Of a stretch of 41,211 bases of DNA, positions 1 through 41,211 are shown piece after piece (the stretch's first letter is position 1; every line of letters begins with the position of its first letter). Source of the stretch: Anaerolineae bacterium (GTDB taxonomy: Bacteria; Chloroflexota; Anaerolineae; Promineifilales; Promineifilaceae); the NCBI GenBank assembly GCA_024762395.1, contig JANTHP010000002.1:1-41211 (forward strand), given 5' to 3'. The notes below the pieces were generated by a model. The model had not been told where the DNA came from. It did not search any database and worked only from the letters and a program-made list of their open reading frames with translations. Both the position numbers and the translations under genes were made by a program.

Positions 1-100
1 TCGGGAATTGGAATTCCCGATACTTGGCTCAACGTTTCGGGAATTCCAATTCCCGAAACACGCACTTTTCTCAACTCATTTGAAATGCACCCATTGGAAA
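1..100 (-). repeat. Partial copy (cut by the window edge) of a dispersed inverted-repeat element; the reverse-complement copy lies at 11753-11900
   Basis: tcgggaattggaattcccga...cgtttcgggaattccaattcccgaaacacgcacttttctcaactcatttgaaatgcaccc is the near-exact reverse complement of 11770-11860; divergence begins after gcaccc (about position 92). Confidence 0.85.
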
Positions 101-111
101 AACTGTAGGAT

Positions 112-1488
112 TTATTGCCCGGCAGCGGCAGCGGGAATGAATGTTTGGTATACGAAGGGGGAATAGACCAATGTTTCGTCGGAGATTGTATCGCGGCGAC
201 GGCCGCCTAACACGTAAATGCGCGTTTCCACACTAGCCACCCCCAACTGTGTCCAAGATGGCGATTCGGCCAAAGCGGGCGTGTTGACAACCTGCCATGT
301 CTGGCTGGCCGGATCGTACAATTCGCTGTGTGACACACCGCCTGTTTCATCCATGCCGCCGCCCAAAATGTAGAGTTTGTTCAACAATGTGGCCGCTCCG
401 GCCCCGGCGCGCGGCAAAAGCATATCGGGACAATCAGCCCATGCAGCCGCCACCGGGTCATAGGCCTGGCAAAGCGCCAATTCGGAACCGTCGTAACCGC
501 CCACAACGTACAATTGCCCGGTCACAAAGGCGCCGGCCGCATAGGCGCGCGGCCTTGACATCGGTTCTAAAGGCCGCCAACTATCGCCTGCCGGATCATA
601 AACGTATGCGGTATCCAGGTATTCACGGCCGTTCCAGCCGCCAAACAGGTACAAAAAGCTGCCATCGGATAAGGCCAACCCACCGGCAACAGGTTCCGGC
701 AAGGCGGCAACTGGCCGCCAGGCGTCGTTGGCCGGGCTGTATGCTTCGACAACGGCCGTCACATCTCCCCCATCCAATTTCCCTCCCGGCACATAAATCT
801 CGCCAAACAAAACGGCCGCCGTCACATCGGTAACGGCCGTCGGCTTGGCCGCCGCTTCCTGCCATAGATGTTGAGAGGTATCATACACAGCCACCGAATT
901 GGTCACGCCAACGGCCGTTTCTCCCCCAATCGCATACACATTCAAGCCCACAGCCGCCACAGCCATACCCGCCGCCCCTTCCGGCATGGGCCGATTTCGC
1001 AGCCAACGGGTTTCGCCAATGGGTTCTTCTACAAACGATTCCGGCGTGGGCGCAGGCGGTCTTAGCGCCTGCCAGCCAAACGAAACAATCAAAGCGACAG
1101 CAACCAATGTAACCACAATCAAAGCTATTTCTGTTTTATTTAGCGAAAAACGACGTGGGGTAACGGCCGTCTCCTCATCCTGCCGCGTATCAGCCTCTAT
1201 CCCTGTCTCTGCCTCAGGCTCCGCCACTGCTGCCACTTCTGGCTCTATCTCCGGCTCAGGCTCCGGCTCTGCCCCTGGCGACGCCACAAACCCCTTCTGA
1301 ATAGCCGCCATCGTCGCCTCTGTACGGGAAGCGGCCCCCAATTTTGTGTAGATATTGCGTAAATGAACCTTAACCGTGTTCGGACTAATGCTTAACTTAA
1401 GTGCGATCTCTTTGTTCGCCAATCCCTCAGCCACAGCATTAAGAACTTCCAGTTCCCGTTCGCTTAACGATTCACCCAATTCCGCCAT
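112..1488 (-). CDS. LuxR-type HTH / transmembrane / kelch-repeat beta-propeller protein
   Basis: N-term LSERELEVLNAVAEGLANKEIALKLSISPNTVKVHLRNIYTKLGA is a LuxR (GerE) HTH; Glu/Pro-rich linker; one TM (TEIALIVVTLVAVALIVSFGW); then repeated kelch-like blocks (VYAIGGE, LYLFGGWNG, LYVVGGYDG, LYILGGG, IYVLGGR). Confidence 0.85.
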   Translation of the reverse strand: MAELGESLSERELEVLNAVAEGLANKEIALKLSISPNTVKVHLRNIYTKLGAASRTEATMAAIQKGFVASPGAEPEPEPEIEPEVAAVAEPEAETGIEADTRQDEETAVTPRRFSLNKTEIALIVVTLVAVALIVSFGWQALRPPAPTPESFVEEPIGETRWLRNRPMPEGAAGMAVAAVGLNVYAIGGETAVGVTNSVAVYDTSQHLWQEAAAKPTAVTDVTAAVLFGEIYVPGGKLDGGDVTAVVEAYSPANDAWRPVAALPEPVAGGLALSDGSFLYLFGGWNGREYLDTAYVYDPAGDSWRPLEPMSRPRAYAAGAFVTGQLYVVGGYDGSELALCQAYDPVAAAWADCPDMLLPRAGAGAATLLNKLYILGGGMDETGGVSHSELYDPASQTWQVVNTPALAESPSWTQLGVASVETRIYVLGGRRRDTISDETLVYSPFVYQTFIPAAAAGQ

Positions 1489-1500
1489 AATGCAGCCTAT

Positions 1501-2601
1501 CTACCGATTACTCCCAGCCGCTGCCGTTGGCGTCCACAAAATAAACGGCGCATCTGGCAGCGAGTCTGTTCCCGTTACCGGCAGCGTATCCGTAATCGGC
1601 GCCAACGGAGTCGGGGTAGCCGACAAACACGCCTCCTGCGCCTGACTCAACTTAGTCACCACCGCTTGCGTCCGCTCATATTGGAGCGCTTCCTGATACA
1701 ATGGTTCTGCCGGACACCAATCCAGACTACCTGCATACTGGTCAGCCAAATTCACCAGTGATTCTCGTAATCGTTCACATGACGACTGATAAAAGGGCGC
1801 AGATAAACACAATTCACGAAAGTAGTAGGTTGCCACATCCCAATTTACGCCGTAAAAAGCAATGCCCTGCAAATACAGCTCAGCCCACAAGCGATAATCC
1901 AACAATTCCTGGGACAAATCGCCTAACTTTTCTGCCTGTTCCAGATAAAAAAGCCCCAATTCCACCTGCTCGCCTTCCAGCAAAGTCAAACCGTAATTGA
2001 TGTAAGCGTCGTACAAAAGCTTGTCCGTTTCCTGCCGTTCATAATTGGGAAACTGCCGCTGGAAAGCCAACAGCGACGACAAACCCTCTTCCCAGGAATG
2101 ATTAGCCGCAAGACGCCGGATACGCTGCAGTTCTTTTTGAGGATCGCTTATGATGCCGGGTGTTGCTGTAGGCAGCGGTTCCGGTGTGGGCGTATTTGTC
2201 GCCACAAGTTGAGCTTGAGGGGTGATGAGAGCCGCTAACGCCGTTTGGGCCTGGTCTTGCAAATCGAGGGCTTCCCGATTGTTTGGGTCCCGTTCCAGCA
2301 CATACTCCAGGCGGCGCAAGGCCAGGTTAAAGCTGTCCTGGTCAATGTTTTCGCGGGCCAGGCTGATTTGCCGCGCCAGGATGTTGGCTTCTTCAATCGC
2401 TCGCTCTTCAACCAACGCCTCTTGCCCGCTCTGCCAGCCAAGATAGCCGATTAACAAATACCAGCCCAACAAAACTGACAGGCCGATTAAGACGATACCA
2501 ACTGCCCGCATGATTTTGCGGGATCGGGAAATGGTGGGAACGGCCGTTTCGTCCACTGTCTCGCTGGTTTGATTATCTGTCGGAGAAATCACATCGCTCA
2601 T
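1501..2601 (-). CDS. Membrane-anchored tetratricopeptide-like repeat protein
   Basis: N-terminal TM (MRAVGIVLIGLSVLLGWYLLIGYLG) followed by TPR-like helical text (NLALRRLEYVLERDPNNREALDLQDQAQTAL). 12 bp gap to 112..1488 on the same strand. Confidence 0.65.
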   Translation of the reverse strand: MSDVISPTDNQTSETVDETAVPTISRSRKIMRAVGIVLIGLSVLLGWYLLIGYLGWQSGQEALVEERAIEEANILARQISLARENIDQDSFNLALRRLEYVLERDPNNREALDLQDQAQTALAALITPQAQLVATNTPTPEPLPTATPGIISDPQKELQRIRRLAANHSWEEGLSSLLAFQRQFPNYERQETDKLLYDAYINYGLTLLEGEQVELGLFYLEQAEKLGDLSQELLDYRLWAELYLQGIAFYGVNWDVATYYFRELCLSAPFYQSSCERLRESLVNLADQYAGSLDWCPAEPLYQEALQYERTQAVVTKLSQAQEACLSATPTPLAPITDTLPVTGTDSLPDAPFILWTPTAAAGSNR

Positions 2602-2619
2602 AGCGAAACGTAGTATACC

Positions 2620-3726
2620 TCATTCCGCCATCATTTTCCGATAAACGGCGACGGTTTGAGCGGCAATTTGAGATTGGGTGTACCGGTCTAAGACACGAGC
2701 GCGTCCCTTCCGCCCCAATTCATCCCGCAAATCAGGCGACTGCATCAACTGCAGCAAGTGGGCGTGCAGCGCATCCACATCGTCTTCCGGGAAAATCAGC
2801 CCGGCGTCCCCAATTACATGAGGAATTTCGCCGCTGTCGGAGCCAATGACGGCCGTTTCACACGCCATCGCCTCTACCAACACCCGGCCAAACTGTTCCT
2901 TCCAGTTGGGCCGCGTGCGCGAGGGCAAGACCATCACATCCATTTGCTGCAAGTAGCCGGGCATTTGCGCCGACGGGATTGGGCCATCGAACTGAACCCG
3001 GTCGGCAATGCCTAATTCATGGGACAGTTTTTGGAGTAACGGCCGTTCCGGGCCATCCCCCGCAATCTGCACACGCCAGATACCGGGCAGCTTTGCCGCC
3101 GCCCGCAGCAGCACATCCACCCCCTTCTCAGGAACCAGCCGCCGGTTAGCCGAACCAATGACAAAGCCCCGTCCCTGGTCACGGTACGCTGGCGGCCGGT
3201 ACGCCGCCGTATCCACCCCGAATTGGGGGATAACGGTATGCGGCCCCGCGTATCCCTTACTTTGCCAAACAGCCACAGCCTCCTGATTACCCATAATGGC
3301 TGCGTCTATGCCGGCCAACACCTGTTTTTCCATCCAGCTAAACGGAAATGGGTAACGCCGCAGTAAATTTTGCCAGGAAAAGAACAGGGTTTTGGCTGCA
3401 ACCCCTTTTGCCTGCCGCATGGCTAAAAAAGTTGCCAAATTGTACGGCTCTTCATCAATATGCACGATGTCGGGCCGGAATTCGGCCAGCCGCCGCTTTA
3501 GTTTGGGATAATAGTGGAGGTGGAAACGGCCGTTAAACCGAATCGGATCCGCCAACAACCGATACCCCTCCGTGTGGCTGCGCTCCAGCGCCACCGGCCC
3601 GGCCGGGTCCAACCAAACCGGCGGCACAATAACAAGCAGTTCTACATCGTCAAACCTGGCAATTTCTTCTAATTTTGTTTGATAAGCCCCCACAAGGCAG
3701 GCTTTGGACAGCATTAATATCTTCAT
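2620..3726 (-). CDS. Glycosyltransferase family 4 (GT-B fold); likely start MKILMLSK inside the longer ORF 2620..3765
   Basis: MKILMLSKACLVGAYQTKLEEIARF..., IGSANRRLVPEKGVDVLLRAAAKLPGIWRVQIAGDGPERPLLQ, VLVEAMACETAVIGSDSGEIPHVIGDAGLIFPEDDV: GT4 glycosyltransferase signature. Confidence 0.9.
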   Translation of the reverse strand: MKILMLSKACLVGAYQTKLEEIARFDDVELLVIVPPVWLDPAGPVALERSHTEGYRLLADPIRFNGRFHLHYYPKLKRRLAEFRPDIVHIDEEPYNLATFLAMRQAKGVAAKTLFFSWQNLLRRYPFPFSWMEKQVLAGIDAAIMGNQEAVAVWQSKGYAGPHTVIPQFGVDTAAYRPPAYRDQGRGFVIGSANRRLVPEKGVDVLLRAAAKLPGIWRVQIAGDGPERPLLQKLSHELGIADRVQFDGPIPSAQMPGYLQQMDVMVLPSRTRPNWKEQFGRVLVEAMACETAVIGSDSGEIPHVIGDAGLIFPEDDVDALHAHLLQLMQSPDLRDELGRKGRARVLDRYTQSQIAAQTVAVYRKMMAE

Positions 3727-3781
3727 TGTGTGAGTTTGTGAGTTTGTGAGTTTGCAAGTATGCAAGTGTGCAAGTCACAAG
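3727..3781. repeat. Octanucleotide-period degenerate tandem array between the divergent GT4 and GT39-like genes
   Basis: gagtttgt gagtttgt gagtttgc aagtatgc aagtgtgc aagtcaca. Confidence 0.75.
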
Positions 3782-3853
3782 CCTGCATACTTGCCGCCTG
3801 CCACTCGCCACCCGCTGGCTATTTTGCTATACTTGCCCCGCTTTGACAACTAC

Positions 3854-5794
3854 ATGTCAGGAATACATTCTGTGAAGAAACAATCCCTCGGCCCATCCCC
3901 AACAGGATGGGCTTTGTTGCTATTTTTACTCATTCTAGCCGCCGTCATGCGCTTTTGGCAGTTGGGCAATTGGCCCCCAGGGCTGTACCGGGATGAAGCC
4001 CACAACGGCCTGGACGCGCTGGCCGTTCTGGATGGCAACCATGCGCTATTTTTTACCGCCAATAACGGCCGTGAACCCGCCTACATCTACCTGACCGCCC
4101 TCTTCGTTAGCTTGTTTGGCCGCACCGCTCTGGCTGTCCGCATGGGAGCGGCCGTTGTGGGGACACTCACCACCTGGCTGGTTTACAAATTAGCCGACGC
4201 CTGGCACGGCCGTACCGCCGCCTACTTCGCCGCCTTCATCTGGGCCGTCACCCTCTGGCCCGTCCATCTCAGCCGGATTGGACTGCGAACCATCCTGCTG
4301 GCCCCCGCGCTGGCGGCGACCTTCTGGCTGGGAACAGAAGCCTGCCGGCGGCAAAATCGCTGGCTGTGGCTGCTGGCCGGTCTGGTCTACGGAGCCAGCT
4401 TTTATACCTACCTGGCCGCCCGCTTTACGCCGGTTTTGTTAGCCGCCATCATCATCTATTTGCTGGTACGGGGCAAATGGCGGGCCGTGTGGCCGGGCAT
4501 GATTTGGTTCGGGATGGGAACGGCCGTCACCCTCCTCCCCTTCGCCATCTTAGCCGGCCAACAGCCCGGCCTGCTGCTAGGCCGCACCGGGCAAGTCTCC
4601 ATCCTCAACCAAACCGTCAACGGCGGCAATTTGTGGGCAACCCTGTGGCAAAACGTCGGGCAAGCGTTGGGGATGTTTTTGTGGCGCGGCGATACAATTT
4701 TACGACACAATCCGGCCGGCCGGCCCGTTTTTGACGGTTTCATAGCCCTGCCCTTTCTTATTGGACTGGGCTGGTCATTGAAAAATTGGCGGCGGCCGGC
4801 GGCAATGATGGGATTGCTGTGGACGGCCGTCATGCTTGGCCCCACCATTTTAGCCGCCGATACGCCCCACTTCCTACGCGCATCCGGCGTGTTACCCGGC
4901 GTCCTCATTTTGCCCGCCATTGGGCTGGCCCGGTTATGGGAATGGGAATTTTTGAGAGGATGGATGCGAAAAACGGCCGTTCTCATCCTCGCCGCAGGCA
5001 GTTTAACCATGACAATCCGTGATTATATCAATTACAGCCAATCGCCGGACACCGCCTACCTCTTCGAGCAGGCGGCGCGGACGCTGGCCGAACAAGCCAA
5101 CGAAGAAGCCCTCGGCGTAGACCGCTTCATAGACGACCGTTTCTGGTCAGGCTGGCCTTCCATCCCCTTCCTGGCGACCAATCCCAACATTTACCGTTTC
5201 CAGCCCGACGCCGGGCTGCCGCCGCTGACCCGCATCTCCCAACTGTTCGTCTGGCCCTACGCCGCGCGCGATTTCATCCCCCCCGCCCTGCCCGAAAGCG
5301 CCCTCATCTACGCCCAAACCGGCCCTTTGGCGCGGGGCGATTTGGAACCGGAGGCCTACCCGCTCTACGACTACTACCGCGTCATGCCCGGCTTGCCCGA
5401 TTGGCCGGTACAAGCCCGCTTTGGCGATCAATTGGCCCTCCGTCAGGCGTCCGCATCACTGCCCGACCCGCAAACGGTACAGGTTGACCTGGTCTGGTCT
5501 TCCGATGGTTCATTGCCACCGGAAACGGCCGTTTTCATCCACATCCTCAGCCCAAACGGAACCATCGCCCAGGACGACGCCCCACCCGGCGGCGGCAACT
5601 GGCCCGCCGACTGGCAGCGGCCCGGTTTATGGCTGCACGACCGCCGTCTCATCACCCTGCCCCAACCATTCGACCCAGCCCGTCACACCATCCACACCGG
5701 CGTTTACGACACCGCCACCGGCCGCCGCCTGCCAATCGCAGACGCCGCCAACCGCCCCCTCGGCGACAGCATCGAATTGGAAATTGAGGATTGA
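3854..5794 (+). CDS. Polytopic GT39-like (PMT/ArnT-type) glycosyltransferase; likely start MSGIHSVKK inside ORF 3746..5794
   Basis: Multiple TM segments, early DE motif in LYRDEAHNGLDAL, and HLSRIGLRTILLAPALAATFWLGTEA, typical of the ArnT/PMT superfamily. Confidence 0.75.
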   Translation: MSGIHSVKKQSLGPSPTGWALLLFLLILAAVMRFWQLGNWPPGLYRDEAHNGLDALAVLDGNHALFFTANNGREPAYIYLTALFVSLFGRTALAVRMGAAVVGTLTTWLVYKLADAWHGRTAAYFAAFIWAVTLWPVHLSRIGLRTILLAPALAATFWLGTEACRRQNRWLWLLAGLVYGASFYTYLAARFTPVLLAAIIIYLLVRGKWRAVWPGMIWFGMGTAVTLLPFAILAGQQPGLLLGRTGQVSILNQTVNGGNLWATLWQNVGQALGMFLWRGDTILRHNPAGRPVFDGFIALPFLIGLGWSLKNWRRPAAMMGLLWTAVMLGPTILAADTPHFLRASGVLPGVLILPAIGLARLWEWEFLRGWMRKTAVLILAAGSLTMTIRDYINYSQSPDTAYLFEQAARTLAEQANEEALGVDRFIDDRFWSGWPSIPFLATNPNIYRFQPDAGLPPLTRISQLFVWPYAARDFIPPALPESALIYAQTGPLARGDLEPEAYPLYDYYRVMPGLPDWPVQARFGDQLALRQASASLPDPQTVQVDLVWSSDGSLPPETAVFIHILSPNGTIAQDDAPPGGGNWPADWQRPGLWLHDRRLITLPQPFDPARHTIHTGVYDTATGRRLPIADAANRPLGDSIELEIED

Positions 5795-5875
5795 AGATTC
5801 ATGATTAAACATGCGCCATTCACAATTCACAATTCACAATTCATCCTTCACAATTCCCCATTCCTCATTCTCCTC
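5774..5875. repeat. Heptanucleotide-period array spanning the stop of the GT39-like gene and the start of the LysM gene
   Basis: gaattgg aaattga ggattga agattca tgattaa ... attcaca attcaca attcaca attcatc cttcaca attcccc attcctc. Confidence 0.75.
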
Positions 5876-6673
5876 GCTCTTCTGCTGGCCGCGCCGCTCC
5901 CCGCTCTGGCCCAGCAGCCGCCCACGCCCACCCCGGACGCTGCGGGGAACATTTATGTCATCGTACAGGCCAATGATTCCTTGTGGAGCATCGCCGCCCG
6001 CGCCGGAATCGGGCTGGATGAGCTGCTGGCGCTAAATGATTTGACAGAGGACAGCGTGATTGTGCCGGGACAGCGGCTGCTCATCGGGCAGGCGGAACCA
6101 ACAGCGACGCCGACGCCGTTCATTCCGCCGACAGCAGCAGCCACCAAACCACCGCCGCCGCCCGCGACGGCCGTTCCCCTCCCCCGCACCGCCATCTGCC
6201 TCACTGCCTTCGCCGACCTGAATCGGAATGGGACGCACGACGCGGGCGAACCGTTCAAAGCCGCCGTCGCCTTCACCGTCTTCAACGCGCAGCAGGTTGT
6301 TGGCAACACCGTCACCGACGGCTCATCGGAACCCTACTGTCTGGAGAATCTGGAACCGGGCGAGTACAACATCACCCGTTCCGTTGGCCCGAACGAGACG
6401 CTGACAACGACAGGCGATTGGACGCTGATGCTGGCGCAAGGAAATGTGATCGAGTTGGCGTTTGGCAGTTATACGGCCGTTACCCCCACCAGTATCAATC
6501 CAACGCCCATCGGTGAAACGGCCGTGGCAACGCTGCCCGCCCCGCCGTCCCCCACACCCGATAATGACGCTGAAAACGGCCGTGTCACTTTCACTTTTAT
6601 TGGCGTGGGGGTTGTGGTAATCTTCCTGGCGGCTGGCTGGTTCATTCGCCGCCTGACTAAACAAAACAAGTAA
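5801..6673 (+). CDS. Secreted/anchored LysM protein with SdrD/Cna-B-like module and C-terminal TM
   Basis: Signal peptide; LysM text IYVIVQANDSLWSIAARAGIGLDELLALNDLTEDSVIVPGQRLLI; Pro/Thr linker; AICLTAFADLNRNGTHDAGEPFKAAVAFTVF; C-term TM FTFIGVGVVVIFLAAGWFIRRLTKQNK. Confidence 0.8.
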   Translation: MIKHAPFTIHNSQFILHNSPFLILLALLLAAPLPALAQQPPTPTPDAAGNIYVIVQANDSLWSIAARAGIGLDELLALNDLTEDSVIVPGQRLLIGQAEPTATPTPFIPPTAAATKPPPPPATAVPLPRTAICLTAFADLNRNGTHDAGEPFKAAVAFTVFNAQQVVGNTVTDGSSEPYCLENLEPGEYNITRSVGPNETLTTTGDWTLMLAQGNVIELAFGSYTAVTPTSINPTPIGETAVATLPAPPSPTPDNDAENGRVTFTFIGVGVVVIFLAAGWFIRRLTKQNK

Positions 6674-6691
6674 CTATTCAGACGACCCCTT

Positions 6692-6724
6692 AGATTTGTC
6701 AAATTTTTCAAATTTGACAAATCT
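6692..6724. repeat. Perfect 15-bp inverted repeat (3-nt loop), part of a dispersed element starting at 6670
   Basis: agatttgtcaaattt-ttc-aaatttgacaaatct; the flanking gtaactattcaga...ccccttagatttgtcaaat matches the element at 25030-25132. Confidence 0.85.
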
Positions 6725-6745
6725 TCTAAAACAAAAGGTAAACTC

Positions 6746-8032
6746 ATGAATCGAAATCGCTTAATCCAACTTTTCCTATTACTTTTGCTAACGCTTGTCG
6801 CCGTGCAGGCCGCGCCCACCGCCGCCGCGCCGCCCCAGCAAACCAATCTGCTCACCAACCCCGGCTTTGAGGCCCCCTATGACAGCGACGGCTCCGCCAA
6901 CGGTTGGGTACGCTGGGACCGCGTCAGCAGCGCCGACAAATTTGACGACTGCACCAATCCGTACCACAAAAGCCCGAGCTGGGGCATGGCGACCGACTTT
7001 GTCCACAGCGGCAGCGCGTCGCAATTCGTTGGCAACAACTGGGACACCTGGGCCGCCGGCGTCTGGCAAACCGTCTCTGTTGTGCCCGGAACCACTTACG
7101 AATTCACGTTTTATGGGCGCGGTTACGGCTCCATGAACGCCAGCGATCCTTCCTACACAGGCTTGAACATGCAAATGCGCGCCGGAATAGACCCCAACGG
7201 CAGCGGCCTATGGAACGATGGCGATGTGGTGTGGAGCGCAATGGGTTCTCCGCATGACCGCTGGGATTTATTCTCGGTTCAGGCAACTGCCACCGGCGAT
7301 AAAATGACGGTTTTTGTGGCCGCCGATTGGGGCGTCGCCGGCGTCAATCAATGCTATAAGTTCCTCAATACCTATTTTGATGATGCGTCTTTGGTGGAAG
7401 TGGCCCCGCCGCCCACAAATACTCCTGTGCCACTGCCCACATCCCCGCCGCCGCCGCCCGCCACCAGCACACCGATCCCAACGGCAACGGCCGTACCCAC
7501 CGAAACGCCCATCCCCACCGAAACGCCCATTCCGCCCTCCCCCACGCCAACCGGAGCCGCCATCTGCCTCAACGCCTTCGCCGATGACAATGGTAACGGC
7601 ATCCATGATGCGGCGGAAGGGTACATGGCCGGCGTGACATTTACCATCGCCGGCAATGGGCAAGTGGTCAGTCAGGTCATCTCCCCCGGCAGCGCCGACC
7701 CGGTTTGCGTGGAAGGCATTCCGGCCGGCAGCTACCAAATCGCCCAAGTCGTGCCCGCTCGTCTGGAAATGACCACAGCCGCCAACACATCCCTGAATGT
7801 GGTCGAAGGCAAAGAATACGGCGTGGAGTTTGGCAGCCGCTTGCGCCCGGCTGATGGCGAAGCTGTGGCCGCCAACCCGGAACCTGCGGTAGAAACGGCC
7901 GTTCCTGCCCCGCCGCCAACCCCCGCAGAAGAAGGTGGAATGAGCGCGCTGGCAATCAGCGGCCTGGCTGTCATGGCGTTGGCTGTTATCCTGTTGGGCG
8001 CCCTTATCTTCCTGGTTCTTAAAAAGGGATGA
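6746..8032 (+). CDS. Secreted/anchored carbohydrate-binding-like protein with SdrD/Cna-B-like module and C-terminal TM
   Basis: Signal peptide; NLLTNPGFEAPYDSDGSANGWVRWD jelly-roll start; Pro/Thr linker; AICLNAFADDNGNGIHDAAEGYMAGVTFTIAG; TM ALAISGLAVMALAVILLGALIFLVLKKG. Confidence 0.75.
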   Translation: MNRNRLIQLFLLLLLTLVAVQAAPTAAAPPQQTNLLTNPGFEAPYDSDGSANGWVRWDRVSSADKFDDCTNPYHKSPSWGMATDFVHSGSASQFVGNNWDTWAAGVWQTVSVVPGTTYEFTFYGRGYGSMNASDPSYTGLNMQMRAGIDPNGSGLWNDGDVVWSAMGSPHDRWDLFSVQATATGDKMTVFVAADWGVAGVNQCYKFLNTYFDDASLVEVAPPPTNTPVPLPTSPPPPPATSTPIPTATAVPTETPIPTETPIPPSPTPTGAAICLNAFADDNGNGIHDAAEGYMAGVTFTIAGNGQVVSQVISPGSADPVCVEGIPAGSYQIAQVVPARLEMTTAANTSLNVVEGKEYGVEFGSRLRPADGEAVAANPEPAVETAVPAPPPTPAEEGGMSALAISGLAVMALAVILLGALIFLVLKKG

Positions 8033-8035
8033 TGA

Positions 8036-8118
8036 GTTATGAAGGATGAAGGATGAATGATGAAGGATGAATAAATACATCACGCATCACGCATCACGCA
8101 TCACGCATCATGTTTCAC
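8036..8118. repeat. Heptanucleotide-period array at the start of the PTPS-related-type gene
   Basis: ggatgaa ggatgaa tgatgaa ggatgaa ... gcatcac gcatcac gcatcac gcatcat. Confidence 0.8.
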
Positions 8119-11100
8119 GACACAAATTTTTAGCGGCTGCGTTGGCATTGGCCTTCGCAGCCGCTTTGCCGCTGCTGGTGGGGCCGGGCTTGCTGAACAC
8201 GCGGGGCGGCGGCGACAGTCCGTTTTTGTTACAGCGGCTGCAACAGTTGGAAACGGCCGTTCTCGAAGGCCACTTCCCCGTTCGCTGGATGCCGGATGCC
8301 AATTACGGCTACGGCTACCCCTTTTTCAACTACTACGCCCCGCTCTCAATTTACATAACGCTGATTTTTCGGCTCATCGGCTTTAGTTACGTCAGTTCCA
8401 TTCAACTGTCCCAGTTAGCCGGATTCCTCACTGCCGCCTGGGGCATGTTCCATCTGGCGCGGCGTTGGTTCAAAAACGAATGGGCGGGGTTACTTGCCGC
8501 CGCCGCCTACACTTTCGCCCCCTTCCACATGGTCAACGTCTACACGCGCGGCGACTCGCTGGCCGAATTTTGGGCGATGGCGTTTTATCCATTGGTCATT
8601 TTGGCGGCAGAAGGCGTGGCGAGTGGCGAGTGGCGAGTGACAAGTAGATGGCAACGAGTGGCGATGTTGGCGTTAGCGTATGCAGGTTTAATTCTCAGCC
8701 ACAACATCTCAGCCTTGATTTTCTCACCCTTTCTCCTCCTCTACATCCTTCTCCTCTGGGCGCGTCATTCACAATTCACAATCCACAATTCACGATTCAC
8801 AATCCACAATTCGTCATTCATCATTCATTATTCCGCCGCTCTCCTCCTCGCCTTCGCCCTCTCCGCCTGGTTCTTCGTCCCCGCCATTCTGGAAAAATCG
8901 CTGGCCCAGCTTGGCCCGGTCACAGAAGGCTATTTCCATTTTAGCAACCATTTTCGCAGCGGCGATTTGGTGCAGCGCTCATTTTTGTTCGATTACAACC
9001 CGGACGGCGGCGCGGCGTTTGCGATGGGATTGGTGCAGACAGTTACGGCCGTTCTCGGCCTCATCGCGCTTTATATAAATCGGAGGCGGGAAGCACGGAT
9101 AAACGCGGACAACACCCTTTCACCACTTCACCTCTTCATCCCCCTCTCCCTCCTCATCGCCACCTTCATGATCACACCGCCCTCCCAATGGTTGTGGGAA
9201 CATTTGCCGCTGCTGCCGTTCACCCAATTCCCCTGGAGGTTCCTGTCGGTGCAGGCGTTTGCGGCGGCGCTGGCGGCCGGCGGACTGGCTTTGCTGCCCT
9301 GGAGACGGGCAATTGCGCCGCTTGGCGTTGCCCTGCTTGCTGCCGCGGGGCTGGGCAGCTTGCAAACGGATTATCTTGTTTTAGGCGATGGCGATGTAAC
9401 GGCCGTTCACCTGGCCCAATACGAATGGTTTACCGGCAACATCGGCACAACCGTCAGCGCCGAATACTTGCCCCACACCGTCCGGCCTCGCCCCTACACC
9501 AGCCAATGGCTGGCAGCCGGCCAGCGCGACGCCGTCCGCGCCCTCTCCGGCGAGCTGCTCTCCGCCCGGCGGACGAATGAACGGATGACGCGGCAAATCT
9601 GGCAAGTGGAAACGGCCGTTCCCGCCACCCTCGTCTTCCCCACCATGCAGTGGCCCGGCTGGGTGGGCGAGATTGATGGGGAGCGGGTGGCGATACGGCC
9701 GTCGCCCGGTTCCGGCCTCATCACGCTGGATGTGCCGGCTGGCGCTCACGCCATCACCCTAAAGTTAACGCGCACGCCGGTTCGGTTGGCAGCAGAGTTA
9801 CTCTCTTTAATCGCGCTTGCGGTTACAATCTGGCTAATTATCAGAGATTGGAGATTGGAGACTGGAGATGGATGGCCCAAGCTCAAAAGTCGCCAATCTC
9901 TAGTCTCCAGTCTCCTTATCATCATACTCATCATCGGCCTGCGCCTATGGCCGGAACACGCCCTGCCCGCCGATGATTTAACCTGGGATTTTGCCCAAAT
10001 GGGCTACCTGCACCACGACGAAACGATTCGATTTAGCAACGGTGCGGTTTTGGCCGGTTACGCCATCAACAATGAAGAGATTATTGCCGGGGAAACGGCC
10101 GTCATCACCCTGAACTGGCAAGCAAGCGGTAACTTTGCGGCAGCGCTGGCTCTGACCACGCCCGCCAAGCCGCGCCATCCGCAAGCCGCACTGCTGACGG
10201 AACAAACGCAGCCGCTACAAATCGGAACGGCCGTCTACCGGCTCACCATCCCCGAAAATGCGCCGCCGGGGCTTTATGTGCCGCGATTAGTCGTGGAAAA
10301 TAGCAGCGCCCTCATGCCCTCCGGCAGAACGCGGGGAGATTTATATTTGCGGCCGATTCGGATTTTGGCGGCAGTCACCCATCACCAGGAAACAGACAAC
10401 GGACAGTTGGATGTTCGCGCCATACAGGCAAAGCCGCGTGATGGGGTGTTGGCTGTGCAGTTGACCTGGTGGACGGGGCGGCCCATCAGCCAAAATTACA
10501 ATGTGTCGCTGCGGCTGCTGGATGGAAATGGCGCGATTGCGGCTCAGTTTGACACGCAGCCGGGCTACGGCTTCCTGCCCAGCAGCGGCTGGCCAGTTGG
10601 CGCATGGGTCAATGATTGGCTGACGATTGAGCTGCCCGCGCCGGAAAACGCACCCTATGCGCTAACGGCCGCTTTGTACGATGTGGAAACGGGCGAAGTT
10701 GTCCTGACGCGGCGGCTGGGCGCGCTGGATGAAGCGTTGGCGTTTGTCGCGCAAGAGCCGATTTTCGCTTTACCCGATGGCATTACAAGGGAAACGGCCG
10801 TTTTCCAGGCCAATGCCGCGCCCCTCATCCAACTGGAAGGCTACACCCAACAAGCGAACAGCCTCACCCTCTACTGGCGCGCCCTGGCAAAAATGCCCAC
10901 TAACTATACCCGCTTCGTCCATCTGGTTGATCCTGCCAGCGGCAGCATTATCGCCCAGGCAGATGGCTACACGCAGGGAAACAGCTACCCCACCAGCCAA
11001 TGGCAGCCGGGCGAAATCATCGCCGACACGGTTCCCAACCTGCCGGCTGGCGATTATGCTGTTTTTGTTGGGTTTTATGAGAATTTAGGCGATGCGTGGC

Positions 11101-11174
11101 CCCGGCTGACGGCCGTTGACCCCAATGGCAATCCCATCCCGGATAACAGAAAACAATTAACAATCAACAGATAA
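8067..11174 (+). CDS. Large polytopic membrane protein, PTPS-related-domain type
   Basis: PVRWMPDANYGYGYPFFNYYAPLSIYITLIFRLIGFSYVSSIQLSQLAGFLTAAWGMFHLARRWF is typical of 6-pyruvoyl-tetrahydropterin-synthase-related membrane proteins; long extracytoplasmic C-terminal half. Confidence 0.65.
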   Translation: MNKYITHHASRITHHVSRHKFLAAALALAFAAALPLLVGPGLLNTRGGGDSPFLLQRLQQLETAVLEGHFPVRWMPDANYGYGYPFFNYYAPLSIYITLIFRLIGFSYVSSIQLSQLAGFLTAAWGMFHLARRWFKNEWAGLLAAAAYTFAPFHMVNVYTRGDSLAEFWAMAFYPLVILAAEGVASGEWRVTSRWQRVAMLALAYAGLILSHNISALIFSPFLLLYILLLWARHSQFTIHNSRFTIHNSSFIIHYSAALLLAFALSAWFFVPAILEKSLAQLGPVTEGYFHFSNHFRSGDLVQRSFLFDYNPDGGAAFAMGLVQTVTAVLGLIALYINRRREARINADNTLSPLHLFIPLSLLIATFMITPPSQWLWEHLPLLPFTQFPWRFLSVQAFAAALAAGGLALLPWRRAIAPLGVALLAAAGLGSLQTDYLVLGDGDVTAVHLAQYEWFTGNIGTTVSAEYLPHTVRPRPYTSQWLAAGQRDAVRALSGELLSARRTNERMTRQIWQVETAVPATLVFPTMQWPGWVGEIDGERVAIRPSPGSGLITLDVPAGAHAITLKLTRTPVRLAAELLSLIALAVTIWLIIRDWRLETGDGWPKLKSRQSLVSSLLIIILIIGLRLWPEHALPADDLTWDFAQMGYLHHDETIRFSNGAVLAGYAINNEEIIAGETAVITLNWQASGNFAAALALTTPAKPRHPQAALLTEQTQPLQIGTAVYRLTIPENAPPGLYVPRLVVENSSALMPSGRTRGDLYLRPIRILAAVTHHQETDNGQLDVRAIQAKPRDGVLAVQLTWWTGRPISQNYNVSLRLLDGNGAIAAQFDTQPGYGFLPSSGWPVGAWVNDWLTIELPAPENAPYALTAALYDVETGEVVLTRRLGALDEALAFVAQEPIFALPDGITRETAVFQANAAPLIQLEGYTQQANSLTLYWRALAKMPTNYTRFVHLVDPASGSIIAQADGYTQGNSYPTSQWQPGEIIADTVPNLPAGDYAVFVGFYENLGDAWPRLTAVDPNGNPIPDNRKQLTINR

Positions 11175-11276
11175 CAATCAACACCTTTCCGTTAACCGTT
11201 CACTGTTCACTGTTAACCGTTCACTGTTAACCGTTCACCGTTCACCGTTCACCGTTCACTGCCCACTGTTTTCACT
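11154..11276. repeat. Heptanucleotide-period degenerate tandem array
   Basis: aacaatt aacaatc aacagat aacaatc aacacct ttccgtt aaccgtt cactgtt cactgtt aaccgtt cactgtt aaccgtt caccgtt caccgtt caccgtt cactgcc cactgtt. Confidence 0.85.
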
Positions 11277-11733
11277 CTGTTTCTACAAACTTCACCGCCC
11301 GCGCAATGCTGTTCTTGGGGCTAACCTTAAACTGCACGTCGGCTAATTTACCGGCCTCGTCCACGACAAAATGAGAGCGGATGATGCCCATGTAGGAACG
11401 GCCGTACATCTTCTTCTCGCCCCACACCCCATACGCCTCCGCCGCCTCATGCTCCGGATCCGACAGCAGCAGGTAAGGGAACCCCTCTTTGGCCCGCCAT
11501 CTGGCTAACTTTTCCGGCGAATCCGGGCTGACGCCCAACACCGTTGCCCCATGCGCTTCAATCGTGGGGAAATTATCGCGGAAACCGCACGCCTGCGTCG
11601 TACACCCCGGCGTCGCCGCTTTGGGATAGAAAAACAGAATCACTTTCTGCCCGCGAAAATCAGATAGTTTCACCGGCTGGCCTTCATCGGAAAGTAGTTC
11701 AAATTCGGGGGCTGCATCACCAATAGTTAACAT
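11272..11733 (-). CDS. bcp: Thioredoxin-dependent peroxiredoxin, BCP/PrxQ type
   Basis: DFRGQKVILFFYPKAATPGCTTQACGFRDNF; KMYGRSYMGIIRSHFVVDEAGKL. Confidence 0.9.
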   Translation of the reverse strand: MLTIGDAAPEFELLSDEGQPVKLSDFRGQKVILFFYPKAATPGCTTQACGFRDNFPTIEAHGATVLGVSPDSPEKLARWRAKEGFPYLLLSDPEHEAAEAYGVWGEKKMYGRSYMGIIRSHFVVDEAGKLADVQFKVSPKNSIARAVKFVETE

Positions 11734-11752
11734 AAATCACTCCATGAATGTA

Positions 11753-11900
11753 GAACGATTTGGCAAAGGGTGCATTTCAAATGAGTTGAGAAAAGTGCGT
11801 GTATCGGGAATTGGAATTCCCGAAACGTTGAGCCAAGTATCGGGAATTCCAATTCCCGATACATCAACTGAGATGAAACACACCCTTTGGCAAATCGTTC
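11753..11900. mobile_element. MITE-like non-coding element, about 148 bp, about 37-bp imperfect terminal inverted repeats and two internal hairpins
   Basis: Left end gaacgatttggcaaagggtgcatttcaaatgagttga; right-end reverse complement gaacgatttgccaaagggtgtgtttcatctcagttga (31/37 by eye); internal tcgggaattggaattcccga and tcgggaattccaattcccga; second copy at window start. Confidence 0.75.
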
Positions 11901-11958
11901 CAATACGGTTTTGGTCATTGTATCCACGAACCAATTCGCCACCAAATTTACTCATCAA

Positions 11959-13371
11959 TCACGCATCTCGTTCCGCGCGGCGTTTTGCCAACTCCTGCCG
12001 TATCGCCTGGTGCCGCGCCCGGCTCAATGGGTAACGCCAGGCCGCCATCACCGAAAACAGCAGCATGATGGCCGGTAAACCGCCCACAAAGAACCGCAAA
12101 GCCAACAAGGCGCTTTCTGGCTGGGCAATGTAAACGCTGCCGGTGGTGCTGCTAATGAATCCGGTCAACCCAAGTATTTGCCCCACAATGAAAATGGCAA
12201 CGGCCGATGCCATTTTGCGGAAAAAGACGAGGTAACCGGCATAAATCCCTTCGCGCCGTTTGCCGGTTTTTAGCTCGTCGGCCTCAACCACATCGGCCAC
12301 AATGGCCCAGGGAACGACGTTGGCCGCGCCAAACCCCATCCCGGCAAACACAGACGCCAACAAAATCCAGTTTTGGCCGCCGGGCGGAACCTGGGCGATG
12401 ATAAGCAGGGTCACCGCCATGAGGGACATGCTGCCGATGTAGGTGTTGCGTTTACCAAAACGACGCATCAATTTAACGACGACGGGCATGGAAAGGAAGG
12501 CCACCCCCATCACAACGGCCAAAACCAGGTTGTCTAAGCCGGGAGCAACGCGCACGTAATCAATCAAAAAACGCACGAATACGATAAGTATCACGTCTAC
12601 GGTAGCGAAGCTGAGTAAGTAGATGATGGCTCCCAGGCGAAACGGCCGATTGCTGAAAACCTCGCGGAATGTTTGGTACGGCCGTATCGGGTCACTGTCG
12701 GGCGCGCGCTTTGGCTCCTCGATATGCCGGAACAAAATCAGTAAAGGAACGGCCATCGTCACGCCCCAAATGGCTGCCGCCAGCGCGTACCCGGCCCGAA
12801 TGCCATCAGCGCCGCCGCCAAACCAGCCGCCAAACAGATTTTCGGCCAGCAGCTTAAACAATCCGGCCGTCACCATCGCCGCGAAAATGGAAACGCTCAT
12901 CCGCCAACCGGCCAATGAGCCACGCTCGTCGTAATCTTCGCTCAATTCCGGCGTCAGCGCGGTATAGGGAACGTTGACGAGGGTGTAAAGGGTGTCAAAA
13001 ATGAGGAAAACGGCCGCGTAGTAAACGGCCAGCCCCGCCCGGCTTTGGATGGGCGGCACGTAAAACATGAAGAAGAAGGTCAGGCCAAAGGGGATGGCGC
13101 CAAAGAGGAGAAACGGCCGTCGCCTGCCCCAGCGCGTGTTCAAACGGTCGCTAATCATCCCCACCAACGGATCATTGATGCTGTCCCAGATTTTGCCCAC
13201 CAGCGCCACCGTCCCCGCCAATCCAGGGCCAATCCCCACCACATTTGTCAGGAAAATGAACCAGAACGCATTACGCGCCGTCGTCGCCGCCGAGGTCCCC
13301 CAATCGCCCAACCCGTAGATGAATTTTGTTTTGCGCGGCAGTTCTGTGGTTGTAATCTGGTCATCTTGCAT
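11959..13371 (-). CDS. MFS transporter, glycoside-pentoside-hexuronide (GPH) symporter family; likely start MQDDQITTTEL inside ORF 11959..13470
   Basis: LPRKTKFIYGLGDWGTSAATTARNAFWFIFLTNVVGIGPGLAGTVALVGKIWDSINDPLVGMISDRLNTRWGRRRPFLLFGAIPFGLTFFFMF. Confidence 0.9.
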   Translation of the reverse strand: MQDDQITTTELPRKTKFIYGLGDWGTSAATTARNAFWFIFLTNVVGIGPGLAGTVALVGKIWDSINDPLVGMISDRLNTRWGRRRPFLLFGAIPFGLTFFFMFYVPPIQSRAGLAVYYAAVFLIFDTLYTLVNVPYTALTPELSEDYDERGSLAGWRMSVSIFAAMVTAGLFKLLAENLFGGWFGGGADGIRAGYALAAAIWGVTMAVPLLILFRHIEEPKRAPDSDPIRPYQTFREVFSNRPFRLGAIIYLLSFATVDVILIVFVRFLIDYVRVAPGLDNLVLAVVMGVAFLSMPVVVKLMRRFGKRNTYIGSMSLMAVTLLIIAQVPPGGQNWILLASVFAGMGFGAANVVPWAIVADVVEADELKTGKRREGIYAGYLVFFRKMASAVAIFIVGQILGLTGFISSTTGSVYIAQPESALLALRFFVGGLPAIMLLFSVMAAWRYPLSRARHQAIRQELAKRRAERDA

Positions 13372-13423
13372 TAAATGTATCCTGGCTCTTTGGGAATTGA
13401 TGGGAGTAATCATGGCATCATGC

Positions 13424-13502
13424 GTAATGCGTAATGCGTAATGCGTAACCAGAGGCAGGCCCCGCATCACGCATTGCGCATCACGAATTACGGATTACGG
13501 TA
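13424..13502. repeat. Heptanucleotide-period array with inverted arms
   Basis: gcgtaat x3 ... gcatcacgcattgcgcatcacgaattacggattacgg. Confidence 0.8.
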
Positions 13503-13648
13503 AACCCCACAAAATCCAAAAGACCCTTTATCCTTTGGCCCCAACAGTATTACAACACCGCTTAGTGCATAGAGTAACGGGAACTTTCCACGCTGGGACG
13601 ACGTCTATAAAACACGATACCACAAAAAACAAGATTCGGAGGTGCGAA

Positions 13649-13963
13649 ATGCCAACTTTTTATATGACGTTTTGGTCAATTGTCATCATCGGGGCGTTGG
13701 GCGTGCGGCATTGGCGGCAGTGGGGGCACATTTTGGTCATTACGCTGATTACGGCGCTTATCTTGATTTTGAGCCAGAGTTTGTTTATTCAGCTTGCCAT
13801 CTCCGCCGGGGTAGACCCCAGTCAGGCGCTGACGAATCCTTCGGCGTTTATGTCCAGCGGCCCATTGGGTTGGCTGGCGCTGTTGGTGATGCCTTGCGGC
13901 TGGTTGGGGCCTTTTATTGGTTCTAATTTGGTTCAGCGGTGGCAGCGTGGTTTTGAGGGGTAG
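13649..13963 (+). CDS. Small membrane protein of unknown function
   Basis: MPTFYMTFWSIVIIGALG..., ggaggt RBS at 13637-13642, hydrophobic segments; the upstream part of ORF 13535..13963 is probably non-coding. Confidence 0.6.
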   Translation: MPTFYMTFWSIVIIGALGVRHWRQWGHILVITLITALILILSQSLFIQLAISAGVDPSQALTNPSAFMSSGPLGWLALLVMPCGWLGPFIGSNLVQRWQRGFEG

Positions 13964-14043
13964 AAAAAATTCTGATAATTGACAATTAAACGGCGCTGAT
14001 TGATAATGAAGATACAGATTGATGCTTGTTATAGGAGAGCAAT

Positions 14044-14607
14044 ATGTTTGTTCAGGTAGAACGGCGATTGTTTACCGTATCTGATTATCATCAAATGGCG
14101 CAAACGGGCATTTTGACTGCCGACGATCGGGTAGAACTAATTCAGGGGGAAATTATTGCTATGAGTCCAATCGGCGTTCGTCATGCAGCTTGCATTGCTC
14201 GTTTAACTGACCTTTTCACCTTTCATTTTCGCGGTCAAACTATTGTTAGCGTACAAAATCCGGTACGCTTGAACGAGATGTCGGAACCTGAGCCGGATGT
14301 GATGCTGCTTAAATACCGGGACGATTACTATGCCAAAGAAACACCGACGGGGAATGATGTTTTGCTGGCTGTGGAAGTTTCTGATTCTACGTTTGCCTAT
14401 GACAAATCTATAAAATTACCTTTGTACGCACAGGCCAATATCCCGGAAGTTTGGATTATCAATTTGGTGGACAATGTGATTGAAGTTCATCATACGCCCA
14501 AAGACAACCGGTACGCGCAAAGTCGGAAAGCCTATTGGGAAGATACGGTTACGGCCGTTTCCTTTCCCGACGTTCAGTTTATAACCAAAGAACTCATCGG
14601 TTCATGA
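14044..14607 (+). CDS. Uma2-family (DUF820) restriction-endonuclease-fold protein
   Basis: FTVSDYHQMAQTGILTADDRVELIQGEIIAMSPIGVRHA...EPEPDVMLLKYRDDYY...LLAVEVSDSTFAYDKSIKLPLYAQANIPEVWIINL. Confidence 0.9.
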   Translation: MFVQVERRLFTVSDYHQMAQTGILTADDRVELIQGEIIAMSPIGVRHAACIARLTDLFTFHFRGQTIVSVQNPVRLNEMSEPEPDVMLLKYRDDYYAKETPTGNDVLLAVEVSDSTFAYDKSIKLPLYAQANIPEVWIINLVDNVIEVHHTPKDNRYAQSRKAYWEDTVTAVSFPDVQFITKELIGS

Positions 14608-14625
14608 TAGGCGCTGTCGTTTTTC

Positions 14626-15168
14626 TTATCGCCCGCCAAATAACCCCAACGCAAAGCGCAAAAGAGCGCGGAACAACCATTTTCCTACCCCCAATCGCGG
14701 CGCAACAGTGAGACTTTCCTCCATCCGCATCATCGCGTTCACCCACTGACCCTGACGCAAACGCAGCAAACTCAACGCTCGTAAAACCTGGCTTTGCTTG
14801 TCCCGGTCGTTGTGTTGGGCAAACAGGGCGGCGGCCTGGCTGTAACTACGAGCGGCCTCGGCGCGTTGTTTTCGGGCGGCGTACAAATCGCCCAGGTTGG
14901 CTAAGGTTTGGGCTTGCCGGTTGGTGTCTCCCATTTTTTTGAAGATGGCGGCGGCTTGTTGGAGGGTGGTAACGGCCGTTTTCCACTCCCCCCTCACCCG
15001 ATAAATAACGCCCATGTTATTCAACATTTCAGCCCGGCCTGGTTCGTCATTTTGAGCGGCATAGAGGGAGACGGCCGTTTCAAACGCCGCCAACGCCCCA
15101 TCATAATCCCCCCGCTGGAACAAAACCAACCCCTTCTCCTTCAACGCTTCCGGGTTTTGCTCACTCAT
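14626..15168 (-). CDS. Tetratricopeptide repeat protein
   Basis: Repeated TPR text: ALAAFETAVSLYAAQNDEPGRAEMLNNMGVIYRVRGEW / AAAIFKKMGDTNRQAQTLANLGDLYAARKQ. Confidence 0.85.
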   Translation of the reverse strand: MSEQNPEALKEKGLVLFQRGDYDGALAAFETAVSLYAAQNDEPGRAEMLNNMGVIYRVRGEWKTAVTTLQQAAAIFKKMGDTNRQAQTLANLGDLYAARKQRAEAARSYSQAAALFAQHNDRDKQSQVLRALSLLRLRQGQWVNAMMRMEESLTVAPRLGVGKWLFRALLRFALGLFGGR

Positions 15169-15262
15169 CGCACCATCTCCCTAAACAAAAATGGCAGCAA
15201 TAGCTGCCATCACGTTTCACGCATCACTGCCTGCCCTGAGTAAAATCGAAGGGCATCACGTC

Positions 15263-15940
15263 TTAAAAAGTAATATCCAAGATATTCTCCGCCACCTGCC
15301 GCAGCTTCTCCACATCCATTTCACTCAACTTCTTCGCCGTTTCCAAATAGCGGATATTAGTCGGTTTCAACAAAAAATCCTGCATCTCCGGTTCCAATTG
15401 TCCAAACTGCTTGTTCCACTTCTGCGCCGCCTCATGCCGACCCAGCGGGCCATGCAGTTCCACAAACTGATCAACACCGGCCCCCAACGCCTGGCACAAC
15501 TGCTCCAAATGCAAATAAGGCACAGGCGTCCGGCCAGATTCATACGCTTGAATCAATGCCACATCCTCCCCCAACGCATCCGCCAACTCCTGATGCGTTA
15601 CCTGAGCCTTCAAACGCAATTGACGCAGTAACACGCCAATCACCCGATGTCGCAAAGAAATCATCCGACTAAAATCCGGCGTTTCCTCAGATTCCAGCGT
15701 CTCAGTTCCCCAAAAATGACCCATCGGCACATCCAGAAAAATAGCTAACGCCTCCAACTCCGGCAAAGAAACGACCCGTTCCCCCTGTTCTGCCTGAACA
15801 AACTGCTCCGGTGTAAACCCAACAACCTCAGCGCATTCATCAATAGAGCGGCCAGCATACTCTCTTGCGTCTTGGATCAAAAGACCCAGCATCTTTGCTC
15901 GCCGATTGTTTTCTCTTTCACTCATCGCAATGTTCTCCAA
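15263..15940 (-). CDS. Transcriptional regulator with two XRE-type HTH domains
   Basis: LGLLIQDAREYAGRSIDECAEVVGFTPEQFVQAEQGERVVSLPELEALAIFLDVP and IGVLLRQLRLKAQVTHQELADALGEDVALIQAYESGRTPVPYLHLEQLCQALG. Confidence 0.8.
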   Translation of the reverse strand: MENIAMSERENNRRAKMLGLLIQDAREYAGRSIDECAEVVGFTPEQFVQAEQGERVVSLPELEALAIFLDVPMGHFWGTETLESEETPDFSRMISLRHRVIGVLLRQLRLKAQVTHQELADALGEDVALIQAYESGRTPVPYLHLEQLCQALGAGVDQFVELHGPLGRHEAAQKWNKQFGQLEPEMQDFLLKPTNIRYLETAKKLSEMDVEKLRQVAENILDITF

Positions 15941-16046
15941 AAGACAGTTCGATCAAACAGCGTCCTTCCGTTATGTTTACCTTCTACTACTCGACGTAAT
16001 CTTAGCATAACCATGTAGGATTCACAACTGATGCCGGATTACAACA

Positions 16047-16145
16047 GTAATTCCAATTCTGGAAATACATACTGGTAGGAGCGGGATGGTCGTTCGGCAA
16101 GACCCTCGAACAACCATCCCGCTCCTACGCCAGAATTGGAATTGC
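16047..16145. repeat. About 99-bp nested inverted-repeat (REP/hairpin-like) element
   Basis: Outer arms gtaattccaattctgg / ccagaattggaattgc; inner arms gtaggagcgggatggtcgttcg / cgaacaaccatcccgctcctac. Confidence 0.8.
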
Positions 16146-16164
16146 CACTTTGATGCAAAAAAAT

Positions 16165-16193
16165 TTGACATTCAAGGAAAAATCCTTTAGGAT
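16165..16193 (+). promoter_or_regulatory. Candidate sigma70-type promoter for the glutamine synthetase gene
   Basis: TTGACA (16165-16170), 17-nt spacer, TAGGAT (16188-16193); the spacer contains aaggaaaaatcctt, a short inverted repeat. Confidence 0.55.
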
Positions 16194-16227
16194 AGAAATC
16201 GCAAAATAAAATAACTGTAAGGTCAAG

Positions 16228-16272
16228 ATGCCTCCATTATGCCCATTGTGGTGTATGCGGAGGCATTTTTTT
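16228..16272 (+). terminator. Terminator-like hairpin inside the 5' leader of the glutamine synthetase gene (candidate attenuator)
   Basis: atgcctcc ... ggaggcat followed by ttttttt, between the candidate promoter and ATG at 16307 (gggag RBS at 16291). Confidence 0.6.
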
Positions 16273-16306
16273 GTTGGCCTCAATTCAATAGGGAGAATAC
16301 AATAAA

Positions 16307-18478
16307 ATGAGTGGGAATGAAGCACGATTAAAAGCAGTATCGGCCGTCGTCAACTATAAACCGATTACAGAACCGCTGAACTTTGCCGAAACATCGGCCA
16401 GCGAGATATTCGCGGTAAACGTTTTCAACGGCAAGGCAATGAAGCAGCGATTGCCCAAATCAGTATACAAATCAGTCCAAAAAACCATCAAGCAAGGCAA
16501 GAAACTGGATACAACAACGGCCGATGCTGTTGCCTCCGCCATGAAAGATTGGGCCATCGAAAAAGGGGCTACCCATTACGCCCATGTTTTCTACCCACTT
16601 ACCGGCGCAACGGCCGAAAAACACGACAGCTTTCTCTCCCCGTCCGGTGATGGGGAAGCTATCGCCGAATTTAGCGGCGAGCAGCTCATTCAGGGCGAAC
16701 CGGATGGCTCCAGCTTTCCCACTGGCGGCATACGCCCCACCTTTGAAGCGCGTGGATACACTGCCTGGGATGTAACCAGCCCCGCCTACATCCTGGAAAA
16801 CCCCAACGGCACAACCCTGTGTATCCCCACTGCCTTCGTCTCCTGGACGGGCGAGGCGCTGGACAAGAAAACACCGGTGCTGCGCTCAATGAAAGCGTTA
16901 AATGAACAAGCGCAGCGCATTCTCAAACTATTTGGACATGACGATGGCGCTATTGTCACGTCAACGGCCGGCGCTGAACAAGAGTATTTTCTGATAGACC
17001 AGAACTTTTACCTGGCACGCCCTGATTTGCTCACAGCCGGGCGCACACTTTTTGGAACCAAACCGCCCAAAGGGCAAGAATTTGACGACCATTATTTCGG
17101 CGCCATCCCAGAGCGGGTGCTGGCTTGCATGTTGGAGACAGAACGGGAACTGTTCAAATTGGGCGTGCCGGTAAAGACTCGTCACAACGAAGTGGCCCCC
17201 AGCCAATACGAAATGGCTCCCGTGCATGAAAACGCCAACGTAGCCACAGACCATCAACAGATCATCATGTTGACACTGAAGCGCGTAGCCGCCAAGTACG
17301 GTCTGGCCTGTCTGACGCATGAAAAACCATTCCTCGGCGTAAATGGCTCCGGCAAGCATGTTAACTACTCATTTGGCAACGAAACATTGGGCAACCTGAT
17401 TGATCCGGGCGATACGCCGCATGAAAATTTGCGTTTCCTGGTGTTTACGGCCGCTGTGATTCGCGCGGTAGACAAATATGCGCCGCTTTTGCGCGCCGTC
17501 ATCGCTTCCGCCAGCAATGATCACCGGTTGGGCGCCAATGAAGCGCCGCCGGCCATCATCTCTATTTTCCTGGGCGAGCAGTTGACGGATGTGTTTGAAC
17601 AAATCAAAACAGGAAAAGCGACATCATCCAAGCAGCAGGGATACCTGGAAATTGGCGTAGATACGCTGCCGCCCTTGCACCGCCACTCCGGCGACCGTAA
17701 CCGTACCAGTCCATTTGCTTTTACAGGCAACAAGTTTGAATTCCGGGCTGTCGGGTCTAATCAATCCATCGCCTCGCCGCTGACGACGTTGAATACGATT
17801 ATTGCCGAATCGCTGGATTATATTGCGACGAAGCTGGAAGCCTCCGACAGCGATTTTGGCGATGCAGTGCAGACTTTGTTACGGGAGATTGTGACGGAAC
17901 ACGGCCGTATTATTTTCAATGGCGACGGCTACTCCGAAGCATGGCATAAAGAGGCTGAGTTTGAACGGGGACTGCCCAATCTACGCACATCAGCGCAAGC
18001 GCTGCCGGTTTTGAACAGCCCGGATAGCATAGCGCTGTTCGGCAAATACAACGTTCTGTCCGCACGGGAAGCCGCCAGCCGCGCCGAGGTCAAACTAGAG
18101 CAGTACGTAATGGCCATTCAGGTGGAAGCGCGTTTGACGCTTAAAATGGGCCGAACGATGATTTATCCGGCCGCCCTTCGCTACCAAAGCGAACTGGCCG
18201 GCGCGGCCGCCCATCTGAAAACGGCCGGAATAGAACCTGACACAACCGCATTGGACAAAGTCACAGCCAGCGCCAATGCGCTGCAAGAAAGCCTGGACAG
18301 ATTGGACGCGCTGCTCACCCATGAGGCCGACGACCTGGAAGCGGAAGCGTCGTACATGTGCGATACTGTTTTACCGGCGATGGCGACGGTCCGCACCCAT
18401 GCCGACGCGCTGGAAAAGATTGTCGCCGACGACTTGTGGCCGCTGCCGACGTACCAGGAAATGTTGTTCATTAAATAA
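16307..18478 (+). CDS. glnN: Glutamine synthetase, type III
   Basis: 723 aa; [96 protein letters not shown] family. Confidence 0.95.
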
Positions 18479-18479
18479 A

Positions 18480-18552
18480 CCGTGAAACGTAAGGCGTGAA
18501 ACGTGATTGACAACGTACTGTTGTTTCGCGTTTCACGTTTTACGTTTCGCTC
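18480..18552. repeat. CGTGAAA-type heptamer array with inverted arms
   Basis: cgtgaaacgtaaggcgtgaaacgtg ... cgcgtttcacgttttacgtttcg immediately after the glnN stop. Confidence 0.8.
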
Positions 18553-18582
18553 CGCATGTAACATCTCAATAAATCGTGGACA

Positions 18583-18646
18583 AGAGTTGACAAATTTCAC
18601 CAACGCCTCGTTTTACACGAGTACCACAGGAAAATTTGTCAACTCT
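18583..18646. repeat. Perfect 15-bp inverted repeat with nested small hairpin
   Basis: agagttgacaaattt (18583-18597) / aaatttgtcaactct (18632-18646); inner ctcg-ttttaca-cgag. Confidence 0.8.
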
Positions 18647-18704
18647 CCCCTGGAATATCGTGTCAAAATTGGGTTTCCGACAAAATTATGCCAAAATAGC
18701 CGAC

Positions 18705-19889
18705 ATGGCTTTGACGGACACAACTCGCCCGCAGGCGCTGACAGCGCTGCGCCAAATGGCGCGGGCGTTGAGCGCTGCCTGGGACCTGGACTCGGCGCTG
18801 GATTTGATTGCGCGTAAAACGACTGAGGTGATGCGCGTAGATTCTTGCACCATCTATTTGCTTGACCCGGATGGAGAGGCGCTGCGGCTGCGGGCGTCTA
18901 CGGGCCTGGCGCGGCGGGCGATTGGACGGGCGGTTTTGCGCGTGGGTGAGGGGATGACGGGATACGCAGCGCAGGTCAACCGGCCGATTTTTGCACGGAA
19001 CGCTCAAAGTCATCCCCGGTTTAAGTGGCTGGATGAGGCGGAGGAGACGCCGTTTCAGTCGCTGCTGGCGATTGCAATGCAGATTGACGGCGAACCGATT
19101 GGGGCGTTGAATGTGCAAACGCTGACGCTGCACGATTTTAGCGATGAGGAGATTGAGATTTTGTCGCTGATTGGGGATTTGGCGGCGGGGGCGTTGGTTA
19201 AGGCGCGTTTGCATGACCAGCAAAAGAGCCAAATTGCGGAAATGGAGCAGTTGGCGCGGGAAAATGAACGGTTGATGACGAATACGGCCGTTATCCGCGA
19301 AATGCACCATCGTATCAAAAATAATCTGCAAACCGTCGCCATGCTCATGCAACTGCAAATTCCTGACGCTGACGCGCTGGACACGCGCGAGGTACTGGAA
19401 TCAAACATCCACCGCATCCGCAGCATTGCCGCCGTGCATGAAGTTTTGTCGGAGAAAGGGTTCCGGCTGGTAGATGTGAAGGATGTGCTGGAACGGATTA
19501 CGCGGACGACAGCCGCAGCGATGACGCTGCCGCAGCAAACGATTGGGATTGAGTTGTACGGCGAATCACTGCCGCTGCCCAGCCGGGAAGCGACGGCGCT
19601 GGCTTTGGTTGTGAACGAGTTGGTGCAGAATGGATTGGATCATGCGTTCGCGGGGCGGGCAAACGGCCGTATCGAAATCTCACTAGGCCGATCAGCCAAA
19701 GAGTATATCGTTTTGGTACGCGATAACGGGGCGGGCCTGGCTGCCGACGCTCAGCATGGGCTGGGGCTGGAGATTGTTCACACGCTGGTGAAGGATGATT
19801 TACACGGCCGTATCAACTTCAACCGCCCCGCCCACGGCGGCACAGAAGTCAGCATCCGCATCCCGCGCAAGGCGGAAACAAGCCAATAA
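18705..19889 (+). CDS. GAF-domain sensor histidine kinase of HisKA_2 (HWE-like) type; likely start MALTDTTRP
   Basis: GAF text (LDSALDLIARKTTEVMRVDSCTIYLLDPDGEALRLRASTG); REMHHRIKNNLQTVAMLMQLQ (HisKA_2 H-box); VNELVQNGLDHAF...VRDNGAGL HATPase. Confidence 0.9.
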   Translation: MALTDTTRPQALTALRQMARALSAAWDLDSALDLIARKTTEVMRVDSCTIYLLDPDGEALRLRASTGLARRAIGRAVLRVGEGMTGYAAQVNRPIFARNAQSHPRFKWLDEAEETPFQSLLAIAMQIDGEPIGALNVQTLTLHDFSDEEIEILSLIGDLAAGALVKARLHDQQKSQIAEMEQLARENERLMTNTAVIREMHHRIKNNLQTVAMLMQLQIPDADALDTREVLESNIHRIRSIAAVHEVLSEKGFRLVDVKDVLERITRTTAAAMTLPQQTIGIELYGESLPLPSREATALALVVNELVQNGLDHAFAGRANGRIEISLGRSAKEYIVLVRDNGAGLAADAQHGLGLEIVHTLVKDDLHGRINFNRPAHGGTEVSIRIPRKAETSQ

Positions 19890-19918
19890 GAAGGAGGCTT
19901 GCGGTTACTAAGTCCCAG

Positions 19919-19956
19919 AGGTGCGACGCACTTGTAAACAACAGTGCGTCGCACCT
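19919..19956. terminator. Perfect 14-bp hairpin between convergent genes; bidirectional terminator or repeat element
   Basis: aggtgcgacgcact-tgtaaacaac-agtgcgtcgcacct. Confidence 0.6.
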
Positions 19957-19969
19957 TAGTAGTCACCGG

Positions 19970-22900
19970 TTATCTTATAATTACCGGCAGGTAAATCGAA
20001 TAAGGAGGCCCTGTGTCTACGATGGTCATAACGGCTTGAGACGGCGTTCCTAATGTCGCACCACCGGTCGGGTTGCTCAATGCCAGGTTAACCGTTTCGT
20101 CGCCTTCCACCAAAATATCGTTGATGATGGTAATGGTAAAGGTTTTGCTGGTTTCGCCATCGGCAAAGTCAAGCGTCCCCGATACGGCCGTGTAATCTTC
20201 GCCCGCAACAGCTGTACCATCGCTGGTCGCATAATCCACACTGACGGCTCCAAAAGAACCGTTGACGCGCGTTACCGTAATTGTCGCGGTGATAACATCT
20301 TCCTGCACGGTCAATGCAGCCGATGCAAACTGGAGTTGACCGTATGCAGCCAGGTTATCAATGAAGCAAGTAGCAGAACCATCTGCAATAGTCGCCCCTT
20401 GTGCATTGCTCAGTAAAAGCTGGAATTCTTCCTGCGGTTCGGTCAATGTGTCGTCCAATATCTGAATGGCAATGTTTTGCTGCATCACACCGGGTGTAAA
20501 TGTCAGCGTGCCGCTGGCGGCGATGTAATCTTGTCCGGCAACGGCCGTGCCGTCAGACGTGGCATAATCTACAGTAACAGTTATGGCGCTGGGCGTTGAA
20601 AGCGTTACTGTAAACACGCCGGTACTTCCTTCAATAACAGTAATATCGCCAATAGAAAGGGCGGCCGTCTCGTTATCGTCAATCGTACCCACACCTTGCG
20701 CGTCGTTGAACGTGGCGTTAACAGCATTGCTTAATAAAAGCTGGAAGTTTTCCTGGGGTTCGGCTATGCCATCATCCACTGTCTGAATTGTAATGTTTTG
20801 CAGGGTCACGCCCGGCGTAAACGTGAGCGTGCCGCTGGCAGTAATGTAGTCTGATCCGGCAACGGCCGTACCGTCAGCGGTGGCGTAATCTACGGTAACA
20901 GTTAGTGCGCTGGGCACGGAAAGCGTCACTGTAAACACACCGCTGCCTCCTTCAATCATATCGGCGTCACTCACAGATAGGCCGGTAGAATCATTGTCGT
21001 TAATGGCTCCTACACCCTGTGCGTCATCAAGCGCAGCATTGACGGCGTTGCTCAACAGAAGTTGGAAATTCTCCTGAAGTTCAGGCAACACATCATCTAT
21101 TGTCTGAATGGCGACGACTTGCAGCGTTATGCCCGGCGTAAACGTTAATGTGCCGCTGGCGGCGATGTAGTCTGACCCGGCAACGGCCGTACCGTCAACC
21201 GTGGCGTAATCTACGGTAACAGTCAGTGCGCTGGGCGTTGAAAGCGTCACTGTAAAATCGCCAGTATCCCCTTCAAGAATGGTAATATCATCAACAGAGA
21301 GGGCGGCCGTGTCATCATCAGTGATGGTTCCCACACCCTGCGCGTCGTTGATCGCGGCATTGACGGCATTGCTCAACAGAAGTTGGAAATTCTCCTGCGG
21401 TTCGTCAATGACATCTTGCACGGTTTGAACAGCGATGGTTTGCTGGGTCACACCCGGCGTAAACGTTAATGTGCCGCTGGCGACGATGTAGTCTGACCCG
21501 GCAACGGCCGTGCCGTCAGCCGTGGCATAATCTACGGTAACGGTCATGGCGCTGGGTATTGAAAGTGTCACCGTAAACACATCGCTGCTTCCTTCGATCG
21601 CGTCCGCATCGCTAACCGAAAGGGCGGCGACATCGTTATCTATGATTGTCCCCACACCCTGCGCGTCATTGAGCGTGGCATTCACAGCGTTGCTCAATAA
21701 AAGCTGGAAATTCTCCTGCGGTTCGTCTACGGCATCCTGCACAGTTTGAACAGTAATGTTTTGCTGGGTCACACCCGGCGTAAACGTCAGCGTCCCGCTG
21801 GCGGCGATATAGTCTAATCCGGCTAAGGCCGTACCGTCAGCGGTGGCGTAATCTACCGTAACAGTCAATGCGCTGGGCGTTGAAAGCGTCACTGTAAACA
21901 TACTGCTGCTTCCCTCAACCGCAGCCGCATCGCTAACCGAGAGGGTGGCAGCATCGTTATCGTTGATAATCCCTACGCCCAGCGCGTCATCAAGCGCGGC
22001 ATTAACAGCATTGCTCAACAAGAGTTGGAAATTCTCCTGCGGTTCGGCGATGACATCTTCCACTGTTTGAACGGTAATGTTTTGCTGCATTATGCCCGGC
22101 GCAAACGTTACCGTGCCGCTGGCAGCGGTATAATCCAGTCCGGCAACGGCCGTACCGTCAGCGGTGGCGTAATCTACCGTAACCGTCATGGCGCTGGGCA
22201 CAGAAAGCGTCACCGTAAACACGCCGCTGCTCCCTTCAATCGCGGCGGCATCGCTAACTGAGAGGGCGGCGGTGTCGTTATCCACAATGTCGCCTACCGC
22301 CTGGCCGTCTGCGATATCCGCGCCTTGTACATTGCTTAAATTGACAAAAAAGTCTTCATCGGATTCATCCACCACATCGCCAAGAACAGGAACATTAACC
22401 GTTCTCTGGCTCTCGCCAGGGGCAAAGGTGAACGCGCCGCTAACGGCCGTGTAATCGCTGCCTGCTATGGCGGTGCCGTTAACGGTCGTGTAGGTAACGG
22501 TTACAGGATGTGTCACTGTGGGGGAGAGGGTAACGACAAAAGCGGCTGTCACTGACCCGCTATCTCCTTCTGTAACGGCCGTGTCGGCAATACTAACTTG
22601 TACGCTAAGTTCATAAGCGCCAATATCGCAAGTTGCAGTACCGTCTCCATCGCCGTCTAGGGGGCGCGTTACGCCGCGCTGATCGCTGCCGGCACAAGTA
22701 GCATTATTGCCGGCGTCAATCGCAGGACTGCCGGCCCCCAAAGCGTGAGTCTGGGTTAGCCCGCCATTATCGGCCAGCGGGGCCAGCAAAGGGTCGGCCT
22801 GCACGGCAAAACCGCCGCATGTCACGCCTGGGAATTCTAAATTGTTGCCGTTATCTGTAATAGTTCCCTGGCAGTTGGCCGCGCCATTGCCGGATACAAT

Positions 22901-23935
22901 CGTGTTTTCAAGTGTGATGGTACCGCTGCTGTTGTAAATGCCCTCGCCAGCGCCGGCCGTATTATTTGTGATGGTGCTGTTGGAAACGGCCGTTGTCCCA
23001 CCAGCCGTATAAATACCGCCGCCATTACCCGTTGTACCATTGCCGCTAATAGTTGAGTTCGTAATGCTCAACGTCCCCCCATTGGAAAGGCCGCCGCCAT
23101 CGCCAGCGCTAAGATTGCCAGAAAAAACGCTGTTTTCTATTACGACAAAGCCGGAATTAACATGAAGAGCGCCGCCTCGGCTGCTAACGCTGTTATCAGA
23201 AAAAGTCGTATTTGTAATGGTGGTTAATGCGACCGTCGCTCTAACCAAACCACCGCCCCAACTGCTCTGATTGCCTGAAATCGTGCAGTTAGTCAGCGTT
23301 GATGTTCCTACAGTTTCCAAACCGCCGCCACGATGTCCGGCTAAATTATTCAACAAATCAACATTCGTCAAATTCAAAGCGCCGCTGCTTTCATGATAAA
23401 TACCACCACCAAAGTTGCCGCTCCCAAATCCATCGCCTATCGTGCCAATTTGTCCGTTTTGAATGGTTAGATCATTCATGGTCACATCAATTGAACCATG
23501 CGTGTGTATCACACGGTCTGTGACCACGGCCCCGTTACCATCAATAATCGTTACCCCGGCGCCGGCGCCATTAATGATAATGGCATCAGTGATATCCAAA
23601 TCGCCCGTTGCATTACCATCTTCGCCAATGCCGGTAAGCGCTAACGTATACGTACCGGCAGGCAGGGTAATGGTGTCAACGCCAGGATCGCCCACAGCGC
23701 AATCCCCGCCGGTGGTATCCCCGGTGGCAGAATTCGCATTCATAATGGCTTCGCGTAAGGTACAATTCCCATCCCCCGCGATCAAATTATCGCTGAAGCT
23801 GTTGACTGTAATGGTTGCCGCATAGGTTACAAATGCCGGCTGCAAGCTAAAAAACAATACTATCAACAAAATGATTGTGGCGAACTTTGATAAATGACTC
23901 CCTATGCTGTGAAAAGAAACGTTATTTTTTTTCAT
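19970..23935 (-). CDS. Secreted CSLREA-type / right-handed beta-helix protein with about 8 Calx-beta domains
   Basis: Signal peptide; [29 protein letters not shown] (CSLREA-like); beta-helix text ([24 protein letters not shown]); repeated [40 protein letters not shown] (Calx-beta). Confidence 0.9.
20350..22290 (-). repeat. Intragenic tandem repeat, 321-bp (107-aa) unit, about 6 copies
   Basis: Equivalent positions of the GTAVAG codons at 20541, 20862, 21183, 21504, (21825, degenerate) and 22146, spaced by exactly 321 bp or a multiple. Confidence 0.85.
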
Positions 23936-24038
23936 GTCACTTCCCCTGTATATGTATTCTTGAAATGCGCCAACTCAACCGTCAGTTTTTAGCGTATCCA
24001 AGCACAATTTACAATACGTTAATCATAGGTAACCGCGC

Positions 24039-24103
24039 AGGTGACAGTCACTTTTCCCAGAGGCGCTGGTCACAACTTGCTGCATTTTAAGTGACTGTCA
24101 CCT
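24039..24103. repeat. Perfect 15-bp inverted repeat element upstream of the Calx-beta gene
   Basis: aggtgacagtcactt (24039-24053) / aagtgactgtcacct (24089-24103). Confidence 0.8.
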
Positions 24104-24201
24104 CTGAGGCTAAGTAGTTACAATCATAGTTTGCTACTAGATCATTACACAATACCTTTCGATGTAAAATAACTGAGTCTTTCGGATTTCACGGGGTTTA
24201 T

Positions 24202-24257
24202 CGTGAAACGTGAAACGTGAGTTTTTTCTGGTCGCGCATCACGTTTCACGTTTCACG
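24202..24257. repeat. Perfect 19-bp inverted repeat built from CGTGAAA heptamers
   Basis: cgtgaaacgtgaaacgtga ... tcacgtttcacgtttcacg. Confidence 0.85.
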
Positions 24258-24477
24258 CCGCGATTACCCCCGAGTTCCCAAAGAACCTTCAGGATTTTGC
24301 CCACTCCTGTCTTTTGAGATAGAACAGTATCCAAACAAACAGCATGAAGGATATTGAATGCCTCTACTTCAAGAACAATTGGCGCTTTTTACGGAGGATG
24401 GCAACGGGCGAGGATATTTTACAATCCAAACCCGCATTCCTGCCTGATGAAAAAGTTTTTTAGGAGTGATTGTTTGA

Positions 24478-25029
24478 ATGCAGGTTTTGATTGCTGACGA
24501 TGAATCTATTATTCGAATGGGGTTGAAGGCAATGCTGCGGGAGATGGGGCATGAGGTGATAACGGCCGTAAACGGCCGTGAAGCCCTCCGCATGGCCCGG
24601 CAACACCAACCCGACCTTGCCATCCTGGACATCAAAATGCCCTACACCGACGGCCTGCAAGCCGCCAAAACCATCAGCCGCACCCGCCCCATCCCCATCC
24701 TGCTCCTCACCGCCTTCAGCGAAGACGATCTCATCGAAAAAGCAACCGATTTACCCATTCACGGCTACCTGATCAAGCCCATCAAGCCCGAAGAACTCAG
24801 CGCCGCCATCGCCGTCGCCCGCAAACGCTTCGCCGAAAGCCAACAATTAGCCGCCCGAACCACCAAACTGGAAACCACGCTGGAAGAGCGCAAACTCATC
24901 GAGCGCGCCAAAGGCAAACTAATGGAAACCGGCCTGACCGAAGCCGCAGCCTACCGCGCCCTGCAAACTTACGCCCGCCAAAACCAGCAAACCATCGCCC
25001 AAGTCGCTCGCGCTTTGTTGAAAAAATAA
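24478..25029 (+). CDS. Response regulator with receiver and C-terminal ANTAR RNA-binding domain
   Basis: MQVLIADDESIIRMGLKAMLREMGHEVITAVNGREALRMARQHQPDLAILDIKMPYTDGL...; LEERKLIERAKGKLMETGLTEAAAYRALQTYARQNQQTIAQVARALL (ANTAR). Confidence 0.9.
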   Translation: MQVLIADDESIIRMGLKAMLREMGHEVITAVNGREALRMARQHQPDLAILDIKMPYTDGLQAAKTISRTRPIPILLLTAFSEDDLIEKATDLPIHGYLIKPIKPEELSAAIAVARKRFAESQQLAARTTKLETTLEERKLIERAKGKLMETGLTEAAAYRALQTYARQNQQTIAQVARALLKK

Positions 25030-25132
25030 GTAACTATACAGCGCTACCGAGAAGATTTGTCAAATTTTTTAGCATGACCAAGCGTTTACCAGGCAAAATT
25101 TGATAAATCTAAGGGTACATCTGAATAGTTAC
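25030..25132. mobile_element. MITE-like element, about 103 bp with terminal inverted repeats
   Basis: Left gtaactatacagcgctaccgagaagatttgtcaaattttt; right-end reverse complement gtaactattcagatgtacccttagatttatcaaattttgcc; related copy at 6670-6724. Confidence 0.75.
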
Positions 25133-25140
25133 AAAAATAA

Positions 25141-25166
25141 AGCCTGTGAATTTCATTCACAGGCTG
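25141..25166. terminator. Hairpin terminator between convergent response regulator and ClpC-like genes
   Basis: agcctgtgaatttcattcacaggct followed by gataaaaaag. Confidence 0.65.
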
Positions 25167-25238
25167 ATAAAAAAGTAGCTGAAGCGCACTAGCAGGCAGC
25201 CTTTGAACACGCTTGAGCCTGTTTTGTGCGCCGGCGGC

Positions 25239-27722
25239 CTATACAACTGCGGATGATTCCTCAATGGGCGCAGCCGCTTCCTCCACGGGCAAACCTTCCA
25301 CTCGCTCGAAGGTTAACTCATCGTCAGCCACATCAATATGAATGCGGTCGCCAGATTCAAACTCGCCCTTAAGCAGTTTCACCGAAAGCGGGCTTTCCAC
25401 AAACCGCTGCAAAGCGCGTTTCAACGGCCGCGCACCAAAATCTTTGTCGTACCCCTGCCCTGCCAGCCATCTTTGCGCCGCTTCAGTCAGCTCAATCGTC
25501 AAACCGCCATGCTCGGCCAGCCGTTCCTGAACCTCTTTCATCTGCATGTTGACGATTTCAACCACATCCTCCTCGCTCAACGGCTCGAAAATGATTACCT
25601 CGTCAATCCGGTTGATAAATTCGGGGCGGAAGGTCTTCTTAAGGTCGTCCTCGATTCGTTTATGATCTGCTTTCTCGGCGGCGTCGCGGGCGCCGGCAAA
25701 ACCGAGAGCGCCGGCTTTACGCGCGAAGGATGTGCCAACGTTGCTGGTCATGACAATGACGGTGTTACGGAAATTGACAACACGGCCCTGCCCATCGGTA
25801 AGACGGCCGTCATCCAGCAATTGCAGCAGCGCATTCCACACATCCGGGTGGGCCTTCTCAACCTCATCAAAGAGAACGACAGAATACGGCCGTCGCCTGA
25901 CCTGTTCCGTTAATTGGCCGCCCTGATCATACCCCACATAGCCGGGAGGCGCGCCAAACAGACGGCTGACCGTATGTTGTTCCCGATACTCACTCATATC
26001 TATCCGAATCAGCGCATCCTCATCGTCAAACAAAAACTCAGCCAGCGCCTTCGCCAGCTCCGTCTTGCCCACGCCGGAACTACCCAGGAAGATAAACGAA
26101 CCAATCGGCCGTCGCGGGTCACTCAAGCCGGAGCGGCTGCGCCGAATCGCATCCGACAGCGCCTCAATCGCCCGATTCTGGCCCACAATACGCTCATGCA
26201 GCCGTTCCTCCATGTGCAGCAGCTTCTCCGCCTCCGTTTCCATCATCTGCGTCAGCGGAATCCCCGTCCAGGCCGAGACGACCTCGGCAATATCCTCCTC
26301 ATCCACAATCTCATCCAGCATATTTTCCGCTTGCCACGCCTCGCGCGCTTCCGAAAATTCACTCTCCAACCGCAGCCGTTCGGCTCGCTTCGTCGCCGCC
26401 CGTTCATAATCGCGCACCGTATGCGCCTCTTCCTCTTCCAAAATATGCTGGTCAAGTTCTTGCTTTAGCTGTTTCAATTCCGGCGGCAGCGTGTGCAAAG
26501 CGACGCGCAATTTGGCCGCCGCCTCGTCAATCAAATCAATCGCCTTATCCGGCAACTGCCGATCCGTCACATACCGGTACGATAATTTAGCCGCCGCCGC
26601 CAACGCCTCATCCGAGTACGTGACTTTGTGATGCGCCTCGTACCGGTCACGTAAGCCATGCAGCATCTCAATCGTCGCTTCCACATCCGGCTCATCCACA
26701 AAAACGGGGGCAAAACGGCGTTCCAACGCGCTGTCTTTTTCAATGTATTGACGATACTCATCCATCGTCGTCGCCCCTACGCATTGCAATTCGCCCCGCG
26801 CCAATGCCGGTTTGAGCATGTTGCTGGCATCCATCGCCCCCTGCGCCGAACCGGCGCCGACAACGGTGTGCAGTTCATCAATGAAAAGAATAATTTCACC
26901 CTGCGCTTGCTGAATTTCATTAACGGCCGCTTTCAGCCGTTCTTCAAACTCACCCCGGAACCGGCTGCCGGCAATCATAGCCCCCAGATCAAGCGAAACA
27001 ACCTTCTTGTTAAGCAAGTTTTCGGGCACATCGCTGGCGATGATTTTCTGGGCCAATCCTTCGACGATGGCCGTCTTACCCACGCCCGCCTCGCCGATCA
27101 GCACCGGATTGTTCTTGGTACGGCGGCTGAGCACCTGGATAACGCGCAAAATCTCATCGTCGCGGCCAATGACCGGGTCAAGTTTGCCTTCGCGCCCCAG
27201 CCTGGTCAGGTCGCGGCTGTATTTTTCTAATGTGCGGTAGCGCGTTTCAGCCTGCCTGTCGGTAACCCGCTTGCCGCCGCGTAAATCTTTGATGCCGTTA
27301 ACAATCCGGTCGCGGGTGACGCCGAATTCTTGCAAAATGCGGGCGGCGGGTGTGTTGCGCTCGCTCAAGATGGCTAAAAAGATGTGTTCGGTGGAGATAA
27401 ATTCATCTTTGAGGCGGTTGGCTTCGCCCTGGGCCAGTTCCAAAACGGTGCGGATGCGGGGCGTGTAGAAGATTTGGCCCACGCCGCCGCCGTAGACGGC
27501 TACTTTGGGGCTGGCCCGCAGTTCATCATCAAGCCGCTTCTGCATGGCGGCTACGTCTACATTCAGGTCTTGTAAAAGTTGGGGAACAGCGCCGTCGTTT
27601 TGCTCTAGCAGCGCCAAAAAGAGGTGTTCGGTATCTACCTGGGTGTGTTTGTATCGTTGAACGATTTCGTAAGCGCGGGCGGCTGCATCTTGCGCCCGTT
27701 CGGTAAAGCGGTCAAATCGCAT
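25239..27722 (-). CDS. clpC: ClpC/ClpB-family AAA+ ATPase (short M domain, ClpC-like); likely start [11 protein letters not shown]
   Basis: [143 protein letters not shown]. Confidence 0.85.
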
Positions 27723-27732
27723 ATTTGTTGTC

Positions 27733-27806
27733 CTTTCGTGAAACGTGAAACGTGAAACGTAATGCGTAAAACGTGATGCGTGATTCACGTATCACACATC
27801 ACGTCT
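27733..27806. repeat. CGTGAAA-type heptamer array in the clpC 5' region
   Basis: cgtgaaacgtgaaacgtgaaacgtaatgcgtaaaacgtgatgcgtgattcacgtatcacacatcacg. Confidence 0.8.
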
Positions 27807-27843
27807 GAGTATAGCCGGTTCGGATTGGATTGGCGTTAGAATT

Positions 27844-28263
27844 TCATAAAATGCGGGTTCCGTCGGCCTCGTAGCCGTCGCCCCAGGCCAGGATTTTGCG
27901 GGGGGTGATTTCGATGAGCCGCCATACGGCCGTTTCATCATATCGAAAATCCCATTCATACTTGTGGTAGAAATAGTCGGCCAGAACCTCTACCGTCGCC
28001 CGGTCGGCCACGTGCGCTTCGCCTTCGATGATGACAACGCTACCCGTGTCAGGCAAAGAGAGGGCAATGTTTTGATTGTAACGCATATTGGTGAATTTTT
28101 GGGTTTCATCGCCGGTGGCAATGTAGATTTTGTCATCCAGCCAGATGAACCAAACGGGCGCAAGGTGAGGACGGCCGTCGCTCCGTACCGTTGCCATCCA
28201 AATCGTCAATTCGCGCCCCAATCGGGCCTCGATTGCCCGCCATCGGGCCGGGTTTTGCCTCAT
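27844..28263 (-). CDS. Pyridoxamine 5'-phosphate oxidase-family (PPOX-type flavin/F420-binding) protein; likely start MRQNPARW
   Basis: ELTIWMATVRSDGRPHLAPVWFIWLDDKIYIATGDETQKFTNMRYNQNIALSLPDTGSVVIIEGEAHV. Confidence 0.85.
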   Translation of the reverse strand: MRQNPARWRAIEARLGRELTIWMATVRSDGRPHLAPVWFIWLDDKIYIATGDETQKFTNMRYNQNIALSLPDTGSVVIIEGEAHVADRATVEVLADYFYHKYEWDFRYDETAVWRLIEITPRKILAWGDGYEADGTRIL

Positions 28264-28389
28264 GATGGGAATTATACTGGATGAAACGTGAAGCGTGAAA
28301 CATGAAAGCCTGTTTTCGCGTTTCACAAAGGAAACATCACGGGCAATTGCCCGCCACGAAGGATGAAGGCCGCAGCCCGATTGGCGGGC

Positions 28390-28410
28390 GAACGATTTAC
28401 CAAATCGTTC
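28390..28410. repeat. 21-bp palindrome matching the terminal 10 bp of the 11753-11900 element on both sides
   Basis: gaacgattt-acc-aaatcgttc; element termini are gaacgatttg...caaatcgttc. Confidence 0.6.
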
Positions 28411-29260
28411 TACGAGGAGGGATGATGAGGCTTTGGCCGCGCCAGACGGCCGTTTCCGTCTCCATCGAAAACGCCAACATACGCCCGGCAAACTCAGATA
28501 AGTTGGCCGCATCCCCCGTCGTAAACGCCAGCGCTGCGCCGGGCCGGGCCGCCGGATTCAACAAATCATGCCGTTCCAGCAGCCGCGTTGTCTGGCGGGC
28601 AATGGCCGGAGCCGGATCAATGATGGTGATGTCTGGGCCGACAATTTGGGAGAGTAACGGCCGTACAAACGGGTAATGCGTACACCCCAACACCAGCGTA
28701 TCCACCCCTTCGGCCAACATGGGCAGCACACACGCCCGCAGCAGCCGCTCTACCGCCTCAGAATCCGTCTGTCCGCTTTCAATCAACTCCACCAACCCCA
28801 AACACGGACTCTCAAAAACCTGCACTCCCCGGGCAAACCGCGCCATCAACGCCTCGTACCGCTGGCTTTTGAACGTGCCGGCCGTTGCCAATACCCCGAC
28901 CTTGCCCCGTTTCGTTTGCGCCGCTGCCGGTTTAACCGCCGGTTCCATCCCCACAAACGGCACATCAGGAAACGTCTGACGCAAATGCGTCAGCGCCGCC
29001 CCCGATGCTGTATTGCAGGCCACTACAATCAATTTAGCGCCTAATTCCAACAGGAAGCTGGTAATCGCCTCGCTAAACGTCCGAATCTCAGCCAATGAAC
29101 GAGAACCATACGGCACATTGATCTGGTCGGCCAGGTAAATCAACTGTTCATGGGGCAGTTGCGCCCGAATATGGCGCAAGACAGACAGCCCCCCCACGCC
29201 GGAATCAAAAACGGCAATGGGCTGAAGCGGCAAGGTTTCAGGGTCATAAGGTTTCCCCAT
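28397..29260 (-). CDS. murI: Glutamate racemase; likely start MGKPYDPE
   Basis: IAVFDSGVGGLSVLRHIRAQLPHEQLIYLADQINVPYGSRS; VVACNTASGAAL; VLGCTHYPFV. Confidence 0.95.
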   Translation of the reverse strand: MGKPYDPETLPLQPIAVFDSGVGGLSVLRHIRAQLPHEQLIYLADQINVPYGSRSLAEIRTFSEAITSFLLELGAKLIVVACNTASGAALTHLRQTFPDVPFVGMEPAVKPAAAQTKRGKVGVLATAGTFKSQRYEALMARFARGVQVFESPCLGLVELIESGQTDSEAVERLLRACVLPMLAEGVDTLVLGCTHYPFVRPLLSQIVGPDITIIDPAPAIARQTTRLLERHDLLNPAARPGAALAFTTGDAANLSEFAGRMLAFSMETETAVWRGQSLIIPPRRTIW

Positions 29261-29291
29261 CACTTTGCCGCCTTGCCACCTTGCCGCCTTG

Positions 29292-30047
29292 CTACTTACT
29301 GCCATTCGCCGATACGTTTACTAGCCCTTCAAACAGCGCCAACATCGCCCGGTCATCCTGGTACATCGCCTCAGGATGCCACTGCACGCCAATGGCAAAG
29401 GGATGATCCGGCGCTTCAATGCCCTCGATTAAGCCATCTTCTGAACGAGCCGTCACAACCAGCCCCGGCGCCAAATCGCGCACGCCTTGATGATGGATGC
29501 TGTTTACGGCTGCGCTCCGCCCCGGCCAATAATGGGCTATCTTGGAATCCGGTTCAATCTCAACCTGATGGGCGATGTGGTTACGGGGATAAGGCGTTCT
29601 AAAATCATGCTTATCGGCGCCGGGCATCTGGCTTTGCACATCCTGCCACAAGGTTCCGCCCATAGCCACGTTGAATACTTGATGCCCGCGGCAGATGGCT
29701 AAGAATGGTTTTTGCTCGGTAACGGCCGTTTGCGTAAGCGCCAGCTCTAATTCATCCCGTTCCTGATCAATCCCCCTCAACTCAGCCTGCAATTCTTTGC
29801 TGTAACGCCAATAATCAATATCGCCGCCGCCCGGCAGCAGCAAACCGTCAACCCGATCGAAAACCTGCCGCCAGGCTGCTTCATCCAGACAAAGCGGAAC
29901 CAAAACAGGAATACCGCCAGCGGCAATAATCGCCTGCGTATAAGGCGCATTCACGCCAACAACATTCAACTGACCAACTTGTTTACGATAGGTGGTACAG
30001 CCGATTAACGGCCGTCTTCCCCCTGGAGATGAGTGCAAAGATGTCAT
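29292..30047 (-). CDS. Gamma-glutamyl-gamma-aminobutyrate hydrolase-family (peptidase C26) class-I amidotransferase
   Basis: RPLIGCTTYRKQ; LLLPGGGDIDYWRY; KPFLAICRGHQVFNVAMGGTLWQDVQ; IEAPDHPFAIGVQWHPEAM. Confidence 0.9.
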   Translation of the reverse strand: MTSLHSSPGGRRPLIGCTTYRKQVGQLNVVGVNAPYTQAIIAAGGIPVLVPLCLDEAAWRQVFDRVDGLLLPGGGDIDYWRYSKELQAELRGIDQERDELELALTQTAVTEQKPFLAICRGHQVFNVAMGGTLWQDVQSQMPGADKHDFRTPYPRNHIAHQVEIEPDSKIAHYWPGRSAAVNSIHHQGVRDLAPGLVVTARSEDGLIEGIEAPDHPFAIGVQWHPEAMYQDDRAMLALFEGLVNVSANGSK

Positions 30048-30079
30048 TAAGCCTCCAATCTGCTTATGTCAAAGCAAAA

Positions 30080-30106
30080 AGGGTGAAAGCTCACAGCTTT
30101 CACCCT
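30080..30106 (-). terminator. Rho-independent terminator of rplS
   Basis: agggtgaaagct-cac-agctttcaccct; on the minus strand followed by a T tract (ttttttgc). Confidence 0.8.
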
Positions 30107-30162
30107 GAAAATAACAATAACCACTCACAGCAATGGTCACATTTTATGAACAACTGCAAGAA

Positions 30163-30519
30163 TCAGTAAATACGCTTTTCCCGTAGGCGGGCTGATTTAC
30201 CAGTGCGCTCGCGCAAATAGTAAAGCTGGGCGCGGCGCACATGTGCATGACGATGCACCTCAATCTTTTCAATACGCGGCGAACGCAGCAAGAATGTTCG
30301 TTCAACGCCAATCCCATTAGAAGCAATGCGGCGGACCGTAAAATTACGATTATTCCCGTTGCCACGCAGCCGAATGATGACGCCGCGTACCAACTGGACA
30401 CGCTCATTACGCTGCCCGACGTTAATCCGTAAATGAACCGTTACATTATCGCCTACCCGCAACTGCGGCAGCGACTCATTACCTTCCTTATCAAAAGCCT
30501 TCAAAAGTAAATCAGACAT
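30163..30519 (-). CDS. rplS: 50S ribosomal protein L19
   Basis: LPQLRVGDNVTVHLRINVGQRNERVQLVRGVIIRLRGNGNNRNFTVRRIASNGIGVERTFLLRSPRIEKIEVHRHAHVRRAQLYYLRERTGKSARLRE. Confidence 0.95.
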   Translation of the reverse strand: MSDLLLKAFDKEGNESLPQLRVGDNVTVHLRINVGQRNERVQLVRGVIIRLRGNGNNRNFTVRRIASNGIGVERTFLLRSPRIEKIEVHRHAHVRRAQLYYLRERTGKSARLREKRIY

Positions 30520-30571
30520 GAGCAATCTCTCCGACAAATAGGGCGCGCCTATTTTAGTTTTAGCATAAAGA

Positions 30572-30589
30572 AGCCCGCTATTGCGGGCT
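30572..30589 (-). terminator. Hairpin downstream of the cold-shock gene
   Basis: agcccgc-tatt-gcgggct; T-rich on the minus strand 3' side. Confidence 0.6.
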
Positions 30590-30669
30590 AGAAATCAAAC
30601 TATATCATGCCTGGAACCAATGAGCAAGAAAAACTCGATTCCAGATCACCCCTTTATTGGGGGTGAATT

Positions 30670-30879
30670 TTACACCTTTGAAACGTTAGCCGCAGCCGGA
30701 CCTTTAGGGCCTTCTTCAACCACAAACTGAACGCGCTGGCCTTCTTCCAAACTGCGATACCCTTCGGAGTTGATAGCGGAGAAATGCACAAACACATCAC
30801 CACCATTATCGCGGGAAATAAAACCAAATCCCTTCTTGTCGCTGAACCATTTGACGGTTCCTGTTTCCATCTCGCTCAT
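30670..30879 (-). CDS. Cold-shock domain protein (CspA family)
   Basis: [63 protein letters not shown]. Confidence 0.95.
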
Positions 30880-30933
30880 TCTTAAACCTACCTTGTGTTA
30901 AAAAAATTTACCAATTGCTTGTATTTTAAGACA

Positions 30934-30971
30934 TAAAAAAACCGCCCAGACTTGTGCTACGCCTGGGCGGT
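30934..30971 (-). terminator. Rho-independent terminator, minus strand
   Basis: accgcccag ... ctgggcggt with a T tract (ttttttt) on the minus strand. Confidence 0.7.
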
Positions 30972-31050
30972 GCATTTTAGTCATCAAAAAAACAAAGCAA
31001 CAAACTATCTGCAAAAAACTATACCGTATTTTCCCTGTTCCGTCAAAATA

Positions 31051-31090
31051 AAAAAGCCTCGGCCATTCAATTTGGCAGCAAGGCTTTTTT
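31051..31090. terminator. Bidirectional-looking hairpin terminator
   Basis: aaaaagcct ... aggcttttt. Confidence 0.6.
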
Positions 31091-31110
31091 GTTTGGATCC
31101 TGTATGGGAA

Positions 31111-31308
31111 TTAACGATCTTTTTTCAAAACCGGCAATCCGTTCTTGCTCTCAGAAACGACGTACCCTTCCGGTACTGCGTCCAATGCCCCATCCTTAAC
31201 TTCTTTGGCGAAGAAATAAATGGTTTGTGTACGGCCGTTCTTCAACTGCGTATCACGTTTATGCAAAAAGTAAGTGCGATCCTTTGAATTTGTAAAACTA
31301 AAAGCCAT
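31111..31308 (-). CDS. Small conserved-looking protein (65 aa) of unknown function
   Basis: MAFSFTNSKDRTYFLHKRDTQLKNGRTQTIYFFAKEVKDGALDAVPEGYVVSESKNGLPVLKKDR; RBS (gaaggtaaaaa) upstream; flanked by terminators. Confidence 0.7.
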   Translation of the reverse strand: MAFSFTNSKDRTYFLHKRDTQLKNGRTQTIYFFAKEVKDGALDAVPEGYVVSESKNGLPVLKKDR

Positions 31309-31577
31309 TTTTTACCTTCCTTTATCAAAAATATCTTGTCCAAGTTTATGTAGCTGTGCCATCAAGTAAAACCTGGTAACGGACAAACTGCCACAACCGT
31401 GACAGGAGCCATATTAAAGCAATCCCTGTCTATTGGCAAGGAATTTTCATAAACAAGATGCAGATTGTCAACTGTTTATCACTTTTGACGCCCTATTTTC
31501 CGGCTGTTATACTTCTCCGACTGGTGTGACGCTGTAACAATGAACTAAGAAACATCAAATTACGAGATAAAAAAATC

Positions 31578-33308
31578 ATGAGACTATCAAAATCTTTCGG
31601 CAAAACATTACGCGAGGCGCCGGCCGACGCCGAACTAGCCAGCCACAAACTACTCATCCGCGGCAACTTTGTCCGCCCAACGGGAGCCGGTATTTACACA
31701 TTCATGCCCTTCGGCTACCGCGTCATCCGCAAAATCTGGGCTATTTTAGCTGATGAGATGGACGCCATTGGCGGCCAGGAAATGTGGATGCCTAACCTGC
31801 ACCCGTCGGCGTTGTGGGAAGCGACCGGCCGCTGGAATACAATGGACGTGTTGATGAAAGTAAAAGGGGGCGGCAGCCGCGAATACGCCCTATCGGCCAC
31901 CCATGAGGAAATCGTGGTGGATTTAGCCTTGCGCGAAACGGAAAGCTACCGCGACTTGCCGCGCATGATTTACCACATCAGCAAAAAGTTCCGCGACGAA
32001 CCGCGCGCGCGGGGCGGGCTGATGCGGCTGCGCGAGTTCATCATGAAGGACGCCTACACGCTGGATACAAGCGAGGAGGCATTGGATGAGTATTATCCGC
32101 AGATGATTCAGGCGTATTACAATATTTTTGAACGCTGCGGCACGCCCGCTTTGGCGATTAACGCCGATGTGGGAGCAATGGGCGGCAAAAGTTCGCATGA
32201 GTTTGTTGTTCCTCACGACCAGGGGGAGGATACGTTTATTGCCTGCGCTGATTGTGATTATGCGGCGAATGTGGAAGCGGCCGTTTTTGTGCGCGAAGGA
32301 GACAAGCCGGAAAAACTGGACGATCTGGTTAAAACAGCTACGCCAAATTGCAAAACCATTGCCGACGTAGCTGATTTTATCGGCGTGCCTACCAGTCAAA
32401 CGGGCAAGGCTGTCTTTTATTGGTGGACGGCGGCCGGCGAGCAAGAAGATGCGGGCCGTTTCATCTTCGGACTCGTTCGCGGTGATTTAGAGGTTAACGA
32501 GGTCAAACTAATCAATGCTTTGGGCGGCGGAACTGTTCGCGCCGCCACCGATGAGGAAATTATCGCCGCTGGCGCGACGCCCGGCTATGCCTCCCCCATC
32601 GGCCTGACCATCGCCGACAGCCTGGATGCGCCCGGCGTTTACGTCATTGCCGACACATCGCTGAAAGCGGGCGGTAATTTTGTTGTGGGCGCCAATGATG
32701 AAGGCTACCATTTTACCGGCGCAAACTATCCCCGCGACTTTGCCGTCAGCCAAATGGCCGACATCGCTCAGGCGGATACGGGATACAAATGCGCCCAATG
32801 CGGCGGCCGAATTGAAGCGCGGCGAGCTATCGAAGCCGGTCACTGTTTCAAATTAGGCACGCGCTACAGTAAAGCAACTAACGCCACTTATCTGGATAAA
32901 AACGGTAAGCCACAGTTTATTTACATGGGGTCTTACGGCATCGGCATAGACCGGTTGATGGCAATCATTGTGGAGAAACATCATGACGATTACGGCATTA
33001 TTTGGCCGGAAAGTGTGGCTCCGTTCCAGGTACATTTGATGCACATCGGCAAGGGGAGTGATGTCCGCAAAACGGCCGATTCTCTCTACGACTCGCTGCG
33101 AAAAGAAGGCTTTGAGGTATTGTACGATGACCGCGAAGCCAGCCCCGGCGTTAAGTTCAATGACGCCGACTTGATTGGTATCCCGTGGCGGGTTACCGTG
33201 GGCGGGCGCAGCCTGGCCCAAGGCGGTGTGGAAGTGAAACAACGCAGTGAAAAGGAGCGTCACCTGGTTCCAATTGAGGAATTAGCGGCTTTTTTGCGCC
33301 AATCGTAG
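31578..33308 (+). CDS. proS: Prolyl-tRNA synthetase, bacterial (ProS) type
   Basis: LIRGNFVRPTGAGIYTFMPFGYRVIRKI; SATHEEIVVDLA; FRDEPRARGGLMRLREFIMKDAYTLD; YIMGSYGIGIDRLMA-like motif (YMGSYGIGIDRLMAIIVEKHHDDYGIIWPESVAPFQVHL). Confidence 0.95.
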   Translation: MRLSKSFGKTLREAPADAELASHKLLIRGNFVRPTGAGIYTFMPFGYRVIRKIWAILADEMDAIGGQEMWMPNLHPSALWEATGRWNTMDVLMKVKGGGSREYALSATHEEIVVDLALRETESYRDLPRMIYHISKKFRDEPRARGGLMRLREFIMKDAYTLDTSEEALDEYYPQMIQAYYNIFERCGTPALAINADVGAMGGKSSHEFVVPHDQGEDTFIACADCDYAANVEAAVFVREGDKPEKLDDLVKTATPNCKTIADVADFIGVPTSQTGKAVFYWWTAAGEQEDAGRFIFGLVRGDLEVNEVKLINALGGGTVRAATDEEIIAAGATPGYASPIGLTIADSLDAPGVYVIADTSLKAGGNFVVGANDEGYHFTGANYPRDFAVSQMADIAQADTGYKCAQCGGRIEARRAIEAGHCFKLGTRYSKATNATYLDKNGKPQFIYMGSYGIGIDRLMAIIVEKHHDDYGIIWPESVAPFQVHLMHIGKGSDVRKTADSLYDSLRKEGFEVLYDDREASPGVKFNDADLIGIPWRVTVGGRSLAQGGVEVKQRSEKERHLVPIEELAAFLRQS

Positions 33309-33335
33309 CATTTACGCACACGAATGCATCTATTG

Positions 33336-33371
33336 TCCCTCCGGCTGTTTGCAACAGTCGGGGGGATTTTT
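33336..33371 (+). terminator. Rho-independent terminator of proS
   Basis: tccctccggctgtt-tgc-aacagtcggggggatttttg. Confidence 0.75.
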
Positions 33372-33477
33372 GTATGCCTGTTTGTCCCCAAAATAGGAGG
33401 GATAGATGATGGAAATAGGAAACGGCCGTGTTACAATGGAACCTATTGACACACCAAAACACATTATGGAAATTTAG

Positions 33478-36400
33478 ATGTCTTGGCAATTCCCTCCTCC
33501 CATTGGCCTTTTAATCATCGGAACCACCTTAACGGCCGTTCTGGCCTATTTGGGTTGGCGGCGACGGCCGCTGCCCGCAGCGCTGCCATTCACCATTTTA
33601 ATGCTGGCCATCACAGAATGGTCGGCAGGGTACGCATTGCAGTTAGCCAGCGCCGATATGTCATCCATTCTTTTTTGGGCGCGCGTGCAATACTTGGGAA
33701 TTGTCATTGTGCCCGCAGCCTGGTTGGTCTTCGCTCTGCAATACAGCGGGCTGGACAGATGGCTTTCGCCCCGCAATCTACTTTTCCTGGCTATCCATCC
33801 CATAACCATCCTTCTGCTTATTTGGACTGATGATACCCATCACCTAGTCTGGTCTACACGCGGGTTGGTATATGTAAACGATTGGTTCCTGGTCACCAGC
33901 TTTGGCCCCTGGTTCTGGGTTAATATCGTCTACATATACGCGCTGATTTTTATGGGCACGGTTTTGATTGCCCAAACTGTTGTTCGTTCTACACGGCCGT
34001 ATCGCACACAAGGCATCATTTTACTGTTCGGCGCGCTCGCCCCCTTGTTTGCCAGTATCCTATTTGTGACCCATCTCAACCCATACCCCCATCTGGACAT
34101 TACCTCGTTCAGCTTCACTTTTACTGGCATAACATGGTTTTGGGGCCTATTTCGGTTACGCTTGTTAGAAATCATGCCAGTTGCACAAGCAACCATCGTT
34201 CAACATATGTCAGATGGGGCCATTGTGTTAGATGCGCATCGCCACATCCTTTACATCAACCCAATCGCTGAAAATATCTTTGCCGTTTCCGCATCTGAGG
34301 CAATTGGACAACCGATCGAATCGGTCTTTGCCGCCGGCGGTTCATTGATAGAGCATCTTAGCCAATCAAAAGCCCAAACCACTATCACCATTGGCAGCGG
34401 CCCAACAGTGCGCTACATTGATTGTCTCATCACTAAACTGTATGCTCAAAACGGCCGTATCACTGGCACCCTTCTCACTCTGCACGACATCACAAAAAAC
34501 AAACAAACTGAAGACAGTTTGCGCCAAAGCGAACGCTACTTCAAACTTCTAAACGACATCACGCAAACGGCCGTTAACACACTCGATCTACACACCATGC
34601 TGCAAACCCTTGCCGACAGATTAGGCGAACTGATAAACGCCGACGCCTGTCACATCACCTTGTGGGATGAAACAAACCGGCAAACAATCCCCGCTGCCGC
34701 ATCCGGCCCATTCCGCGACACCTATGCCTCCATTCAGACTGAACCGGATGAATTGACCATGACCATGACCGTCTTGGATATTGGTCATGCGTTAGCAATA
34801 GACAAAACCATGGATTCACCCTACGTCAGCAAACGCCTGTTGGCGCACTTTCCCGATACCAGCGCCGTTTTAGCGCTCCCCCTCATTGCCGCCGGGCAAA
34901 AATTAGGCGCGGCCCATCTCATCTTCAATGACATTCATATTTTCACAGATGAAGAAGTCACTCATGGTGAACAAGCGGCCCAACAAATCGCCCTGGCCAT
35001 CGCCAAAACAAAACTGAATGCCGCAACCAAACGACAATTAGAAGAATTAACTGTTCTCAATAAAATTGCCGTTATTGGAACCGAAGCCACCGACATTGAC
35101 GAGTTAATTGATCGAACAACACAAATCATCGGAGATACCTTTTACCCCGAAAATTTCGGCATGATGCTGTTAGATGAAGCGGCGGGCGTCTTACACACAC
35201 ACCACTCGTACCAACACCGTTCTGAAGATAAACCAGTTGCGACTCTACCTATCAGCCAGGGGATAACCGGAAAAGTAGCCCGAACCGGCCGCCCATGCCG
35301 CGTCGCAAATGTCCTAAACGACCCAAGTTACCACACGGCAATACTCAAAACGCGCTCCGAATTATGCGTCCCCCTCAAGGTAGATGATCGGATCATTGGC
35401 GTAATTAACACGGAAAGTTCCCAAATAAACGCCTTTTCGCCAGACGATGAACGGCTGCTCACCACGCTGGCCGGACAGTTAGCCACAGCCATCAAAAAGA
35501 TTCAGTTGTTGGAAGCCGAACAATTACGGCGACAAGAAGCAGAAACCTTGCGGGAAGCCACCGCGACGCTAACTTCAATGCTAGACCTGGGACAGCTACT
35601 GGATGTGATCCTAACTCAACTCGAAACAGTGGTCGCTTATGACAGCGCCACGATATTTCTCTTTGAAGGCGACTACGGCCGTATCGTTGCCGCACGGGGA
35701 TTGCCCGATAATGAAAGCGCGCTTGGGCAACTGCTGCGGATTAAAGATGACCAGTTAACCCATAATGTGCAACAAAACAAGCAGCCAATCTGCCTGCATG
35801 ACGCACAAGCACACCCATCATTTCAGGGATGGTTGAACACATCATACATCAGAGGTTGGATGGCAATTCCCTTAATCGTGCGCGGCGAGACCATTGGTCA
35901 AATGACACTGGATAGCCGGCAAGTTGGCAGCTATGAGCCAGCCGATGCCGAACTGGCGCTGGCTTTTGCTAATCAGGCAGCGGCGGCGCTTGAAAATGCG
36001 CGCCTTTACAGCACCGAACAACAAAGCCGTAAGACAGCCGAAATTCTACGAGCTGCCAACGAAACACTCACGAAAAACCTGGATCCGACTACTGTTTTGG
36101 ATACACTGCTTGATTTTCTGCGTCAACTCATCCCCTATGACAGCGCCAGTGTTATGCTGCTGCAGAAGAACAACCGGATTACGGTGGCCGCGGCGCACGG
36201 TTACGAGCGTTGGGCCGATATCGAAACGATTAAGCAGGTAACATTCGACCTGGAAACCAATTGGTCGTTTCGCACGCTTTTCCAGTCACAAAAAGGGATG
36301 TTATTAGCCAATACGTATGATTATCCTGAATGGGAACGACATCCTGACACAACGTATATTCAGAGTTGGTTGGGTGTGCCGTTGGTAATTGGGCAAGATG

Positions 36401-38283
36401 TGTTAGGTTTCTTTTCGGTTGATAAAGCGGAAGCGGATTTTTTTACTTCGGAACATCTCCATCTCGCAGAAACATTGGCCGGGCAAACGGCCGTTGCCAT
36501 CCGCAACGCCCAACTCTACCAGGAAGCGCAGCGTAATGCAGAAGACCAAAAAATTGTCAGCAAAATCCTCCGCACTCTCAATGCAACACCCGATGTTATT
36601 CACGCTTTCCCCTCCATCGCCATCATTCTTAAACGTATGACAGGCTGCGCTCGCTCCAGCTTGTTTTTACTGGATAAAAGCCAGAAATGGGGCATATTGG
36701 CAGCACTTGACCGCCCGCGCAGCACCCTGGGACAGGGAACCCGCGTTGATTTGGCGCACACCTCTGTCACTGAAGATGGTTTGGCGGGGCGTCTCCACCT
36801 TACACCCGATCTGGCCGCAGAAATTGATTTCCCAGCCGAAAAAATGCTTTACGATGCCGGCATTCGTTCACGCATGAATATCCCCTTGTTAGCCGGCGAC
36901 CAGGTCAAAGGCGCGCTCAATCTTACCTGGGCAACAACCAACGGCTATAACTTGGACCAACTACCCCTGCTCACCCAAATCGCGGAAGGGATTGCCCTGG
37001 CTGTTGAGCGCAGCCGTTTGTTTGATGAATCGAATCGTCGTGCGGCCGAGCTAGAAGCGCTGGTTCAAGTTTCCGCCGCATTGCGTATGGCCCAAACGGT
37101 TGATGAGATTCTCCCGGTAATCTTGGAAATTGCAATTGGCGTCGTGAATGGCGAGGAAGGAGATGTCTTTTTGGTGGATGCTGCCAGCGGCGATTTGGTA
37201 TCGCGCGGTTCTTATCCGCCGGATGAAAATTTAATTGGCCGCCGCCATTTGGTAGGGCAAGGCATTACCGGGCATGTGGCGGCAACTGGCGAGTTGTATG
37301 TTGCCGAAGATTTGAAAAATGATCCGTTGATTCATATTTTGGCGGAAGAATCTAACCGCATTCGTGATATTCACAGCAGTATCAGCTTGCCGCTGCACGC
37401 CCAGGAACGGGTGGTGGGGGTGATGAATATCGGGCTAAGGGAGAAACGGCCGTTTACACCCAACGAAATCCGTCTGTTAACCGCTATATCAGAAATTGCC
37501 GGCAGCGCCCTGGATCGCGCTATACTGCTGGAAACGCTGGAGCAGCGCGTCCAAGAGCGCACCCACGATCTAGCCAAAGCTAACGAGCGCCTTCAAGAAC
37601 TAGACCGGCTCAAAACAAAGTTTGTCTCCGATGTCTCACACGAACTGCGAACACCTATCACAAACTTAAATTTGTACCTTGACCTTCTTGAAAAAGGAGT
37701 CCCGGAAAAACGGGACCGGTATTTGTCCGTCTTGCGCAAACAGACGGCGCGGCTGAACGACCTCATCGAAGATACAATGAGCCTCTCTCGGCTTGATATG
37801 GGTAAGGAAAGGATAAAATTTGAACCGGTTAACCTGAACGCCATTGTGGAACAGGTAACAACAGCTCATCTGCCGCGCGTAGATATGGCCGGATTGACCC
37901 TGGTTACCGATTTACAAGCTGATTTACCCTCCCTGTCTGGGGAGCGAAACCAACTGGCACAGGTTGTGACCAATTTGTTGGCCAACGCAATCAATTACAC
38001 GCCGCAAGGTCAAATCACCATTCAAACCTATACGCTGCCGGATGGAAAACAGCTATGTCTGGAGGTGGCAGATACGGGATTGGGTATTGAACCGGAAGAC
38101 AAACTACACTTGTTCGACCGGTTTTATCGGGGACACAGCACTGGACAATCCAATATCCCCGGAACGGGGCTGGGGTTGGCGATTGTAAAGGAAATTGTGG
38201 ATTTGCACGAGGGAACAATTGACGTGCAAAATAATGAAGAGGGCGGGGCTACGTTTCAGATATTTTTACCAATCGTTCATTGA
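33478..38283 (+). CDS. 1601-aa sensor histidine kinase: N-terminal 7TM-type region, PAS, about six GAF domains, HisKA, HATPase_c
   Basis: TM-rich first about 225 aa; PAS (SDGAIVLDAHRHILYINPIAENIFAVSASEAIGQPIESVF); repeated GAF starts; KFVSDVSHELRTPITNLNLYLDLLEKG; NLLANAINYTPQGQITI...VADTGLGIEPEDKLHLFDRFYRG...GTGLGLAIVKEIVDLHEG. Confidence 0.9.
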   Translation: MSWQFPPPIGLLIIGTTLTAVLAYLGWRRRPLPAALPFTILMLAITEWSAGYALQLASADMSSILFWARVQYLGIVIVPAAWLVFALQYSGLDRWLSPRNLLFLAIHPITILLLIWTDDTHHLVWSTRGLVYVNDWFLVTSFGPWFWVNIVYIYALIFMGTVLIAQTVVRSTRPYRTQGIILLFGALAPLFASILFVTHLNPYPHLDITSFSFTFTGITWFWGLFRLRLLEIMPVAQATIVQHMSDGAIVLDAHRHILYINPIAENIFAVSASEAIGQPIESVFAAGGSLIEHLSQSKAQTTITIGSGPTVRYIDCLITKLYAQNGRITGTLLTLHDITKNKQTEDSLRQSERYFKLLNDITQTAVNTLDLHTMLQTLADRLGELINADACHITLWDETNRQTIPAAASGPFRDTYASIQTEPDELTMTMTVLDIGHALAIDKTMDSPYVSKRLLAHFPDTSAVLALPLIAAGQKLGAAHLIFNDIHIFTDEEVTHGEQAAQQIALAIAKTKLNAATKRQLEELTVLNKIAVIGTEATDIDELIDRTTQIIGDTFYPENFGMMLLDEAAGVLHTHHSYQHRSEDKPVATLPISQGITGKVARTGRPCRVANVLNDPSYHTAILKTRSELCVPLKVDDRIIGVINTESSQINAFSPDDERLLTTLAGQLATAIKKIQLLEAEQLRRQEAETLREATATLTSMLDLGQLLDVILTQLETVVAYDSATIFLFEGDYGRIVAARGLPDNESALGQLLRIKDDQLTHNVQQNKQPICLHDAQAHPSFQGWLNTSYIRGWMAIPLIVRGETIGQMTLDSRQVGSYEPADAELALAFANQAAAALENARLYSTEQQSRKTAEILRAANETLTKNLDPTTVLDTLLDFLRQLIPYDSASVMLLQKNNRITVAAAHGYERWADIETIKQVTFDLETNWSFRTLFQSQKGMLLANTYDYPEWERHPDTTYIQSWLGVPLVIGQDVLGFFSVDKAEADFFTSEHLHLAETLAGQTAVAIRNAQLYQEAQRNAEDQKIVSKILRTLNATPDVIHAFPSIAIILKRMTGCARSSLFLLDKSQKWGILAALDRPRSTLGQGTRVDLAHTSVTEDGLAGRLHLTPDLAAEIDFPAEKMLYDAGIRSRMNIPLLAGDQVKGALNLTWATTNGYNLDQLPLLTQIAEGIALAVERSRLFDESNRRAAELEALVQVSAALRMAQTVDEILPVILEIAIGVVNGEEGDVFLVDAASGDLVSRGSYPPDENLIGRRHLVGQGITGHVAATGELYVAEDLKNDPLIHILAEESNRIRDIHSSISLPLHAQERVVGVMNIGLREKRPFTPNEIRLLTAISEIAGSALDRAILLETLEQRVQERTHDLAKANERLQELDRLKTKFVSDVSHELRTPITNLNLYLDLLEKGVPEKRDRYLSVLRKQTARLNDLIEDTMSLSRLDMGKERIKFEPVNLNAIVEQVTTAHLPRVDMAGLTLVTDLQADLPSLSGERNQLAQVVTNLLANAINYTPQGQITIQTYTLPDGKQLCLEVADTGLGIEPEDKLHLFDRFYRGHSTGQSNIPGTGLGLAIVKEIVDLHEGTIDVQNNEEGGATFQIFLPIVH

Positions 38284-38373
38284 GCGAAACGGCCGTTTCC
38301 ACTACAATAGCGGCTGGTCAGCGCGCCGAAATGCCGACACGCTAAAATACTAACACGAAAAAAGGATACTCCC

Positions 38374-40179
38374 ATGAACCACAGACAACCCTGGCACGAA
38401 GTTACCAAAGAGTTAGTAGACGTAGCAATGGGCCGCAAACCGGCGACGATGGTCGTCAAAAACGGCCGTTGGGTCAACGTCCACAGCGGCGAAATCATCC
38501 CCAACACCGACATCGCCATTTATAAAAGCCGCATCGCCTACGTCGGCGAAAACGCCGATTATACAATTGGAGAAGAGACTGAAGTGGTGGAGGGGAACGG
38601 CCGTTACCTCATCCCCGGCCTGTGCGACGCCCACATGCACGTCGAAAGCGGCATGGTCACCGTCACCGAATTCGCCCGCGCCGTCATTCCACACGGCACC
38701 ACCAGCATGTTCATAGACCCCCACGAAATCGCCAACGTATTAGGCCTGCCCGGCGTGCGCCTCATGCACGACGAAGCCCAAACCCTGCCCATCAACATCT
38801 ACGTCCAAATGCCCTCCTGCGTCCCCAGCGCCCCCGGCCTGGAAACCCCCGGCGCATCCATCGGCCCGGAAGAAGTGGCCGAAGCCATGACCTGGCCCGG
38901 CATCATCGGTCTGGGCGAGATGATGAACTTCCCCGGCATCTTCAGCAGCGACGACAAAATGCACGCCGAAGTCGCCGAAACGATGAAAGCAGGCAAAACC
39001 GTCGGCGGCCATTACGCTTCGCCCGATTTAGGCCGCGCATTTCACGGTTACGTCGCCGGCGGCCCGGAAGACGACCATGAAGGCACCCGCATCGAAGACG
39101 CCGTCGCCCGCGTGCGCCAGGGGATGAAGGCCATGCTGCGCCTCGGTTCCGCCTGGTACGACGTGGCCACGCAGGTGAAAGCCATCACCGAACAGGGACT
39201 GGACAGCCGCAGCTTCATCCTCTGTACCGACGACAGCCACTCCGGCACGCTGGTGCATGACGGCCACATGAACCGCGTCGTCCGCCACGCCATCGCCCAG
39301 GGCCTGAAACCGATTACGGCGATTCAGATGGCAACTATCAATACAGCTGAACATTTCGGTGTGGAAAAAGATATTGGCTCAATCACTCCCGGCCGTTACG
39401 CCGACATCGTCATCAGCAGCGATTTGGTCGCGCTGCCCATCGAAACCGTCATCGCCGGCGGAGAAATTATCGCCCAAAACGGGAAGATTGCAGTGGATAT
39501 TCCGCCCTATAACTACCCCGATTTTGCCAAAAACACGGTCAAACTGGGCAAAACCCTCGCCGCCGCCGACTTTGACATTCCCGCCCAGCAGCCAGCCACT
39601 AACAACCGGCAGCCAGTAACCGCCCGTGTCATCGGCGTCATCGAAAACCAGGCCCCCACACGCGCGTTGGCGCGGGAACTGCCGGTAAAAGACGGCGTGG
39701 TGCAGATGGACCTGGCTAACGACGTTTGCCAAATCGCCCTGGTGGAACGGCACAAAGCCACCGGCGGCGTTACCAATGGCTTTGTCAGCGGATTTGGCTT
39801 CAACGTCCCCTGCGCTGTCGCCACCTCAGTCGCCCATGACAGCCACCACATGATTGTGGTGGGCACGGACAAGGCGGACATGGCCCGCGCCGCCAACCGG
39901 CTGGGCGAGGTCGGCGGCGGGGTGGTTGTCTTTAAGGAGGGTGAGGAAATTGCGCTGGTGGAGCTACCCATCGCCGGACTCATGTCTAATGAACGCGCTG
40001 AGATTGTGGCTGACAAAGCGGCCCGCATGGTAGAGGCGATGGCTGAATGCGGCTGCACGCTGAATAATGCTTACATGCAGCTTAGTTTGCTGGCGCTGGT
40101 GGTCATCCCGGAGCTGCGTATTTCTGATTTGGGGATCGTGGATGTGACGCAGTTTGAGGTGGTATCACTTTTTGAATGA
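38374..40179 (+). CDS. ade: Adenine deaminase
   Basis: NGRWVNVHSGEIIPNTDIAIYKSRIAYVGE; GLCDAHMHVESGMVTVTEFARAVIPHGTTSMFIDPHEIANVLG; CTDDSHSGTLVHDGHMNRVVRHAIAQGLKPITAIQMATINTAEHFG. Confidence 0.95.
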   Translation: MNHRQPWHEVTKELVDVAMGRKPATMVVKNGRWVNVHSGEIIPNTDIAIYKSRIAYVGENADYTIGEETEVVEGNGRYLIPGLCDAHMHVESGMVTVTEFARAVIPHGTTSMFIDPHEIANVLGLPGVRLMHDEAQTLPINIYVQMPSCVPSAPGLETPGASIGPEEVAEAMTWPGIIGLGEMMNFPGIFSSDDKMHAEVAETMKAGKTVGGHYASPDLGRAFHGYVAGGPEDDHEGTRIEDAVARVRQGMKAMLRLGSAWYDVATQVKAITEQGLDSRSFILCTDDSHSGTLVHDGHMNRVVRHAIAQGLKPITAIQMATINTAEHFGVEKDIGSITPGRYADIVISSDLVALPIETVIAGGEIIAQNGKIAVDIPPYNYPDFAKNTVKLGKTLAAADFDIPAQQPATNNRQPVTARVIGVIENQAPTRALARELPVKDGVVQMDLANDVCQIALVERHKATGGVTNGFVSGFGFNVPCAVATSVAHDSHHMIVVGTDKADMARAANRLGEVGGGVVVFKEGEEIALVELPIAGLMSNERAEIVADKAARMVEAMAECGCTLNNAYMQLSLLALVVIPELRISDLGIVDVTQFEVVSLFE

Positions 40180-40199
40180 TGGGCTTGATACCCATGTGA

Positions 40200-41211
40200 C
40201 TACTTCAAATTTTCCTTTGCCGGCGCTAAACTAATCAATGTTTGGCCCGGCTGCGGAACCAACTGCTGATTGGTTGTAAAAATCAAAAGCTGCTTACGCT
40301 CGGTAACCAGGAAGAGGGGAACGGCCGTTTGCCTATAATAATCCTGAAAATCGCGGTACGTAAACGTTTCCGTGATGGACGTTGTTTTAACCACATAGCC
40401 ATCTTCAAATAACTGATTAAGCTGCGTGTATGTCATTTGCGCATCAAACAAGCAGCGGCCACAGTAATGCAGCGGCGTCGTGTGACGCGATTCGGCCCGC
40501 TTTTCAGCATTCTTAAGCGAAAGTTGGTAAACCTCTTTACGGCCAAAATGTTCCAAAAAGTGGGTGGCAGCCAGCGAATTCACTTCATTATTCGACGTCA
40601 TGGCCACTAACCGTCCAATCCCGATTAATTCGATATTGTGCGACAATTCGTCAGATAGCGCATTGCCGTAATAAGTCGTCAATCCTTCCATTTGGCCGTT
40701 AAAAACGTTCTTTTCATTGGTATCCACTAGCGCAACGCGGAACCCCAGATTCTGTAACGCCACAGCCAAAGCGCGGGCCAAGGGCTGCGCGCCCACAAAC
40801 AAAACCCCTTGCGGATTTTGTTCTGATAAACCCAAACGCTGTGCGGCAATGCCCGCCGTCAGACCATAGAAGGAGACGGTTCCGATAATAACCAGAAAAG
40901 TGATGGAGATGAGCTTTTCCGCGCCAGCATGACCAGCCGCCAGCAGTTCAAAAGCAAAAATGGAGGCAACGGAAGCAGCAACAATACCGCGCGGCGCTAA
41001 CCAGGTGAGGAAAAGGCGTTCATTCCAGGTTAAATCTGAGCGCCAGGTAGAGATGAGGACGGCTAACGGCCGTACCACGACAATCAACGCTCCCACAAAA
41101 ACCACCCCCTGCCAACCAGCCGCCGTCAAATCAGAAAGCGGAACCCGCGCCGCCAGCAGAATAAACAGGCTGCCTATCAACAATACCCGCAGATTTTCCT
41201 TAAACTCCACA
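40200..41211 (-). CDS. CPA1-type cation:proton antiporter with C-terminal TrkA-N/RCK domain (5' end of gene beyond the window)
   Basis: LTWNERLFLTWLAPRGIVAASVASIFAFEL; GVLFVGAQPLARALAVALQNLGFRVALVDTNEKNV; MTSNNEVNSLAATHFLEHFG. Confidence 0.85.
   Translation of the reverse strand, partial: VEFKENLRVLLIGSLFILLAARVPLSDLTAAGWQGVVFVGALIVVVRPLAVLISTWRSDLTWNERLFLTWLAPRGIVAASVASIFAFELLAAGHAGAEKLISITFLVIIGTVSFYGLTAGIAAQRLGLSEQNPQGVLFVGAQPLARALAVALQNLGFRVALVDTNEKNVFNGQMEGLTTYYGNALSDELSHNIELIGIGRLVAMTSNNEVNSLAATHFLEHFGRKEVYQLSLKNAEKRAESRHTTPLHYCGRCLFDAQMTYTQLNQLFEDGYVVKTTSITETFTYRDFQDYYRQTAVPLFLVTERKQLLIFTTNQQLVPQPGQTLISLAPAKENLK

Follow-up and report, generated by a model that had tools for sequence, protein, structure and literature searches.

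Head-to-head heptamer arrays of locus-specific sequence form intercistronic hairpins in an Anaerolineae genome

Paired arrays of 7-bp units recur throughout the genome of this Anaerolineae bacterium. Each site consists of two arrays of one unit family, the G-rich arm first and the C-rich arm second; the arms share a family, placement is intergenic, polarity is strict, and the two arms change jointly between relatives. We lean, by a small measure, towards regarding these sites as heptamer intercistronic hairpins of the STRR (short tandemly repeated repetitive sequence) type, shaped by slippage, by template switching from arm to arm and by overwriting with dispersed copies. Slippage in steps of 7 nt would lengthen and shorten the arrays. 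Complementarity between the arms would let a replicating strand switch template from one to the other, in any unit register, which would transfer new unit variants, equalise arm lengths and sometimes invert the centre. Dispersed copies of a different hairpin would take over certain sites. Position would persist through sequence turnover if a hairpin is tolerated or mildly favoured in these gaps, where it might act as a structure at mRNA 3' ends or between cistrons. Template switching is a published route for creating and maintaining hairpins (PMC8794818).

Complementary arms in the window and across genomes

The window analysed here is contig 2 (41,211 nucleotides) of a 4.9-Mb genome in 500 contigs. 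The locus at 24202-24257 consists, as first described, of CGTGAAA units in an inverted repeat that is exact over 19 bp: a G-rich 5' arm (CGTGAAACGTGAAACGTGA, CGTGAAA × 2.7; 24202-24220, plus strand), an 18-nt spacer (24221-24238) and a C-rich 3' arm that is the full complement of the first (24239-24257, plus strand). The folded strand was more stable than dinucleotide shuffles (z = -5.05). The adjacent response-regulator protein has its closest named relatives in Chloroflexota metagenome-assembled genomes, Ardenticatenaceae and other Anaerolineae. Folding likewise bore out the four other hairpins named in the preliminary description, strongly at two of them: a CGTGAAA hairpin at 18480-18552 (plus strand; arms 23 nt, 87% complementary, z = -8.6), which begins 1 nt past the stop of the gene at 16307-18478, encoding a type III glutamine synthetase, and a GGAGATT hairpin at 9843-9922 (plus strand, z = -6.5) within the open frame 8067-11174. 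The GCGTAAT hairpin at 13424-13502 was also supported (z = -3.9). The short CGTGAAA hairpin at 28280-28328 (annotated at 28282-28328, plus strand) was the weakest (z = -2.35); the orthologous gap in G026, a relative of another genus, holds a CGGTAAT hairpin. Beyond these five, we found a sixth window hairpin of CGTGAAA/CGTGATG units at 27737-27800 (plus strand, z = -3.5), upstream of a ClpC-like gene (25239-27788, minus strand). Window arrays at 5818-5863, 8616-8639, 8767-8833 and 11189-11259 have no complementary arm; the last, a CCGTTCA array (plus strand), has an AATCATC hairpin in its orthologous gap in G001, a genome of the same genus. Rfam models gave no match to the window at gathering score. 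A CRISPR array was ruled out, as the repeat units directly abut without unique spacers.

Genome-wide counts rest on a 1.2-Mb sample of this genome, in which 173 period-7 arrays were found versus none in shuffled sequence. The period spectrum has a sharp maximum at 7 and is otherwise strong only at 8 (78) and at the multiple 14 (121). Period-7 arrays occur at 142 per Mb in 58 unit families, with CGTGAAA, GGAGATT, GAATGAT and GCGTAAT as the main units, none of which contains GGG. A complementary arm (score of at least 11, within 150 bp of the array) was present at 100 of 208 period-7 arrays in the same 1.2 Mb, compared with 10 of 208 (~5%) when the flanks were taken from another locus, 17 of 208 for a same-direction copy and 0 of 208 in random sequence. 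The claim that many arrays are followed by their reverse complement thus withstood a systematic scan, in which complementarity clearly exceeded chance. It also held that arm sequence varies from locus to locus while the two arms agree, the family match being far greater within a locus than between loci. Octamer arrays are likewise paired, with arms up to 67 nt. Chance pairing is rejected by the period spectrum, the flank-swap controls and these octamer data. The longest arms found, 55-67 nt, belong to octamer hairpins of TAGTCNNN units (L001:6122-6244, L004:2298-2442, L054:7313-7479).

Paired arrays were also observed in the two relatives of the same genus (20 of 38 in G001, 13 of 33 in G002), in G026 (34 of 43) and in Nostoc plasmids, where 400 kb contained 21 arrays, 9 of them with a complementary arm (vs 2.6% in shuffled sequence). 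Hairpin density is ~85 per Mb, from which ~416 hairpins, about 400, are estimated for this genome. The genomes are metagenome assemblies in which short repeats might be collapsed, but the identical design recurs at orthologous positions and in complete Nostoc plasmids.

Polarity and placement relative to genes

Of 161 scored arrays, 155 have the G-rich arm 5' and the C-rich arm 3', a polarity seen across all gene contexts; convergent, divergent and intragenic sites show no exception (17:0, 12:0 and 12:0, respectively). The same order was seen for complementary arms (78 G-C vs 5 C-G) and for neighbouring arrays of unlike units (22 vs 4), although some of the latter pairs are weakly related units. 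One window example of the unlike kind, on the plus strand, sets ATGAAGG (8039-8071) head-to-head with CATCACG (8078-8110); polarity is kept and the arrays (8039-8110) are non-complementary. Lone arrays are evenly divided with respect to the transcription strand overall (27:27), but a bias is clear once their position at gene borders is considered: near stops the coding strand carries G in 41 cases vs C in 18, and near starts C in 35 vs G in 13. NTG start codons number 28 in the 3' arm vs 257 in the 5' arm. A constraint from translation offers one reason for this border placement of G and C arms; how it would apply to convergent gaps, or to the seven hairpins deep within predicted genes, is not obvious. 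Quadruplex formation was rejected as the cause of polarity, since G-tracts are absent from most units.

Template switching alone does not explain the 5' G-rich bias (155/161) or the order of unlike arrays (22:4). Both the complementary and the unlike pairs, and the lack of exceptions in convergent, divergent and intragenic settings, would follow if, at a break, each 3' end were extended with G-rich repeats before joining, leaving a G-array followed by a C-array, a layout resembling head-to-head telomere fusions. We hold this route to be very improbable: no candidate enzyme was found, a single genome carries many unit families, and lone arrays obey the gene-border rule too, which translation constraints could explain. 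A broader reading, to which we give little credence, is that a sequence-indifferent but polarity-strict process of hairpin writing repeatedly rebuilds both arms with a new heptamer word at fixed operon junctions, so that positions would be inherited and sequence would not. The G-rich strand would again be directed toward the centre, the arrangement of head-to-head telomere fusions.

Gene placement was assigned with a simple, crude gene caller. By this measure, 69 of 100 placed hairpins lie in co-directional gaps, 12 in convergent gaps, 9 in divergent gaps and 10 within predicted genes. Hairpins in co-directional gaps are found at a median of 11 nt past the upstream stop and 38 nt ahead of the next start. 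They occupy the atpA-atpG, atpG-atpD and atpD-atpC gaps and the gap immediately upstream of atpA (gene identities confirmed), and cell-wall gene gaps adjoining murG and ftsA. These positions, together with the scarcity of NTG codons in the 3' arm, might be taken as a hint for functional RNA hairpins, that is, for selection on an intercistronic stem (attenuator, terminator or 3'-exonuclease barrier) with compensatory RNA substitutions. An ordinary GC-rich terminator-like hairpin, which follows the glutamine synthetase gene in two other relatives, points the same way. However, TTTT was present at the 3' base of only 13 of 107 stems and the downstream T fraction was only 0.25-0.36, and the class as a whole is therefore rejected as intrinsic terminators for want of a U-tract. 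In the transcript sense, G.U mismatches in heptamer hairpins (56) are not in excess over A.C (68), compared with 59 G.U vs 37 A.C in other hairpins of the same genomes, and compensatory upkeep of an RNA was rejected on this count. With neither a G.U excess nor a U-tract, the transcribed stem is not maintained base by base. Against an RNA role also stand the lack of any effect of unit order on pairing, the hairpins deep within seven predicted genes, and gaps that are hairpin-free in a relative (2 nt in G026 v 115 nt in the present genome, G000). We therefore regard RNA-level selection of this kind as rather unlikely as the main explanation; a loose benefit from any hairpin in the transcript may exist.

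The seven deep intragenic hairpins lie in predicted genes whose frames stay open (L016:2815-2864, L017:19484-19542, L032:5955-6000, L039:8460-8525, L045:5119-5181, L052:1847-1921 and window 9850-9915). They recall in-frame palindromic insertions.

Persistence of position and joint change of the arms

Hairpin presence was compared at 78 orthologous gaps no shorter than 30 bp: both genomes had one in 15 gaps, a single genome in 27 and neither in 36 (OR 3.0, p = 0.03). Scored by period-7 content, the same gaps gave 20 with arrays in both, 18 and 9 one-sided and 31 with neither (OR 3.8, p = 0.0095). This positional association, with an OR of 3-4, may partly reflect gap length; as gap length could contribute, it is only moderate evidence that the hairpin is tolerated or useful. 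In most gaps with two hairpins, the units differ at 2-3 of 7 positions even in the best rotation. The gap after the glutamine synthetase gene gives a drift series in three genomes (CGTGAAA, AAAACGT, AGTGAAA). Hairpins can also arise at a gapless junction: where two genes here overlap by 4 bp (L026, gene 5), the counterpart in G026 (L198) has a 108-bp gap that contains heptamer arrays.

The preliminary description had inferred that the arms are copied from each other. The part of this claim that stands is the coupling of the arms, in unit family and in their change between relatives; literal copying does not, since unit order is not mirrored. When the order of units was shuffled in one arm, the match to the other arm was 14.6 vs 14.2 for the real order. 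A locus's own arm matched marginally better than same-family arms at other loci (15.6 v 14.8, p = 0.02). Copying with mirrored unit order is thus unsupported by both tests, and the arms are not simple copies. An initial test that favoured literal copying was discounted, as its hairpins had been preselected for same-locus pairing. Absence of a conserved unit order is what register-free exchange would give.

Coupled change was followed at 16 orthologous sites in a pair of close species, G026 and G006 (~90% identity; flanks mostly 86-96% identical), and at several of these both arms had changed together. At L201:5286, an indel of one 7-nt unit is present in both arms, and at L201:18579 a change of GTG to GGG is matched by CAC to CCC in the opposite arm. 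At L201:14680 the centre is exactly inverted (AATTGGGTAATT to AATTACCCAATT), which is a signature of template switching. At L190:16651, AATCTCC has become AATCGCC by an identical change in every unit of the array. At L185:18587, substitutions are uncompensated. Elsewhere in this pair both arms were swapped to another unit family. With 16 orthologous sites, these coupled changes are case evidence and give no rate; they support a coupling of the arms that probably acts at the DNA level, with units reshuffled across registers.

The family swaps between these two species could be insertion plus loss instead of conversion, and several are better read as a dispersed hairpin taking the place of the resident one than as copying inside the locus. 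Two neighbouring G006 loci are CGGTAAT hairpins with a common loop whose G026 counterparts are GGAGATT hairpins, and CGGTAAT hairpins with a single loop sequence recur in both genomes. The window's hairpin at 24202-24257 is itself enclosed by an imperfect outer scaffold (CTTTCGGATTTCACGGGGTT ... CGCGATTACCCCCGAGTTCCCAAAGAACC; 24180-24295), recognised by comparison with other scaffold copies. Eleven further copies lie outside this locus, and three heptamer families are carried within them. The second copy in the window (13385-13526) has GCGTAAT arms at 13420-13448 and 13463-13500 and a CCAGAG spacer; TTCTGG in the spacer at 24221-24238 resembles the CCAGAG/CTCTGG spacer motif of the scaffold copies. 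The shared loop at swapped sites and the one scaffold with three families in G000 indicate that replacement by dispersed copies also occurs.

Miniature mobile elements of the MITE or REPIN type, moved by a transposase in trans so that different families land in tolerant gaps, would account for this scaffold with its inverted ends and recurring CCAGAG spacer (present in 15 of 103 hairpins), for the recurrent CGGTAAT hairpins and for the copies >90% identical that certain hairpins have elsewhere. Terminal inverted repeats are common to a scaffold subset only. As an account of the whole class it appears quite improbable. Flanks are mostly unshared (any match elsewhere for 51 of 178). Insertion leaves the one-unit indels in two arms and the paired substitutions unexplained. 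The genome has one Y1 transposase match and one reverse transcriptase match, with no evident correlation with heptamer abundance across relatives, and these enzymes were rejected as the driver.

Relation to known repeats and other elements of the window

Two known systems come closest: the GGGAATC repeats of Xanthomonas, which are paired, and the P6b hairpin of Nostoc trnL. The Xanthomonas heptamers form mostly intergenic arrays with 70-75 convergent plus/minus pairs per genome and potential stem-loops; their G-rich strand is coding near stops and non-coding near starts, few lie in divergent gaps, and positions are kept across species as length and sequence vary (Rehm et al. 2015, PMC4692102). 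Nearby convergent plus/minus pairs and the same placement of lone arrays at stops and starts (41 v 18; 35 v 13) are found here. In contrast, Xanthomonas has one unit per genome with quadruplex-capable G-tracts, and here there are dozens of families, mostly without GGG, with orthologous sites that switch family. The P6b hairpin (2002) likewise has degenerate heptanucleotide repeats whose two arms pair into one hairpin, varies in length by whole repeats and can have its stem occupied by different repeat classes, but it is a single intron locus, compared with hundreds of loci between protein genes here. Cyanobacterial STRRs resemble the present arrays as dispersed intergenic tandem 7-bp arrays with several degenerate unit families per genome; in the open-access literature we found no description of head-to-head pairing as a general feature of them. 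REP, BIME and REPIN elements are extragenic, often intercistronic hairpins in hundreds of copies (PMC3116915). REPs have one conserved palindrome and a RAYT transposase; the arms here are locus-specific with period 7 or 8, no single palindromic core is common to the copies, and random arms pair in ~5% of cases. The genome's single Y1_Tnp match may be a RAYT or another Y1 transposase. TAACTGA arrays of Beggiatoaceae lie upstream of genes in >100 sets, with one inverted case reported (PMC4679880); they are direct repeats of one unit, unlike the paired inverted arms here.

How stem arms remain complementary despite sequence change has long been puzzling, and a few RNA genes have been the usual subject of study. 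This genome supplies ~400 replicates of such a hairpin from many unit families, and relatives 75-90% identical show joint arm change, which makes template-switch and compensatory-mutation models separable. The comparison also suggests that heptamer repeats of Chloroflexota, cyanobacteria and Xanthomonas have one architecture, head-to-head with the G-rich arm first. Hairpins within core operons such as that of ATP synthase could affect subunit expression.

Several other repeats were observed. An inverted element, AGGTGACAGTCACTT, lies directly left of the 24202-24257 hairpin (24030-24112), with ~30 similar stretches in the sampled genome. A palindrome, AACGGCCGTT, that resembles a highly iterated palindrome occurs at 832-919, 2532-2555, 7888-7909, 14971-15079 and 24561-24579, and has many intragenic and intergenic copies in the window and in relatives. 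Another, AGATTTGTCAAATTT, is repeated across several gaps (6692-6724, 18583-18646, 25053-25110). A dispersed palindromic element with a TATCGGGAATTGGAATTCCCGA core is present at 11753-11900 and also at 1-56 and 16049-16143; G002 has dozens of copies, many 93-99% identical. Finally, a 321-bp repeat occurs in tandem about six times (20403-22282) within a 1321-aa open frame (19970-23935).
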